The translations under genes and the position numbers were made by a program. Source: Ancylobacter koreensis (lineage in GTDB: Bacteria; Pseudomonadota; Alphaproteobacteria; Rhizobiales; Xanthobacteraceae). Taken from it: 64,000 nt of DNA. Positions within the stretch are counted from its first letter, which is position 1, and each line of letters opens with the position of its first letter. The DNA lies in NCBI RefSeq assembly GCF_023016525.1, contig NZ_JALKCG010000001.1, forward strand, positions 1-64,000, written 5' to 3'. The notes below the pieces were generated by a model that was given only the letters and a program-made list of their open reading frames with translations, had not been told where the DNA came from and made no database searches. This document shows, piece after piece, positions 1 to 64,000 of the stretch.

Positions 1-805
1 CCGCTCCGCACGCCCGAGAGGGAAAATCCAACCGTCAGGGCGAACTCACAGCTGGATAGAAGTTGGGGGCAACGTCACCAGTCGTCAGTATATTGTGGCA
101 ACCAGGCATCCCCGAGGGCGACATCCGCCGCCTCACCGAAAATGCGTGCTCTTCATATGACCGCAGACCAGAGCCACAAAAACGGTGATTTGCTGCCCCA
201 GAACCGCATCGACTCGCGCGAGATGACGCGCCGCCGTAATGACACGAGGAACGCCTACGATTGCATATCTGCGGCCGTCGCCCTTTATACAAAGAAGCGC
301 TTCATGCATGGACGATGCGTAATATTTCGACTTTCGACCTTGGCGTAGCTCGTGGGCGTTCTGGCTTGCGCAGAATGAAAATTTTCGTAGTCGGTGCTCG
401 CATCTCCGCTACTCAGATGAACGACGCCATCTATGTATTTTTCGAGAGTAGAGATTCGAGCATCCAATTCGTCAGCCCGCCGGAACTGCTTTGTTCCCGT
501 GCGGCGGCGTCAGTGACATAACCACTCATGAGACGGGAATATCGACCGATACGCCGATCCTGGATCGGATCCTCGTCGGAGAAAAGCGTCGCCGCCAACT
601 GCGTTTCGTCAGGTGTGCTGTCGGAGAAGGGGCATACGGCATCCGCCCGAATGAGATCGTCATCGCCAAGATGGGAGACGTCGGGTTCAAAAGTGCCGAA
701 ATCCGTCCGCTCGATAGTGATTGCGGGTTGCGCAATCGCACACACACCGCAGCCGACACGGATTCCGGTGTCTACCACATCGCGAATACCGAACGCGGCC
801 ATCAC
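1..805 (-). pseudogene. Decayed F420-hydrogenase/dehydrogenase beta-subunit-like gene
   Basis: On the minus strand, pieces of one protein can be read in successive frames. From 805 down to about 435 the product starts MMAAFGIRDVVDTGIRVGCG, has the Cys-rich GCGVCA motif, a CP dipeptide and the YVTDAAAREQSSSGG segment, then stops. Around 440-375 another frame gives YIDGVVHLSSGD. Around 350-137 a third frame gives GRKSKYYASSMHEALLCIKG and later YAIVGVPRV and ARHLARVD. A fourth, near 135-75, gives GEAADVALGDAWLPQYTDDW and a stop. The same segments occur in order in the intact gene at 3542-4723 (VGCGLC, SSGG, VDGVVQ, VGKPCD). At least three frameshifts and two stops make it non-functional. Arg replaces the conserved Cys after VGVP. 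The remnant runs off the left edge of the window. Confidence 0.8.
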
Positions 806-1157
806 CTACACAACTTTCCAATGCCGCGGGACGCGGCGAACCCGCCTGCCGGCGGACAGCGGCTTGCCGCAAAAACCAGCCGAGCAACGATCCGACGACA
901 GAGCGAAAATGCCCGAGTCGTTAGCCGTTCGCGACTCTTTTCACGACCGCCGCAGCAGCACAGAACTCTCCCGCCCGCGCCCGCGATGCCGACATACGTT
1001 GCGAATGCTTCCTCTGGTTCCATTCGCAAAGCTCGCGCACATATGCCGGGCTCGGTCCGGATTGTCTGGACCGGCATCGACTTGGCGCGGCGAGACACGC
1101 GCCTTGCATAAGGGCCCGACTATGAAAGCGGGCGAAAACAGGTGACGGACGTCATTA
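806..1157. other. Intergenic, no gene recognised
   Basis: This stretch separates the decayed minus-strand gene from the plus-strand nitroreductase. Short open frames exist on both strands, but none resembles a known protein or carries a convincing ribosome binding site. It probably contains the promoter of the downstream plus-strand genes. Confidence 0.5.
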
Positions 1158-2162
1158 ATGAGCACACTCGGCCGCATCGCGAAGCGCGTACTGCCCGCCC
1201 CCCTCGTCCGCACGCTGAGGCGGTGGGCCCGACACCTGTCGCTGTGGCGCAACGGCGCTTATGATCGAGACCGCTTCGGCCGGCATTCCTATGCCCTCGG
1301 GCCGCCGTCGAACCGTGGTCAGCGCCGGGCGGCGCTGACCTTTATCTATCACCGCATCGAGAAGGGGCTGGCGCTGCCACAGCCGCGTGCGGGTTTCGGC
1401 GGCGACAGCGTCCGCGATCTCATCTCGGGCCTCGCGCGGTACGAGGCCAAGTTCGGCCGGGACGACCTCGGCGCGACCGTCGAGGGCGTGCTGCGCGATT
1501 ATGTCCGCTCTGGCCTGGGCGATCCTGTGGTCGCGAGAGAAGCGGGCCGGTTCCTGGCCGGCCGCCCGGACCTTCTGGCTGAACGAGCCGGCACGCTGTC
1601 GCTGACGCGCGACACCCTTTGTCCGGTTTCGCCGGATATCGCCATGCGCTTCATGGAAAGCCGCCACAGCCTGCGCAGCTATACCGGAGCTCCGCTGCCC
1701 CGCGAGCTGATCGAGCGCGCCTCGCTGCTGGCGCAGACGGCACCCTCGGTCTGCAACCGCCAGGCCGGGCGGCTCTACGTCACTAACGACGCTGCCCGGA
1801 TGCAGGAGGTTCTGTCTCACCAGAACGGCAATCGCGGCTTCGGTCACACGCTCGGGGCCGTGTTCATCGTCGCCGTGGATCTGAGCGCCTTCAATTCCGT
1901 GGGTGAGCGCAACCAGCCTTTCGTGGATGGCGGCATCTTCGCCATGTCCCTCGTCCTCGGCCTGCATGCTCTCGGCGTCGGTGCCTGCATGCTCAACTGG
2001 AGCAGCACGCGCGAAGCCGATCTGGCGCTTCGCCGCGCCTTCGGCATTCCCGACAGCCATGTCGCCATCACGATGGTAGGCGCTGGCGAGGTACCCGAAG
2101 GCCCGTTCAAGGTCGCCGCATCGCATCGCATCCCGCCGACCGACGTGCTGCACTGGCTGTAG
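1158..2162 (+). CDS. Nitroreductase-family protein of the polysaccharide locus
   Basis: A 334-residue protein. The C-terminal half (about residues 160-330) is a nitroreductase-fold FMN domain: SRHSLRSY at about 168, APSVCNRQ near 195, and the helix FVDGGIFAMSLVLGLHALGV near 255 followed by GACMLNW. The N-terminal 150 residues are basic and helical and are not part of the classical family, so the protein is longer than the usual 180-220 residues. It precedes a polysaccharide pyruvyl transferase and an F420-hydrogenase-beta-like protein on the same strand, which suggests a redox step on a glycan or its precursor. Family membership is clear; the substrate is unknown. The start codon has only a weak upstream Shine-Dalgarno sequence. 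Confidence 0.85.
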   Translation: MSTLGRIAKRVLPAPLVRTLRRWARHLSLWRNGAYDRDRFGRHSYALGPPSNRGQRRAALTFIYHRIEKGLALPQPRAGFGGDSVRDLISGLARYEAKFGRDDLGATVEGVLRDYVRSGLGDPVVAREAGRFLAGRPDLLAERAGTLSLTRDTLCPVSPDIAMRFMESRHSLRSYTGAPLPRELIERASLLAQTAPSVCNRQAGRLYVTNDAARMQEVLSHQNGNRGFGHTLGAVFIVAVDLSAFNSVGERNQPFVDGGIFAMSLVLGLHALGVGACMLNWSSTREADLALRRAFGIPDSHVAITMVGAGEVPEGPFKVAASHRIPPTDVLHWL

Positions 2163-2328
2163 AGCGTCCCTGGGCGTTTCAAATGGCTCCCGCGCCTGCT
2201 CAGAGACACAGACGTCAATGACATGATCGGTCGTGGCTCAGCATCCGACGCGCTAGAACAACCAGCGACACCTTCTCGTCTTCCCGACTGTTCATTATTG
2301 TGATTCACCGCATGTCGAAGCGGCTTGG

Positions 2329-3558
2329 ATGAGGTTCGCCACAGGCCTCAGGGATGCGCGTGTGAACGAGCTGAAGATCGGCCTGGTCTGGCATAATCTG
2401 AATTCCAGCAATTACGGCGTCGCCGCCCTTGCCGTGGCGCATATCGGGCTGCTCGTCGAGGCGGCCCGCGAATGCGGGCTCGAACCTCGCTTCGAGACGG
2501 TGGGCACGCGCGGCATGAGTGATATTGGCACCCGCGAGGAAACCGAACGTCTCTTCGACACGCGCATTACCCATGTCGATTATTCGCTGCGCACGCTGGT
2601 AAAGCGGCTGCTCAGGCTCGATCTGGGCATGGTCCGCCTGTTTCGCCGCTACCATATCGTGTTCGATATCGGCGAGGGCGACAGCTTCACGGACCTCTAC
2701 GGCCCGCGGCGCTTCATCGTGCAGATGTGTACCAAGACCTTCACGGTGTTGGCCGGCGTGCCGCTGGTCATCGCGCCGCAGACGCTCGGGCCGTTTCGCT
2801 CATTCGCCTCCCGGCGCGCGGCGACCTGGATCCTGAAGCGGTGCCGCTCCATCTACACGCGCGATGCCAGTTCGGCGACGCTCGCCGGCGAACTCGGCGT
2901 CGCGGCTACGGACCTCACCGATGTCGCCTTCGCGCTGCCTTATGACGCCGCGACACCGGCCCCTTCGAGCGTAGGCCTCAACGTGTCGGGCCTGCTCTAT
3001 AGCGGCGGCTACGACCGCAGCAACCAGTTCGGCCTGAGCATCGACTATCCCGCCTTCGTCGCGCGCGTCGTGGAGATGTTCCGGACAAAAGGGGCGAGCG
3101 TGCATCTCGTCGCCCATGTCATCGCGCCGGATAACGAGGTCGAGGACGACTACCGTGCCTGCGAAAAGGTGAAGGCGCTTTATGCGGACGACCCCGCCGT
3201 CGTGGTGGCGCCACGCTTCACCTCGCCAATGGACGCCAAATCGGGGATCTCGGGCTTCGGCTTCTTCGTCGGCTCGCGCATGCACGCCACAATCGCAGCG
3301 GTTTCCGCAGGCGTGCCGACGGTGCCGGTCGCCTACAGCAAGAAGTTCGCGCCGCTCTTCGAGGGCATCGGCTACCCGTTCACCCTGGACGCCCGCAGCG
3401 CGACGATCGAGGAACTGCTCGAAGCGATTTCCACGGCCTATGACGCGCGGGCGGAACTGGCGGCAAAGGCGCAGGCCGCCGCGCAGGCGGCCCGGACGAG
3501 ACTGGACATCTACCGGGACCGGCTGAAGGACGAGTTGCGCGATGCCAGACGCGCTTAG
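2329..3558 (+). CDS. Polysaccharide pyruvyl transferase family protein
   Basis: A 409-residue protein of the CsaB/WcaK-type pyruvyl transferase family, whose members move pyruvate from phosphoenolpyruvate onto sugars as a ketal, or act as related GT-B-like enzymes. Visible marks are the N-terminal strand KIGLVWHNLNSSNYGVAAL, DIGEGDSFTDLYG near 113, VIAPQTLGPF near 147, YTRDASS near 180 and the C-terminal GSRMHATIAAVSAGVP near 315. The start is uncertain: ATG at 2329 or GTG at 2362, which has a GGGA upstream. The last 17 bases overlap the start of the next gene, so the two are probably translationally coupled. It probably adds an acidic ketal to the exopolysaccharide; the acceptor cannot be told from sequence. 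Confidence 0.88.
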   Translation: MRFATGLRDARVNELKIGLVWHNLNSSNYGVAALAVAHIGLLVEAARECGLEPRFETVGTRGMSDIGTREETERLFDTRITHVDYSLRTLVKRLLRLDLGMVRLFRRYHIVFDIGEGDSFTDLYGPRRFIVQMCTKTFTVLAGVPLVIAPQTLGPFRSFASRRAATWILKRCRSIYTRDASSATLAGELGVAATDLTDVAFALPYDAATPAPSSVGLNVSGLLYSGGYDRSNQFGLSIDYPAFVARVVEMFRTKGASVHLVAHVIAPDNEVEDDYRACEKVKALYADDPAVVVAPRFTSPMDAKSGISGFGFFVGSRMHATIAAVSAGVPTVPVAYSKKFAPLFEGIGYPFTLDARSATIEELLEAISTAYDARAELAAKAQAAAQAARTRLDIYRDRLKDELRDARRA

Positions 3559-4723
3559 TACCGTCCTGCGCAACGGCATGTGCGTGGGCTGCGGGCTGTG
3601 CGCCACCGAGGCCGGCGAGATGCGCATGGATCCCAGCGGCTTCCTGCGCCCGGTCGCGCCCGCCCTTGCCGAGGCACGGGACGCCTGCCCCGGCTTTCAT
3701 GTCGCGCATCACAATGACGAGGCGCCCTACCATCTTCTCTGGGGACCTATCCGCAGCTGCGAGGTCGGCTATGCCACCGACGCTGCCTTCCGCCATGCCG
3801 GCTCTTCGGGCGGCGTCGTCACCACGCTCCTGCGCTTCCTGCTGGAGAGCGGACGGGTCGACGGCGTCGTGCAGATCGGCGCCGCGACCTCCGATCCGCT
3901 GCGCAACGAGACCTATGTCCATGCCAGCGTGGAGAGCCTGCTGCATCATGCCGGCTCGCGCTATGCGCCTTCCGCGCCGCTTGCCGCGCTGCGTGCGCTG
4001 ATCGGCAACGGCCGACGCTACGCCTTCGTCGGCAAGCCCTGCGATGTCGCTGCGCTACGCGCCATGACCCGGCTTCGGCCGGAATTCCGCGAGCAGTTCC
4101 CCTACCTGCTTTCCTTCATGTGCGCGGGCATACCCGGCGAGAAGGGAACGCGGGCGGTGCTGGACAGGCTCGGGCTCGACCCGGCCGAGGTGATCTCCTT
4201 CCGCTATCGCGGCAATGGCTGGCCCGGCCTCACCACGGCCGTGACTGCATCGGGCGAGGAGCGCTCGCTCACCTACAACGAGGCCTGGGGAAAGATGCTC
4301 AACCGGCATCTGCATCCCCGCTGCAAGATCTGCGCGGACGGCATCGGCGAGGCGGCTGACGTCGTGTGTGCCGACGCCTGGCACGCGACCGGGGACGGAT
4401 ACCCTTCCTTCGACGAGATGGACGGCCGGAGCCTCGTATTGGCGCGGACCGATCTGGGCGAAGAACTTGTGCAAGGTGCCGTCCATGCCGGCTACGTGCG
4501 GTGTGCGCCGCTCGATCCCGGCGCGATCGAGCGGATGCAGCCCTACCAGGCCAATCGCAAGCGGACCGCCCTCGCCCGCGCAGCGGCGCTGAAGCTGTTC
4601 GGCGTGCGGACGACGCGTTTTTCCGGCTATCGCCTTGTGCGAAATGCCTGCACCTATGGTCTCATCGCGAACGCGAAGGCATTCCTTGGAACGGTACATC
4701 GAAAGCTCGTGGGGCGTATCTAG
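3542..4723 (+). CDS. F420-hydrogenase/dehydrogenase beta-subunit-like protein
   Basis: A 393-residue protein with the FrhB/FdhB N- and C-terminal domains. The Cys cluster C14-x2-C17-x2-C20 (MCVGCGLC), an ACPG motif near 48, the SSGG turn near 90, VGKPCDVAALR near 163 and C261-x2-C264 suggest Fe-S and flavin binding. True F420-reducing hydrogenase or formate dehydrogenase partners are absent. Homologues are common beside pyruvyl transferases in polysaccharide loci, so the annotation 'hydrogenase' is misleading. It is probably a flavin/Fe-S oxidoreductase of a sugar-modification step. It overlaps the pyruvyl transferase gene and is the intact relative of the decayed copy at the left edge of the window. 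Confidence 0.88.
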   Translation: MPDALSTVLRNGMCVGCGLCATEAGEMRMDPSGFLRPVAPALAEARDACPGFHVAHHNDEAPYHLLWGPIRSCEVGYATDAAFRHAGSSGGVVTTLLRFLLESGRVDGVVQIGAATSDPLRNETYVHASVESLLHHAGSRYAPSAPLAALRALIGNGRRYAFVGKPCDVAALRAMTRLRPEFREQFPYLLSFMCAGIPGEKGTRAVLDRLGLDPAEVISFRYRGNGWPGLTTAVTASGEERSLTYNEAWGKMLNRHLHPRCKICADGIGEAADVVCADAWHATGDGYPSFDEMDGRSLVLARTDLGEELVQGAVHAGYVRCAPLDPGAIERMQPYQANRKRTALARAAALKLFGVRTTRFSGYRLVRNACTYGLIANAKAFLGTVHRKLVGRI

Positions 4724-4749
4724 GCCCCCTCGGTACCCCCGACGCGGCA

Positions 4750-4804
4750 CGGCCGTTGGCCGTCCCGGCCGTTCGGCCGAACAACGCGGCCGGAGCGGCC
4801 GGCC
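4750..4804 (+). repeat. GGCCG-rich stem-forming leader
   Basis: The 55 bases before the glycosyltransferase start repeat the GGCCG unit several times in both orientations, so several alternative hairpins can form. There is no T-tract. It could act as an RNA stability or attenuation element between two co-directional genes, or as a weak terminator. Confidence 0.35.
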
Positions 4805-5980
4805 ATGACAGCGAGTAACGCGCCGCCGCATGGCGAGCTCGCCGCGGGCTTCCCCCGTGCCGTGACCATACTCACCTGCGAATTTGACCCGTTTCCCGGC
4901 GGTATCGCGACCTATTGCACACGCATGGCGCAAACGCTGGACGCGGCCGGCGTTGTCGTCGACGTGATCTGTCCCGCCTATCCCGATCTCGCCTCCGCCA
5001 CGGACCCGGGCAGCATGCCGGGCGACATTTTCACCCGCCGGCTGCTCGGCCACCATTCGATTCCGGCGAAGGCGGTACCTACCATGCTGCGCACCCTGCG
5101 CGGGGGCGGCGCGGACAAGATCGTGCTGGCGGCAGACATTCGCAGTGTGCTGTTCATGCATGTCACGCGCCGGCTGCACGGGCGGCGCTATCTCGCCATG
5201 GTGCATGGCAGCGAGGCGGCCAAGTTCCGCCCGGGGTCCCTGCTGTACCGATTGGTGCGGGGCGCCTATTTTGGCGCGGAGCGGGTCAATTACAATTCGC
5301 AGGCGACCCGAGCGATCTTCCACGCCGCTTTCGGCGCGCCACCCGAAGAGCGGGTGACGTATCTCGGCGTTGATCCCGGCTGGTTCGAGGAGGCACCGGG
5401 CCCCTTCGATCACCCGCTTCTTGCGCAGCTTCCTGCAGGCGCACAGGTCGTCTGCTCGGTTGGCCGTATCGAGCCACGCAAGGGTCATGTCGAGGCCGTC
5501 CGCGCCCTGGCCAGGATGCGGGACGACATGCAGACGGGCGAACTCATTTACGTCGTCGCCGGCAAGCCGGAGGAACCAGCCTTCGCCGAGCGGATCGAAG
5601 CGGAGGCCCGTCGCCTCGGGGTGAACGCGATCCTCGCCGGCCGCTTGTCCACCGACGATATCAAGCGGCTTTATCGGCGCGCCGCCTGCCATGTTCTCCT
5701 CGCTCAGCCGATGCCGGGCAAGGTCGAGGGATTCGGCCTGGTGCTGGCCGAGGCGGCCGCCCAGGGCTGCCCATCGGTCGCCACCAACGAGGGCGGCATC
5801 CCGGAGGTTATCGCAGGCTGCGGCGCCCTTGTGCCGGCCGGCGACACGCCGGCTGCGGCGCGGGCGATACAGGCCTATCTGTCGGACGCCGCCTCGCGCG
5901 CCCGTGCCTCCGCCGCATCAAGGGAGCGGGCGAGGAGCTTCACGTGGCAGCGCTGCGCCGACGCGACGTTCCGCAGGTGA
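4805..5980 (+). CDS. Glycosyltransferase family 4
   Basis: A 391-residue GT-B fold glycosyltransferase. The N-terminal domain has the donor-lobe glycine loop FDPFPGGIATYCTRMAQTL near 25. The C-terminal domain starts at CSVGRIEPRKGHVEAVRA near 218 and has the nucleotide-sugar signature EGFGLVLAEAAAQGCPSVAT followed by NEGGIPEVI near 310-338. It is a cytosolic enzyme that adds a sugar from an NDP-sugar to a lipid-linked repeat unit. It is the last plus-strand gene of this segment, and a terminator-like hairpin lies about 220 bases downstream. Donor and linkage cannot be predicted from sequence alone. Confidence 0.88.
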   Translation: MTASNAPPHGELAAGFPRAVTILTCEFDPFPGGIATYCTRMAQTLDAAGVVVDVICPAYPDLASATDPGSMPGDIFTRRLLGHHSIPAKAVPTMLRTLRGGGADKIVLAADIRSVLFMHVTRRLHGRRYLAMVHGSEAAKFRPGSLLYRLVRGAYFGAERVNYNSQATRAIFHAAFGAPPEERVTYLGVDPGWFEEAPGPFDHPLLAQLPAGAQVVCSVGRIEPRKGHVEAVRALARMRDDMQTGELIYVVAGKPEEPAFAERIEAEARRLGVNAILAGRLSTDDIKRLYRRAACHVLLAQPMPGKVEGFGLVLAEAAAQGCPSVATNEGGIPEVIAGCGALVPAGDTPAAARAIQAYLSDAASRARASAASRERARSFTWQRCADATFRR

Positions 5981-6183
5981 GGCATACAGATGCATTCTCT
6001 CAGGAGGTCACATCTATCTTCGGCGATTCATCTGTCATTGTTGCCGGTCATCGTCCCATGCCGGATGGACTTCCACGTGAGAAGGATACCCAGATCAGGA
6101 ACATGGAATAATCGAAAGACTATTCACCTGGAAGCACGAAACAATGATGCTTCAAACTGCAAATCTTCACCGGACGGGGTGAT

Positions 6184-7236
6184 TTAGCGAAAAGGCACCA
6201 AAAGCCGCCGACGACGCGCCGGCTTTTTTAACTTCGCGACCGACGTAACGCCTTCCGCTTTTGATATTAAATAGAGACCAATCATAATCAGAATCGCAAC
6301 TCTCGCCGAAGTCGAATCTGGACTTACTGTGGTATACACCATCAGAAACGCGGATAGCGGCTTGTATGCAAAACCTTTAGTATTTACACACATATGTATC
6401 ATTACGATGTAGAAAATCATCGCCGGTATTGCACCAAGGAAAAGACCGAAGGCGAGATACAGACAATGAACGGACAAACCCTCTCTATCCTGCGTATACC
6501 TGAACTCGACAAATTCAGAAGATACATCTTCATTTAAAGTAAATGGTGTATACGAAAGTATTTCTAACGATCTATAATTCATGAATGCGCGCTCATAATT
6601 TGAAATACTACCATATATGTATTCCAGATTGTTTAAATATTGTAGAATATCAATTATATAGGCATAAATTAATCCGAATGCAAATAATCCAATGTATTGA
6701 ACTATTCTTGGTATCGGAACATTTCTTTCTAAAGAAAATATTACGGCTACGATTGAGCATAATGTTATGCCTCTAGCGGACACCTGCTGTGACACTACAA
6801 TGTCAGCAATAACAAATATCATAAATATAAATATCTTATATTTTATTGCCAAATTTGAAATAACCGCCGCACCCCATGTGTACTGAAAACTTGGAGCGTC
6901 GTATTTATTTTTATAGTCAATCGACGATTTAGAGAATTCATTTAACGAAAGGACAACAAGAGAAAATAGCATCACAGCTCGAATTTGTCTCGCAATCGTC
7001 ATGTCGAAAGGATTGCTTAAGGCAGCAAGAATAGCAAGAAAGATAAAAATCAAATGGTACGCGCTTTTATAGAAGCCGTACGCGAAAATTATCACTACAA
7101 ATAAAAATAGTAAAACAGATATTAAGAAATTTATCTTGCCGTTCTTAAAACTAAGAACGGATATCAAATAGTATAAGTAAAGTAAAATAAAAATTTCAAC
7201 TATTGGACTTAGTATAAACATATTAATTTGATCCAA
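6184..7236 (-). CDS. Wzy/EpsG-like polysaccharide polymerase (membrane)
   Basis: A 350-residue, very hydrophobic protein with about nine or ten membrane segments and one larger soluble loop near residues 210-260, which contains YRSLEILSYTPF and YTQDREG. The topology and an R-rich cytosolic tail (RRRRLLVPFR) fit an O-antigen or exopolysaccharide polymerase of the Wzy/EpsG type. No catalytic motif defines that family, so the call rests on topology and context. The gene is strikingly AT-rich and uses A/T-ending codons (Ile, Lys, Asn, Tyr), unlike every neighbour, which points to recent acquisition. The start codon lies in AT-rich DNA without an obvious Shine-Dalgarno. Confidence 0.7.
   Translation of the reverse strand: MDQINMFILSPIVEIFILLYLYYLISVLSFKNGKINFLISVLLFLFVVIIFAYGFYKSAYHLIFIFLAILAALSNPFDMTIARQIRAVMLFSLVVLSLNEFSKSSIDYKNKYDAPSFQYTWGAAVISNLAIKYKIFIFMIFVIADIVVSQQVSARGITLCSIVAVIFSLERNVPIPRIVQYIGLFAFGLIYAYIIDILQYLNNLEYIYGSISNYERAFMNYRSLEILSYTPFTLNEDVSSEFVEFRYTQDREGLSVHCLYLAFGLFLGAIPAMIFYIVMIHMCVNTKGFAYKPLSAFLMVYTTVSPDSTSARVAILIMIGLYLISKAEGVTSVAKLKKPARRRRLLVPFR
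6200..6229 (+). terminator. Rho-independent terminator-like hairpin
   Basis: AAAAGCCG pairs with CGGCTTTT across a 12-base loop, followed on the plus strand by a run of six T. It would stop transcription from the plus-strand glycosyltransferase operon. It lies inside the 3' end of the convergent minus-strand membrane protein gene, near its stop codon. Confidence 0.55.
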
Positions 7237-7589
7237 AGCAAGATTCGAATAATGCGACGATACATCCGGATATCATCAGGTCGAATTCTTTGGAATCACG
7301 ACAGCCGATTACTCCATGTAGCCCGTCCTCGGGGATCGCCCCAATGGCCAGATTCGGGCCGCATCCACGCCTCTCGTTCCAAATCACACTGCCGTGGCTG
7401 CAAAACTGAAAGAAACAAATTCTCTTCGCCTCGATTAACCTCATGCAGTTCTCTGGCTGTGGGCCGTTATGAAACTCCAATGTCGTTCTCATGTTGTCAA
7501 ACGTCCGAAGCCCTCGGCAGCCAGCGCACGCAAAGGTACCAAAACCCCGCTCGGCGCCCTCCTTTCCGCGATCCGATTAAGCTCATTTC
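7237..7589. other. Transition from AT-rich to GC-rich DNA, no gene recognised
   Basis: A 353-base stretch of intermediate composition between the Wzy-like gene and the next glycosyltransferase. An 89-codon open frame on the minus strand (7223-7492) overlaps the Wzy start and shows no family resemblance. The stretch probably marks the right edge of the transferred segment. Confidence 0.5.
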
Positions 7590-8339
7590 TCAAATCCGCC
7601 GTCCGCTGGCGAGATGAACGCTGTCCAGCGCCGCCCGCAAGGGACCCCAGCCGTGGCTGCGCAGCGCCGTGTAGTGGCCGCGACAGGAGCGGAAGAACCG
7701 CTTCCAGCGCGCTTCGAAGCTGGAGGAGGACCGCCCACCGGAATGGTCGATCACGATAGAGCCGAAAATATGCATCCGTGCACCGTGCCGCGCGGCGGTC
7801 AGGCAGAGCGACAGGTCTTCGCCATACATGAAGATGTTCTCGTCGAAGCCGCCATATCCGAGAAAGCTCGCCCTCCCCACCACCATGCAGGCGCCCGAAA
7901 TGTACAGCACCTCGGTCGGCGCGTCGCGGGACGGCGCGATCACGTCCCGGCGGAAGGACAGGAACAGGCGGCCGGGGCGTCGCAGCGTGGCGACGGTACC
8001 GCGCCGGCTCAGGATGGCCGGCCCCCAGATCTCACCGGCATCGACATGCCCGCACCGCACCAGCTCCACAAGGTCTTCCGCCTCGATGACCGCGTCGGGG
8101 TTGAGGAAAACGACGATATCGGCATCGGTGGCGCGCACGCCCGCATTGCAGGCGGCGCCGAAGCCGACATTGCGGCCGGGCCGCACGATGAGCGTGTCGG
8201 CATTGCGCGCGGAAAACTCGCCGCTGTTGTCGACGACGATGATCCGCGTGTCCGGCGCCTGGCCGAGGCGCGCCTCCATCTCATGGATCAGCGGCGCGGA
8301 GAAATAGTTCACGGTGATGACGGCTGTCCGCGTGCTCAC
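7590..8339 (-). CDS. Glycosyltransferase family 2 (rhamnosyltransferase-like)
   Basis: A 249-residue GT-A enzyme. It starts with GTG at 8339, preceded by GAGGTG. The N-terminal strand TAVITVNYFSAPLIHEM, VVDNSGEFSA near 36, the GFGAACNAGVRA loop near 60 and the DxD-like FLNPDAVIEAEDL near 77 are the donor-binding elements. The acceptor side shows YISGACMVVGR and GYGGFDENIFMYGEDLSLCL near 150-175, typical of rhamnosyl or galactofuranosyl transferases of the WbbL/GlfT group. Downstream on the same strand lies the AT-rich polymerase gene. It is a cytosolic enzyme that builds the repeat unit; the donor is not certain. Confidence 0.88.
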   Translation of the reverse strand: MSTRTAVITVNYFSAPLIHEMEARLGQAPDTRIIVVDNSGEFSARNADTLIVRPGRNVGFGAACNAGVRATDADIVVFLNPDAVIEAEDLVELVRCGHVDAGEIWGPAILSRRGTVATLRRPGRLFLSFRRDVIAPSRDAPTEVLYISGACMVVGRASFLGYGGFDENIFMYGEDLSLCLTAARHGARMHIFGSIVIDHSGGRSSSSFEARWKRFFRSCRGHYTALRSHGWGPLRAALDSVHLASGRRI

Positions 8340-8433
8340 TCGGTCACCTCGCTCTAGTCCGCCGTCGTGAAGGATCGCTGCCAGCGACGATGGCTGCCGG
8401 TAGAGGTGGCTGTATGCTCCGAGCCCGCCACGG

Positions 8434-9585
8434 TCAGCGCTCCGCCCTTGTTAGCAGGTTCCGATACACTTCCTCGATGCTCCGGCACATGTTCTCCACC
8501 TGCCAGCTATCGAGATCGGTTGCACGAGCCCCCTGCGTCAGTCTCTGCCGGACAACTTCGTTCTCAATCAGCTCTATGGCCGCCTGAGCGGCAGCCTCCA
8601 TATCGTCGGCTGGCGTGACGATGCCATTCCACCCATGTCGGACCACAACCTCAATCCCCGGGAGATCAGACACGATGCAGGGTCGTCCGCCGGCAAGATA
8701 CTGCATGATCACACGCGGCAAGCCTTCGCGGGTGGAAGTCAGCATGCAGAAATCGGCCAGCGCGATGAGATTTTGCGGATCGGTACGATAGCCGAGAAGC
8801 AGCGCGTTCCTTTCCAGTCCAAGCTCGCGAATGACGGATTCGACGGCCTCCCGGTGCGGCCCCTCTCCAGGCATGAGGAGCCGCACGCCCGGATGACGGG
8901 CGACGACGGCGGGAAATGCCCGCAGGAACTCGCAATGGCGCTTGCGCGGCTCGAGCGCGGCCATCATCAGGATGACCGGCGGGCGCGGCTCGTTTTCGGC
9001 GAGCCCGAGAATATCCCGCCACTCCTCCGGCGCATGGCCGGCACGAAACCGGCCAAGATCGAAGCCGGAAGGGATGACGTGGTGCCGATCTGCCGTGCCG
9101 ACGCCGGCATTGACGCATGCCGCCTTCATGGCCGGTGAAACATCGATGAAGGCGTCGGTTACGGCACCGGCCGCGCGCTCGGCCGCGAGATAGACCAGGC
9201 GCTGCAGCGTGCCGACATTCATGAACGGCACGATATGGACGCCATGCACGATATGCCGGACGCCCGCCGCCTTCGCCGCGAACCGGCCGAGAACCCCGGC
9301 CTTGCTTTGATGCGTGTGAACGATGTCGGGCCGAAGCTGCGAGAACAGACGCTTCATGGCCCGGAAGGCTGCCACGTCCTTCCCCGGGTTCAGCGGGTGA
9401 ACCAGACTGTCCACCCTCACCAGTTTCAACCCTGCAATCGGATTTTTATAGTAGGATTCATCGTACTCATTGCCATGGATCAGGTAGACCTCGTGCCCAC
9501 CCGCGATCTGGGCGCTACAGGACGCCAGGGTATTTTCTTCCGAGCCCGCCCGTAGAAGCCGCGTCAGCACGTGAACGATACGCAT
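8434..9585 (-). CDS. Glycosyltransferase family 4
   Basis: A 383-residue GT-B glycosyltransferase. Its N-terminus MRIVHVLTRLLRAGSEENTL carries the donor loop. PDIVHTHQSKAGVLGRFAAK near 90 and HVIPSGFDLGRF near 170 are typical of family 4. In the C-terminal lobe ALEPRKRH is followed by TSTREGLPRVIMQYLAGGRP near 286, the nucleotide-sugar site with the conserved Glu. Resemblance is to lipid-carrier N-acetylgalactosaminyl and related transferases. It sits upstream of the GT2 gene on the same strand, separated by 94 bases, and downstream of the epimerase gene. Confidence 0.87.
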   Translation of the reverse strand: MRIVHVLTRLLRAGSEENTLASCSAQIAGGHEVYLIHGNEYDESYYKNPIAGLKLVRVDSLVHPLNPGKDVAAFRAMKRLFSQLRPDIVHTHQSKAGVLGRFAAKAAGVRHIVHGVHIVPFMNVGTLQRLVYLAAERAAGAVTDAFIDVSPAMKAACVNAGVGTADRHHVIPSGFDLGRFRAGHAPEEWRDILGLAENEPRPPVILMMAALEPRKRHCEFLRAFPAVVARHPGVRLLMPGEGPHREAVESVIRELGLERNALLLGYRTDPQNLIALADFCMLTSTREGLPRVIMQYLAGGRPCIVSDLPGIEVVVRHGWNGIVTPADDMEAAAQAAIELIENEVVRQRLTQGARATDLDSWQVENMCRSIEEVYRNLLTRAER

Positions 9586-9735
9586 GAATTCTACCCAGCG
9601 GACGACAGCCGTAACAACGATGGAATAAAGCGGCGAAAGAAGTTCACGGCCGAGACCCGCATGACAGCGCCACCGCCGAAATGGACAGCCGCCGATGCGA
9701 AGTAAGGGTATGCACGATGATCAGCCCGCGCGCGC

Positions 9736-10716
9736 TCACCGATAAGTTCCGCCCGTCTTTTGTCCCCAATCCCTGAGGGCGCTTTCCACGTCGGTGCGGT
9801 ATCGATAGCCCGCCTCAACCAAGGCTGTCGGCAGCACGTTGGTTGAGCGCGCAAGCTTCAGGACCCGCTCCCTATTGATGGAAGTTCGCAGCCCGAGCTT
9901 GCCCAGTATCTCGAAGCCGAATGCCGCTGCAAGCATCAGGGGGAGAGGTACGACCCACCTCGGCGCGGCAAAGCCCGCGGCGCGCACGAAGGCATTGCAG
10001 ATATGCTCCGATGTCGTGCGCTCGGGATAGGAGAAGTTGTAAGTGAACGTGCGGCGATTGAGATCGCGGGCAAACTCCATGGAGTCGACGAGTTCCTCCA
10101 CATAGCCGCACGACTTGATCGTCTCGCGGCGTCCCGGATAGACGAAACGTTTGCGGGCGAGCAGCGAAGCGAGCTTGGTGAAGTTGCCGCCTTCGCCGGG
10201 CCCGAAAATGACGGCGGGCCTGACGATCACCAGCTGGCGATCGCTCCCGTTCTCGACCCAGCTGCGATGAATTCCCTCGGCCTGGAACTTCGACCGGCCA
10301 TAGGCGGAGACAGGGGCCGGCGGCGTGCCCTCATCCACTGGCTCCTCGCTCGGGCCGTAAACCGAAATCGAGGCGGTGAACAGCAGAAACGTCGTACCTA
10401 TCCGTGACGCGAAATCGCAGACATGGCTGGCACCGAGAACGTTCGTCCAGAAATATTCCCAGTCTTCATGTCCGGGCGTGGTATGTATCGCAGCCAGATT
10501 ATAGATTTCCGCTCCGGACAGATCGCCGTCGAGCGAGATCGGCTCCCGCACGTCGCCGGTTACATACTCCACCCCGGCGACGGGGGCCTTGGCAGCGCGG
10601 ATGTCATAGGAGATGACACGCCCGTAGCGACCCGTATGGGCGAGACGTTCCAGCAGATGGGTGCCGATAAACCCGGCTCCCCCGAACACGATCACAGCCG
10701 AACGTCGAGCACTCAT
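9736..10716 (-). CDS. NAD-dependent epimerase/dehydratase
   Basis: A 326-residue extended SDR. I chose the ATG at 10716 because the Rossmann glycine motif VFGGAGFIGTHLLERL begins about ten residues later and AGGAC lies upstream. An upstream in-frame start at 10815 would add a Cys-rich stretch unlike the family. The catalytic YGRSK (YxxxK) is near 145 and the TASISVYGPSE segment supplies the Ser/Thr. AAIHTTPGHEDWEYFWTNVLG replaces the usual NVxGT region. It likely makes or modifies a nucleotide sugar used by the neighbouring transferases; the substrate is open. Confidence 0.86.
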   Translation of the reverse strand: MSARRSAVIVFGGAGFIGTHLLERLAHTGRYGRVISYDIRAAKAPVAGVEYVTGDVREPISLDGDLSGAEIYNLAAIHTTPGHEDWEYFWTNVLGASHVCDFASRIGTTFLLFTASISVYGPSEEPVDEGTPPAPVSAYGRSKFQAEGIHRSWVENGSDRQLVIVRPAVIFGPGEGGNFTKLASLLARKRFVYPGRRETIKSCGYVEELVDSMEFARDLNRRTFTYNFSYPERTTSEHICNAFVRAAGFAAPRWVVPLPLMLAAAFGFEILGKLGLRTSINRERVLKLARSTNVLPTALVEAGYRYRTDVESALRDWGQKTGGTYR

Positions 10717-10798
10717 AACCACGTCCTGTAAGACCCCTATGCGTTCTGCACACGGCCCTGTTCCCCATCGCATCCATGGTTGCGCACAGCAGGGCCGG

Positions 10799-12172
10799 TT
10801 ACACGGGCTGTCCATCCACCCGCGCGCTGCCGGGCGGTGGCGTCATCAGGGCGCAGCAGAGGGCGAAATAGGCGAACAGCGTCGCGGTGCGCAACGGATA
10901 ATCGACGAAGGAATGGATCAGCAACAGCAGCACGGCAAGCGACGCGCAGCGGGGCAGCAGGAGGCGCACCGGTGCCGCTCCGTCCGGCGGTCGCAACCAA
11001 AGGCGGAAGCCGCGCAACATGAACCACGCGAGAAACAGGACCATCAGCAGGATGCCCGCCGCGCCCGCCTCAAGCGGGAACTCCAGCCAGTCATTGTGCG
11101 CGCGGTTGACATAACCCGGCCGAAGATCGTCAAGGCGTTCATAGGCGGGGTAGACGGCGGTGAAGCTGGCGAGCCCGGTGCCCGTGGGCAGCGCGTCGCC
11201 GACGAGTTCCAAGCTCCTGGCGTTCAGCTTGAGGCGGATCTGGTCGACGATGCCGTCATCGAAACGATGGAGGAACCGCTCCGCGCCGATCTGGCCGACA
11301 AGGAGCAGGACGCCGGCGACGGCTGCGAAGGCGATCCAGCGCACGCGCCGAAAGTTGCCGCGCCGGCCGGTCAATATGGTGAGGATCGAGGGTGAGATCG
11401 CGACGATCACCCCGGCCACCAGAACGGTGAGCAGGATGCCGGCGCGCGAGCGCGCCAGCGCGATGCCCCCGAGCAGCAAGACCAGAAGCCCGAAGGTGGT
11501 GACGAGCCAGACCAGCTTACGCTGCTGCGGCACACGCGCCGCCAGCACGCCCTCTCCCCGCGCGACACACCACGCCGCGCCGAGCGTGAGCGTGACATAG
11601 AGCAGCGCGGAGAAATGATTGCGGTTGGCGAAGAAGCCGACCGCCTCGACCCGGTGTCCGAACTCGAAGAAGCGCAGCGGGCTTTGCGGCCCCTGCGAGA
11701 CCTGGACGACGCCGAGCGCCAGCGCCAGCAGGCTGAAGAACACCGCCCAGCCAATGAGGCGCAGGCGCTGCTCGCCGCCCAGAAGCCCGACCAGCAGGAA
11801 CAGCGCCAGCGGCGGCAGCACGGCCGGCAACGCGGCAAGGCTCGCCGCCGGATCGACCGACGAGCTTCCGGTCCACGCCGCGTCGAGGGGGGGGCCGCCG
11901 GCCGCGACGATCTGCCGGGAGATCCCCGCCCAGCCGGGCGCGCCGAACAGCGGAACAAACTGTGCAAGGCCGATGGCGAGGGCGACGACGATCATGCCGA
12001 CACCGAGAATGAGTTCCGGGGACGGGGCCCGGCTCCGCGCTACCGAGCTCAGCCGATCGATCCACAGCCAGATTCCCAGCATGAGGAAGGGAACCGAGAG
12101 GAACTGCAGGATGACGTCGGACAGGTAGCCGGCCGTCGTGGCCCCGCCGAGAACGATGTTCGCAAAAAGCAA
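10799..12172 (-). CDS. O-antigen ligase / polymerase family membrane protein
   Basis: A 457-residue protein with about 11-12 membrane segments and the Wzy_C/WaaL signature: a periplasmic loop with FGHRVEAVGFFANRNHFSALL near 170-190 and, after a further periplasmic stretch, HNDWLEFPLEAGAAG near 360. Enzymes of this family join or polymerise polysaccharide at undecaprenyl-pyrophosphate on the outer face of the inner membrane. It is the second polymerase/ligase-like protein in this locus, the other being the AT-rich gene at 6184-7236. It lies directly downstream of the FecR-like gene on the same strand. Confidence 0.87.
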   Translation of the reverse strand: MLFANIVLGGATTAGYLSDVILQFLSVPFLMLGIWLWIDRLSSVARSRAPSPELILGVGMIVVALAIGLAQFVPLFGAPGWAGISRQIVAAGGPPLDAAWTGSSSVDPAASLAALPAVLPPLALFLLVGLLGGEQRLRLIGWAVFFSLLALALGVVQVSQGPQSPLRFFEFGHRVEAVGFFANRNHFSALLYVTLTLGAAWCVARGEGVLAARVPQQRKLVWLVTTFGLLVLLLGGIALARSRAGILLTVLVAGVIVAISPSILTILTGRRGNFRRVRWIAFAAVAGVLLLVGQIGAERFLHRFDDGIVDQIRLKLNARSLELVGDALPTGTGLASFTAVYPAYERLDDLRPGYVNRAHNDWLEFPLEAGAAGILLMVLFLAWFMLRGFRLWLRPPDGAAPVRLLLPRCASLAVLLLLIHSFVDYPLRTATLFAYFALCCALMTPPPGSARVDGQPV

Positions 12173-12240
12173 AAGGACCGACGCTGGAAACGCCGGCCCT
12201 ATGTCGAAATGGGATTTCTGAAACAGCTTGAACGTCCCGC

Positions 12241-12660
12241 TCAGGGGCTGATCGGAATGAACGGCACCTTCTTGTCATCCGAATCGGAAACCAGCACCGC
12301 CGCCGTGATGCCGCCTGCGATCACCGTCGTGGTGACGATCAGCCCGGTAGGATCCTCGGTAAGGGTCAGGCCGCAGCCCGGAATCTTGAGGGTCTCGGTG
12401 GTGGAGCCGGGGACGGTCACCGTCCGGTCACTGCCGAAGTCGACGACGGCACTGCCCGACCCCTGCACGGCAACCTTGTCGCCACTCTTCAGCGAGGTAC
12501 CCACCGTGCCGGGAACGAAGCCATTCCCCTTGTCGACCACAACCGTGCCGGCTACTTCGGTCAAGGTTCCGGCCGTCTGGCAGACATCCGCCCGAGCGGC
12601 GCCCGCAAAGCCCAGCATTACCAAACCACAGGTAGCGACTACCGTTCCCGCGCGATACAT
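12241..12660 (-). CDS. Small secreted FecR-like domain protein
   Basis: A 139-residue protein. The start at 12660 gives a standard signal peptide (MYRAGTVVATCGLVM, then GFAGAARAD with cleavage after ARA). An in-frame ATG at 12684 would place charged residues before it. The mature part has the beta-rich pattern GTVVVDKGNGF, KSGDKVAVQGSGSAVVDFGS and TVTVPGST, like FecR-type periplasmic domains. A hydrophobic stretch (GLIVTTTVIAGGITAAVLV) near residues 105-125 may anchor it in the membrane. It is co-directional with the O-antigen-ligase-like gene 68 bases downstream, so a role in sensing or anchoring the polymer is possible but unproven. Confidence 0.68.
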   Translation of the reverse strand: MYRAGTVVATCGLVMLGFAGAARADVCQTAGTLTEVAGTVVVDKGNGFVPGTVGTSLKSGDKVAVQGSGSAVVDFGSDRTVTVPGSTTETLKIPGCGLTLTEDPTGLIVTTTVIAGGITAAVLVSDSDDKKVPFIPISP

Positions 12661-12684
12661 CGGCCCCTCAACAAATTTCAGCAC

Positions 12685-13102
12685 GCGCTGCCCAACGCAT
12701 TCCGAAGGCTAAATTCCAGCTTCTTTGTAACCACACTTCCTTCCCGGGGGTCAAGGATCGAATGGCCGACAACGGCATCCGGATACAGATCATCCGCTCC
12801 GACAGACCTTCTCGTCGCCGCCGCGACCAAAATGCAACAGCAGAAAAAACGTGCAAAATCGCCGATCCGCGCAGAGATGAACCATCCGTTAACATAAATG
12901 CACTTCATTCGATAAATAGTTCCGCGGCCGAGGGCGCGGGTTCCAGGATGTCATATCCTCTTGCTTCACGGTAAGTCCGCGCCGATAAGCTCAAGGACGA
13001 CCACGTGCCCGGTAATGGCGGTCGCGATTCGGGAGCGGATCGACAACGCCGGAGCAAACGGCGCGGCGGCGACGGGCCTGCCAACCATATCGAACACAAC
13101 GA
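12685..13102. promoter_or_regulatory. Divergent intergenic region of the two polysaccharide operons
   Basis: This region separates the minus-strand genes (FecR-like, ligase) from the plus-strand cpsB-wza-wzc operon. The part near 12,830-12,920 is AT-richer than its surroundings (AGAAAAAACGTGCAAAATCG and CATCCGTTAACATAAATGC), as expected for promoters. I see no gene and cannot assign individual promoter boxes with confidence. Confidence 0.45.
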
Positions 13103-13948
13103 ATGATCGACCTGCACAGCCATATTCTTCCCGGCATAGATGACGGCGCACCCGACATGCGGACGTCGCTGGAGATGGCGCGGATGCAGGTCGAGCAGGG
13201 CGTGCGGATCGCCGCCTGCACGCCGCATATTCTTCCCGGCGTTTTCCACAATTCCGGCGCGCAGATCCGCGGCGCCGTGGCACGGCTGCAAGCGGCCCTC
13301 GACGAAGCGGGCATCGCGCTCAGGCTGGTCACCGGCGCCGACAACCATGTCGTTCCCGGCTTCGCCGAGGGGCTGCGCCAGGGGCATCTGCTCACGCTGG
13401 GCGACACGCGCTACGTGCTGGTCGAGCCGCCCCACAATCTGGCGCCCGCACGCCTCGACGAACTGGTCTTCTCCATCCTGCTCGCGAATTACGTGCCGAT
13501 CATCACCCATCCAGAACGGCTGCGCTGGGTGGAGGACAAGTACGAATTGATCGAAAGCCTGGCCGCGCGTGGTGTCTGGATGCAGGTGACCTCGGGATCG
13601 CTTACGGGCAGGTTCGGCCGCCGGCCCAAATATTGGGCCGAGAGAATGATCGGCGAAGGAATTATTCATATCCTGGCAAGCGACGCGCATGATACTGTCA
13701 AGCGGCCGCCGGATCTTGCGGAAGGATGGCGGGCGGCGGAACGCCTGGTCGGCCGGGCGGAGGCAGACCGATTGGTCTTCGGGCGCCCACGGGATATCAT
13801 TCTGGATAAACCGGCCGCAGAATGCGCGCCTATAGAAGTGGAAAGGTTCGATGGGGCTTGGCAGGACGATGGCGGCGATGGCCATGCGCGGGGCGGCGCT
13901 GGTGGCGGCGGTCTTCGTGGCCGGCTGCGTCGCCTCCTCGGGCGGTAA
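13103..13948 (+). CDS. CpsB/YwqE-type PHP tyrosine phosphatase
   Basis: A 281-residue metal-dependent PHP-fold phosphatase. The N-terminal DLHSHILPGIDDG (residues 3-15) and the ACTPHILPGVF segment near 39 supply His ligands. ADNHVVPG near 78, ITHPERL near 134 and ASDAHD near 193 complete the trinuclear metal site. It should remove phosphate from the tyrosine-rich tail of the kinase encoded two genes downstream, cycling polymer assembly. Family members are better known in Firmicutes; many Gram-negatives use Wzb instead. Its C-terminus (Gly/Arg-rich, about 30 residues) is read through the first 98 bases of the next gene, so the overlap is unusually long. Confidence 0.88.
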   Translation: MIDLHSHILPGIDDGAPDMRTSLEMARMQVEQGVRIAACTPHILPGVFHNSGAQIRGAVARLQAALDEAGIALRLVTGADNHVVPGFAEGLRQGHLLTLGDTRYVLVEPPHNLAPARLDELVFSILLANYVPIITHPERLRWVEDKYELIESLAARGVWMQVTSGSLTGRFGRRPKYWAERMIGEGIIHILASDAHDTVKRPPDLAEGWRAAERLVGRAEADRLVFGRPRDIILDKPAAECAPIEVERFDGAWQDDGGDGHARGGAGGGGLRGRLRRLLGR

Positions 13949-14702
13949 CGACCCCGCCTTCACCACCGGCACCTCATCGGATCCCGCCTCGGTCAGCAGC
14001 TTCACCGAAACCCCCGCACCGGTCAGGTCTTCCTCGCGGACATCGCCCTCACTAGGCACCTCCATTCCGGTCGAGGCGGCTCCGGCCGGTCCCGCCGGCG
14101 CTGCCGCCGCCAGCGAGGCGAGCGCGGTGACGGCGGCCAGCACGCCGGGCAGCGAGGGCTACCGGGTCGGCCCGCTGGACGTGCTGTCGATCCAGGTCTT
14201 CAAGGTCGAGGACCTGACGCAGACGGTGCAGGTGTCCGAGAGCGGGCGCTTCGGTTTCCCGCTCGTCGGCGAGGTTCAGGCGGGCGGGCGCACCGTGAGC
14301 GAGATCGAGAAGGATCTCGCCGGCAAGCTCGAAAAGGACTATGTGCGCAATCCCCAGGTGACGGTGCTGGTGAAGGAGTACAACAGCCACCGCATCACCG
14401 TGGAAGGCGCCGTGAAGAAGCCGGGCGTGTTCCCCATGCAGGGGCCGATGTCCATGCTGCAGGCCATTGCCTCCGGCGGCGGTCTCGACGAGACCTCGGA
14501 CGGCACCGTGCTGCTGTTCCGCAAGGTCGAGGGCCGCACGGCGGTGGCGCGTTTCAGCATGAACGACGTGCGCGGGCAGCGCACCGAGGATCCCGCGCTG
14601 CAGGCGGGCGACATCGTCATGGTGCCGACCTCCGATATGAAGGTCGGGATGCGCTATATCCTCCAGGCCGTGCCGCTGGCGCGCATGTTCCTCCTTCTGT
14701 GA
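13851..14702 (+). CDS. Wza-like polysaccharide export lipoprotein
   Basis: A 283-residue outer-membrane export protein. A lipoprotein signal ends in VFVAGC with Cys26 as the lipidation site. A Ser/Pro/Ala-rich linker follows to about residue 100. The Poly_export domain starts at YRVGPLDVLSIQVFKVEDL and includes SESGRFGFPLVGEVQAGG. The SLBB domain is VEGAVKKPGVFPMQGPMSML, then QAIASGGGLDE near 185-210. It is shorter than E. coli Wza (about 380 residues). AAAGG lies just upstream of the ATG at 13851; ATG at 13869 is an alternative. It forms the exit channel that pairs with the co-polymerase encoded next. Confidence 0.9.
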   Translation: MGLGRTMAAMAMRGAALVAAVFVAGCVASSGGNDPAFTTGTSSDPASVSSFTETPAPVRSSSRTSPSLGTSIPVEAAPAGPAGAAAASEASAVTAASTPGSEGYRVGPLDVLSIQVFKVEDLTQTVQVSESGRFGFPLVGEVQAGGRTVSEIEKDLAGKLEKDYVRNPQVTVLVKEYNSHRITVEGAVKKPGVFPMQGPMSMLQAIASGGGLDETSDGTVLLFRKVEGRTAVARFSMNDVRGQRTEDPALQAGDIVMVPTSDMKVGMRYILQAVPLARMFLLL

Positions 14703-14745
14703 CGGCTCTGGCTGCGCTTTAAGGATATCGGGGTGGTGGCTTTTC

Positions 14746-17091
14746 ATGCGGGATGAAGGCTTGGAGGGAGATTCGGCCGGGGCACGCTCGCGGCAATTGC
14801 CCGCGATCGCGGAGAACCGCGCCGTATCGACCCGTACCGAAGGCGCCGGCTACGGGCCCGGCGGCTATCCCGTCACCGAGCCCATCTACGAATCGGAGCT
14901 GGCCGCGGCGCTGCACTATCTGATCGGCATCGCGTGGAAATGGCGGACCCTGATCCTCGGCACCGCCGGCGCCGCCTTCGTCGTCGGCGTGATCTACTGC
15001 TTCCTGGCGACGCCCCTCTATTCCGCCATCGTCCGCATCCAGATCGACCGAGAGCCTGGCAAGATCATCGACGGCGGCTCGACCTCACCCACCGAGCAGG
15101 GCGGCACCGAGTTCCAGAAGACCCAGTACGAGTTGCTGAAGAGCCGGGGCATGTCCGAGCGCGTTGTGGCGTCGCTGGCGCTCGACCAGGACCGTAACTT
15201 CTCCGTCCCCACGCCGGGATTGATCGGCAGCCTGCTCGGCATCTTCTCCGATACGTCGCAGGAGGCCGATACCGGGGCGGCACAGGAGCGCGCGCGGGCG
15301 GTGGCGGTAGGCCGTATCCAGCAGAATGTCGAAATACGCCCGATCACGGTCTCCCGCCTCGTGGACATCGAGTACACGGACCCGTCCTCGCAGCGAGCCG
15401 CCGCCATCGCCAACGCCTATGCGGACGCCTATGTCGCCTCGAACCTCGACAAGCGCTTCGAGGCGAGCTCCTACGCGAAGGTGTTCCTGGAAGACCAGAT
15501 CAAGCAGCTCAAGCTCCGGCTGGAGGAATCCGAGAAGGCGATGATTGCCTTCGCCGAGAGCGAGGACATGGTCGAGACCAGCGACAAGACCTCCATCGCC
15601 GAGAACAATCTCGCCGCCGCGAATGCCGCGCTCGGCCAATTGATCTCCAACCGGATCCGCGACGAGGAGACGTGGAAGCAGGTGGCGAACTCGACCGCGA
15701 TCAACCTGCCCCAGCTGCTCACCAACAATGTCATCGACGGCCTGCGCACCCAGCGCAACGAGCTCAAGCGCGACTATGAGGAGAAGCTGGAGACCTTCAA
15801 GCCGGGCTATCCGGCCATGGTCGAGATCTCCAAGAAGATCGCCGAGCTCGACCGCCAGCTCGCCACCGAGGTGAACACGATCCGCAGTTCGTTGAAAGCG
15901 GCCTATGAATCGTCGGCCAACCAGGAAGCGCAGATGCGCGCCCGGATCGACGAACTGCGCGCCGAGGTCATCGAGCTGCAGAAGAAGAACGTGCGCTACA
16001 ACATCTTGCAGCGGGAGGTGACGTCCAACCGAAACCTCTACAACGACCTTCTGCAGCGCTATAAGGAAGTCGACGTCGCCAGCGGCGTCGGAACCAACAA
16101 CGTCTTCATCGTCGACCGCGCCCTCGCCCCGCCCTCTCCCTCCTATCCGCGCACGCTGCTCATCCTCGCGGGCGCACTCGCAGTGGGACTGCTTGGCGGT
16201 TTCGGCGCTGCCAATCTCATCGAGCTGCTCGACGACCGCATCCGCAATCCCGAGGACGCGGAGAAGGCCACCGGCCTTCCGGTACTCGGTATCGTGCCGC
16301 GTTCGGAATTCGAGAACGGGCTTATGGCCGAACTCGCCGATCCGCGCTCGCCGGTCGCAGAAGCCTATCGCTCGCTGGCGACCTCGCTCCAGTTCTCGAC
16401 CGAATACGGTCTTCCCCGCACGCTGGTGCTCACCAGCGCCGGCGCGTCCGAAGGCAAGTCGACCACCGCCATCGCGCTGGCACGCCATTTCGCCGTGACC
16501 GGCAAGAAGGTCCTGCTCATCGACGCGGACCTGCGAAAGCCCTCGGTCCATGCCAAGATCGGCCTCGACAACGCCGTCGGCCTCTCCAATTGCCTGACCG
16601 GAATGGCCACGCTCGAAGAGGTGACCCAGCGGACGGAGATCCACAATCTGTTCTTCATCGCCTCGGGCCCGCTTCCTCCCAACGCGGCGGACATTCTCGG
16701 CGGAACACGGGTGTTCACGCTGATTTCCGTGGCGCTTGAGACCTATGACCTGGTGGTTTTCGACAGCCCGCCCATGCTCAGCATCGCCGATGCACAGCTG
16801 CTTGGCGCGGCGGCCCACGCGACGATCTTCGTCGCCGGCGCCGGCGACAGTCGTCGGGCGGTCGCCCGCAACGCGCTGCGCCGCCTCCAGCTCGCCCGCG
16901 CCCTGACGATCGGCCTCGTCCTCACCAAGTTCGACGCCCGCAGTTCGCGCTACGGCTATGGGTATGGTGCGTACGGCTATGGCTACGGCTATGGGCAGGA
17001 GCAGGACGGCGTCGGCTCGGGCGGGGTGAAGGCGCTGCTCCCGAAGTTAAAACGGCGCGATTCGAAGTCGAACGAGTCCGAGCTGGTATGA
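14746..17091 (+). CDS. Wzc/GumC-type polysaccharide co-polymerase with tyrosine kinase domain
   Basis: A 781-residue inner-membrane protein. A cytosolic N-terminus is followed by membrane helix 1 near 66-88, a Wzz-type periplasmic domain with long coiled coil to about 450, and helix 2 near 469-491. The BY-kinase domain has Walker A SAGASEGKST near 565, Walker A' VLLIDADLRKPS near 589 and Walker B YDLVVFDSPPML near 667. The tail has a tyrosine/glycine cluster (YGYGYGAYGYGYGYG, residues 736-750), the expected autophosphorylation zone and probable CpsB target. It controls chain length and export together with the Wza-like protein encoded upstream. Confidence 0.93.
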   Translation: MRDEGLEGDSAGARSRQLPAIAENRAVSTRTEGAGYGPGGYPVTEPIYESELAAALHYLIGIAWKWRTLILGTAGAAFVVGVIYCFLATPLYSAIVRIQIDREPGKIIDGGSTSPTEQGGTEFQKTQYELLKSRGMSERVVASLALDQDRNFSVPTPGLIGSLLGIFSDTSQEADTGAAQERARAVAVGRIQQNVEIRPITVSRLVDIEYTDPSSQRAAAIANAYADAYVASNLDKRFEASSYAKVFLEDQIKQLKLRLEESEKAMIAFAESEDMVETSDKTSIAENNLAAANAALGQLISNRIRDEETWKQVANSTAINLPQLLTNNVIDGLRTQRNELKRDYEEKLETFKPGYPAMVEISKKIAELDRQLATEVNTIRSSLKAAYESSANQEAQMRARIDELRAEVIELQKKNVRYNILQREVTSNRNLYNDLLQRYKEVDVASGVGTNNVFIVDRALAPPSPSYPRTLLILAGALAVGLLGGFGAANLIELLDDRIRNPEDAEKATGLPVLGIVPRSEFENGLMAELADPRSPVAEAYRSLATSLQFSTEYGLPRTLVLTSAGASEGKSTTAIALARHFAVTGKKVLLIDADLRKPSVHAKIGLDNAVGLSNCLTGMATLEEVTQRTEIHNLFFIASGPLPPNAADILGGTRVFTLISVALETYDLVVFDSPPMLSIADAQLLGAAAHATIFVAGAGDSRRAVARNALRRLQLARALTIGLVLTKFDARSSRYGYGYGAYGYGYGYGQEQDGVGSGGVKALLPKLKRRDSKSNESELV

Positions 17092-17094
17092 GCC

Positions 17095-17814
17095 ATGGCG
17101 GAATTCGACGCGCTCGAAGCCGCATTGGCGCTGCTCAAGGACCCGGTCGTCGCGCATCGGCTGCCGCAGGTTCCCCTTCCCGACGGCGTCGCCGTGGTGC
17201 TTGCTGCGGCGATCGGCGATGAGCAGGTGCTTGGACTGGTCAGCCGCCGCTACGGCAAATCCCAGGAGGTGATCCGGGAAGCCGCCAGCTTCTATGTCGA
17301 GCAGGCGCTGCTGGCGCCGGGCGGCGACAGCTACCGGGTGCTCGGCGCCTCCCGCAAGGCGACCCACGAGGAGCTGCGCCGGAACATGGCGCTGCTGATG
17401 CGCTGGCTGCATCCGGACTTGCAAGCTCTGCGAGGAACAGCCGCCTCCGTCAATCGCGAGGTGTTCTCCGCCCGCGTGACCGCCGCCTGGGGCGACCTGA
17501 AGTCGGACGAGAAGCGCGCCAGCTACGATCTCGCGCACCCCCCTTCTGCCGATCCCCCCAGGCCGGGTCGGGCTGGCTTCCGGTGGACGAAGCGTGGAGT
17601 GAGGCGCACCGCGAGTGACAGCGGTCGCCCCCCCGCGCACCCAACGGGCGCCGCGTCGAAGCCGCGTGTCGCAGCTGAGAGCGCGGATGCACGCATCAAG
17701 GACGCTGTGCCGCTCATTCGCCGGGGACGGCGGCCCTCGGCGCTGAGCCTGCGCAAGATCGAGGGCGGCTCGTTCTGGCTCCGCCTGCTGTTGCTGTTCC
17801 GGGGAGCGCGATGA
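17095..17814 (+). CDS. J-domain (DnaJ-like) protein of the exopolysaccharide operon
   Basis: A 239-residue protein. A J-domain is present at about 78-148: SYRVLGASRKATHEELRRNM, the HPD tripeptide at 106-108 (RWLHPDLQ), and KSDEKRASYDLAH at its end. There are no zinc-finger or substrate-binding domains of classical DnaJ. The rest is an N-terminal helical segment and a basic, Pro-rich C-terminal half ending in a short hydrophobic stretch (FWLRLLLLF). It starts three bases after the kinase gene and overlaps the next gene by ATGA, so it is part of the operon. It presumably brings a DnaK-type chaperone to the export machine; this is inference. Confidence 0.75.
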   Translation: MAEFDALEAALALLKDPVVAHRLPQVPLPDGVAVVLAAAIGDEQVLGLVSRRYGKSQEVIREAASFYVEQALLAPGGDSYRVLGASRKATHEELRRNMALLMRWLHPDLQALRGTAASVNREVFSARVTAAWGDLKSDEKRASYDLAHPPSADPPRPGRAGFRWTKRGVRRTASDSGRPPAHPTGAASKPRVAAESADARIKDAVPLIRRGRRPSALSLRKIEGGSFWLRLLLLFRGAR

Positions 17815-19439
17815 CCCTTCACGTGGGGAAGGCCCGGCGCCCGGTGCGTGCCCCCCGGCCGCAGCCGGCCCAGCTGCGGGTTCGCAGCCTGCGCCTCGGC
17901 ATCGCCGTGCATCCCTGGCGCACCGGCGCGCTCGCCCTCGCCGGCCTGCTGCTCGTCGTGGGTATCGCGACGACCTCGTTGCCGACGGCTCTCGCCGATC
18001 AGCACCCTCGCCTGGCGCTGATGCTTCACCCCAATCACCCCGCCGCGATGCTTTCGCTCACGCGTGACGAACGGGAGGCCCTGCTCGCCCTGGCCGCCGG
18101 CGGGCGGGAGGCGCTCGCCGCTGACACCGGCGCTTCGGAAGCTGCCGACGCCGCAGCCGCCGCGGACGAGGAGCGCCCGAGCGAGGAGATGGTGCCAACC
18201 GATCAGGACGCCGGCGCGGCTCCCTCTCCCGACGGCGACGCGCAGGACCCGGCGGCGACGGACCAGAGCGCACCCGCCGCCGCGCCGGACGCGTCCGCCG
18301 ACACGCCCACCGATGTGGGGACTTCTCCCACGGTCGCCGCCGCGCCGCGAACCGACGCCCTCCTCGCCGCCGAGATTGCCGCCCGCCGGGAGCACATTCG
18401 CGCGCTCGCCGACGCCATCATCGCGCGCGCGCCGCTGGAGGCGGCCGCCTACCGGCTCCTGGCCGATGGCTCCGATGACCCCGCGCTGATCCGGCAGGCG
18501 ATGATCGACGCCGTCGCCCGTTCGCGGCGCGAGACGGTGGCGGTGTTCTGGCTGCTGCAGCACAGCTATATGGACCGCGATTATCCCCGCGCCGTCGCGA
18601 TGGCCGACATATTGCTGCGCACCCGCCCGGTGCTCAACCGGTTCACCTTCAGCTATCTCAACTCGATGGTGCTCGCGCCCGAGGGACGGGAAGCGCTCGT
18701 ATCCGCGCTCGCCCCCGGCCCCGGCTGGCGCATGGGCTTCTTCCGCAACATGGCACGCCCGCTGGCCGCCTCGAACGAGCCGCTGCTGCTGTTCGAACGG
18801 CTCAAGGAGACCGGCGCCGCGCCGTCGGACCTCGAGTTGGCGCCTTTCCTGCGGCAACGGATCGCGCGGGACCGCCGCCCCGACGGCGCCTACAATATCT
18901 GGCTTCAGATGCTGCCCGGCGATCAGCTCCTCAAGGTGCGTCCGATCAATAATCTGGACTTCTCGCAGGACCCGACCCCTCTGCCCTTCGGCTGGAATGT
19001 GCCGCGCTCGACCAACGCCTTCGTGGACTTTGCGCCGAGGCCGACGGGGGAGAGCGGGCGCATTCTCCGGGTCCGCTTCGGGCTCGGGCGCGTCACCGTC
19101 GGCAAGGTCAACCAGATCGCGTTCCTGCGGCCGGGAACCTACCGCTTCTCCGGCCAGCAGAGAGGCTCCATGTCGGCGAGGCGCGGCATGCGCTGGCAGG
19201 TGATCTGCTTCGGCACCGGAATGCTGGCAGGCCAGTCGGAGCAGCTTATGGGCTCGCCGCGCCAGTGGCGCGACTTCTCCTTCGACCTGACGATTCCGGA
19301 CGACGGCCGCTGCACCGCGCAGCAGGTCCGGCTGATCCACGATGCCCGCACGCCTTCCGAACAGCTGGCCTCGGGCGACATCCAGTTCCAGTCGCTGGAC
19401 GTGAGCCCGATCCCGACGGCAGCGGGCGCCTCGCAATAG
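17811..19439 (+). CDS. Unknown envelope protein of the exopolysaccharide operon
   Basis: A 542-residue protein with no family I can name. A basic N-terminus and one membrane helix near 38-58 are followed by an Ala/Asp/Pro-rich linker (about 100-185). A helical, TPR-like region spans about 185-340 (ARREHIRALADAIIARAPLE, DRDYPRAVAMADILL). The C-terminal part (about 385-530) is rich in beta strands (GWNVPRSTNAFVDFAP, LRPGTYRFSGQQ, RDFSFDLTIPDDGRCTAQQV) like a galactose-binding or jelly-roll module. Single-pass anchoring with the bulk in the periplasm is likely. It overlaps the J-domain gene by four bases. It could bind the nascent polymer or scaffold the export complex. Confidence 0.7.
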   Translation: MTLHVGKARRPVRAPRPQPAQLRVRSLRLGIAVHPWRTGALALAGLLLVVGIATTSLPTALADQHPRLALMLHPNHPAAMLSLTRDEREALLALAAGGREALAADTGASEAADAAAAADEERPSEEMVPTDQDAGAAPSPDGDAQDPAATDQSAPAAAPDASADTPTDVGTSPTVAAAPRTDALLAAEIAARREHIRALADAIIARAPLEAAAYRLLADGSDDPALIRQAMIDAVARSRRETVAVFWLLQHSYMDRDYPRAVAMADILLRTRPVLNRFTFSYLNSMVLAPEGREALVSALAPGPGWRMGFFRNMARPLAASNEPLLLFERLKETGAAPSDLELAPFLRQRIARDRRPDGAYNIWLQMLPGDQLLKVRPINNLDFSQDPTPLPFGWNVPRSTNAFVDFAPRPTGESGRILRVRFGLGRVTVGKVNQIAFLRPGTYRFSGQQRGSMSARRGMRWQVICFGTGMLAGQSEQLMGSPRQWRDFSFDLTIPDDGRCTAQQVRLIHDARTPSEQLASGDIQFQSLDVSPIPTAAGASQ

Positions 19440-19442
19440 GCC

Positions 19443-20912
19443 CTAGCGCCCCCCAAGACGGCTCCGCGCCAGCGAGATCACGAAGGTCTCGGCGCCTTCC
19501 GGCCGGCCGGCGGCCAGCCACAGGCCGACATGGGTGGCGACATAGGCTCCCGCCCCGGCGAGGACGAAGACCAGAAGGTTCGCGATCTCGCCCGCGAGGG
19601 CGTCGGACGGGGCAAGCCAGTGCTTCGCCAGCAGCGTCGCAGCGATCATCGCCAGCGTGCTTGCGAGACTCCGGCCGACATTGGCCAGTTGGTGCAGCAC
19701 GGAGACGTGCAGGAATCTGCGCGCCAGCGTCAGGGTGAGGAAGATGATAAAGGCGCCGCCCACCGAGCGCGCGACGACGGCGCCCAGCAGGCCGTAATAC
19801 CAGGCGCCGGCCAGCGTCGCGGGAAGCCGGCAGCCCAGGTTGATGGCCTCGCGAAGCGTGACCACGCCCGGCCGGCCCATCGCCATGGAGAGCGACATCA
19901 GCGGCAGATACAGCACCTGAAGCGCGACGACCGGCCCCAGCCAGACGATCACGGTGACGGCCGCATCCCAGTTCGGACCCAGCACCAGCGGCACCAGCCG
20001 GTCCGCGACGACCGACAGACCGACGCCAAGCGGCAGGAGGAAGATGACGAGCACCTGCTGGCCTTTGAGATAGGCCGCGCGCAGGCGTCCGGCCTCGGAC
20101 TGCAGGCGCGAGAAGCCGCCGAACATGGTCTGCATGATCGGGTTGGCAAAGGTGTAGGTCGCGATCGAGGCGATGTCGCTGCCCATCGTGTACTGGCCGA
20201 GCTGCGACTTGCCGAGCATATGGCCGATGAAGAACCGATCCGACTGCAGGTTGAGCGTCGAGATGATCCGCGAGGCGGTCAGCCATCCCGTGAACTTCAG
20301 TATGTCCCCCGCGCCGCCGAGGCGCAGGCGCGGCCTGTAGGGCGCATAGCGATAGGTCACGGCGGTCGAGATGAAGGCGGATGCCAGCTGTCCGACGATC
20401 AGCGCCCAGTAGGAATGCGTCGCCAGCGCCGTCGCCAGCGCCACCAGCACCCCGCAGAACTTGCCGACAAGCTGCGAACGGGCGGTCGGGCCGTATTCGA
20501 TCCGGCGCTGGAAATGCACCAGCGCGGGGCTCGCCAGCGCGGTCAGCAGCGGCACGAGCGAGAGCGCGTAGAGGATCGGCGCCAGCCGGGCGTCCTCGTA
20601 GATCCCCACCATCGGACCGGCGGCGAGGCCGATGATCAGCATCACCGCCAGACCACGTGCCAGATTGAGGGTGAAGGCGGTGTCGATGTCCTGCGGCTCG
20701 ATGCTGTCGCGCTGGACGAGGGCGTGCGCGACCGGGATGTCGGTCACGGCGGAGGCGATCAGCAGCACCGACGCGGCGAGCGCGACGAGGCCGAAATCGG
20801 CGGGGGTGAGCAGCCGCGCCATGACGACGAGGGCGAGCATGTCGATGCAGCGGGTCAGCAACTGCAGCGCCGTCAGCAGCGCCGCGCCGAGTGCCACCCT
20901 GTGTCCAAGCAT
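19443..20912 (-). CDS. Wzx-type oligosaccharide flippase
   Basis: A 489-residue protein of the MATE/PST flippase superfamily with about 12-14 membrane helices. The N-terminus MLGHRVALGAALLTALQLLT and the segment LALVVMARLLTPADFGLVAL are typical of the family. I chose the start at 20912 because GGGAA lies just upstream; ATG at 20957 would add a basic 15-residue extension. It moves lipid-linked repeat units across the inner membrane. It converges with the export operon, ending three bases from the end of the unknown envelope gene, so no room exists for a separate intergenic terminator. Confidence 0.88.
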   Translation of the reverse strand: MLGHRVALGAALLTALQLLTRCIDMLALVVMARLLTPADFGLVALAASVLLIASAVTDIPVAHALVQRDSIEPQDIDTAFTLNLARGLAVMLIIGLAAGPMVGIYEDARLAPILYALSLVPLLTALASPALVHFQRRIEYGPTARSQLVGKFCGVLVALATALATHSYWALIVGQLASAFISTAVTYRYAPYRPRLRLGGAGDILKFTGWLTASRIISTLNLQSDRFFIGHMLGKSQLGQYTMGSDIASIATYTFANPIMQTMFGGFSRLQSEAGRLRAAYLKGQQVLVIFLLPLGVGLSVVADRLVPLVLGPNWDAAVTVIVWLGPVVALQVLYLPLMSLSMAMGRPGVVTLREAINLGCRLPATLAGAWYYGLLGAVVARSVGGAFIIFLTLTLARRFLHVSVLHQLANVGRSLASTLAMIAATLLAKHWLAPSDALAGEIANLLVFVLAGAGAYVATHVGLWLAAGRPEGAETFVISLARSRLGGR

Positions 20913-21062
20913 GTTTCCCGGCTTCCCCCTTCGCACGGCGGCGCGCGGGCGGTGCACGGACGCCGCCGCTCTCGCCCGGAAGGCGATTCGAGATGAGTAA
21001 GGCCCCGCGCCGGGTTTGGCTATGCCCGCGGCGTCCCAAGCCGCTGACGCCCGCGCATGCCG

Positions 21063-21270
21063 TCAGTCGACGATGTGGCTACCCCCGTCGATATAGAGCA
21101 CCTGCCCCACCATCAGCCGCGCCGCATCATGGGCGGGTGCGGGCTGGGAAGGCCTCCGCTATCGCCGGATTGACGGCGGCGCGCATGAAAGGCTGCACCA
21201 GCGGGTCGAGCTCCACGCCCTCGGGCGGCGCGATGCGCATCAGGAGGTGTTGACCGGCTGGGCGCCGCCC
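21063..21270 (-). pseudogene. 3' remnant of a short-chain dehydrogenase gene
   Basis: The minus strand encodes AHDAARLMVGQVLYIDGGSH followed by IVD and a stop at 21063-21065, a typical SDR C-terminus. Just upstream another frame gives RIAPPEGVELDPLVQPF, then MRAAVNPAIAEAFPA, which joins the first by a one-base frameshift. The 5' three quarters, including the Rossmann and YxxxK motifs, are missing. This is gene debris between the flippase and the beta-propeller gene. Confidence 0.6.
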
Positions 21271-21306
21271 GCCCTTGAGGCGACGGGCGACGCTTCGCCG
21301 GAGGGT

Positions 21307-22641
21307 TCAGTCGGCCTTGAAATAGCCGATCATATAGCTTTCCGAGCCGATCTGGGTGACGCGGCCGGCGACCTTGTTGGCCGCGAGGTCGATGATCCAG
21401 ACCATGCTGGAATTGTGCCCGCCCTTGGGCGGCGCGCCGGTGATCGCGGCGTAGCGCCCGTCCGGCGTCACCGCCACGCCGCGCGGGCGCGAGGGATCGT
21501 TCGAGCCGGTCGACAGCGGGATGCGGGCGATGGTCGCCTTCTCGCCGGCGAGCGCCTTGGCGACGTCGATGATGTCGATATTGTTGGTGCGGAAATTGGT
21601 GGAGATGATCTTCTTGCCGTCCGGCGTGAAGGCGGCCACGAAGGGGCGCGAGGGCTCGTTCGCGTCGTCCGTGCCGACCTGCACGCGGGCGACCTCGGCC
21701 TTGGCCGGCTCCTTGCCCGCCTTCTCGACATCGATGATCGAGATGGTGTTGCCTTCCTTGCCGTCCTGCGCGTTCTCGCGCGAGGCCTGGGCGACCAGCT
21801 TGCCGTCCGGCGAGGCGGAGATGCCGAACCCGCCGGCCTGCACCGGGATGCGGCCGATCTCGGCGCCCTTCTCGCCGGCGATGGCCTTGGCGACGTCGAT
21901 CACCGAAATGTCGTCCGTGCCGCCATTGGCGGTGAAGATCAGCCCCTGCGGCCCACCCAGCGGCGAGGCGGCGACACCGTTCGAATCCGGGAAGCAGCCG
22001 AAGCGCTTGTCCGGCGCGCTGTGGGGAATCTCGGCCGGCGGGCAGGAATGGCCGGGCGAGCCATAGGCCTGCTCGACCTTGTGCACCACCTTGCCCTGGG
22101 CGAGGTCGACGATGTTGATGTGCCGGCCGCCATCCTCGTTGCCTTCGGCCTCGGCATGGGCGAGAGCGGCGAACTTGCCGCCGGGCAGCAGCGCGAAGCC
22201 GGTGGCGCCGAAGCCCTGGCTGTCGATCCAGCCGTCGACCGCGCCCAACGCCTCGTTGTTCTTGGGGTCGCGCGCCTTCTTGAGGTCGAGCACGGTGACG
22301 GAGCCGGCATGGCCGTGCTGGAAGGCCTGCGCCAGCTTGGCGCTGGTCTTGCCGGAATGGTTGGCGATGTAGGCCTTGCTGTAGTCCGGCGCGATGGCGA
22401 CGGTGATGGGCTGGCCGCTGGCGATCTCGGTCTTGCCGTCGACCTGGATGTCGTGGGTGACGCGGGGGCGGTTCACCACCGCGTTCGGGGTGCCGTCATT
22501 GGCCGGGTCGATCGCCTTCTCAAGGTCGATCACCAGCATCACATTGTCCCAGCGCCCGGTGGCGAGGAAATAGTCCTTCGCGCAGACAGGCGTGGCGAGC
22601 GCCGTCGCTGCCAGCAGCGCGGCGGTAAAGATTTTCGACAT
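21307..22641 (-). CDS. Secreted YVTN/YncE-like beta-propeller protein
   Basis: A 444-residue protein. The start at 22641 gives a clean signal peptide (MSKIFTAALLAATALATPVCA); longer in-frame openings upstream are Arg/Pro-rich and unlikely. The mature part consists of repeated propeller blades with motifs such as SVTVLDLKKARDP, ISVIDVAKAIAGEKG, ISIIDVEKAGKEP and IDIIDVAKALAGEKA, alternating with ASPDGKL and TPDGRYAA turns. This layout suggests a seven-bladed periplasmic propeller. Cys residues occur in a SPGHSCPPAE loop and in KRFGCFPDS, possibly a disulfide. No catalytic signature is visible. It stands alone between gene debris and the autotransporter. Confidence 0.8.
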   Translation of the reverse strand: MSKIFTAALLAATALATPVCAKDYFLATGRWDNVMLVIDLEKAIDPANDGTPNAVVNRPRVTHDIQVDGKTEIASGQPITVAIAPDYSKAYIANHSGKTSAKLAQAFQHGHAGSVTVLDLKKARDPKNNEALGAVDGWIDSQGFGATGFALLPGGKFAALAHAEAEGNEDGGRHINIVDLAQGKVVHKVEQAYGSPGHSCPPAEIPHSAPDKRFGCFPDSNGVAASPLGGPQGLIFTANGGTDDISVIDVAKAIAGEKGAEIGRIPVQAGGFGISASPDGKLVAQASRENAQDGKEGNTISIIDVEKAGKEPAKAEVARVQVGTDDANEPSRPFVAAFTPDGKKIISTNFRTNNIDIIDVAKALAGEKATIARIPLSTGSNDPSRPRGVAVTPDGRYAAITGAPPKGGHNSSMVWIIDLAANKVAGRVTQIGSESYMIGYFKAD

Positions 22642-23163
22642 GGCGTTTCCTCTCTTGCCCCGATTTGCCCGGGTGCCTTGTGCCGGCGGGGCCGGCTCCC
22701 TCCCCCGGGGCGGGCAAGGCCCGTCCCGATGCGGATCTGCAGGGCCGCCGCGCCTTGTGATCGGCGCAGCCCCTCGCCCGCGCCGGCCAAAGGGCAGCAC
22801 GTTCCGGCCTCACGGCCGGCGAGGGGTTCTGGCGACAGAAGGTGCCGGATGGCGAAGGAGGTTACCCTCGATCCGGAGCGCCCTATGAGCCGGCACATAA
22901 TCGGCGCGGCGGCTCCGGCCGCGCACGGCTCATTCGACTAAAGGGTAAAGCAGCCGCGCCCAGGCAGCAAACGAAATATGAATGCAGAATTCATAAAACA
23001 GTTATCGGTTTCAAAAGGACGCCGACGCCCGCAGGCGTTGCGGGTGCAGATCGGCGACGCGCGACGGCCCAAACCGACGGCGGGACGGACGAGGCTACGG
23101 CAAAGACTGCCCCGCCGGGCATCGATCTGCGCAGCGGGGCAGCGGGAGCGTGGGAGGGCGCCC
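22642..23163. other. Intergenic, no gene recognised
   Basis: A 522-base gap between two minus-strand genes. The right part holds a terminator-like hairpin for the autotransporter gene; the left part should hold the promoter of the beta-propeller gene. An AT-richer patch lies near 22,970-23,020. No coding frame resembles a protein family. Confidence 0.5.
23108..23141 (-). terminator. Candidate terminator of the autotransporter gene
   Basis: TGCCCCGC pairs with GCGGGGCA across an 18-base loop, about 25 bases after the autotransporter stop codon on the minus strand. It is followed only by GTCTTTG, so the T-tract is poor and the call is tentative. Confidence 0.35.
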
Positions 23164-26100
23164 TCAGAAACGGAGCTGGCCGCCGAGCTTGATGCCGACG
23201 CCGGTGCGGTCCTCGGTGAAGTCGAAGCTGCCCTGCACGAAGCCGCCATAGCTGTTGGTCAGGTCGCTGACCGCAAGGCCCGCGCTCAGATCGCCATAGA
23301 CGCCCTTCTGCTCGCCCGCATAGCTGCTGTCGAGCGCGGGCACGACGACGTTGTCGTCCGCCAGGAATTCATAGCCGAGCGTGAAGATCGTGTAAGGCTT
23401 CAGCAGGACGCGTTCGTTGCGGAAATTGCCGGCAAGGCGCAGCCGGCCCTCGGCCGCCAGACCCGTCGTGTCGTCGAAGCCGGCGGTGATGGCGGCCACG
23501 TTCACCGTGTCGAACGAAGTGTAGCTGGCCTGCAGCGCCACCGAGGGTTCGACCACCAGCGTGCCGTAGTCGAGGCGCACGCCGGTCTCGACCCGGCCAC
23601 CCACGCTCGATCCGCTGAAATCGGTCGAGACGGAGGCCAGCGTCATGTCGACGTCGAACACCTGGCCCATCACGATGCCGTTCACGAACACGCCGTTGCC
23701 GGCGACATAGGTGGCGTAGGCGCCGAACAGCGGCCCGTCGATCGCGGCATCGGTGGCGCCGGCGTTGAAGTCGAGCGTGGAGCGCCCGTAGCCGGCGATC
23801 AGGCCCGCCGCGACGAAGTCGCTGCCGACTTCGCGGGCGAGGTCGAGGCCGCCCTGGAAAACGCCGGTGTCCATGTCGTAGCCGTCGCCGTTGGAGGTCT
23901 CGCCGGTCGCCTTCAGCCAGAGCCGTCCGCTCGGCGCGCCCGGACCCTGGTCGATGCCGGCGAAAGCGGAGGACGGCGCCTTCACCGGCGCGTAGGACAT
24001 CGGTGCGGCGGGCGCCGCCGCCGCGAAGAACAGGTCGCGCAGCTCGTCGATGCGGTCGGTGACGAGCTGGGTCGAGATGCCGAGAAGGTTGCGCGCGGCA
24101 GAGGCGGTGTCGCTTAGGGCGGCGGCGCCGTCGACGTTCACGCCGCGGGTGAGCGACCAGGTCTCGTCCTCGCCGCTCGCATAGGCGAGACCGTAGTTCA
24201 CGAGGCCGTAGGACTGGTCCATGTAGAAATGGCTGGCGCCGGCGGGGGCATCGCCTTCGACTGTAACGACGGTGATGGGAGACGCGGCGGCCCAGTTCAC
24301 CGTGGCGAGCTGCCAGGGATTGGCCAGCAGCACCTCGGTCCGGCCGCTCACATCGCCCTCCACGTGCAGCGCCGGTATCGCCGAGACATCGGCGGCCGAC
24401 GGCCAGCTCAGCGACAGCCGCGACAGGCCGGTGCCGGTGTAGTCGCCGAGGATCGAGGTGCCGCCGCCATGCGCGGTGGTGGCGACGATGTTGAGAATGC
24501 CCGCATTGACGAAGTCCCCTTCGAACCCGGTCTTGTCGAGCGCCCAGATCGCCCCGCTGTTGCGGAAGGTGCCCGAGGCGGCGTCCGCCGTGATGGAGGA
24601 CAGGCCCGTGACGACCCAGGAGCCGGAATTCGTCACCGCGACCGCGCCGGTCGTATCGGGGATGTCGATGCCCTCGGAGACGGCGGCCGGCGTCTCCACC
24701 ACCACGCGCCCGAACAGCACGCCGGCATTGCCGATGGACACCTCATCCGCCCGGACGGCGGAGAAGATGGCGAGATTGCCGGCGGCCTGCGAAAGGCTGC
24801 CGAACTCGCCCGCCGTCATGCCTGGCAGCTTCGCGGCGTCGAAGCCCTCGTCGAGATCGAGGCCCGCGCCCACGACGCCGCCGGCCTCGTTGATGAAGGA
24901 GGCTGTGTTCACGTCGCCGGACAGCGTGACGAGGCCGAAGGTGCCCTGCGGATCGGGCACGGTTGCGAACGCCGTAACGATCCCGCGATTGGCGATGGTC
25001 AGGTCGCCGCCCATGGCGCCCGCATAGGCGGGAATGTCGTCGCCGACGATGACGGCGCTGTCCTGCGCGCCGACATGTATCGCCGTACTCGCGCCCTTGA
25101 TGAGGCCGGCATTGTCGATGACGACATCGCCGTCCGTGCTCATCAGCCACGCGCCCCAGCCATCGGGAGCGACGAGGCTGCCGCCGGCGAGGTTGATCAG
25201 CTCCGCCTTGCCATAGGTCTGCGACCAGATGTGCGCACCGTTGTAGAGCGTGGCGTAGACGTTCCGGTCCAGATTGTCGTGCGAGGTGATCGCGCCGCTG
25301 TTGACGAGGGTGGCGTCGCCGGAAACCGCGCCGCCGGCCCACACGTTGACGCCCGGACCGTCAAACGAGGTGACCGTACCGTAATTGGTCAAGATGGCGC
25401 TGTTCGTGTCCGACCACACGACCACGCCCCGGCGGCCGTTCGAGGTCACGACGCCGTTCACATCGTTCACAACGCTGGCGAGGCCGTTGTAGCTGTTGAC
25501 GCGAAGGCCGTCATTCATCGCCGTGACAGTGCCGTCATTGTAGATGCTGACGGGGACGACCTCGGCCGCCGAATGGCCGCCATCGGCAAGGATGCCGTAG
25601 GTGTCCCAGGCATCGTAGACGGTGTTGGTGGTCGTCACCGTCCCGTAGTTGACGATCGAGACGCCGCCGCCATTGGCGAGGCCAGCGATGCCGTTCGTGC
25701 CCATCGGATCGGGCGTTGCGCCGGCGATGACGGTGCCGCGATTCGTGATCGTGACGTTGCCGCCGATATAGGTGTCGCCGGCCGGCCAGCTTGGGGTTTC
25801 GGTGGAGGCGACATAGACTCCCGTCTCGTCCGGCGCGATAGAGACGTTCTCACCGATATTGACCGTGATGTCGCCGCGCACTGTGCGCACGTCGACGCCG
25901 TCATAGAGCTGGCCGAGCACCGTCGTGGTACCGGTCAGGTTCAGGGTGATGTCGGTCGGGTTGGCAGCGTCGTCATCCGCCTTGAAGAGGATGCCCGGCC
26001 CGCCATTGGTGTTCGAGCTGAAGTAGCCATTGTCGACATTCAGCGTCGCGGACGGCCCGGTGGCGGTCGCCGAGAGCCGCTCAGCGGTACAGTTGAGAAT

Positions 26101-26238
26101 GGTGACGGCGCCTTCATAGGTCACCGTGCCGGCATTGGTGCAGATGGGGCCGGCCGTCGCGGTCGTCGCCGCGAGGACGACGCCACCCGATACCACAAGC
26201 CCGGCAAAAAGCGGTTTGCGAACAAAAACCATCTGCAC
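23164..26238 (-). CDS. Autotransporter with beta-helix passenger and C-terminal barrel
   Basis: A 1024-residue type Va autotransporter. The signal peptide ends near ATTATAGPIC (MVFVRK two residues in is an alternative start). The passenger (about 35-700) has repeated short strands of the form TNRGTV, VNYGTVTT, TNYGTVTS and NSGAITS, forming a beta-helix. A linker contains SMSYAPVKAPSSAF. The autotransporter barrel runs from about 765 (RLWLKATGETSNGDGYDM) to the end, with terminal GVGIKLGGQLRF, the Phe needed by the BAM machinery. No protease triad is visible, so an adhesin-like surface function is more likely. No obvious partner genes adjoin it. Confidence 0.9.
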   Translation of the reverse strand: MQMVFVRKPLFAGLVVSGGVVLAATTATAGPICTNAGTVTYEGAVTILNCTAERLSATATGPSATLNVDNGYFSSNTNGGPGILFKADDDAANPTDITLNLTGTTTVLGQLYDGVDVRTVRGDITVNIGENVSIAPDETGVYVASTETPSWPAGDTYIGGNVTITNRGTVIAGATPDPMGTNGIAGLANGGGVSIVNYGTVTTTNTVYDAWDTYGILADGGHSAAEVVPVSIYNDGTVTAMNDGLRVNSYNGLASVVNDVNGVVTSNGRRGVVVWSDTNSAILTNYGTVTSFDGPGVNVWAGGAVSGDATLVNSGAITSHDNLDRNVYATLYNGAHIWSQTYGKAELINLAGGSLVAPDGWGAWLMSTDGDVVIDNAGLIKGASTAIHVGAQDSAVIVGDDIPAYAGAMGGDLTIANRGIVTAFATVPDPQGTFGLVTLSGDVNTASFINEAGGVVGAGLDLDEGFDAAKLPGMTAGEFGSLSQAAGNLAIFSAVRADEVSIGNAGVLFGRVVVETPAAVSEGIDIPDTTGAVAVTNSGSWVVTGLSSITADAASGTFRNSGAIWALDKTGFEGDFVNAGILNIVATTAHGGGTSILGDYTGTGLSRLSLSWPSAADVSAIPALHVEGDVSGRTEVLLANPWQLATVNWAAASPITVVTVEGDAPAGASHFYMDQSYGLVNYGLAYASGEDETWSLTRGVNVDGAAALSDTASAARNLLGISTQLVTDRIDELRDLFFAAAAPAAPMSYAPVKAPSSAFAGIDQGPGAPSGRLWLKATGETSNGDGYDMDTGVFQGGLDLAREVGSDFVAAGLIAGYGRSTLDFNAGATDAAIDGPLFGAYATYVAGNGVFVNGIVMGQVFDVDMTLASVSTDFSGSSVGGRVETGVRLDYGTLVVEPSVALQASYTSFDTVNVAAITAGFDDTTGLAAEGRLRLAGNFRNERVLLKPYTIFTLGYEFLADDNVVVPALDSSYAGEQKGVYGDLSAGLAVSDLTNSYGGFVQGSFDFTEDRTGVGIKLGGQLRF

Positions 26239-26460
26239 CCCCGTCGCCGTTTCTTGCCCTGCTCCTGAATGGAACCAACGGCAAGACGCGCCAATGCCAA
26301 AGTCGCCACTTCCTCTACGGCAGGCTTTCCATTCGCACGACCTGTTGCCATGGGGTGACAGTCGCTCGGGTCGTCAGGCGAGAGGCTACTCCACCGCTGC
26401 GCCATCCGCTGTCTCGACGGCTGGCGGCGGACCACGCGAATACGCTATCTAAGGAGCGCC

Positions 26461-26580
26461 ATGCCCTCGTTCAGCGATCTTCTCGATTTCCACCTTCAGC
26501 CGAGCATGATCTTCGGCCTGATCGGCATCATCATGCTGGTCGCCATCGCCGTCATAACCTTCTGGGGTTTTGACGAGTGA
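26461..26580 (+). CDS. 39-residue single-pass membrane protein
   Basis: ATG at 26461 is preceded by AAGGAG at a good distance. The frame encodes MPSFSDLLDFHLQPSMIFGL followed by a strongly hydrophobic stretch and ends ITFWGFDE. One membrane helix is predicted from about residue 17 to 36. Codon use matches the neighbours. It is too short for routine gene callers. Function unknown. It lies between the autotransporter promoter region and the tRNA gene and may be transcribed alone. Confidence 0.6.
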   Translation: MPSFSDLLDFHLQPSMIFGLIGIIMLVAIAVITFWGFDE

Positions 26581-26730
26581 GCCCCCGCGCCGGCACGGCA
26601 CCCGGGCGGGAGCCAAATGACAGACGGGTCGCCACATATGGTGGGCCGAAGACCTCAGAATGGGCGGAGTCGGCACAGGCTGGCCGATTGCCGGGACGGC
26701 ACGGGCGCGCCCGTCGCGGAGGCTGGGAAA

Positions 26731-26806
26731 TGGTGGAGCCGAGGGGATTTGAACCCCTGACCTCTGCAGTGCGATTGCAGCGCTCTCCCAACTGAGCTAC
26801 GGCCCC
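26731..26806 (-). tRNA. tRNA-Ala (anticodon CGC)
   Basis: Read on the minus strand, the gene begins GGGGCCGTAGCTCAGTTGGG and ends GGCTCCACCA with an encoded CCA. The anticodon stem CTGCA/TGCAG encloses the loop ATCGCAC, so the anticodon is CGC, reading GCG. The T-loop is TTCAAAT. The acceptor stem has the G3-U70 pair that identifies tRNA-Ala. The length is 76 bases. Confidence 0.96.
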
Positions 26807-26976
26807 AAGCCTCAGGCCGCGCCTTGTACGTTCGGCGCCCGCCCGCTGTCAAGGCGGCTCGACGGGTCGGCGGGACGTGCCTGTGAATCGGGGTTGCCGC
26901 AATGCGGCCGCGCCATTAAGCATCTTGACGGGCGGCGGTTCGCGCGTCGCCCGCCGGTCCCCTTCCGAGGCTCACG

Positions 26977-27261
26977 ATGTATTCGTTCATCTGGCTTTTC
27001 GACACGCTGATCACGCTCTATGTCTGGATCCTCATCGGCTCGGCCATCCTGTCGTGGCTGGTGGCGTTCAACGTCGTCAACCCGCACAACCAGTTCGTCC
27101 GCAGCCTCGGCGAATTCCTCTGGCGCGTCACCGAGCCCGTGCTGGCGCCGATCCGCCGGCTGCTGCCCAATCTCGGCGGCATCGACGTCTCGCCGGTGAT
27201 CCTGATCATCCTGCTCTATTTCATCCGCAACCTGGTCATCGAGCTGCTGGTCGGCGCGTGA
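26977..27261 (+). CDS. YggT-family membrane protein
   Basis: A 94-residue inner-membrane protein with two hydrophobic segments, [20 protein letters not shown] and [20 protein letters not shown]. The conserved linker [20 protein letters not shown], then IDVSP, is diagnostic of the YggT family. Family members are linked to osmotic tolerance and envelope or cell-division functions, but the mechanism is not established. The stop overlaps the GTG start of the DUF167 gene (GTGA), a pairing often conserved in Proteobacteria. Confidence 0.93.
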
Positions 27262-27593
27262 GCGCCGCCCCGGCCTGGAGCCTCGGCCCGGATCACGTGC
27301 TGGTAACGGTGCGCGCCACCCCGCGGGGCGGGCGCGACGCCATAGACGGGCTGGTCGTGCTCGGCGACGGCCGCCCGGCACTGAAAGCCCGCGTATCCGC
27401 GATAGCCGAGGACGGCAAGGCGAACGAGGCGCTGGCCCGCCTGCTGGCCAAGGCCGCCGGCATCGCCCCCTCCCGGGTCGAGCTGATATCCGGCGCCACC
27501 GGCCGCACCAAGAGCTTCCGCCTCGCGGGCGACCCGCAGGACATCGCCGCGCGGCTCGCGGCGCTTACCGGTGCGTCTTCACGGAGCGATTAG
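27258..27593 (+). CDS. DUF167/YggU-family protein
   Basis: A 111-residue protein starting with GTG at 27258, overlapping the yggT stop by four bases. The start gives [20 protein letters not shown]. The family signature is intact: [50 protein letters not shown], and TGRTKSFRL. The alpha/beta fold is known in structural genomics targets but has no defined biochemical role. Longer in-frame openings upstream run through the yggT gene and are not used. Confidence 0.9.
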
Positions 27594-27614
27594 CCGCCGC
27601 GGCGAGCGGAAGGC

Positions 27615-28124
27615 TCAGCCGTTCCAGCCGAAGGCGAGCTTTTCCAGCGTGCGCTCGCCGAAGGTCTCGGTCGAGCGGGCGACGCCCAGCCCGCCCATGG
27701 CGCGGTAGAAACCGACGGCTGGCTCATTGGCGGCCAGCGCCCATACCGCCATGCCGTCGAAGCCGGCACTGGCGAGTTCCTTGCGCGCATCGGCGAACAG
27801 GCGGCGGCCGAAGCCGAGCCCCTGATATTCCGGCCGCAGATAGAGTTCGTAGATCTCGCCCTCATAGGGCAGGCCGCGCGCCCGGTTGCGCCCGACATTG
27901 GCGTAGCCCGCCACGCTGTCGCCGAAGGTCAGCACGACGACGCGCGAGCCGCGCTTCAACGCGGTCTCCCACCAGGCGGGGCCGCGCCGCTGGATCATCT
28001 TTTCCAGCTCGAAGCCGGGGATCAGCCCGCGATAGGCGAAGCGCCATGCCGAGTCGTGGATCTCGGCAATGTCGGCCGCGTCGGCCGGGCGAGCCCGGCG
28101 GGTCTCGATGAGGAGCGTGCTCAT
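27615..28124 (-). CDS. GNAT-family N-acetyltransferase
   Basis: A 169-residue GNAT enzyme. The start at 28124 gives MSTLLIETRRARPADAADIA; the longer in-frame opening adds an unrelated basic stretch. The acetyl-CoA pyrophosphate loop is RPEYQGLGFGRRLF near 95, preceded by EIYELYL (motif A), with the later VWALAANEPAVGFYRAMGG matching motif B. The acyl acceptor is unknown. It is co-directional with and downstream of typA, separated by about 120 bases containing a 20-base palindrome. Confidence 0.87.
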   Translation of the reverse strand: MSTLLIETRRARPADAADIAEIHDSAWRFAYRGLIPGFELEKMIQRRGPAWWETALKRGSRVVVLTFGDSVAGYANVGRNRARGLPYEGEIYELYLRPEYQGLGFGRRLFADARKELASAGFDGMAVWALAANEPAVGFYRAMGGLGVARSTETFGERTLEKLAFGWNG

Positions 28125-28196
28125 GACCCGATGGGAGCAAAACCGCTCCCCCGGATCAAGAGCTTTCCGCGCGTAAGGCGATTTCGTTCCACCGGA

Positions 28197-28216
28197 GCGT
28201 GGCACGCGTGCCACGC
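28197..28216. repeat. Perfect 20-base palindrome
   Basis: GCGTGGCACGCGTGCCACGC is its own reverse complement. It lies between the typA stop and the acetyltransferase start. It could form a short stem without a loop of useful size, so a protein-binding site is more likely than a terminator. Confidence 0.5.
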
Positions 28217-28245
28217 CGAGGGAGCTCCTTCCGCAGCGCGAGGGC

Positions 28246-30075
<1,830 letters not shown>

Positions 30076-30091
30076 ATGAAAACACCAAAAA

Positions 30092-30116
30092 GCGGGCCCG
30101 AAGGGCTTCGGACCCG
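30092..30116 (-). terminator. Terminator-like hairpin in the typA leader
   Basis: On the minus strand, GCGGGTCCGAAG pairs with CTTCGGGCCCGC (nearly perfect, with a tight CCC/CC apex) and is followed by TTTTTGGTGTTTT only about 16 bases before the typA ATG. It has the form of an intrinsic terminator. It could end the transcript of the 77-residue gene upstream, or work as an attenuator of typA. Confidence 0.6.
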
Positions 30117-30235
30117 CGTGAATTTTGCGGCGCACTATACTGAGAAAGCCCGCAAAGGCAATGACGGCGCCGCATCGGCGTTCAGCGCCGGGGCGATGAC
30201 GCTGCGCAAGCCCGGGGCCGGAACGTCGACCCGGC

Positions 30236-30944
<709 letters not shown>

Positions 30945-30954
30945 GCATCGCCGC

Positions 30955-32070
30955 CTAGCCGGCCGGCCGCTTCGCCCACGGGCCGAAGCGCGCGTCCGGC
31001 TGGGCGGCCCGCAGCATCATCATCTCGCCGACATTCTCCGCCGACAGCAGGCCGATGAGCTTGCCGGACGGATCGACCACGCCGACCACCGGCGCGCCAC
31101 TCTCGGTGATCTGCTTCAGCGCGCGGTCGAGCGGCGCGCGTGCGCCCACCGTCGGCACGTCGCCCTGCATCGCCTCGATCACCGAGGAGGCAGGTCCCTT
31201 GGCCTGCAGCGCGTGGATCATCGCGTCGCGGGTCAGCACGCCGCGCAGATGGCCGGCGCCGTCGACGATCGGAAACTCCTTCTGCGTCGTGCGGATCAGG
31301 GCTTCCGCCGCGTCGCCCACGCTCGCCTGCGGGCCGAGCGTCTCGAAATGCGTGATCATGGCGTCCTGCACCAGCAGCCCCTGCGCCGCCTGCTTCATCT
31401 GCACCTGCCCCGCCTCCCCCGTCGCGGCGAGGAAGACGAAGACGGCGATGATGATCAGCATCGGATTGCCGAAGATGCCGAGGATGCCGAGCATCACGGC
31501 GAGCCCCTGCCCGATCGAGGCGGCGGTCTGCGTCGCCTGCGCGTGGCTCATCTTCAGCGCCAGCAGCGCGCGCAGCACACGTCCGCCATCCATCGGGAAG
31601 GCCGGGATCAGGTTGAACACGACGAGGAAGATGTTCGCCGCCGCCAGCTTGGCGACGAGGCCCATTTGCGGATTCTCGATGTTCTCGATGTGCTCGACCC
31701 CAACATTGCCGCCGAGATAGAGCAGCAGCAGCACGGCGATAGCGACGTTCACCAGCGGCCCGGCAATGGCGACGACGAGTTCCTCGGACGGCTTCTCGGG
31801 GATGCGCTCCAGCCGGGCAATGCCGCCGAAGGGCCAGAGCGTCACTTCCGGCGTCTTCACCCCGTAGCGGCGCGCCGCGAAGATGTGGCCGAACTCGTGC
31901 AGCAGCACGCAGAAAAACAGCAGCGCCACGAAGGCCACTCCCTCCCAGGCCGCGCCTGTCCCGCCCTGCCGGTAATAGGCGACCCAGATCCACACGAGGA
32001 ACAGCAGGAAGGTGACGTGGATGCGGACCGCGGTGCCGTAGACATGTCCGACGGTGAGCGACCAGGGCAT
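30955..32070 (-). CDS. Site-2 protease family (M50) with two CBS domains
   Basis: A 371-residue intramembrane zinc metalloprotease. HEFGH (residues 61-65) gives the two His ligands and the catalytic Glu, and NLIPAFPMDGGRVLR near 155 supplies the Asp ligand. Five or six membrane helices occupy the first 210 residues. Two CBS domains follow (about 245-300, ending GVLTRDAMI, and about 308-360, ending GLLSAENV) and may bind adenine nucleotides to control the protease. This architecture matches the CBS-containing site-2 proteases of bacteria and archaea rather than RseP, which carries PDZ domains. Confidence 0.92.
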   Translation of the reverse strand: MPWSLTVGHVYGTAVRIHVTFLLFLVWIWVAYYRQGGTGAAWEGVAFVALLFFCVLLHEFGHIFAARRYGVKTPEVTLWPFGGIARLERIPEKPSEELVVAIAGPLVNVAIAVLLLLYLGGNVGVEHIENIENPQMGLVAKLAAANIFLVVFNLIPAFPMDGGRVLRALLALKMSHAQATQTAASIGQGLAVMLGILGIFGNPMLIIIAVFVFLAATGEAGQVQMKQAAQGLLVQDAMITHFETLGPQASVGDAAEALIRTTQKEFPIVDGAGHLRGVLTRDAMIHALQAKGPASSVIEAMQGDVPTVGARAPLDRALKQITESGAPVVGVVDPSGKLIGLLSAENVGEMMMLRAAQPDARFGPWAKRPAG

Positions 32071-32230
32071 GGGGAACTCCGAAAGCGGGGAACGGGCCGT
32101 GGCATGAGCTTAGCTGGTAATCATGTCACCCCGAAAGCGCTCCCGCACGAGACGGGGCCGGGACGAGGGAACTCCCGCGCCCGCCGCCGGTTGCCGTGCG
32201 ACACGTCACCCGCAACGGGAGGAAATCCAC

Positions 32231-32752
32231 ATGGGCCAGTCGACCCCGTCCACGTCGAACGAACGCACCACCGCCGAGGCCATCGACCGCGCCTGGGAGC
32301 TGATGGGCGATATCCGCATCTGCATGCTCGTCACCCGCGAGGGCGAGACGTTGCGCGGCCGCCCGATGGACGCCCACCCCTCGCAGGAGGAAGGCTGCAT
32401 CTGGTTCCTCGCCGACCGGCGCGGCCACAAGGATGAAGAGCTGATGCGCAACCCGCAGGCGATGCTCGCCTTCGCCCATCCCGGCCGCAACGATTTCGTC
32501 TCGGTGTCGGGAGAGGCCGAGATCGTCGAGGACCGCGCCAAAATCGACGCGCTGTGGAGCGACATGAACAAGGCGTTCTGGCCGGAGGGCAAGACCGACC
32601 CGAGTATCTGCGTCGTCCGTTTCCTGCCCGAGCGGGCGGAATATTGGGACGGCCCGTCCTCGTCGATCATGGTGGCGCTGAAGATGGCGGCCGCCCGCAT
32701 GACCGGCCGGCCGACCGACCTCGGCGAGAACCGCAAGGTGCCGCTGGACTGA
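32231..32752 (+). CDS. Pyridoxamine 5'-phosphate oxidase-fold general stress protein
   Basis: A 173-residue split-barrel flavin-type protein. The start at 32231 is preceded by GGGAGGAAAT. Features include IRICMLVTREGETLRGRPMD, IWFLADRRGHKDEEL and VSVSGEAEIVEDRAKIDALW, matching the 'general stress protein 26' group rather than true PdxH. The C-terminus SSSIMVALKMAAARMTGRP is typical of that group. It probably binds FMN or FAD as a homodimer; the substrate is unknown. It is followed by REP-like repeats. Confidence 0.87.
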   Translation: MGQSTPSTSNERTTAEAIDRAWELMGDIRICMLVTREGETLRGRPMDAHPSQEEGCIWFLADRRGHKDEELMRNPQAMLAFAHPGRNDFVSVSGEAEIVEDRAKIDALWSDMNKAFWPEGKTDPSICVVRFLPERAEYWDGPSSSIMVALKMAAARMTGRPTDLGENRKVPLD

Positions 32753-32777
32753 GGCGGCCGGCGCCAACAAATTGCCC

Positions 32778-32862
32778 GTCATCCCGGACGGCCGCAGCCG
32801 GTCCGGGATCGCGCGGGAGTTGGCGTGCGATCCCGGCTCTCGCTCCGCTCGGCCGGGATGAC
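32778..32862. repeat. REP-like palindromic element
   Basis: The outer arms GTCATCCCGG and CCGGGATGAC are inverted repeats enclosing further GATCCCGG / CCGGGATC copies. This is the usual form of intergenic palindromic elements in Hyphomicrobiales. It lies downstream of the PPOX-fold gene. Confidence 0.65.
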
Positions 32863-32948
32863 GGCCTTGAGCCAGCCTCTCCCCGAGCGGCCTCCACGCA
32901 CCTTGCGGTCGCGAAAGGCGACGGGCACAGGCTCACAGAATAATCGAC

Positions 32949-33070
32949 GTCATGGCCGGGCTTGACCCGGCTATCCACGTATTCGCGCCAAACTCGTGCG
33001 TGCACAAGTCGTGCCCACCCAAGTCGTGTCCAGCCGAGTCTTGGATGCCCGGCTCAAGGCCGGGCATGAC
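32949..33070. repeat. Second REP-like element, different sequence family
   Basis: The arms GTCATGGCCGGGCTTGACCC and GGCTCAAGGCCGGGCATGAC are imperfect inverted repeats about 80 bases apart. Between them, near 32,990-33,045, the short unit (C)AAGTCGTG recurs with small variations (ACTCGTGCG, ACAAGTCGTGCC, CCAAGTCGTGTCC). The element abuts the 3' end of argG. Confidence 0.6.
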
Positions 33071-33097
33071 AGCGGGACAACGACCCGCCGAGCCGCT

Positions 33098-34324
<1,227 letters not shown>

Positions 34325-34474
34325 GTCAGATTCCGAGAAAAGGTCACGTTCCGCAGGAAAGAAGCCACGCCGCAGGAAAGAAGCCGCGCTTCTGAAAGCG
34401 CGCGGACTATAGGCATGGCGCGCGCCGGTGCAAGTTGCGATGTGCATCGCCCCGCCGGTGCCGGCGTGTGTCCC

Positions 34475-35005
34475 TCAGATGGCCGGAGGTGCCGGCGGCG
34501 GAGGCAGGGGACCGACGGACGGCGCCGGGGCGACAGCCGGCGGCGCGGGTGGGCGCGCCGGCCCGATCGGCTTCCAGAAGCCGGCGCTCCACCCCGCCAC
34601 CAGCCAGTAGCCGAGCCCGCCGGCAAGGCCGGCCGCGACGATGTAGAGATTGCCGTCGAAGGGCACAGGCGCCTGCGCATAGGGCGCGAAGACCGAGGCG
34701 GCGAGCCAAGCCGAGACGGCGCCGTTGGCGACGTGGAAGATCCACGAGCGCACCGCGAAGGCCTCGGCGAACAGAATGCCGATCAGCGCCACCGCCCACA
34801 TGGCCAGCACCACCATGACCAGCAGATAGCTCGCCGCCGCCAGCGCGTCGAACAGCGCTTCCGCCTGCACTTCGGCATTGCCGGCGAGAACGTCGCCCAG
34901 CCGCCAGTAGCCGAACAGCACCACGCAGAAGGAGGCGATGAAGCCGACGATCATGCCCAGCGGCACGATGATGAAGCGCAGCAGCAGGCGCAGCAGATTG
35001 TCCAT
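34475..35005 (-). CDS. Unknown inner-membrane protein with Pro-rich tail
   Basis: A 176-residue protein with four likely membrane helices (about 5-32, 55-85, 90-110, 115-140) and a cytosolic or periplasmic tail of Pro/Ala repeats ending in PPPPAPPAI. No enzymatic motif is visible. It starts six bases after the rlmN stop on the same strand and may be co-transcribed with it. I do not recognise the family beyond 'conserved membrane protein' of related bacteria. Confidence 0.65.
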   Translation of the reverse strand: MDNLLRLLLRFIIVPLGMIVGFIASFCVVLFGYWRLGDVLAGNAEVQAEALFDALAAASYLLVMVVLAMWAVALIGILFAEAFAVRSWIFHVANGAVSAWLAASVFAPYAQAPVPFDGNLYIVAAGLAGGLGYWLVAGWSAGFWKPIGPARPPAPPAVAPAPSVGPLPPPPAPPAI

Positions 35006-35011
35006 GATATC

Positions 35012-36244
35012 CTACTCGGCCGACGCCGCCATGGCCCGCAACGCGAGGCGCTCGCGGGCGGAGAGCTTCTCGGTCTCGCTCTTGAGCTGGCCGCAGGCGG
35101 CGAGGATGTCGCGCCCGCGCGGCGTGCGCACCGGGCTGGAATAGCCGGCGCGGAACACGATGTCGGAGAACTGCTCGATGGTCTCCCAGTCCGAGCATTC
35201 GTACTGCGTGCCCGGCCACGGGTTGAAGGGGATCAGGTTGATCTTGGCGGGAATGCCCGCCAGCAGCTTCACCAGCGCCTTGGCGTCGGCGGGGCTGTCA
35301 TTCACGCCCTTCAGCATGACGTACTCGAAGGTGATGCGCTTGGCGTTGGAGGCCGGCGGGTAGGTGCGGCAGGCGTCGAGCAGGTCTTTGAGCGGATACT
35401 TCTTGTTGATCGGCACCAGCACGTCGCGCAGTTCGTCGCGCACCGCGTGCAGCGAGATGGCGAGCATCGGTCCGACCTCGCGGCCCAGCCTCTCGATCTC
35501 CGGCACCACGCCCGAGGTGGACACGGTGATGCGGCGCTTGCCGATGCCGAGCCCCTCGCCATCCGCCAGCACCTCGATGGCCTTGGCCACCGAGTCATAG
35601 GCATAGAGCGGCTCGCCCATGCCCATGAATACGATGTTCGTCACCAGCCGGTCGCCCTCGGTCGGCAGGCCCGGGCCGACCGCGCGCTCACGGCCGGGAT
35701 AGTCGCCGAGACGATCCCGCGCCACCATCACCTGCGCGACGATCTCGGCGGCGGAAAGGTTGCGCACGAGGCGCTGCGTGCCGGTGTGGCAGAAGGAGCA
35801 GTTGAGCGTGCAGCCGACCTGCGAGGAGACGCAGAGCGTGCCGCGGTCGCTCTCGGGGATGTAGACCATCTCGACGTCGTGCGGCTTGTCGCCCTTGAGG
35901 TCGGGCGGCAGGCGCAGCAGCCATTTGCGGGTGCCGTCGTTCGACACCTGCTCGACCACGACCTCGGGACGGTCGAGGGTGAAGGCCGCACTGAGCGTCT
36001 CGCGCAGCCCCTTGCCGACATTGGTCATCTCGTCGAAGGACAGGGCGCCACGCAGATAGATCCAGTGCCAGAGCTGGGCGACGCGCATCTTGCGCTCGCG
36101 CTCCGGCAGGCCGATCTCGGCGAGCGCCGCGGCGAGGCCGGCGCGGTCGAGCCCGGCCAGCGAGCGCCGCGTCTCGGCGCGGGCGATCTGTACGGGAGCA
36201 CGCGCCCCGGCGGCGGACGCCGCAGTGGTATCGATCAGGTTCAT
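35012..36244 (-). CDS. rlmN: 23S rRNA / tRNA adenine-C2 methyltransferase RlmN
   Basis: A 410-residue radical-SAM enzyme that methylates A2503 of 23S rRNA and A37 of some tRNAs. The SAM-cluster motif [11 protein letters not shown] lies near 145, [10 protein letters not shown] near 202, and the helper cysteine near the C-terminus in [11 protein letters not shown]. The length matches the family. The first 25 residues are a variable extension. The stop precedes the membrane-protein gene by six bases. Confidence 0.97.
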
Positions 36245-36358
36245 CGCTTTATCGAAGGTGAGTGTTTGCGCGCCTCATAGCACAGCGCGCCGTTCGTGGC
36301 GAATGGGGACTGGCAACGCCGCACGCCATGGCGCCAGCCGTTTCTGCAGAAGTATCTC

Positions 36359-36410
36359 TGCTGGATCCCGGATCGGCGTTCCGCCTACGGCGTCACTTGT
36401 CCGGGACACG
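36359..36410. repeat. Possible degenerate REP-like element
   Basis: The segment contains GGATCCCGGATCGGCG and, 25 bases later, TTGTCCGGGAC, giving CCCGGA/TCCGGG arms similar to those of the element at 32778. It lies in the 267-base gap between rlmN and the GyrI-like gene, in which I see no gene. Confidence 0.35.
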
Positions 36411-36511
36411 GATGCCCGACACAACACGGTTTCCCGGACGAGGTGCGCGAAGCGCGCCGATGATCCGGAACCCCGCGAAAACTCTTCGGCGAGATTCCCT
36501 CGTGGCAGCGG

Positions 36512-37315
36512 CTATTTCAACGGCACCCAGATGTCGATGACGAGATCGTCCGGCGAGGTGGTGCGCGGGTCGGAGCGGTACTCCTCGACATAGAGGTCCT
36601 GCGCCTCAAGGTCCTTGGCGTCGAGCAGGTTGGCGATCTGCTCATAGGTCGGGTCCATCGCGTCGTAGGAGCCGCGATGGGTGAAGCGCAGCGCCCGCCC
36701 GGCCGGCGAGGCGGAGAACTCGGCGCCGTTCTGCGGTTTCTCCGTCGTCGCACCCTCGAAAGGCACCGCCGCCTCGAAGTCGAAGCCGAGGTCGTCCGTC
36801 GCGGTATAGATGACAAAGGAGGCGCCGTTCGGCTTCAGCTTGAGCCGCGCCAGCTCGGCGTCGATGTCCTTGAGCGTGGCGACGATGGTCTCGAAGGCCT
36901 CGTCCCAGCTCGCATGCGACTTCTTCATCAGCACCGGCACGGGCACCAGCGTCGCCTCGTCGCCGAAGCCGTCCGGCCGCTTCAGCGGATCGGAGGCCGG
37001 GGCCACGGCATGCGTGTCGACGCCCTTGGGGTCGATGACCGGCGGCGCCACCAGCGTGTCGTCGTCGAGCGTGTCGCCGTCGAGCGGCTGCCCCTCCCCT
37101 GAAGGAGCGGGATCGGCCGGCTCGGGATTTGGCGGCGCGGGGTTTTCGGGAGCCGGATTGGCGGGCGCTGCCTCGGGCGCGGCCTGTGCCGGCGGCGCCC
37201 CGGGCGCGGGCGCCTGCGCGTGCAGTGGCGACGGCCCGAGCGTGCCCACCGCGAGCAGCGCGGCGAGAAGGAACAGCCGGCGCATCGGCAGGCGAGCGGG
37301 CGGAGGCAGCAGCAT
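36512..37315 (-). CDS. Secreted protein with GyrI-like / effector-binding domain
   Basis: A 267-residue protein. The signal peptide (RRLFLLAALLAVGTLGPSPL, cleavage after HAQA) is followed by an Ala/Pro-rich linker of about 50 residues. The C-terminal domain (about 130-267) has the GyrI/AraC-effector-binding pattern: PVPVLMKKSHASWDEAFETI, GASFVIYTATDDLG, ALRFTHRGSYDAMDPTYEQI and the terminal DDLVIDIWVPLK. Starts at 37315, 37285 and 37360 are all possible; none has a strong Shine-Dalgarno. A periplasmic GyrI-like module may bind a small amphipathic ligand. The function is not established. Confidence 0.8.
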   Translation of the reverse strand: MLLPPPARLPMRRLFLLAALLAVGTLGPSPLHAQAPAPGAPPAQAAPEAAPANPAPENPAPPNPEPADPAPSGEGQPLDGDTLDDDTLVAPPVIDPKGVDTHAVAPASDPLKRPDGFGDEATLVPVPVLMKKSHASWDEAFETIVATLKDIDAELARLKLKPNGASFVIYTATDDLGFDFEAAVPFEGATTEKPQNGAEFSASPAGRALRFTHRGSYDAMDPTYEQIANLLDAKDLEAQDLYVEEYRSDPRTTSPDDLVIDIWVPLK

Positions 37316-37516
37316 GATCGGATCACCGGAAAGGGCGCGGGCGCGCGCGATATGTAGCATTGTCCCGCCCGCCCCGCGAGGCGCCGCGAGGGCCGCCCGC
37401 CGGTCAATACCGCGTTCCCGGCACCGGTCGCGCGGTGTTGAGGCTGGCCAATGCGCGGCGCTTCGCCATATAAGGGCGGCAACCTTCAGTCCCGAGGCTC
37501 AAGCCGCGATTTCGTC

Positions 37517-38410
37517 ATGGCCGCGCTGGAAAACCGCCCCTTCGTGAAGATGAACGGCCTCGGCAACGAGATCGTCGTGCTCGACCTGCGCGACGGCCCG
37601 CTCGCCGTGCCGCCGGCGGAGGCGCGCGCGCTGGCGCGGCGCGACGTGCTCCCCTTCGACCAGATCATGGCGCTCTACCCGCCGGAGAGCGAGGGCACGA
37701 GCGCCTTCGTGCGCATCATCAATTGCGACGGCTCCGAATCGCAGGCCTGCGGCAATGGCACGCGCTGCATCGCGCTTTACGAGGCCGGCCGCACCGGCGC
37801 GGACCATATGGCGTTCGAGAGCGTCGCCGGCCGGCTCGACTGCACCGTGGCGCCCGAAGGCATCACCGTCGACATGGGCATGCCTCGCTTCGGCTGGCAT
37901 GACATCCCGCTCGCCGGCCCAGTCGCCGATACACGCGCCATCGAGCTGCAGGCAGGTCCCGCCGAGGCGCCGGTGCTGCGCGGGCCGGCGGTGGCCAATG
38001 TCGGCAACCCGCACGCCATCTTCTGGGTCGACGATATCGACGCGGTCGATCTCGCCCGCTTCGGGCCGGAGCTGGAGCACCACCCGGTCTTTCCCGAGCG
38101 GGCGAACATCTCGGCCGCGCAGATTCTCTCGCCCGACCATATCCGGCTGAAGGTGTGGGAGCGCGGGGTCGGGCTGACGCAAGCCTGCGGCTCGGCCGCC
38201 TGCGCCACCGCCGTCTCCGCCGCGCGCCTCGGCCTCACCGGCCGTCGTGTCACCGTCTCCCTGCCGGGCGGCGATCTGGTGATCGACTGGCGCGAGAGCG
38301 ACGATCACATATTGATGACTGGCCCCGCCGAGTTCGAGTTCGACGGCCGGCTGACCGCCGACATGCTGACGGCACCGGCGGACCGCCCGGCCAACGCCGG
38401 CGCCGCCTGA
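37517..38410 (+). CDS. dapF: Diaminopimelate epimerase
   Basis: A 297-residue enzyme that converts LL- to meso-diaminopimelate for lysine and peptidoglycan synthesis. Both active-site cysteines are present: [16 protein letters not shown] near 75-90 and [14 protein letters not shown] near 228. The N-terminus [20 protein letters not shown] fixes the start at 37517. It leads the dapF-mtaB-ftsY-ispZ string; mtaB starts three bases after its stop. Confidence 0.97.
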
Positions 38411-38413
38411 GCG

Positions 38414-39694
38414 ATGCACCCGGCCCGTCCCGTCGAGATCGTGACCTTCGGCTGCCGGCTGAACGCGCTCGATTCCGCCACGGCGAAGTCAATGGCGGAG
38501 GCGGCGGGCCTCGACAATGCGATCATCGTCAACACCTGCGCCGTCACCGCCGAGGCGGTGAAGCAGGCGCGCCAGACCATCCGCCGCCTCCGGCGCGAGG
38601 ACCCCGGCCGCCACATCCTTGTCACCGGCTGCGCGGCGCAGACCGATCCCGCTGCCTTCGCCGGCATGGCGGAGGTCGACCGCGTGCTCGGCAATGGCGA
38701 GAAGCGCGACCCGGCGAGCTGGGCCGCGACGCGCCGGGCGCTCGATCTCGGCGAGGGCGAGAAGATACTGGTCGGCGACATCATGAGCGTCCGCGAGACC
38801 GCGCCGCATCTTCTCGATGGTCCGGCCGACACCATCGACGGTCACACCCGCGCCTTCGTGCAGGTGCAGGACGGCTGCGACCACCGCTGCACCTTCTGCA
38901 TCATCCCCTATGGACGCGGGAACTCGCGTTCCGTGCCGATGGGCGCGGTGGTGGAGCGCGTGCGTGGGCTGGTCGCGCAGGGCTTTGGCGAAGTCGTGCT
39001 GACCGGGGTCGACCTCACCTCCTACGGCGCCGACCTGCCAGGCGCGCCGCGCCTCGGCACGCTGGTGCGCACGTTGCTGCGCCATGTCCCGGAACTGCCG
39101 CGCCTGCGCCTCTCCTCCATCGATTCCGTCGAGGTCGACGACGAGCTGATGCGCGCGCTCGGCGAGGAGGAGCGGCTGATGCCGCATCTCCACCTCTCGC
39201 TGCAGGCAGGCGACGACCTGATCCTGAAGCGCATGAAGCGCCGCCATTCGCGCGCCGAGGCCATACGCTTCTGCGCCGAACTGCGCCGCCGCCGGCCGGA
39301 CATGGTGTTCGGCGCCGACATCATCGCCGGCTTTCCCACCGAGACCGAAACCCAGTTCCGCGCCTCGCTCGATCTGGTGGATGCCTGCGGGCTGACGCAT
39401 CTGCACGTCTTCCCCTTCTCCTCTCGCCCCGGCACGCCGGCCGCCCGCATGCCGCAGCTGCCGACATCGCTCGTGCGCGAGCGGGCGGGACGGCTGCGCG
39501 AGAAGGGGGCGCAGGCCCTGCGTCGCCACCTCGCCGCCGAAATCGGCGCACGCCGCGAGGTGCTGGCCGAGCGCGGCGGCCTCGCCCGCACCAAGTCCTT
39601 CACCCCGGTGCGCCTCGCCACCCCGCTGGCGCCGGGCACGCTCACCCATATCCGCATCGCCGGCCACGACGGCGTTCGGCTGATCGCGGCATGA
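38414..39694 (+). CDS. mtaB: tRNA t6A37 methylthiotransferase MtaB
   Basis: A 426-residue radical-SAM methylthiotransferase that turns t6A37 into ms2t6A in tRNAs reading ANN codons. The N-terminal cluster cysteines are in FGCRLNALDSA, VNTCAVTAEAV and VTGCAAQ. The radical-SAM motif CDHRCTFCIIPYGRGNSRS lies near 155. The C-terminal TRAM-like domain is short. The stop codon overlaps the ftsY start by ATGA. Confidence 0.95.
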   Translation: MHPARPVEIVTFGCRLNALDSATAKSMAEAAGLDNAIIVNTCAVTAEAVKQARQTIRRLRREDPGRHILVTGCAAQTDPAAFAGMAEVDRVLGNGEKRDPASWAATRRALDLGEGEKILVGDIMSVRETAPHLLDGPADTIDGHTRAFVQVQDGCDHRCTFCIIPYGRGNSRSVPMGAVVERVRGLVAQGFGEVVLTGVDLTSYGADLPGAPRLGTLVRTLLRHVPELPRLRLSSIDSVEVDDELMRALGEEERLMPHLHLSLQAGDDLILKRMKRRHSRAEAIRFCAELRRRRPDMVFGADIIAGFPTETETQFRASLDLVDACGLTHLHVFPFSSRPGTPAARMPQLPTSLVRERAGRLREKGAQALRRHLAAEIGARREVLAERGGLARTKSFTPVRLATPLAPGTLTHIRIAGHDGVRLIAA

Positions 39695-40641
39695 CCGACA
39701 TGAACGAAACGACCGGCACCCGCCCCGGCTTCTGGAAGCGCCTCACGCAGGGCCTGACCCGCACCGCGACCGAGCTGCAGACCGGCATCACCGATCTGTT
39801 CACCAAGCGCCAGCTCGACGCCTCGACCATCGAGGAGTTCGAGGACGTGCTGATCCGCGCCGATCTCGGCGTCGAGAACGCCGCCCATATCGGCGAGATC
39901 CTGCGGCTCGGCCTGTTCAACCGCAACATCAGCGGGGAAGAGGTACGCGAGGCCGTGGCGGGCGAGATCGAGGCGATCCTGACGCCCGTGGCGCGCCCGC
40001 TGCAGTTCGAGGCCGCCGGCAAGCCCTTCGTGCTGCTGATGGTCGGCGTCAACGGTTCCGGCAAGACCACCACCATCGGCAAGCTCGCCTCGACCTTGAA
40101 GGCCCAGGGCAAGAAGGTGGTTCTCGCGGCCGGAGACACATTTCGCGCGGCGGCGACCGAGCAGCTCAAGGTCTGGGCCGAGCGCACCGGGGCGAGCCTG
40201 GTCGCCCGCGGGCCCGGGGCGGATGCCGCCGGCGTCGCCTATGACGGCATCGAGAAGGCGCGCGCCGAGGGAGCCGACGTGCTCATCGTCGACACCGCCG
40301 GCCGGCTGCAGAACCGCGCCGAGCTGATGGCCGAGCTGGAGAAGATCGTCCGCGTCATCAAGAAACAGGACCCTTCCGCCCCGCATGCCGTGGTGCTCAC
40401 CCTCGACGCCACGGTCGGGCAGAACGCGCTGGCGCAGGTGGAAGCCTTCCAGCGCGTCGCCGGCGTCACCGGGCTCGTCATGACCAAGCTCGACGGCACG
40501 GCGCGCGGCGGCATCCTGGTTGCCATCGCCGCAAAGTACCGGCTGCCGATCCACCTGATCGGCGTCGGCGAGGGCATAGACGACCTGCAACCTTTCGCGG
40601 CGCGCGACTTCGCCCGCGCCATCGTCGGACTGGAGAGCTGA
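39691..40641 (+). CDS. ftsY: Signal recognition particle receptor FtsY
   Basis: A 316-residue SRP-type GTPase that docks SRP-ribosome complexes at the membrane. The NG domain is complete: P-loop VGVNGSGKTTTIGKLA near 114, GDTFRAAATEQL near 148, DTAGRLQNRAELM near 202 and TKLDGTARGG near 265. The acidic A domain of E. coli FtsY is nearly absent; only a short amphipathic N-terminal region (GFWKRLTQGLTRTATELQTG) precedes the N domain, usual for Alphaproteobacteria. Confidence 0.97.
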   Translation: MTDMNETTGTRPGFWKRLTQGLTRTATELQTGITDLFTKRQLDASTIEEFEDVLIRADLGVENAAHIGEILRLGLFNRNISGEEVREAVAGEIEAILTPVARPLQFEAAGKPFVLLMVGVNGSGKTTTIGKLASTLKAQGKKVVLAAGDTFRAAATEQLKVWAERTGASLVARGPGADAAGVAYDGIEKARAEGADVLIVDTAGRLQNRAELMAELEKIVRVIKKQDPSAPHAVVLTLDATVGQNALAQVEAFQRVAGVTGLVMTKLDGTARGGILVAIAAKYRLPIHLIGVGEGIDDLQPFAARDFARAIVGLES

Positions 40642-40643
40642 GA

Positions 40644-41246
40644 ATGAGCGAGGCTTCATCCGGGAGCGGACTGCGCTCCATGCATCCCCTGCTCAAGCTG
40701 GCGCTGGAGCTCGGCCCGCTCGTCGTGTTCTTCGTCGCCAACGGGCGCGGCGGCATCTATGTCGCCACCGGCGCCTTCATGGTCGCGACCTTCGCCGCGC
40801 TGGCGGCGATGTGGATCATCGCCCGCAAGATCGCCGTCATGCCGCTGATCTCGGCCGGCGTGGTTCTGGTGTTCGGCACGCTGACGCTGTGGTTGCAGGA
40901 CGACCACTTCATCAAGCTGAAGCCGACCATGGTCAACGCGCTGTTCGGCCTGGCGCTGCTCGGCGGCCTGTATTTTCGCAAGCCCCTGCTGCCCTATGTG
41001 CTGGGCGACGTCTTCGTGCTGACCGACCGCGGCTGGCGCGAGCTGACGATCCGCTGGGGCGTGTTCTTCATCGCCATGGCGGTGCTGAACGAGATCGTCT
41101 GGCGCCATTTCTCGACCGATATCTGGGTCGCCTTCAAAACCTTCGTCTACCTGCCGCTGACGCTCGTCTTCGCCATGGCGCAGGTCCCCCTGATGACCCG
41201 CCACGCCCCGGAGCCGAAGGACGAGGCGAAGGGTAAGCAGGGCTGA
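40644..41246 (+). CDS. ispZ: Inner membrane septation protein A family (YciB/IspZ)
   Basis: A 200-residue protein with five or six membrane segments. Family marks are LKLALELGPLVVFFVANGRG, LWLQDDHFIKLKPTMVNALF, GWRELTIRWGVFFIAMAVLN and EIVWRHFSTDIWVAFKTFVY. It is an inner-membrane protein needed for normal septation and envelope integrity in some bacteria. It follows ftsY by two bases and ends the operon. Confidence 0.94.
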   Translation: MSEASSGSGLRSMHPLLKLALELGPLVVFFVANGRGGIYVATGAFMVATFAALAAMWIIARKIAVMPLISAGVVLVFGTLTLWLQDDHFIKLKPTMVNALFGLALLGGLYFRKPLLPYVLGDVFVLTDRGWRELTIRWGVFFIAMAVLNEIVWRHFSTDIWVAFKTFVYLPLTLVFAMAQVPLMTRHAPEPKDEAKGKQG

Positions 41247-41835
41247 GGGCGGGACGGGTGACGAAGGCCGGCGCCGGCGACAGCTTCGATCTCAACGAGC
41301 AACAGGAACTACCGGCAACGCGCCCAATCCATCTGCCCTCTGACGGGCTTGAAGCAGAGCCCGCAGCGGTTCAGCTCATCGGAGGCCGTGCTTCGCCGAC
41401 TACGATCGCTCCGTCGCCGGATCGTCGGGGACCCCCCCCGGCACCCCTCGTTCTGCTCCGCCCAATAGTCGATCAGCGCCTTGTTTGACAGCTATCTCAG
41501 CGCGGGAGCGGAAGGAACACTCGGCTTCGGAGGGTTCTGCGCAGCGGCTTCAGGCGGACCGGTGCACCACGTGTACTCCTCGCCCTCAATCCGGAACAAT
41601 GGAGACGGTGAATCACAACGCTGCAAGAACGTCACCTCCTCATCGTATCGGCGTTCAGCGGACGCGCTTTAGCCTAGATCATCCTGCGCCAGCCGCAGTA
41701 TCCGAAGGCTGGCCTTGGCCGCGCTGAGAACGGAATCGGGACTGGTTATCGACCATCTACCGGCAGGGCGCCCGATCCATTTGCCCTATGACCACCTTGC
41801 CTTGCTTGAGAGCTTTCGCGGCACGCCGCGGCGGC
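41247..41835. other. Intergenic debris with an imperfect direct repeat
   Basis: No intact gene is visible in about 590 bases. A 36-base sequence at 41309-41344 (beginning CTACCGGCAACGCGCCCAAT) recurs at 41757-41792 with 31 of 36 matches. On the minus strand both copies end a reading frame with similar residues (GQMDWARCR and GQMDRAPCR, each followed by TAG), so they may be 3' ends of related lost genes. A minus-strand frame also gives NKALIDYWAEQNEGC, vaguely like a secreted esterase, but I cannot confirm that. Confidence 0.45.
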
Positions 41836-42777
41836 TCAGGGAGCGGCGGCGACCATCTCGGAGAAGATGCCGTCCCGCGTCAGGTACAGCGTCTTCTCCC
41901 TGAGCACATCCTCAAGCGAACGCTCGAACTCCTCCGCCACCCTGTTCGAGGCCGACAGGGGCCGGAGCACCGCCAGCGTCAGTTCCACCCTGGGCTCGAA
42001 GGGGATCGCCACCAGGGAGCTCTGGACATGCGCGAACATGTGCAGGGGGTGCGTCAGCGCGATGCCCATGCCGCTGGCGGCCAGGCTCAGGGCCACATGC
42101 GACTGGTTGGCCTCGACGGAAGGCCATTCAGACAGCCTGGCTTCGCTGAAATAGCTCTTCAGCACATAGCCCGGCGGCGAGTCGGCGCCCTGCGAGATGA
42201 TGCGCTCATTGGCGAGGTCGCGCGCGCGCAGCGCCTTGCGGCCGGCAAGGTGATGGTCGCGCGGCAGAAAGCAAGTGATCGCCGTCCGCAGCAGAGGCTT
42301 GGCGTCGATGTGAAACTCGTTGGTCGGCAGGAAGGCAAGACCGAGATCGGCCAGCCCGTTCTTGATGCGGCGCGCCGTCTCGGCGGCGGTGAAGGACCCG
42401 AAGGACAGGCGGATGTTCGGCCGCACCTGCGAGAACCGGCAGGCTGCGGTGGGTATCGTGTGTTGCAGCAGGGTCGGGATCGACGCGACGGTAAGCGTGC
42501 CCGCCTTGCCGGTGCGCAATTCGAGCGCCTTGTCCTTTATCCGTCCGTAGTGCCGGATGAATTCCTCCACCTCGGGCAGGAACTCGACGGCCTCGGCGGT
42601 CAATTGCAGCGTCCGGCCCGACTTGCGGAACAGGCTCATGCCCACTTCCGCCTCGAAATCGCGCAGCGTCTGGCTCACCGCCGGCTGGGAGAGCCGCAGC
42701 AGGGAGGCCGTCTCCGTGACGCTACCCGTCAGCGCGAATAGCCGGAATGCCTCCAAATCCTGGATTCTGAAATGCAT
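41836..42777 (-). CDS. LysR-family transcriptional regulator
   Basis: A 313-residue regulator. The start at 42777 gives MHFRIQDLEAFRLFALTGSV with the winged helix-turn-helix TETASLLRLSQPAVSQTLRD following. The effector domain (about 90-300) has AGTLTVASIPTLLQHTIPTA at its start. It is divergent from the aldolase gene, with a perfect LysR-type palindrome between them, so it very probably controls the hydroxy-acid cluster and itself. The inducer is probably a cluster substrate or intermediate such as a tartrate-like acid. Confidence 0.92.
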   Translation of the reverse strand: MHFRIQDLEAFRLFALTGSVTETASLLRLSQPAVSQTLRDFEAEVGMSLFRKSGRTLQLTAEAVEFLPEVEEFIRHYGRIKDKALELRTGKAGTLTVASIPTLLQHTIPTAACRFSQVRPNIRLSFGSFTAAETARRIKNGLADLGLAFLPTNEFHIDAKPLLRTAITCFLPRDHHLAGRKALRARDLANERIISQGADSPPGYVLKSYFSEARLSEWPSVEANQSHVALSLAASGMGIALTHPLHMFAHVQSSLVAIPFEPRVELTLAVLRPLSASNRVAEEFERSLEDVLREKTLYLTRDGIFSEMVAAAP

Positions 42778-42794
42778 TTCCGGCGCCGCCATTC

Positions 42795-42809
42795 ATAAGC
42801 AAGGCTTAT
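42795..42809. promoter_or_regulatory. LysR-type operator ATAAGC-AAG-GCTTAT
   Basis: This 15-base perfect inverted repeat has the T-N11-A form of LysR recognition sites. It lies 18 bases before the LysR start and 90 bases before the divergent aldolase gene, the normal position for autoregulation and activation. Confidence 0.65.
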
Positions 42810-42898
42810 CATTTCATCATCCTTAAGTCTTGGACCGGAAAGGAGCGACTGTCTAGTTTTTGTCCATCCGCTGACTTCCAGATAGCCAGAGATGCAAG

Positions 42899-43771
42899 AT
42901 GATACCTCGACTGAACGGTGCGATCAGAGCAATCGAAAGCGGCAGGGTGGCGGTCGTGCCGTTCTCGCCGCCCGACATCGGCTCCTCCATCGCCGTCTCC
43001 CAGGGACAGTTCGATGCCGTGGTCTTCGAGATGGAGCACAACCCTTTCGACGTGACCAACCTGCGCCATTGCCTCCAGTACCTGCTCGACCGGAAGCAGA
43101 TCGCGGAGGCTGGCACGGTGGCTGCCGGGGTGACGCCCTTCGTGCGGTTGCCCGTGAACGGTGCCGAGCGGAGCCAGTGGCTGGCCAAGCAGGTGCTGGA
43201 CATGGGTGCCTACGGCGTGATCTGGCCCCACATCCGCACGGTCGAGGAGGCGAAGGCGGCGGTCGCCGCCTGCCGCTACGCCCGCCCCAGGAGCGCTCCG
43301 AACTATGAGCCCGAGGGGAGGCGCGGCGACGGGCCGGGCATCGCGGCCCGCTACTGGGGGCTCACCCAGGCCCAGTACTATTCCAAGGCCGATGTCTGGC
43401 CCATCGACCCCGCCGGCGAGATCCTGGTCGGCATGATGTGCGAGAGCGTCGAGGCGATCGAGAACCTTCCCGCGATCCTGTCGGAAGTTCCCGGCATCGG
43501 CATCGTGATCATCGGCGAAGGCGACCTCTCGCAGAACCTAGGCTTCCCGCGCCAGTACACACATCCGGCCGTTAAAGCGGCGATGGACGAGATCGTCGCC
43601 ATCTGTCAGGCGCACGGAAGGGTTTGTGGCCACCCTCACGTCGACAAGGGTAATCTGCGGGAGACGATCGAAGCCGGCTACCGTTGGATCATGCCGCTGC
43701 GCTCTGTCTCGTTCAGCGGCCTTGAGAAAGGCCTTCCCAGCGACCTTCCCGTTTCCGTCGGCGCTCTCTAG
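42899..43771 (+). CDS. HpcH/HpaI-family class II aldolase
   Basis: A 290-residue TIM-barrel protein. AVVPFSPPDIGSSIAVSQGQ and FDAVVFEMEHNPFD open the barrel; the Arg in FVRLPVNG, YGVIWPHIRTVEEAKAAVAA and the metal-binding Glu/Asp of IIGEGDLSQNLG match the family. Relatives cleave 4-hydroxy-2-oxo-acids to pyruvate and an aldehyde using a divalent metal. It is the first gene of the plus-strand cluster and probably degrades an intermediate of the imported acid. The exact substrate is unknown. Confidence 0.87.
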   Translation: MIPRLNGAIRAIESGRVAVVPFSPPDIGSSIAVSQGQFDAVVFEMEHNPFDVTNLRHCLQYLLDRKQIAEAGTVAAGVTPFVRLPVNGAERSQWLAKQVLDMGAYGVIWPHIRTVEEAKAAVAACRYARPRSAPNYEPEGRRGDGPGIAARYWGLTQAQYYSKADVWPIDPAGEILVGMMCESVEAIENLPAILSEVPGIGIVIIGEGDLSQNLGFPRQYTHPAVKAAMDEIVAICQAHGRVCGHPHVDKGNLRETIEAGYRWIMPLRSVSFSGLEKGLPSDLPVSVGAL

Positions 43772-43958
43772 GCGCCGGCCGCCACACCCACCGGAAGGAG
43801 CCACATACGCAGCGATCGGACGGCACACGCGCAAGACCGGCCCGACGCCATGGGCCACGACGTGTCGCCCGGCCGCCGGCGATCGGTCGATCGACGTCTG
43901 AAACACAGGAAGCCGGGCAAAGCATCAAAATCATAATGCTCGGCACGAGGGAGGATTC

Positions 43959-45116
43959 ATGCGCATCGTCGCCATTCACGAAGCGACAATCTTTACTGGA
44001 GAGAACCGCGCCAATGCGGTGATGAACTTCAGTGACATGACCACCGGCCTGGTGGCGGTGGTCACCGACGTCATCCGCGACGGCAAGCCGGTCGTCGGCT
44101 ACGGGTTCGGCGGAACGGGACGCTACAGCCAGAACGCGATCTGCCGTGAACGACTGATCCCGCGCATCCTCGCCGCGCCGGACAAGCATTCCAATGGCGC
44201 CGGCGACAATCTCGACCCGTTTGCGATCTGGGATTGCATGATGAGCAGGGAGAAGCCCGGTGGCCATGGCGACAGGGCTGTCGCGGTGGGCACCATCGAC
44301 ATGGCGGTGTGGGACGCCGCTGCCAAGATCGCCGACATGCCGCTCGCCGCTTTCCTCGCCGCCCGCCATGGCAGCGGCGAGGTCCCGGACAGGGTGCCCG
44401 TCTATGTCGGCGGCGGCTACTACTATCCCGGCGCGGACCACAGCGCCCTGCAGGACGAGATCCGCCGCTACCACGACGACGGCTTCAAGCTGGTGAAGAT
44501 CAAGATCGGCGGCGCGCCGCTGGATGTGGACCGGCGTCGGATCGAATCCCTTCTGGAGATCACCGATTCCAGCGGCCTCGCGGTCGATGCCAATGGGCGT
44601 TTCGCGCGGCAGGAAGCGCTTTCCTACGCCGCGGCGCTGGAGCCCTACAAGCTCGCATGGCTGGAGGAGCCGGCCTACCCGCTCGACTATGCGCTGCACG
44701 CGGAAGTCGCACAGTGCTATCAGGGGCCGATCGGCACCGGCGAGTCGCTGCTCTCCACATGGGACGCGCGCAACATGCTCCTGTTCGGCGGGTTGCGGCC
44801 CGACCGGGACATACTGATGTTCGACTGCGCGCTGAGCTATGGCATCTGCGAATACATCAGGACGATCGAGGCGATGGAGCAGGCAGGCTGGTCCCGCGCA
44901 AGCGTCTATCCCCATGGCGGGCACCTGCTGTCGCTGCACATCACGGCGGGCCTCGGCCTGGGCGCCACCGAGGCCTATCCCTATACCCACCAGCCGATGG
45001 GCGGCTTCACCGACGGCCTGAAGATCGCGGACGGACTGGTGGACGTTCCCGATCTCCCGGGCATCGGCTTCGAGGGCAAGTCAAACTTCGCCTTCGAGTT
45101 TCGCAAGCTTGTCTGA
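43959..45116 (+). CDS. D-tartrate dehydratase-like enolase-superfamily enzyme
   Basis: A 385-residue mandelate racemase/muconate lactonizing-type protein preceded by GAGGGAGGA. Active-site elements are KIKIGG (KxK base, near 167), VDANGRF, LEEPAYP and IGTGES for the metal ligands, and IYPHGGH-like YPHGGHLLSL near 325 for the general His. The sequence pattern (MTTGLVAVVTDVIRDGK, EKPGGHGDRAVAVGTIDMAV, GGYYYPG, FDCALSYGICEY, DLPGIGFEGKS) closely follows the Bradyrhizobium D(-)-tartrate dehydratase group as I remember it. Such enzymes dehydrate D-tartrate to oxaloacetate. Activity on a related sugar acid remains possible. Confidence 0.82.
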   Translation: MRIVAIHEATIFTGENRANAVMNFSDMTTGLVAVVTDVIRDGKPVVGYGFGGTGRYSQNAICRERLIPRILAAPDKHSNGAGDNLDPFAIWDCMMSREKPGGHGDRAVAVGTIDMAVWDAAAKIADMPLAAFLAARHGSGEVPDRVPVYVGGGYYYPGADHSALQDEIRRYHDDGFKLVKIKIGGAPLDVDRRRIESLLEITDSSGLAVDANGRFARQEALSYAAALEPYKLAWLEEPAYPLDYALHAEVAQCYQGPIGTGESLLSTWDARNMLLFGGLRPDRDILMFDCALSYGICEYIRTIEAMEQAGWSRASVYPHGGHLLSLHITAGLGLGATEAYPYTHQPMGGFTDGLKIADGLVDVPDLPGIGFEGKSNFAFEFRKLV

Positions 45117-45157
45117 TGCATGCCGGCGTCCCCGGATGCCGCATCGTGAGGGACATC

Positions 45158-46114
45158 ATGAAACTGGTCTTCAGGCTGCAGTTCGAGGGTCCCGCCGTGG
45201 CGGCCCTGGCGCCCGAGCATCCCGATGTGAGGTTCGTCGGTGCGGGCTCTCACGAGCAGGCCATCGCCGAACTCGCGGACGCGGACGTCTTCGTCGTGGC
45301 GGGGCCCTATTACGAGGGCGCCATAGCGGAAGCGGTCAACAACCGGGCGCCGCGCCTGCGATGGGTGCAGTCCTCGTCCATCGGTACGGACAGGTTCGAG
45401 AAGATCGGCCTGCCGCCGGGTGTCGCCTTCACCACCGCCGCCGGGCTGAAGGGGCGCACGGTGGCCGAGCACGCCATGGCGCTCCTGCTCGCGCAGGTTC
45501 ACGCCGTGCCGGCTATGGAGAGCTACAAGGCGGCCGGGACGTGGGCGCGCGACGCTCTGCGGTCCCACGTCTCCAGCGTCGAGGGCGGCCTGATGCTGCT
45601 CCTCGGCTACGGCTCGGTGGGCCTGGAGATCGCCCGCAAGGCAAAAGCCTTCGACATGCGCGTCGTCGCGCTGAACCGGACCGGCGGCGGCAAGGGTCCG
45701 GCGGACAGGGTGGAGACGCTGGCGGCTCTGGACGACTGGCTGGAGCAGGCGGACGTCGTGATGTCGACGCTGCCTCTCACCGAACAGACCCGGCATCTGA
45801 TCGGGGCGTCGCAGCTGAGCCGGATGAAGACCTCCGCCGTCATCGTCAATGTCGGCCGAGGCGAGGTGTTCGACGGCAGCGCCCTGAGCCGGGCGCTCGG
45901 CGAGGGCAAGATCGCGGCGGCCTGCCTGGACGTCTTCGAGAACGAACCCCTGCCGTCCTCCGATCCGATGTGGACGCTCCCCAATCTCATTCTTTCGCCG
46001 CACGTGGCAGGAACCGGCGGCCCGACGGAGCGACGCTTCGCCGAGCTGGTGTCGCTCAATCTGAGCCACTTCAAGGCCGGAATCCCGCTGCGCAACCAGG
46101 TCCTGCTCGGGTGA
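45158..46114 (+). CDS. D-isomer-specific 2-hydroxyacid dehydrogenase
   Basis: A 318-residue NAD(P)-dependent enzyme. The start at 45158 gives MKLVFRLQFEGPAVAALAPE. The nucleotide loop is LLGYGSVGLEIARKAKAFDM near 150. The catalytic Arg (VNVGRGEVFD), Glu (VFENEPLPSS) and His (LSPHVAGTG) are all in place. It interconverts a 2-hydroxy acid and a 2-oxo acid; next to the tartrate-dehydratase-like enzyme it may act on hydroxypyruvate, tartronate semialdehyde or a similar product. Confidence 0.9.
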   Translation: MKLVFRLQFEGPAVAALAPEHPDVRFVGAGSHEQAIAELADADVFVVAGPYYEGAIAEAVNNRAPRLRWVQSSSIGTDRFEKIGLPPGVAFTTAAGLKGRTVAEHAMALLLAQVHAVPAMESYKAAGTWARDALRSHVSSVEGGLMLLLGYGSVGLEIARKAKAFDMRVVALNRTGGGKGPADRVETLAALDDWLEQADVVMSTLPLTEQTRHLIGASQLSRMKTSAVIVNVGRGEVFDGSALSRALGEGKIAAACLDVFENEPLPSSDPMWTLPNLILSPHVAGTGGPTERRFAELVSLNLSHFKAGIPLRNQVLLG

Positions 46115-46226
46115 CGTACTGTGAAATCATGCCCCTCCACCTGACCATAACGGGGATATACGCGCGACAAGCGCACTAACTGGCCGGCTCGACTTATGCC
46201 GTCGCCATTACGCTGGATACGCCACA

Positions 46227-46682
46227 ATGAAAACCAGCATTCTAGGGAACAAGGACTTTCTCGGCGGGCTGCTGCTCGTCGCCATCGGCGCCGGAGCCGC
46301 CTTCATCTCGCGCTCCTACCCGATGGGAACACTGCGGCAGATGGGCCCCGGCTTCATGCCGTTCTCGCTGGCGCTGCTGCTGATGGGCCTCGGCCTGCTG
46401 CTCGCCCTCCGCGCTCCGCATGACGGCGAGGAACTCGAATGGGGAGGCGGCCTGCGTCCCGTCCTCGTCGTGCTCGGCGCGGTCCTTCTCTTCGCCCAAG
46501 TGCTCGAACCGCTCGGCCTCGTGCTGTCGTCGATGATCCTCATAATCGCGTCGAGCCTGGCCCACACGCCCTTCCGGCTGCGCGAGACGCTGCTGCTATC
46601 GGTCGGGCTGACGGTCGGCGTCGTGCTGCTCTTCGCCTATGCGCTTGAAATACCCTTCGCTCTCTGGCCGAGGGGTCTGTGA
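46227..46682 (+). CDS. Tripartite tricarboxylate transporter TctB subunit
   Basis: A 151-residue membrane protein with four predicted helices. FLGGLLLVAIGAGAAFISRS, YPMGTLRQMGPGFMPFSLAL and the C-terminal VGVVLLFAYALEIPFALWPR are typical of the small TctB subunit, including the GPGFMP motif. It forms the membrane channel with TctA. Its stop codon overlaps the start of tctA, showing translational coupling. Confidence 0.92.
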   Translation: MKTSILGNKDFLGGLLLVAIGAGAAFISRSYPMGTLRQMGPGFMPFSLALLLMGLGLLLALRAPHDGEELEWGGGLRPVLVVLGAVLLFAQVLEPLGLVLSSMILIIASSLAHTPFRLRETLLLSVGLTVGVVLLFAYALEIPFALWPRGL

Positions 46683-48187
46683 TGGAACTCTTTTCCAACC
46701 TCGCTCTCGGCTTCTCGGTCGCGCTGTCCTTCCACGGCCTGCTCTACTGCTTCGTCGGCGTCATGCTCGGCACCTTCATCGGCGTGCTGCCGGGGGTGGG
46801 GCCGCTGGTGACCATCAGCGTGCTGCTGCCGATCACTTATAATCTGGAGCCCTCCTCGGCGCTGATCATGCTGGCCGGCATCTATTACGGCGCCCAGTAT
46901 GGCGGCTCGACCACGGCGATCCTGGTCAACCTGCCGGGCGAATCCTCCTCCGTCGTCACCTGCCTCGACGGCCACCAGATGGCGCGGCGCGGCCGGGCCG
47001 GGCCGGCGCTCGCCATCGCCGCCATCGGCTCCTTCATCGCCGGTACGGTGTCGAACGTCGTGGTCGCGGCCTTCGCTCCGGCGCTGAGCGCCTGGGCGCT
47101 CAATTTCGGCTCGCCGGAATATTTCTCGATCATGGTGCTGGGCCTGGTCACGGCCGCCGTGCTGTCGCACGGCTCGATGATCAAGGCGATCAGCATGATC
47201 GTGCTCGGGCTGATCCTCGGCCTGTCCGGCACCGACGTGAATTCCGGTACCTACCGCTTCACCTTCGGCCTTCCCGAACTGACGGACGGCATCGACTTTG
47301 TGGTCGTCGCGATGGGCATGTTCGGCCTGGCCGAGATCATCGCCAACATCCAGCGTCCGGAAGCCCGCGAGATCTTCTCCTCGAAGGTGAGCAACCTGCT
47401 GCCGAGCCGCGCGGACATGAAGGCGAGCGCATGGCCGATCGCGCGCGGCACGGCGCTCGGCTCGATACTGGGCATCCTGCCGGGTACCGGGACGACCATC
47501 AGTTCCTTCATGTCCTACGCCCTTGAGAAGAAGTTCTCACGCCACCCCGAGCGGTTCGGGCATGGGGCCATCGAGGGCGTCGCCGGTCCGGAATCGGCCA
47601 ACAACGCGGCGGCGCAGACCGCCTTCATCCCGACCCTGACGCTGGGAATTCCGCACAACGGCACGATGGCGCTGATGCTCGGCGCCCTCACCATGTTCGG
47701 AATCGCACCGGGCCCGCAGGTCATGACCAGCCACCCCGACCTGTTCTGGGGCCTGGTGGCGTCTATGTGGATCGGCAACCTGATGCTGCTCGTCCTCAAC
47801 CTGCCGATGCTGGGGCTATGGGTGAAGATGCTCGCAGTGCCCTACCGCCTGCTCTACCCGGCCATCGTGATCCTGTCCTGCGTGGGCGTCTACACACTGA
47901 GCAACAGCTCGCTGTCGGTAGTGCTGCTGGCGGTATTCGGTCTGGTCGGGCTGGTGTTCGTGAAGCTCGACTTCGCACCGGCGCCGCTGCTTCTGGGCTT
48001 CATCCTCGGCCCGATGATGGAGGAGAACCTGCGCCGCTCCATGGTCATGTCGAGGGGCGATCCGAGCATCTTCGTCACCCGTCCGATGAGCGTCGCCATG
48101 CTGCTGATTGCGGCGATCCTGCTGGCCTCGATGCTCATTCCGATGATCCGGCACAAGAAGGAGGAGGCCGTCGCCAGCGACGCGTGA
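46682..48187 (+). CDS. Tripartite tricarboxylate transporter TctA subunit
   Basis: A 501-residue integral membrane protein with about 11-12 helices. The two signature stretches are GTFIGVLPGVGPLVTISVLL near 30, with YYGAQYGGSTTAILVNLPGE near 65, and GSILGILPGTGTTISSFMSY near 260. A GTG one codon upstream is an alternative start. It uses the ion gradient to import a carboxylate delivered by a TctC receptor. The two receptor genes follow immediately. Confidence 0.95.
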   Translation: MELFSNLALGFSVALSFHGLLYCFVGVMLGTFIGVLPGVGPLVTISVLLPITYNLEPSSALIMLAGIYYGAQYGGSTTAILVNLPGESSSVVTCLDGHQMARRGRAGPALAIAAIGSFIAGTVSNVVVAAFAPALSAWALNFGSPEYFSIMVLGLVTAAVLSHGSMIKAISMIVLGLILGLSGTDVNSGTYRFTFGLPELTDGIDFVVVAMGMFGLAEIIANIQRPEAREIFSSKVSNLLPSRADMKASAWPIARGTALGSILGILPGTGTTISSFMSYALEKKFSRHPERFGHGAIEGVAGPESANNAAAQTAFIPTLTLGIPHNGTMALMLGALTMFGIAPGPQVMTSHPDLFWGLVASMWIGNLMLLVLNLPMLGLWVKMLAVPYRLLYPAIVILSCVGVYTLSNSSLSVVLLAVFGLVGLVFVKLDFAPAPLLLGFILGPMMEENLRRSMVMSRGDPSIFVTRPMSVAMLLIAAILLASMLIPMIRHKKEEAVASDA

Positions 48188-48222
48188 CCTGACCGACCAG
48201 AACAAACCAACGGGAGGAACAA

Positions 48223-49191
48223 ATGCTGAAGCTGAAAGCCCTCGTGCTGCCCCTGCTGATCGCGCTCGCCGCGCCCGCAGCGGCGCAGTCGGACTACCCT
48301 ACCAAGCCGATCCGCGTCGTTCTGCCCTTCCCGCCGGGTGGCGGCACCGACGCCGTCGCCCGCCTCATCGGCGACGGCATGTCCAAGCGCCTCGGCCAGC
48401 AGGTGCTGATCGACAACCGGCCGGGCGCGGGAGGCAACATCGCCTCCGATCTCGTCGCCCGGGCGGCGCCCGACGGCTACACGCTGCTGATGGGATTCAG
48501 CACGGCGCTGACCGTCACGCCCGGCGTATCGCCGAACCTCACCTTCAACGTGGCGAAGGACTTCACCCCGATCACCGAGCTGGCGGCCGGCCAGTACGTT
48601 CTCGTGGTGCATCCCGACGTGCCGGTGAAGAACATCGACGAACTGATCGCCTATGCGAAGAAGAACCCCGGCAGCCTCAATTTCGGTTCCAGCGGCACCG
48701 GAAGCCCGCACCATCTGGCGGCCGAACTGTTCATGGCGAAGACCGGAACGAAGCTCACGCATCTGGCCTACAAGGGCGCGTCCGGCTCAACCACGGCGCT
48801 GCTCGGCAACGAGATCCAGCTTGTGTTCGGTAGCGTCACCGCCACGCTGCCCCACATTCAGGTCGGCAAGATGCGCCCGCTGGCGACATCCGGCCTGAAG
48901 CGCCTGCCGGCTCTGCCCGATATCCCGACGCTCGACGAAAGCGGACTGAAGGGCTTCGACGTGACCACCTGGTACGGCCTGCTCGCGCCCGCCGGCACCT
49001 CGCAGGCCATCGTCGACAAGCTGCACGACACTGCGGTCGCCGTGCTCAACGAAGAGAAGACCAAAGAGACCCTGAACTCGCTGAGCCTTGAGCCCATCGG
49101 CAATACCGGGCCGGAATTCGGCGCTCTCATCGCCCGCGAGACGGCCTCCTGGGCCAAGGTGATCAACGAGGCCGGCATAAAGCTCGAATGA
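48223..49191 (+). CDS. Bug/TctC-family periplasmic solute receptor, copy 1
   Basis: A 322-residue periplasmic binding protein preceded by GGGAGGAACA. The signal peptide is MLKLKALVLPLLIALAAPAA with cleavage after AAAQ. The mature protein begins DYPTKPIRVVLPFPPGGGTD, the family signature for the carboxylate-binding loop; GAGGNIASDLVARAAPDGYT follows. It delivers the cluster's carboxylate to TctAB. The next gene is a close paralogue. Confidence 0.94.
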   Translation: MLKLKALVLPLLIALAAPAAAQSDYPTKPIRVVLPFPPGGGTDAVARLIGDGMSKRLGQQVLIDNRPGAGGNIASDLVARAAPDGYTLLMGFSTALTVTPGVSPNLTFNVAKDFTPITELAAGQYVLVVHPDVPVKNIDELIAYAKKNPGSLNFGSSGTGSPHHLAAELFMAKTGTKLTHLAYKGASGSTTALLGNEIQLVFGSVTATLPHIQVGKMRPLATSGLKRLPALPDIPTLDESGLKGFDVTTWYGLLAPAGTSQAIVDKLHDTAVAVLNEEKTKETLNSLSLEPIGNTGPEFGALIARETASWAKVINEAGIKLE

Positions 49192-49260
49192 TCGGCAGAC
49201 CCTAAGGTCGACAGCGGCCGCCCGCGCGGCCAACCCATAAAATCGAGAGGGGAGGAACGC

Positions 49261-50229
49261 ATGCGCAAGCTATGTGCTGCCGTGTTCGCGATATCTATGG
49301 CCGCTTGCCTGCCGGCGGCGGCTCAGGCGGACTATCCGACCAAGCCGATCCGCCTGGTGCTGCCTTACCCGGCAGGCGGCAGCACCGACGGCATCGCGCG
49401 GCTGGTGGCCGACGGCATGTCGAGGCGCCTCGGCCAGCAAATGGTCATCGACAACCGGCCGGGGGCAGCGGGCAACATCGCCTCCGACCTTGTGGCCAAG
49501 GCCGCGCCCGACGGCTACACGCTGCTGCTCGGCTTCAACACGGCGCTCACGGTCACGCCGGGGCTCTCGCCAAATCTGACCTTCAATGTCCAGAAGGACT
49601 TCGTGCCGATCACCGAGCTGGCGGACGGCCAGTACATTCTCGTCGTCAATCCCGAGCTGCCGGTGAAGAACGTCGCCGAACTCGTCGCCTACGCCAAGGA
49701 GAACCCCGGCAAGATCAGCTTCTCCTCGGGCGGACTGGGCAGCTCGCACCATCTGTCGGCCGAGCTGTTCATGGCGATGACCGGCACCAAGCTGACCCAT
49801 CTCTCCTACAAGGGCGGCGGCCCGGCCGCGACCGCCGTTCTCGGCAACGAGGCGCAGATGGTGTTCGGAAGCGTCGCGACGACGGTTCCCCATATCCAGG
49901 CGGGCAAGATGCGGGCAATCGCGACCACCGGCCTTCAGCGCTTCCCGGCCCTGCCTGACGTGCCCACGCTCGACGAGAGCGGCCTCAAGGGCTTCGACGT
50001 CGGCACGTGGTACGGGCTGCTGGCGCCCGCCGGCACGCCCCAGCCGATCATCGACAGGCTTCAACAGGCCGCCTCTGCCGCAGTGAACGAGGATTCGGCC
50101 AAGAGCGGATTGGCGCTGATGGGGCTGCGGCCTATCGGCGGCAGCGGCAAGGACTTCAACGACCTGATCGTGCGGGAGACCGCGACCTGGGCCCGGATCA
50201 TTAAGGAGGCCGGCATAAAGCTCCAGTGA
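49261..50229 (+). CDS. Bug/TctC-family periplasmic solute receptor, copy 2
   Basis: A 322-residue paralogue of the preceding gene, equal in length and alignable without gaps over most of its length; by eye most residues are identical. The signal peptide MRKLCAAVFAISMAACLPAA differs completely, and the mature start is DYPTKPIRLVLPYPAGGSTD. It is preceded by GGGGAGGAAC. Tandem receptors sharing one TctAB pair suggest two ligands or two affinities. Differences cluster near SSGGLGSSHHLSAELFMAMT and in the C-terminal helix. Confidence 0.94.
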   Translation: MRKLCAAVFAISMAACLPAAAQADYPTKPIRLVLPYPAGGSTDGIARLVADGMSRRLGQQMVIDNRPGAAGNIASDLVAKAAPDGYTLLLGFNTALTVTPGLSPNLTFNVQKDFVPITELADGQYILVVNPELPVKNVAELVAYAKENPGKISFSSGGLGSSHHLSAELFMAMTGTKLTHLSYKGGGPAATAVLGNEAQMVFGSVATTVPHIQAGKMRAIATTGLQRFPALPDVPTLDESGLKGFDVGTWYGLLAPAGTPQPIIDRLQQAASAAVNEDSAKSGLALMGLRPIGGSGKDFNDLIVRETATWARIIKEAGIKLQ

Positions 50230-50425
50230 TCGCCCCACGCCCCACCCGGGCGGCCCCGCCCTCGCCGGCGGAAGGTCGCCCGGGACGGCGCGGCTTTTTG
50301 CCCTCCAACGCGCCGCATCCAGCCCGCCGCGCGCCGCTCGTCGCCGCCGGCCCGCGCAAGGCATCATGTGGAGGGGCCGCGGCTCTGAATGAGCATCGGC
50401 GCCTCGCGCCCAGGCATATCGCGCT

Positions 50426-50902
50426 ATGGTAGGGATGATTGGCAGCAAGGTCGGGGCGCTCGTCGAATCTTTCGAGCTTATGGCGGAGATCGAGGCATCC
50501 TGCGCGCGTCTTGCGGCGCAGCGCCTTGGAGCGGCGGATCGGGCCGCGATCACCCGCGCGCATGTCGCCTGCCAGGAAGCCGTCGCCGCCGGCGACGACG
50601 ATGCGTATTATCCGGCGAATGCTCAGTTCCACGCAGCGATCTATGCCGCTACCGGCAATCGCGTGCTTCGAGCGGAGGCGGTCCGCCTTCAGACGGCATT
50701 GCAACCCTATCGGCGCCTTCAGCTGAAAGTGCCGCGCCGGATAGCGGCGTCATTGGCGGAGCACGAGGCTATTCTGGCGGACCTGATCGCTGGAGACGGC
50801 ATCGCCGCCGCGGACCGCATGCGGGCTCACGTCCTGGTACAGGGCGAACGCTTCATGTCGCTGTTGGCTGCACTGCAGCAAGAAACCCAAACGGATGACT
50901 GA
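50426..50902 (+). pseudogene. GntR-family regulator lacking its DNA-binding domain (FCD only)
   Basis: A 158-residue open frame that is all FCD effector domain: LVESFELMAEIEASCARLAA, the metal-binding NAQFHAAIYAATGN, SLAEHEAILADLIAGD and AADRMRAHVLVQGERF. The Asp, Arg and His residues of the FCD metal site look present. The usual 70-residue winged helix that precedes it in FadR/GntR proteins is absent in any frame of the 200 bases upstream. It is either the remains of a regulator of the upstream cluster or a truncated but folded ligand-binding protein. Confidence 0.65.
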
Positions 50903-50953
50903 TGTAGGCGGACGTAGGGCCAATCATGTGTGTCCGTGAGGACCACCAATCTA

Positions 50954-52117
50954 CTAGGTGCCGAGATCCCCACTGCGTACATCCGGGGAGAGGATCTGGT
51001 CCGCCTCTTGGCTGGGTTGCCGTGTGAACCCTTTCAGACCGGCTGTCGGCTGGAAATCACGGGTGATCTCCACCGGGCTCTGCACATAGGCCGTGATCAA
51101 CTCGGCCAAGGAGCGCAGGGCGTGCATGTGAATGCGCTCATAACCGTGCGAGGCGTCGATGCCGAATGTGAGCAGCGCCGTGCGTACATCTGCACCGGCC
51201 ACAACGGCGCTTGCGGAATCCGATCGATAGTAGCGGAACACATCCTTCTGGTAGCGGATGTCATTGGCACGGCACAGCTCGACGAGTTTTTTCGTCAAAT
51301 GGTAGTCGAAGGGGCCACTCTGATCGGCGAGGCAAACAGTGACGCCGAACTCGTCGGATGCCTGCCCCGGCGCCGATGTTCCGTTGTCTATGGCAATAAG
51401 GGACGCCACGTCGGACGTCAGCACGGCCGAGGCCCCGACGCCGACCTCCTCCGAGATCGAGAAAAGCCAGCAGGTGTCCACGGGCGTCTTCGTGTTGGAC
51501 TCATGTAGCGCTTTGAGCGCTGCGAGGATGACCGCCACGCCTGCCTTGTCATCCAGGTGGCGGGAGACGACGAAGCCGCTTTCGAGGAATTCCGGCTGAG
51601 GATCGATGGCAACGATGTCGCCCACGTCGAAGCCCAGACGTGACAGGTCGCCGGCGTTGCGTGCGCGGGCATCGACGCGCATCTCGACGTAATCCCATCC
51701 AATCGGAAGGCTGTCGACTTCGTCGTTGAAGGTATGTCCGGAGGCCTTGAGCGGCAAAATCGTGCCCGTGTAGCTGCCCTTCTCTGTAAAGACCGTACAC
51801 CGCGCGCCTTCGGCGAAGCGCGCCGACCAGGTTCCGATGGGGACAAGAGCCAGCCGGCCGTTCGGTTTCAGAAACTTTACTTGCGCACCAAGCGTGTCGA
51901 CATGGGCGACGAGCGCACGCGCGCCAAGATGTGTATGTCCCGGCCGAACCACGCGGATGGCGCCGCGCCGTGTGAGTTCGACATCAAGCCCGAAGGAGGC
52001 AAGCTCGCGGGCGACGAAACGCACGATCGTGTCGGTGTACCCAGTCGGGCTGGGGATCGCCAGCAGCTTCGCCAGCATGTCGGCGAGATAGTCGGCGTCG
52101 ATCGACAGTCGGCTCAT
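50954..52117 (-). CDS. M42-family peptidase of the NAGGN osmoprotectant system
   Basis: A 387-residue M42/M20-like metallopeptidase. Metal ligands are visible in ALVAHVDTLGA near 69, SRHLDDKAGVAVILAALKAL near 185 and the catalytic pair SISEEVGVGAS near 220. The C-terminal ligand His lies in DASHGYERIHMHAL. It overlaps the synthetase gene by ATGA. Its regular place in NAGGN clusters suggests breakdown or processing of the dipeptide osmolyte, but the reaction is not proven. Confidence 0.92.
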   Translation of the reverse strand: MSRLSIDADYLADMLAKLLAIPSPTGYTDTIVRFVARELASFGLDVELTRRGAIRVVRPGHTHLGARALVAHVDTLGAQVKFLKPNGRLALVPIGTWSARFAEGARCTVFTEKGSYTGTILPLKASGHTFNDEVDSLPIGWDYVEMRVDARARNAGDLSRLGFDVGDIVAIDPQPEFLESGFVVSRHLDDKAGVAVILAALKALHESNTKTPVDTCWLFSISEEVGVGASAVLTSDVASLIAIDNGTSAPGQASDEFGVTVCLADQSGPFDYHLTKKLVELCRANDIRYQKDVFRYYRSDSASAVVAGADVRTALLTFGIDASHGYERIHMHALRSLAELITAYVQSPVEITRDFQPTAGLKGFTRQPSQEADQILSPDVRSGDLGT

Positions 52118-53805
52118 AAGTCCGCCCTCGCCTGCGACGTTTCAAGCACCTGTCGCACGCCGGCAGGGATGGCGAGTGGAAACAGCAGATCGATGAAGCG
52201 CTCGGCGGTCGGCTGAGGCTCATGATTGGCAAGGCCGGGTCGTTCATTGGCTTCAATGAACGCGTAGCCCGGCTCCGTCGGCGCGCGAACCATCAGGTCG
52301 ACACCGACGACAGGAATGTCGATGGCGCGGGCCACCTTGACGCCGGCCTCGATCAATGCGGGATGCACCGAGTCCGTGACGTCGTGGATCGTGCCGCCCG
52401 TGTGTAGATTGGCGGTGCGTCGGACCTTCAGTTCCTGGCCCGCCGGCAGCACGGAATTCAGATCGAACCCAGCCGCACGCACTGTCCGTTCGGTCTCTCC
52501 GTCGCGCGGAATGCGGGACTCGCCACCCGTTGCCGCCGCCCTTCGGCGGCTCTGCGCCTGAATAAGTTCGTCAATCGTGCTGCTCCCGTCACCCACCACC
52601 GTAGCCGGGCGCCGGATCGCGGCTGCCACCACCTTGAAATTGATCACCACGAGGCGCAGATCGTCGCCGTCAATGCATTCCTCGATCAGGATATCGTTCG
52701 AGACCTTGCGCGCCTCGACGATCGCGGCGTCCAGTTCGTCCAGGGTTGTCAGGCCGACCGAGATGCCCTGCCCCTGCTCGCCGCGCGCCGGCTTCACGAC
52801 CAGACGCTGATGCTGCTTGAGAAAGGCCACGATGTCGTCCATCGGCGCGGCCGTGGTCAGTTGCGCCGGCACCCGCACCCCCGCGTCAGCGACGACCTGC
52901 CGGCTGCTGCTCTTGTCGTCGCAGATCGACATGGCGACTGACGAGGTCAGCTCGGACAGGCTCTCGCGACAGCGCACGGAACGCGCGCCGAAGGTGAGGC
53001 GGAAAAAGCCGCCCTTCGCATCGATGGGTTCGACCAGAATGCCGCGCCGGCGCGCCTCGTCGATGATGATCCGCGCATAGGGATTGAAGCCCTCGACCTC
53101 CCCCTCCCCGGCAAACAGCTTCTCATTGATCGGGTTCTTGCGCTTGACGGTGAACATGGTCACACGCTCGAAGCCGAGCTTTTCGTACAGCGCGATCGCC
53201 TGTGTATTGTCGTGCATGACCGACAGGTCGAGAAAGCTCGCCCCCAGCGCCGAGACATGCTCGGCCAGATGGCGCACGAGCGCCTCTCCTATCCCGGGCT
53301 GGCGCGCCTGCGGGTCCACGGCCAGACACCAGAGCGACGTGCCCAGCTTCCGGTCGTTGAAGGCCAGCCTATGGTCGACACCCGTCACCGTGCCGATAAC
53401 CCGTCCCGTCAACTCGTCCTCGGCGACCAGATAGGTGATCGGGTCGGGATCGCGCGCCGACTGGAAGAACTGCGGCGGCACCGTCACCATGCCGCGCGAG
53501 GCGTAGATACGATTGATGGCGTCGGCATCGGCCTGCGAAGCCAGCGGCCGGATGACAAAGCCGGCCGGCTTGCGCTCCGAGGGGCGGTAGTCCGCCATCT
53601 GCAGGCGGTAGGTATGCGATGGGTCGAGGAACACCTCCTGTGGCGCGAAAGACAGCAGGACGTGTGGCTCCTCCACATAGATGGCGATGTCGCGCCGCCC
53701 CGGCGCTTCCTCGCGCAGGACATCGACCAGTTCGCCGAGGCTTTCGAAGGTCTGGCCGAAAATCAGCCGGCCCCAGCCGACATCGAAGGCGCAGTTGGGT
53801 GTCAT
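52114..53805 (-). CDS. ngg: N-acetylglutaminylglutamine synthetase
   Basis: A 563-residue two-domain enzyme. A GNAT acetyltransferase domain (about 70-215) shows AVDPQARQPGIGEALVRHLA and VMHDNTQAIALYEKLGFERV. An ATP-grasp ligase (about 275-545) has LVVKPARGEQGQGISVGLTT, ECIDGDDLRLVVINFKVVAA and the closing IPVVGVDLMVRAP and FIEANERPGLANHE. It acetylates and ligates glutamate-family units on the way to N-acetylglutaminylglutamine amide. It is encoded 13 bases downstream of the amidotransferase gene and overlaps the peptidase gene. Confidence 0.94.
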   Translation of the reverse strand: MTPNCAFDVGWGRLIFGQTFESLGELVDVLREEAPGRRDIAIYVEEPHVLLSFAPQEVFLDPSHTYRLQMADYRPSERKPAGFVIRPLASQADADAINRIYASRGMVTVPPQFFQSARDPDPITYLVAEDELTGRVIGTVTGVDHRLAFNDRKLGTSLWCLAVDPQARQPGIGEALVRHLAEHVSALGASFLDLSVMHDNTQAIALYEKLGFERVTMFTVKRKNPINEKLFAGEGEVEGFNPYARIIIDEARRRGILVEPIDAKGGFFRLTFGARSVRCRESLSELTSSVAMSICDDKSSSRQVVADAGVRVPAQLTTAAPMDDIVAFLKQHQRLVVKPARGEQGQGISVGLTTLDELDAAIVEARKVSNDILIEECIDGDDLRLVVINFKVVAAAIRRPATVVGDGSSTIDELIQAQSRRRAAATGGESRIPRDGETERTVRAAGFDLNSVLPAGQELKVRRTANLHTGGTIHDVTDSVHPALIEAGVKVARAIDIPVVGVDLMVRAPTEPGYAFIEANERPGLANHEPQPTAERFIDLLFPLAIPAGVRQVLETSQARADL

Positions 53806-53818
53806 GGTGCGTTCCCCC

Positions 53819-55594
53819 TCAGATGCCGTGCGACTGGAGCCAACTCTCCAGCAACGCGACCTGCCAGAGCTCGGAACCGCGCAGCGGGGTGATGTGCGAC
53901 ACCGGATCGGCGAACAGGGTGTCGAGATAATCCTGCCGGAACAGACCGCGCTCGCGCGCTCGCTCCGAGCCTAGGACATCCTTCACCATGCCGAGATACG
54001 GGCCGGAGATGTATTTCAGCTGCGGCACCGGGAAGTAGCCCTTGGGCCGGTCGATGACCTCGTGGGGCACCACCAGCCGGGCAGCGTCCTTCAGCACCCC
54101 CTTACCGCCATGGGCGAGCTTGAAGGCGTGCGGGATGGTGGCCGCGAGTTCCACCAGCTCATGGTCGAGGAAGGGCACACGCGCCTCCAGCCCCCACGCC
54201 ATGGTCATGTTGTCCACGCGCTTCACCGGATCGTCGACCAGCATCACCTGCGAATCCAGCCGCAGCGCGCGGTCGACCGGGGTCGCGGCGCCGTCCGCAA
54301 GCAGATGGGCGGCGACAAGGTCGCGGCTCGCATCTGTGTCCGCCATCCACTCCGGACCGAGTTGGCGGGCCAGCGTGGCGTGGTCGCGGTCGAAGAAGCC
54401 GTGCGCATAGTCGCCGACCACGTCATTGCTGTCGGCGAGCGGCGGGTACCAATGATAGCCGGCGAATATCTCGTCCGCACCCTGTCCGGACTGGACCACC
54501 TTGATCGACTTCGACACCTCCCGCGACAGCAGGTAGAAGCCGATATTGTCGTAGGAAACCATCGGCTCGGACATGGCGTGGATGGTGTCCGGCAATGCCC
54601 CCATCAGGTCGCTGGAGGGCACAAAGATCTTATGGTGGTCGGTGCCGAATGTGCGGGCGATCAGGTCGGAATACAGAAACTCGTCGCCCTTCTCGCCATT
54701 GGCCTCCTCAAAGCCGATGGAGAAGGTTGCGAGATCGCTCTGTCCCTCCTCAGCCAGCAGACCGACGATGATGGATGAATCCACCCCGCCCGAAAGCAGC
54801 ACGCCGACCGGGACGTCGGCAACCATGCGCCGCCGCACCGCAACGCGCAGCGCCTCAAGCACGCGATCGCGCCAGTCTCGCGCCGTCATCCCAGCATCCG
54901 CAGGTCGACGCTCGTGGGAAGGCCGCCAATAGGTCCGTTCGGCAAAAGAACCGTCCGTTGCGTAGCGGCGCACCGTTGCGGCAGCGAGTTTGCGCACACC
55001 ATTGAGAATGGTGCGGGGCGGCGGCACCACGGCGTGGAAGCTCATATAATTGTGCAGGGCTTCGCGGTCGATCGAGCGGTCGACGTCGGGCGTCGCCAGC
55101 AGCGCGGGCAGGCTTGATGCAAACCGCAGCAACCGAGCGCCCTGCGAATAGTAGAGCGGCTTGATACCCAGGCGGTCGCGCGCGAGCGTCACCGTGCCTG
55201 TATCGTGCTCGGCGATGACGAAGGCGAACATGCCGTGGAACCGCTCGACGCACGTGTCGCCCCAGGCGTGATAGGCTTTGAGGATGACCTCCGTGTCGCC
55301 ATCGGAGAAGAACCGGTAGCCTTTGGCTTCCAGTTCACGGCGCAGTTCCGGGTAATTATAGATGCAGCCGTTGAAGGTAAGGCTCAGCCCGAGATCGGGA
55401 TCGACCATCGGCTGTGCGGCCTTGTCGGACAGGTCGATTATGCGCAGCCGCCGGTGGCCGAAGGCGACGGCTCCCCGTGCCTCAAGACCCGCGCCGTCAG
55501 GTCCACGCGGCGCAAGAACGTCCATCATCGAAGCGACGGCGCGAGGATCGGCAAGCGAGCCATCGAAGCGAATTTCTCCGGCGATTCCACACAT
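53819..55594 (-). CDS. asnO: N-acetylglutaminylglutamine amidotransferase (AsnB-like)
   Basis: A 591-residue class II glutamine amidotransferase. Processing to Cys2 requires the start at 55594: MCGIAGEIRFDGSLADPRAV. The glutaminase half has FGHRRLRIIDLSDKAAQPMV and LTFNGCIYNYPELRRELEAK. The synthetase half has the PP-loop VLLSGGVDSSIIVGLLAE and LDHELVELAATIPHAFKLAH. An upstream in-frame ATG would bury the nucleophile. It is the first gene of the three-gene NAGGN operon, which makes an amidated dipeptide osmoprotectant in high-salt growth. Confidence 0.94.
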   Translation of the reverse strand: MCGIAGEIRFDGSLADPRAVASMMDVLAPRGPDGAGLEARGAVAFGHRRLRIIDLSDKAAQPMVDPDLGLSLTFNGCIYNYPELRRELEAKGYRFFSDGDTEVILKAYHAWGDTCVERFHGMFAFVIAEHDTGTVTLARDRLGIKPLYYSQGARLLRFASSLPALLATPDVDRSIDREALHNYMSFHAVVPPPRTILNGVRKLAAATVRRYATDGSFAERTYWRPSHERRPADAGMTARDWRDRVLEALRVAVRRRMVADVPVGVLLSGGVDSSIIVGLLAEEGQSDLATFSIGFEEANGEKGDEFLYSDLIARTFGTDHHKIFVPSSDLMGALPDTIHAMSEPMVSYDNIGFYLLSREVSKSIKVVQSGQGADEIFAGYHWYPPLADSNDVVGDYAHGFFDRDHATLARQLGPEWMADTDASRDLVAAHLLADGAATPVDRALRLDSQVMLVDDPVKRVDNMTMAWGLEARVPFLDHELVELAATIPHAFKLAHGGKGVLKDAARLVVPHEVIDRPKGYFPVPQLKYISGPYLGMVKDVLGSERARERGLFRQDYLDTLFADPVSHITPLRGSELWQVALLESWLQSHGI

Positions 55595-55704
55595 ACGGGC
55601 TCTCTGTCTCCATTGTTTCTTCTGATCAGCCACACTACCGAGGCAAAACGCTTCATCAGCGACCACGGGCGAAAGTAACGCCAAACGGAGACAGAAGTTC
55701 CCAA

Positions 55705-56220
55705 TGCGCCGCGCAGAACAACGTCTGGTGGTTTGCGATCATCGACGGCGTCGACGTCTCCTCCATAGGCTACGATGCCGAAACCGACACCGGTTCCATC
55801 GTTCTCGACATCCGCTATGGCAACGAGCACCTGCTGGCCATGCAGCATGTCGATTTTGAGGGCGATCGCATTTTGCGGCTGCAGACCTACGCGTCGAACG
55901 GCTTCTTCGGCAAAGCCGCGCCGCTCGTCCGTCTGGATGCTTATGGCAACGCGATCTGGCTTGAGACCGGATACGATCTGAAGATTTCCGCCGAGGCTGC
56001 GGAAGTATTCCTGCGGACACCCACGGGCCGCCTCTTCTCGGAGTCGGGAGATGAGGCCGATCACGCCCAGATCCTGAAGAGCCCGGAAGACCGTCGCGCG
56101 CGCGATGCGTTCATCCGCGGGATTTTCGCCAACCCGACCACGCGCTATCAGGAAGCCGTCGCCGAGGCGGAGCTGAATATCGACTACGGCGCGTCACCCA
56201 TCTTTGGGTGCGCGGCATGA
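55705..56220 (+). pseudogene. 5'-truncated gene of unknown family
   Basis: A frame with alphaproteobacterial codon bias encodes WWFAIIDGVDVSSIGYDAET, DTGSIVLDIRYGNEHLLAMQ, and later VRLDAYGNAIWLETGYDLKI and YQEAVAEAELNIDYGASPIF, ending GCAA. It has no ATG or GTG near its beginning; the first internal ATG falls in the middle of a conserved-looking strand. Upstream the frame runs into the asnO promoter region. I do not recognise the family. A truncated gene is the best reading; a short protein starting at the internal ATG is possible. Confidence 0.4.
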
Positions 56221-56561
56221 GGCGCTGGCCCCTGGCCAGCTTTGGCCGAGCGACATCGAAATCCGGTCCACCGAAGGGGTAGGTGCCGCGTTCGACGGCG
56301 GCGCCAATCATAAGGGGCATATCGCCATCGTTGTCGATGGGGACAACGTGGAGCCGGGCGAGCTGAGCGCTCTCCATGAAGAAGGCCGAGACCGCCTACG
56401 GCCTGCTCACGGCATCTCGCCGCCGTCCCCTTTCAGCGTTGGGGTAAGCGGGATATCCTGCGACGCTACGCGCGCGGTGGTTGGCTTGCACCTCGCGGCG
56501 TCGCCTTCGCTTCAGGAGACTCACGCGTGATGTTGGCGTCGGCGCTCATGCTCGGGTTCTC
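56221..56561. other. Intergenic, no gene recognised
   Basis: About 340 bases between the truncated gene and the permease. A plus-strand frame gives HEALAPGQLWPSDIEIRSTE and HKGHIAIVVDGDNVEPGELS, which could be further gene debris, but no family is recognised. The permease promoter must lie here. Confidence 0.4.
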
Positions 56562-58256
56562 ATGACCGCACGTTACGACCTTCATTCCCGTCCGCCTCGA
56601 GGCGTGCTTCTCATTTCCATCGCGCAGCATGTCGGCCTGATGGCGGTGACGCTTGTCTTCCCCCTGCTCGTGGCTCGGGCGGCCGGCGCAGACGAGGATA
56701 TGCAGGCGCATTACCTCCAGCTGTCCATGCTGGCCATGGGCGTGGCAACGCTCGCGCAGGCGTGGGGTGGACGGATACTCGGTTTGGCGCAGGTCGGCAG
56801 CGGCTTCCTGCTGCCGGCCGTATTCACCGCCGCCTATCTTCCCGCAGCCCTGTCGGCGGCGCGCGAGGGAGGCCTCGGCGCCGTCGCCGGCCTCACCATC
56901 GTCGCGGGCTTCACAGAAATCATCCTCAGCCGCTTCATCGGCCGGCTGCGGCCCTATCTGCCGGTGGAGATCGTCGGACTGACCGTGCTGATGATCGGGA
57001 TCATACTCGGCATCGTCGCCCTGAAGCTCGTGATCGGCTACGATGGCCAGCAGCCGCTGGCGGCGGTGGAAAGCGGCCCCGCTTTTGCGGCGCTGGCGGT
57101 CATGGTCGGTCTTGCGGTGTGGGGCGGTACGCGCCTGCGCACGATGGCCGTGCTGGCGGGTCTGGCGGCGGGAATTGCCCTGCATACGGGCTACGGCATG
57201 GCCATCGGCGACGTTCGCTTCGACCTCGCTTCTCTTGTCCCCCGACTGTTCATCTGGCCGCTGGTCACGCCGAGCTTCGAGGCATCGCTGCTGCCGGGTT
57301 TCCTGGTCGGCGCGCTCGCCTGCACGCTCCGTGCCTTCGGCGACATGGTGGCCAGCCAGAAGGTCAATGACACCGCGTGGAAGCGGCCGGACTATGCCAA
57401 CATAGAGGCCGGCGTGCTTGCCGATGGCCTCGGCACGCTCCTCGCCGGTGCCATCGGCACGATGGGCCTCAACACCTATTCCGCCAGCGTCGGCCTTTCC
57501 GTGGCAACCGAGGTCTTCGCCCGCCGCGTCGCCATCGGGGTCGGCATCGGCTGGGTCAGCCTGGCCCTCCTGCCACGCGCGTCCAGTGTGCTGCTCACCA
57601 TCCCCCAGAGCGTACTCGGTGCGGCGCTGCTTTTCGCCTCCACCTATGTCGTGCTGTCCGGGATATCCATTCTCGGGCAACGCATGCTCGACGCCCGCCG
57701 CACACTGGCGGTCGGTTTGAGCTTCTTCCTCGGAATCTCCTTCGACGAGATGCCCGGCTTCTATGCCCAGCATCTGCCGCCCGTGCTGCATCCGCTCGTC
57801 AGTTCCTCGCTGGTGCTCGCGCTTTTGACGGCGTTGACGCTGAACGCGCTGTTCCGGATCGGCGCCCGTAAGGTTCTGCACTTGAGCTGGGCGCCAGCGT
57901 CAGGCTTCGCACCCTTGCAGCAGTTCCTGCTCCGCACCGGCGGTACGGAAGGGGCGCGCGGTGAGGCGGTGCTCCGGCTGTCGCAGATCGCCGAGGAGTT
58001 TGCGGAGGTGGCTTCGTCCCTTTCCGATGGCGGTCAGATCCAAGTCGCCACGCGGTTCGACGAGTATGAGCTGGAGCTGGCCTTCTCCTGGCAGGGCCGG
58101 CCGCTTCGCGGCGGCGTTACGCCGAGCCTTGATGCCGACGAACAGGCCATCATGGACGGTGTCGTGCTCGCGCTGATGACGAGATTGGCGGATCGCCTGA
58201 CGTTCCGGGAAATGACCGGTGACCGGCACGAACTGACCTGCCGGATCGATCAATGA
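56562..58256 (+). CDS. NCS2-family purine/pyrimidine permease with extra C-terminal domain
   Basis: A 564-residue membrane protein. I chose the ATG at 56562, giving MTARYDLHSRPPRGVLLISI. About 14 hydrophobic segments fill residues 15-440. NCS2 signatures include AQVGSGFLLPAVFTAAYL, SFEASLLPGFLVGALACTLR and GTMGLNTYSASVGLSVATEV. Typical members import uracil, xanthine or urate with protons. The last 115 residues are soluble (RLSQIAEEFAEVASSLSDGG, IQVATRFDEYELELAFSWQG) and resemble a degenerate GHKL ATPase fold without its nucleotide motifs. The ligand is unknown. Confidence 0.82.
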   Translation: MTARYDLHSRPPRGVLLISIAQHVGLMAVTLVFPLLVARAAGADEDMQAHYLQLSMLAMGVATLAQAWGGRILGLAQVGSGFLLPAVFTAAYLPAALSAAREGGLGAVAGLTIVAGFTEIILSRFIGRLRPYLPVEIVGLTVLMIGIILGIVALKLVIGYDGQQPLAAVESGPAFAALAVMVGLAVWGGTRLRTMAVLAGLAAGIALHTGYGMAIGDVRFDLASLVPRLFIWPLVTPSFEASLLPGFLVGALACTLRAFGDMVASQKVNDTAWKRPDYANIEAGVLADGLGTLLAGAIGTMGLNTYSASVGLSVATEVFARRVAIGVGIGWVSLALLPRASSVLLTIPQSVLGAALLFASTYVVLSGISILGQRMLDARRTLAVGLSFFLGISFDEMPGFYAQHLPPVLHPLVSSSLVLALLTALTLNALFRIGARKVLHLSWAPASGFAPLQQFLLRTGGTEGARGEAVLRLSQIAEEFAEVASSLSDGGQIQVATRFDEYELELAFSWQGRPLRGGVTPSLDADEQAIMDGVVLALMTRLADRLTFREMTGDRHELTCRIDQ

Positions 58257-58399
58257 GGACGTCTTCAGAAGAAACGCCTTCAAGGTAAGGAAAATCGTCT
58301 CGAAACAGGTGCCGCGCGGCGCCGGTGCCGTAGCTTATTGGCTTATGGGCCAGCAGAAACACAATTGTCGCGCCGATCAGCATCGAACGAATAGAGAGC

Positions 58400-58830
58400 G
58401 GCTCTGATGGAGCCGTGGAGATTATCTCAAACCTGCCCCCCTCGTCCTGCGGAGGAGGCGCAGGCCGGACGAGGGTGATGCTCAGAGCCACACCGCCGGC
58501 GAGACGGAGGGCGATACAGAGCATGGCGACGATGAGCGCCTGCGTGATGGCGGCCGGATCGGACGAGCGTCGCCACCGGCAGGTTGATCAGGAAGATCGC
58601 CCGCCACCCAGCCCCATGATGTCGAGCGAGATCAGGAGGCCGCCGAGCGCTTGCCCGATGACCGCAGCCAGGCCGAAGACCGCACCATAAATGCTGAGGG
58701 CGAGCGGCGGCAGGAACGTGCCGACCAGCAGGATCGCGAACATCGTCCAGCGCCGCGGCTCAAGCAGGGCGTCACCGTTTCGGACGCCGACGGCCGCAAG
58801 GGCCACGGCTTCAGATGTTGTCGCGCTCGT
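58400..58830 (-). pseudogene. Fragments of a DHA2-type MFS transporter
   Basis: On the minus strand, 58806-58590 encodes EPRRWTMFAILLVGTFLPPL and IYGAVFGLAAVIGQALGG, then LLISLDIMGLG, before a frameshift to WRAIFLINLPVATLVR. Both are standard DHA2 efflux transporter segments around helices 4-6. Immediately downstream, 58545-58430 gives MLCIALRLAGGVALSITLV, like a last MFS helix. The N-terminal start and about half of the transporter are missing, so this is an internal-deletion remnant. It lies downstream of the SDR gene on the same strand. Confidence 0.6.
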
Positions 58831-58872
58831 GAGAGTAGTTCCGTTCTCTAGACTTGGCAGCCGCCGGCCGGT

Positions 58873-59718
58873 TCAGGCCGCCCCATCCGGTGGGTCGAAG
58901 TCGGTGGCGATGGAGATGTCGCGCCAGGCGGCGATGTCCGCGCGGAACGAGTCCAGCTTCTGCTCGGCGGTCGCGTGGGCGCGCGGCCCGATCGGCAGAT
59001 GCAGCGGCGGATGCGCGGCATCGACCGCCTGCAGCATCACGGCGACGGCTTTGACGGGATCGCCGTCCTGCCGGCCGTTATTGGTCTGCCGGTATTGGCG
59101 TCTCGCCGGCACCGTCTCGGCATAGGCGGCGATCTCCCGCACCGCAGTGATCATCGAGCGACCGAGAAAATCGGTGCGGAAGGGGCCGGGCTCGACGATG
59201 ATCACGTGCACGCCGAGCGGACGAAGCTCATCGGCAAGCGCTTCGGACAGGCCTTCGACCGCAAACTTGCTGGCATTGTAGAAGCCGAAACCCGCCGATC
59301 CGGCGATCCCGGCACCGGAGGAGAGATTGACGATGCGGGCGCCGGGACGTTTGCGCAGTGCCGGCAGGGCGGCGCGGGTCGTCTCGATCAGCCCGAACAG
59401 GTTCACCTCGAACATCGGCCGGTATTCGTCGGGCTCCCCCTCTTCGATCGCGCCGATGAAGCCGAAGCCGGCATTGTTGACGAGGACGTCGAGGTCGCCA
59501 AACGCGCTTTCCGCCAGGTCCACGGCCCTTGCCGCGTCGCCGGTACGAGCGACGTCGAGCGGAATGCTGCGCACCGTCTCGGGATAGCGATCGCACAGGG
59601 ATTTCAGGCTCTCCGTCGAACGAGCGGTGGCAACGAGGCGGTCGCCGCGCGCGGCGACGGCCTCGGCAAGCTGCCGGCCGAGGCCCGACGAGCATCCCGT
59701 GATCAGCCAGGTCTTCAT
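58873..59718 (-). CDS. Short-chain dehydrogenase/reductase
   Basis: A 281-residue classical SDR. MKTWLITGCSSGLGRQLAEA begins at 59718, with AAGGAGG at the right distance (an ATG one codon earlier is closer to it). NVNNAG-type DVLVNNAGFGFIGAI near 78, catalytic Ser in VNLSSGAGIAG and YNASKFAVEGLSEALADEL (YxxxK) are intact. It uses NAD(P)H for an unknown carbonyl or alcohol. It is divergent from a LysR gene that is likely its regulator, as is typical for such pairs. Confidence 0.9.
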   Translation of the reverse strand: MKTWLITGCSSGLGRQLAEAVAARGDRLVATARSTESLKSLCDRYPETVRSIPLDVARTGDAARAVDLAESAFGDLDVLVNNAGFGFIGAIEEGEPDEYRPMFEVNLFGLIETTRAALPALRKRPGARIVNLSSGAGIAGSAGFGFYNASKFAVEGLSEALADELRPLGVHVIIVEPGPFRTDFLGRSMITAVREIAAYAETVPARRQYRQTNNGRQDGDPVKAVAVMLQAVDAAHPPLHLPIGPRAHATAEQKLDSFRADIAAWRDISIATDFDPPDGAA

Positions 59719-59815
59719 CATGTCCTCCTTCAGCGTCGGAAACGGGCGCCGCGTTGACCGGCGCCACATGGCCGGCGTGCTCGCCATCCCCAACGGGATG
59801 AGGCGAATGTAGGTG

Positions 59816-59831
59816 ATTGGATTTGTTCAAT
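59816..59831. promoter_or_regulatory. Candidate LysR operator ATTG-N8-CAAT
   Basis: The inverted repeat ATTG/CAAT with an 8-base spacer lies in the 159-base gap between the divergent SDR and LysR starts, within an AT-richer stretch that continues to about 59,870. The form and position fit LysR regulation; the arms are short. Confidence 0.45.
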
Positions 59832-59877
59832 AACTGACAGTATCGTACGTTCTCCGTTCATTTTTGTGGGCACTGCG

Positions 59878-60744
59878 ATGGAGTGGAGCGACGTCAGGAT
59901 CTTTCTGGCCATAGCCCGTGCCGGCACGCTGGGCGCCGCCGCCCGTACTCTTGGTTTGAGCCACCCCACCGTCGGACGCCGCCTTCGGGCGCTCGAACTG
60001 GCCACCGGCCACACGTTGTTTCAACGAACGGCCGACGGTTTCATTCCGACGGAGGAAGGCAGCGCCGTCATCGCCCTGGCGGAGCAGATGGAGGAAGGCG
60101 CGCTGGCCATCGAGCGGCGGCTTGCCGGACAGGAGCAGGCGCTTCAGGGCACCTTGCGCATATCCTCCGCCGACTGGTTCGGGGCCTATGTCCTGCCGCC
60201 GATCATCGACGACTACGCGAAGATCTGTCCACACGTCGATCTGGAAATTCTCACCGGGACCCGGCTGTTCAGCCTCGCCCAGCGGGAGGCCGACATCGCT
60301 TTCCGGATCGTCCCGTTCGACAACCCCGACGTGGTGCAGCGACGGCTGGTCCGCCTGCCCTATGGCGTCTACGTCGCGGCCGGCTCGCCCGAGCCTGTCT
60401 ATGGCGACGGAGCCGGCTTCCGGCTCATCACCCACGACACCTCGACCGGCCAGTTCCCGGATATTGCCTGGCTCACCGAGAGCTTTCCGAACGCCAAGCC
60501 GCTCCTGCGGTCGAACAATCGGAACGTGCAGGGGCGGATGTCCCGCCAGGGCATCGGCATCGCCGTCCTGCCGCAAATGGTCGGAAGTCAGATGGAGGGT
60601 CTCCGCAAGCTCGATCTGCCGGCGGAGCCGCCCTCACGAGACATCTGGATGGGCTATCACCGGGACATGAGGCGTCTTCAGCGGCTGCGGGCCTTCATAG
60701 CCGTCGTGACCGATCATATTACGAAGATACCCTTTCAACAGTAA
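59878..60744 (+). CDS. LysR-family transcriptional regulator
   Basis: A 288-residue regulator. The start at 59878 gives MEWSDVRIFLAIARAGTLGA with the helix-turn-helix AAARTLGLSHPTVGRRLRAL. LRISSADWFGAYVLPPIIDD begins the effector domain. The HTH variant SHPTVGRRLRALE is typical of one large LysR subgroup. It is divergent from the SDR gene and presumably controls it. The effector domain is somewhat shorter than usual at the C-terminus. Confidence 0.9.
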   Translation: MEWSDVRIFLAIARAGTLGAAARTLGLSHPTVGRRLRALELATGHTLFQRTADGFIPTEEGSAVIALAEQMEEGALAIERRLAGQEQALQGTLRISSADWFGAYVLPPIIDDYAKICPHVDLEILTGTRLFSLAQREADIAFRIVPFDNPDVVQRRLVRLPYGVYVAAGSPEPVYGDGAGFRLITHDTSTGQFPDIAWLTESFPNAKPLLRSNNRNVQGRMSRQGIGIAVLPQMVGSQMEGLRKLDLPAEPPSRDIWMGYHRDMRRLQRLRAFIAVVTDHITKIPFQQ

Positions 60745-61236
60745 CCTCCGTGCTCGGCAATTAACTGTTGGCGCTAGTGTTTTACTTCGCGCGGACACAG
60801 GATGCAGCTGCCGTTGGCATCGTCCAGCGTCTGGTTGAACGGCAGGATGCGTAAGGTATTTGATGAGCGCCGCCTGGCGCTGCTTGAAACGGTCACGCCG
60901 GCGGCGTATGGCACGTGCATCGCGGCGCTCAACGGCGAGGGACGCACCGGACTTCGGCTCGCGCCCGTCCGAGAAGATGCGGGAGCTGGCGACTCTGGCT
61001 GTTAACAAGCAGTCACGTCTGCACCAGACAAGGGCGACGCTCCGGCGTCACCTTTTTTGCTATCTCGACAGCTCAGCGCATCGACCAGCCGCGACAGCTG
61101 CTTCGCGGCAAGGTCGGCATGTGGGAGTTATGGACATACGCGCATCCGGTCATCAGTATCGTCGCGAACTTGCTGAAGGCGACAAGCGAGAGGATTTTTC
61201 GCTCCCGGCGAGTATCTTGTACGAACAAGAAATCAC
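60745..61236. other. Intergenic, no gene recognised
   Basis: About 490 bases between the LysR gene and the glycan genes. Open frames of 60-130 codons on both strands show no family resemblance and no good start. The right part must contain the promoter of the aminotransferase gene. Composition is slightly AT-richer near 61,140-61,235. Confidence 0.5.
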
Positions 61237-62364
61237 ATGCGCGTACCATTCCTGAAGCCCCGGCCCGTGCGCCTGAGCGATCATCTCGATGAGCTGGCCG
61301 CGCATGAGGCGTCCGGCGTCTTTTCGAATTTCGGGCCCGTCAACACCGCGTTCGAGACCCGGCTGCTGCACCGCGCCTTCGGAGACGAAGGCGCGTGCAT
61401 GACAGCCTGCAACGCCACCATCGCGTTGCTGCTGGCGCTCCGCGAGGCCACTTACTTCAACCGTCGACGCGGCGCGAAATTCGCCCTTGTGCCTTCCTTC
61501 ACCTTCGCGGCAACGGCTCATGCGGTGTCTTGGTGTGGCCTGACGCCCATCCTGTACGACGTCGAGCCGGGGACGTGGCTACCGTCGCGCGAGGCGGAGC
61601 GCCGGCTGCTCGAACGCCATGGCGACGATGTCGCGGCACTTCTGCCCTGTGCCACCTTCGGCAACTGCCTCGACCTTGAGGGCTATGCCGAGCTTTCGGC
61701 GCGCACCGGCGTCCCGGTCGTGATCGATGCCGCAGCCTCACTCGGCTCGCTTGACGCCCAGGGACGGGCTTTCGGGCGATCGGCGCCGATGGCGGTCGTG
61801 TATTCGATGCACGCGACCAAGACCTTCGCGACCTCGGAAGGCGCCGTCATCTATTGCGCCGACAAGGATCGCATCGCGCGCCTGCGGCAGATGGCCAATT
61901 TCGGCTTCGACGACCGGCGTTCGTCCCAGATGCCGGGGCTCAATGCCAAGCTCGCCGAATTGCCTGCGCTGCTCGCGCTGAAGAAGCTCGACGAGATCGA
62001 CCGGATCGTCGAACGCCGTACCGGCCTCTACGCGCTCTATCGCAATCTGCTGCCCGACTTCGTGTTTCAGGAACTGACCGGCCTGCGAACCGCCCATCAG
62101 TTCGTGCCGGCCCTGCTGCCCGAGGGCGCTCCTGTTTGCCGTGCCGATTTCGTCCAGCGCATGAAATCGCTCGGCGTGGGGCTCGGCACCTATTTCAGCC
62201 CTCATCTCGCCGAACAGCCCTATTTCCGGGAGATCTCGCTCGTGGACCAACTTGCTGTCACCGAACGGCTCGCCTCACGTATTGTCGCCCTTCCGCTGTA
62301 CGATGAGATGGAAGAGGCGGAACTCAGATATGTCTGCGAGGCGGCGGCGGGCTGCCTGCACTGA
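61237..62364 (+). CDS. DegT/DnrJ/EryC1/StrS-family aminotransferase
   Basis: A 375-residue PLP enzyme of the sugar-aminotransferase fold. NATIALLLALREATYFNRR and ALVPSFTFAATAHAVSWCGL form the cofactor pocket. VVIDAAASLGS holds the Asp that contacts the pyridine nitrogen, and SMHATKTFATSEGAVIYC carries the PLP lysine. It probably makes an amino sugar on a nucleotide carrier. The genes that follow, an acyltransferase of NeuD/PglD type and a glycosyltransferase, agree with that. Confidence 0.9.
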   Translation: MRVPFLKPRPVRLSDHLDELAAHEASGVFSNFGPVNTAFETRLLHRAFGDEGACMTACNATIALLLALREATYFNRRRGAKFALVPSFTFAATAHAVSWCGLTPILYDVEPGTWLPSREAERRLLERHGDDVAALLPCATFGNCLDLEGYAELSARTGVPVVIDAAASLGSLDAQGRAFGRSAPMAVVYSMHATKTFATSEGAVIYCADKDRIARLRQMANFGFDDRRSSQMPGLNAKLAELPALLALKKLDEIDRIVERRTGLYALYRNLLPDFVFQELTGLRTAHQFVPALLPEGAPVCRADFVQRMKSLGVGLGTYFSPHLAEQPYFREISLVDQLAVTERLASRIVALPLYDEMEEAELRYVCEAAAGCLH

Positions 62365-62405
62365 GATCCTGGATTCGGTGAGCGGGGCCGGACCGGCGCC
62401 GGAGC

Positions 62406-63110
62406 GTGAGCGACAAGTCGATGCTGGGCCGGGACGAACTCCAGCTTCCTCGGGAAGCGACACTGTACGGCGCGGGGGGCCATGCCCGGGAACTGCGCTT
62501 CGAGCTTGAGGCGGACGGTGTGAACGTCCGTGCCTTCGTCGACGACTTCGCCTCCGGACGGCAGATCGACGGCCTGCCGGTCCTGTCCTTCGAGGATGCC
62601 GCCGTCCGGCTCCGCGACAGCGACTGGTTCATCGCCGTCGGCGGGATCGCCGCGCGGATGACGCTCGCCGCGAAGGTTGCGGCCGCAGGCCTGCCGCTCG
62701 GGCGCTTCGTCAGCCGCGCCGCGCGCATGCTGCCTTCGGCCCGCGTCGGCATCGGGGTCCAGGTCTTTCACGGAGCGGTGCTCTCGGCCTCGGCGCAGCT
62801 CGGTGATTTCAGCCTGGTGAACTTCGGCTGCGTGCTCTCCCATGACGTGCATGTCGGCGCCTATGCCACGATCTGCCCGGGTGTTCATGTCGCCGGCCAT
62901 GTCGTGATCGGCGAGCGCGTATGGATCGGCGTCGGTGCGTCCATCCGTAACGGCAGCCCCGGCAAGCCGCTGATCATCGGCGACGACGCCTTCGTCGCGG
63001 CAGGGGCCTGCGTGGTCGGCGATGTGGCGGCTCGCGCCACTGTGGCCGGCGTCCCGGCGCGGCCCTTCTCACCGGCGGCGCCGGGCGAACGGGGCGGCTC
63101 CGGCACATGA
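62406..63110 (+). CDS. NeuD/PglD-like sugar O/N-acyltransferase
   Basis: A 234-residue protein starting with GTG at 62406 (ATG at 62421 is an alternative). The N-terminal Rossmann-like part has LYGAGGHARELRFELEADGV; the C-terminal left-handed beta-helix shows hexapeptide repeats (GVQVFHGAVLSASAQLGDFS, LSHDVHVGAYATICPGVHVA). The catalytic His is in the SHDVHVG turn. It would acylate the amino group made by the aminotransferase. Its stop overlaps the start of the next gene (ATGA). Confidence 0.88.
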   Translation: MSDKSMLGRDELQLPREATLYGAGGHARELRFELEADGVNVRAFVDDFASGRQIDGLPVLSFEDAAVRLRDSDWFIAVGGIAARMTLAAKVAAAGLPLGRFVSRAARMLPSARVGIGVQVFHGAVLSASAQLGDFSLVNFGCVLSHDVHVGAYATICPGVHVAGHVVIGERVWIGVGASIRNGSPGKPLIIGDDAFVAAGACVVGDVAARATVAGVPARPFSPAAPGERGGSGT

Positions 63111-64000
63111 GGAAACCGCGGGTTTCCGTCGTCATGCCGTCCTACCGGCATGAGGCGTACATCGCCGAGGCGATCGGCTCGGTCCTCGGCCAGTCCGTCC
63201 GCGATATCGAGTTGATCGTGATCGACGATGCTTCGCCGGACGGCTCGAACGCCGTAATCGGCCGTTTCGACGATCCGCGGCTGGTCCACATCCCGCTCAC
63301 GAGCAACGTCGGCGCCAGCGCAGCGATGAACGTCGGGTTGCGGCGGGCGCGCGCGCCGTTCATCGCCGTGTGCAATTCCGACGACGCCTGGGAGCCGGAC
63401 AAGCTGGAACGCCAGCTCGCCATTCTCGACCGGTCGCCCGAAATCGCCGCCGTCTTCACCGACGTGTCCTGGGTCGATGCCGCCGGCGCACCCATGGACC
63501 GTGCCGTGCCCGGCGCGCTCGGGAATTTCGCGTGGGAAAACGGCACCCGGCATGTGTGGCTGAAGCGGCTGGCGGAGGAAGGAAACTGCCTGTGCCACCC
63601 CTCCGTCCTGCTCCGGCGCGAGGTCTATGAGAGTTGCGGAGCCTATGACGACTATCTGCGCCAGCTGCCCGACTATGACATGTGGCTGCGTCTGCTGCAG
63701 AAGCACGAGATACACGTCCTCGCCGACCGGCTGGTACGGTTTCGCGTCCATGACCGCAACACATCGGGCGGAGCCTCCGAGGTGCGGCGGCGCGACGCGC
63801 GCGAGGGCTTGTTCATCCTTCGAAGGTTCTTCGAGGAGATCGACGCAGGAGATTTCGCGGCCGCCTTTCTCGGCGGCGAGTTGTCCGGTGCGGCGACCGC
63901 TGCATCCCCAGACCCGCGCGAGCTCCTGCGCTACCTCCTTGCGCATGAGGGGCACCGTCGCGGCCTTTTCAGAGAGATCGCGCTCGAAGCGATATTTCGG
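63107..64000 (+). CDS. Glycosyltransferase family 2, cut by window edge
   Basis: The frame is open for 298 codons to the last base, so the C-terminus lies beyond the window. The N-terminus MRKPRVSVVMPSYRHEAYIA is followed by IVIDDASPDGS near 39 and the donor-binding VCNSDDAWEPDKLERQLAI near 87. The acceptor-side motif YDDYLRQLPDYDMWLRLLQK is near 183. It overlaps the acyltransferase gene by four bases. It adds a sugar to a growing glycan; donor unknown. Confidence 0.88.
   Translation, partial: MRKPRVSVVMPSYRHEAYIAEAIGSVLGQSVRDIELIVIDDASPDGSNAVIGRFDDPRLVHIPLTSNVGASAAMNVGLRRARAPFIAVCNSDDAWEPDKLERQLAILDRSPEIAAVFTDVSWVDAAGAPMDRAVPGALGNFAWENGTRHVWLKRLAEEGNCLCHPSVLLRREVYESCGAYDDYLRQLPDYDMWLRLLQKHEIHVLADRLVRFRVHDRNTSGGASEVRRRDAREGLFILRRFFEEIDAGDFAAAFLGGELSGAATAASPDPRELLRYLLAHEGHRRGLFREIALEAIFR

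Follow-up and report, generated by a model that had tools for sequence, protein, structure and literature searches.

A polysaccharide pyruvyltransferase paired with either of two unrelated reductases as a candidate lactyl-ether system in an exopolysaccharide locus of Ancylobacter koreensis

Introduction

During UDP-MurNAc synthesis, MurA and MurB build a lactyl ether in two steps, in which an enolpyruvyl group is moved from phosphoenolpyruvate to a sugar hydroxyl and is then reduced in a flavin-dependent reaction. The members of the polysaccharide pyruvyltransferase family PF04230 whose function is known make, to our knowledge, ketals. Lactyl groups are common on bacterial and cyanobacterial polysaccharides, many of which carry them, and we take the lactylated O-antigen of Shigella dysenteriae to be that of type 3, identical to that of Escherichia coli O124. 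An S. dysenteriae O-antigen carries 4-O-[(R)-1-carboxyethyl]-D-glucose, a lactyl ether (PMC10609480). Lactic-acid groups occur in the capsule of Enterococcus faecalis (PMC3060912), and lactic-acid decoration is also described for Nostoc commune and Vibrio alginolyticus, with nosturonic acid (PMC5983295), and for Salinivibrio and others (PMC8466920). In the accessible portions of the open-access literature, including PMC7246685, PMC6801904, PMC4515632, PMC11989651 and PMC13123978, no gene pair is assigned to lactyl-ether synthesis, and closed-access work may already propose a pathway. Within the same literature, PMC4616057 is the only article to hold both "pyruvyl transferase" and "coenzyme F420", and its available text does not discuss the pairing.

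Results

The window, which is the whole 64,000-nucleotide stretch of DNA analyzed, covers positions 1-64,000 of contig NZ_JALKCG010000001.1 of Ancylobacter koreensis (GCF_023016525.1). Near its start lie three intact open reading frames on the + strand, encoding a nitroreductase-like protein (NR; 1158..2162, 334 aa), a PF04230 polysaccharide pyruvyltransferase (PST; 2329..3558, 409 aa) and an FrhB-like flavo-iron-sulphur reductase (FrhB; 3542..4723, 393 aa). NR and PST are separated by 166 bp, while a 17-bp overlap joins PST to FrhB, in agreement with the original prediction of three co-directional genes, two of them overlapping; the prediction that a pyruvyl transferase is combined with two redox-type families was likewise borne out by Pfam (PF04230, PF00881 and PF04432/PF04422). 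Across the three genes and the group-1 glycosyltransferase gene that follows in the same direction (4805..5980, + strand), GC content is 65-69% and GC3 is 81-83%. A Wzz/Wzc-type chain-length protein with a kinase-type AAA domain, encoded at 14746..17091 (+ strand), marks the neighbourhood as a polysaccharide export locus; the trio sits in an exopolysaccharide locus.

NR belongs to the nitroreductase family by profile (PF00881; E 6.6e-16, 59.4 bits) and by fold. In its AlphaFold2 model (pLDDT 93.7) the N-terminal domain, about residues 1-145, is all-helical; the nitroreductase domain follows at about residues 146-334, and its alignment invariants include the family motif PSVCNRQ. Nitroreductases in the PDB match about residues 145-334 by profile, with a best Foldseek E value of 1e-9, and the enone reductase CLA-ER (4qlx) is among the matches found by both methods. 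NR is a candidate reductase partner of PST. In the NR tree it occupies a long branch (support 83) whose neighbour is a clade of 28 PST-less NRs, a placement that counts against the explanation favoured below.

PST scored 100.7 bits against PF04230 (cut-off 25.3; E 1.7e-28) and has a GT-B-like fold, with the yeast pyruvyltransferase Pvg1p (5ax7) as the PDB match of rank 18 (E 9e-8). Its first 9 residues were poorly modelled, so that the true start may lie slightly downstream. PST fell below the equivalog cut-offs of both CsaB (70 vs 213.1 bits) and WcaK (38.1 vs 399 bits). The conserved Arg178, Asp198 and His319 are present and have their counterparts in WcaK; these residues do not tell ketal formation from enolpyruvyl transfer, no residue separating reductase-paired from ketal-forming PSTs emerged from the PST alignment, and a search of that alignment against PDB sequences gave no match. 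The genome holds a second PST, on contig C12, which had been overlooked in the original prediction and is nearest, at about 35% identity, to NR-fused and long-FrhB-paired PSTs. A third PF04230 match, on contig C15, is part of a longer open frame that also contains what is apparently glycosyltransferase sequence; it was left out of the module count.

FrhB matched PF04432 (E 1e-31) and PF04422 (E 3.2e-19) and carries an N-terminal CxxCxxC...CP motif of the [4Fe-4S] type (C14, C17, C20 and C49) as well as conserved C194, C261 and C264, which places it in the FrhB/FdhB domain superfamily; its profile matches include 8riu, 8rja and chains of FrhB, FdhB, Fsr and HCAR. It scored 53.5 bits against the frhB equivalog, whose cut-off is 331.5. 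No hydrogenase partner was present among the neighbouring open reading frames scanned, as had been predicted, and the genome (99.31% complete) contained no match to cofD (TIGR01819; 0/1), the sole F420-synthesis gene searched. By its frhB score and the absence of cofD, the protein is no subunit of an F420-hydrogenase. A second, decayed gene of the FrhB-like type, also missed originally, lies at about 81..787 on the - strand, where pieces match in three frames; its middle stretch is missing and its end is near a multi-copy repeat. It is of a longer subtype, that of Klebsiella aerogenes p35_D, E. coli O124 and Sinorhizobium.

The original prediction treated the three genes as one module and proposed that co-occurrence of the families be counted across genomes. 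The trio did not recur: none of 80 other named NR loci contained FrhB, and none of 24 FrhB loci other than our own, read in wide context, contained NR. Two E. coli plasmids are partial exceptions. On pBDSF8-3_3 one PST follows an annotated NR piece of 216 bp, and FrhB-PST occurs there as a separate pair; on p30COLEC-2 NR is paired with one PST, and a C-terminal piece of FrhB precedes another. What does recur is each of the two pairs. A PST (E<1e-6) was present in 36 of the 80 named NR loci, from several phyla, within 700 bp in 32 of them, and in 29 of the 36 it lay downstream of NR in the same direction; outside Hyphomicrobiales and Rhodobacterales the count was 34/43. Among 296 genomes of the window's family a window-like NR (E<=1e-15) occurred in four, each time adjoining or fused to a PST; in G203, Gemmobacter and Paracoccus alcaliphilus, PST and NR were found as a single fused protein. 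In E. faecalis, a profile reading of an unannotated plasmid locus that has an NR showed a PST as well, though not an adjacent one.

FrhB and PST shared a region in 8 of the 11 plasmid regions read and, with wide context and our own locus included, in 8 of the 25 FrhB loci taken from the window's class and family. Narrow flanks had been too short for the class loci, which were redone with 7.6-12.5-kb contexts for 20 of 29, leaving out one on a short contig and 8 low-scoring loci that we think are BciB-like; 6 weaker matches without a locus were also left out, our own remnant apart. Because no PST was found at 17 of the 25 FrhB loci and at 44 of the 80 NR loci, both families must have other jobs as well. 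In Rhizobium gallicum and Pseudomonas MPC6, FrhB lies close to transport or catabolic genes and the region lacks a PST; such loci were excluded as serving another purpose. Starting from PST instead, of 10 genomes with a window-like PST (E<=1e-10), 7 had a reductase no more than 4 kb away, including 6/6 with E<1e-30, and 3 had none nearby. As judged from these gene neighbourhoods, the recurrent unit is a PST with one reductase, NR or FrhB. Azospirillum halopraeferens, Roseateles toxinivorans, Dinoroseobacter shibae and Lactiplantibacillus plantarum TMW 1.1623 are among the organisms that have one or other of these pairs.

The reductase partner appears to be swapped between similar PSTs. Loktanella FrhB-PST and Pseudorhodobacter NR-PST have matching surroundings and PSTs that are 71.3% identical, and PSTs of E. 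coli plasmids that accompany NR or FrhB, whole or as fragments, are 86.2% and 99.7% identical. On a quick PST tree with many weak forks and some long-branched rows, the fewest partner changes numbered 11, a count based on NR and FrhB labels that extend to "far" partners; WcaK enters this tree twice and three loci enter it in two overlapping copies, and the p30COLEC-2 PST behind the FrhB piece is labelled by its distant NR. As most rows had been collected via NR or FrhB, clade composition in this tree is biased; the PST-first test of 10 genomes is less so. Since similar PSTs carry different partners, NR and FrhB look interchangeable, and the comparison does not support an obligatory pair.

Polysaccharides of known structure offered clues to the chemistry. 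Of 5426 E. coli genomes, 5 contain by DNA similarity the O-antigen cluster of O124/O164, in which an FrhB-PST pair lies; the DNA of the K. aerogenes FrhB-PST pair matched no E. coli genome. The O124 FrhB is 22% identical to that of the window. In Klebsiella, K37 and K66 presumably carry lactyl ethers, and we know of none in K8 despite its having a PST and no pyruvate, which counts against the explanation that we favour. Among 74 Klebsiella K structures, a PST without pyruvate is reported for K8, K22, K37 and K66 only, and among 79 cps clusters nitroreductase is counted twice in all and F420 hydrogenase once (PMC4616057). The K22 and K37 clusters are alike in gene content except for one frameshift (PMC3857182), and 4-O-[(S)-1-carboxyethyl]-glucuronic acid is a constituent of the K22 capsule, according to a 1988 title in the reference list of the same article.

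Discussion

Taken as a comparison of genes and known glycans, these results make it reasonably probable that PST and a reductase together attach a lactyl group to an exopolysaccharide sugar as an O-(1-carboxyethyl) ether. The PF04230 enzyme would move the three-carbon unit of phosphoenolpyruvate onto one sugar hydroxyl, giving an enolpyruvyl ether in which a second hydroxyl would not close the usual pyruvate ketal, and a flavoenzyme would then reduce the enolpyruvyl C=C bond to the lactyl ether. Either of two unrelated reductases could perform the second step, an FMN-dependent protein of the nitroreductase fold, expected to be NAD(P)H-dependent, or a FAD/[4Fe-4S] protein of the FrhB type, which would be expected to use ferredoxin because the genome has no cofD. 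We infer the enolpyruvyl intermediate and the lactyl product solely from the correlations with O124 and with Klebsiella K22. Of the earlier proposal that a redox pair serves glycan tailoring, the glycan locus stands and a tailoring role is likely, but the counts given above do not support the trio as one module.

The presence of both reductases beside one PST makes the window locus unusual. Either both act on this PST, or NR works with the second PST, and the decayed FrhB may be the reductase that originally belonged to that enzyme. The latter arrangement, which is compatible with lactyl-ether formation, would amount to two overlaid systems, FrhB acting for the window PST and NR for the C12 PST, the former long-type FrhB of which would be the copy at 81-787. 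We regard it as possible but less than probable. The affinity of the C12 PST for NR-fused and long-FrhB-paired relatives and the long subtype of the decayed gene speak for it, as does the location of both PF04432 matches of the genome and its one window-like NR on contig C11, with none on C12; against it, the adjacency of the two contigs cannot be shown because the 77-bp end that they have in common occurs at 7 places.

Somewhat less likely still is that PST makes an ordinary pyruvate ketal, NR and FrhB acting elsewhere, for example in sugar-ring or nucleotide-sugar oxidation or reduction in the same locus. The ketal chemistry noted above for PF04230 fits such a role, as do the Arg, Asp and His residues common to PST and WcaK and the lack of a reductase among the genes shown beside WcaK in the E. 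coli colanic acid cluster. It accounts poorly for the many loci in which a reductase is fused to or directly adjoins PST, for the swapping of two unrelated reductases beside similar PSTs, and for K22 and K37, which have a PST and no pyruvate (PMC4616057). That NR and FrhB form one electron-transfer complex, from NAD(P)H through NR to FrhB or the reverse, is highly improbable, for although the genes are close and co-directional in the window, they occur together in no other locus surveyed and each reductase pairs with PST alone.

If lactyl-ether formation by PST and a reductase is correct, a two-gene rule would follow, in which PST with NR or FrhB means a lactyl ether and PST alone a pyruvate ketal. 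With such a rule, sequence alone would allow surface chemistry to be predicted, the puzzling annotations of "F420 hydrogenase" and of "nitroreductase" at capsule loci would be explained, and an instance of two unrelated reductases replacing one another would be at hand. A more speculative extension, which we consider doubtful, is that reductase-paired PF04230 proteins are enolpyruvyl transferases and that the choice of reductase sets either the stereochemistry (R with FrhB as in O124, S with NR as in K22/K37) or the electron donor, so that the window locus could make both epimers or switch donors.

Each component of the locus has described relatives. FrhB, FpoF, FdhB, Fsr and HCAR share PF04422/PF04432 and the [4Fe-4S]-type motif with the window protein, and we take HCAR (5dqr), an FrhB homologue, to perform reducing chemistry of the right kind; unlike FrhB itself, the window protein has no adjoining hydrogenase partners, occurs in a genome without cofD and scores far under the frhB cut-off. 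CLA-ER and other FMN nitroreductases have the fold of NR in common, but NR adds a helical N-terminal domain and a polysaccharide context. CsaB, WcaK and Pvg1p resemble PST in family and in the Arg/Asp/His residues, with a CsaB model E value of 2.1e-19 and a fold match to Pvg1p, whereas PSTs of the present kind lie beside or are fused to a reductase and would yield a reduced product rather than a ketal. In the O124/O164 cluster (wzx-FrhB-PST-GT), an FrhB-like gene adjoins a PF04230-type gene in a glycan locus, as in the window, but the FrhB is of the longer subtype, the order is FrhB-PST and there is no NR. Finally, the logic of MurA and MurB matches the steps proposed here for PST and its flavoenzyme, whereas the proposed system would use other protein families at both steps, would act from exopolysaccharide and O-antigen loci, and would have two alternative reductases at its disposal.

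Results

ORF and Pfam analysis confirmed three co-directional genes on the plus strand, encoding a nitroreductase-like protein (NR; 1158-2162), a PF04230 polysaccharide pyruvyltransferase (PST; 2329-3558) and an FrhB-like flavo-iron-sulphur protein (FrhB, PF04422/PF04432; 3542-4723), the last two genes overlapping by 17 bp; base composition is uniform. A glycosyltransferase gene comes first 3′ of these, and the next 13 kb encode an epimerase, an O-antigen-ligase-like protein, more glycosyltransferases and a Wzz/Wzc-type protein, indicating that the region is an exopolysaccharide locus; the original prediction of a glycan-tailoring function was right in kind. The 350-aa product of 6184-7236 (minus strand), rich in Ile, Leu and Phe and without a Pfam match, is possibly a Wzy-like polymerase.

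A decayed second FrhB-like gene (81-787) lies on the minus strand between the contig end and the NR gene, its pieces in three frames and its middle part missing. It belongs to a longer subtype than the intact FrhB, and its best match is in Klebsiella aerogenes p35_D (E 5e-31). At the window start the assembly is broken by a 73-78 bp sequence (window 1-78) with 7 occurrences genome-wide, among them copies on contigs C1, C6, C12, C13 and C16; four of the copies are contig starts, and the repeat probably marks where a multi-copy mobile element ends.

Named genomes were scanned with an alignment of NR, and the best 80 of 162 relatives were kept for locus reading. PST, called with custom profiles at E<1e-6, was present in 36 of these 80 loci (at ≤700 bp in 32; downstream on the same strand in 29 of the 36). 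The 44 PST-less loci were mostly from Hyphomicrobiales (25) and Rhodobacterales (10); among loci of the best 80 from other orders, PST was found in 34 of 43, including those of cyanobacteria, Verrucomicrobiota, Planctomycetota, Bacteroidota and Betaproteobacteria. The PST-less proteins fell mainly into two clades of the NR tree (28 and 9 rows), and the window NR, which is long-branched, was sister to the larger one (support 83). The homologues without a nearby PST in Hyphomicrobiales and Rhodobacterales (loci L044, L046, L048 and relatives) form clades of their own, and their substrate probably differs. Within Xanthobacteraceae, a window-like NR occurred in 4 of 296 genomes, next to or fused with PST in all four. 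Among 10 annotated plasmid NR regions read, PST was present in six, twice as a fusion; fused PST-NR proteins were found at three loci in all.

PF04432 was detected in 32 of 385 alphaproteobacterial genomes. Among 25 wide-context FrhB loci from the class and family, own genome included, PST was present in eight and NR in the window only, and a profile search found FrhB in none of the best 80 NR loci. In the 11 plasmid FrhB regions read, out of 94 matching records, PST was present in eight and a nitroreductase was listed in none. The proposal that the three genes form one module therefore failed, and gene neighbourhoods indicate that the recurring unit is PST plus one reductase. Sixteen alphaproteobacterial FrhB-like proteins (loci L153-L168) carry a CxxCxxC...CP motif, and PST was absent within 7.6-12.5 kb of their genes.

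Starting from PST, genomes with a window-like protein at E≤1e-10 numbered 6 of 385 in the class and 5 of 296 in the family (10 genomes, own in both); 7 of the 10, including all six with E<1e-30, had a reductase no more than about 4 kb away. As background, 24 PF04230 matches were found in 19 of 115 class genomes, and only two of these matches, own included, had NR or FrhB in their 1.5-kb flanks; pairing with a reductase therefore characterizes only some PSTs.

A quick PST tree of 74 rows, in which many forks were weak, required at least 11 changes of partner label by fewest-change count. Loktanella and Pseudorhodobacter share a layout of flippase, reductase, PST, reversed GT2, acyltransferase and exosortase XrtD, in which the reductase is FrhB in the former and NR in the latter, beside PSTs 71.3% identical. 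K. aerogenes p35_D has the order wzx-FrhB-PST-GT, and E. coli p30COLEC-2 has wzx-NR-PST-GT. On E. coli plasmids, PSTs sharing 86.2% and 99.7% identity are likewise preceded by NR or FrhB, complete or in pieces (in pBDSF8-3_3, NR is only an annotated 216-bp piece); the 99.7% value could result from recombination between copies of PST. Taken together, these sequences suggest that NR and FrhB substitute for one another beside PST.

Discussion

FrhB adjoins PST in the E. coli O124/O164 O-antigen clusters, found in 5 of 5426 genomes by DNA similarity, a search that more distant relatives would escape. The PST gene there (8148-9283 of the compared locus, L038) is annotated as two pieces in three of the five genomes and as one gene in two, and the modification may accordingly be missing from some O124 strains in nature. 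The Shigella dysenteriae O-antigen bearing 1-carboxyethyl-glucose is, we assume, that of type 3, identical to O124. An excerpt of PMC10609480 gives 4-O-[(R)-1-carboxyethyl]-D-glucose as a component of an S. dysenteriae O-antigen. In Klebsiella, where 74 K structures were compared with genes, the portion of PMC4616057 consulted lists PST without pyruvylation only in K8, K22, K37 and K66; among 79 clusters, nitroreductase is counted twice and F420 hydrogenase once. According to parts of PMC3857182, K22 and K37 have their cps genes in common save one frameshift, and its reference list includes a K22 structure paper with 4-O-[(S)-1-carboxyethyl]-D-glucuronic acid in its title. A nitroreductase count of two would fit K22 and K37. 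The K37 and K66 capsules presumably carry lactyl ethers; K8 is an exception that this reading leaves without explanation. These few correlations suggest that the product of PST and its reductase is probably a 1-carboxyethyl (lactyl) ether. In Paracoccus yeei and Sinorhizobium medicae (L016, L017), a PST-FrhB pair occurs in a setting unlike an obvious capsule locus, beside inositol-3-phosphate synthase, Gfo/Idh/MocA and zinc-binding dehydrogenases, a histidine phosphatase and an epimerase, and its product is possibly a lactyl-modified small glycoside.

The window is odd in that NR and FrhB both flank a single PST. The two simplest readings are redundancy, or that NR works for a second PST of this genome, on contig C12. 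The closest relatives of the C12 PST are reductase-paired, and its own FrhB partner may have been the decayed copy at 81-787; adjacency of C12 to C11, the window's contig, is not demonstrable, the contig-end sequence lying at 7 places.

The PST has conserved Arg, Asp and His residues and a fold related to Pvg1p and GT-B enzymes; NR combines a nitroreductase fold with a helical N-terminal domain, and the FrhB-like protein contains an iron-sulphur motif. No match to cofD was found in the genome. PST would join a PEP unit to the sugar as an enolpyruvyl ether, whose double bond would then be reduced by NR with NAD(P)H or by FrhB with ferredoxin. The pair is a candidate lactyl-ether pathway worth testing, although the literature may already suggest such a pathway. 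MurA and MurB offer a precedent for enolpyruvyl transfer followed by reduction. For the reducing step, the enone reductase CLA-ER (4qlx) has the NR fold, and HCAR (5dqr), among the relatives of FrhB, performs a reduction that we take to be a precedent for the FrhB-like protein.
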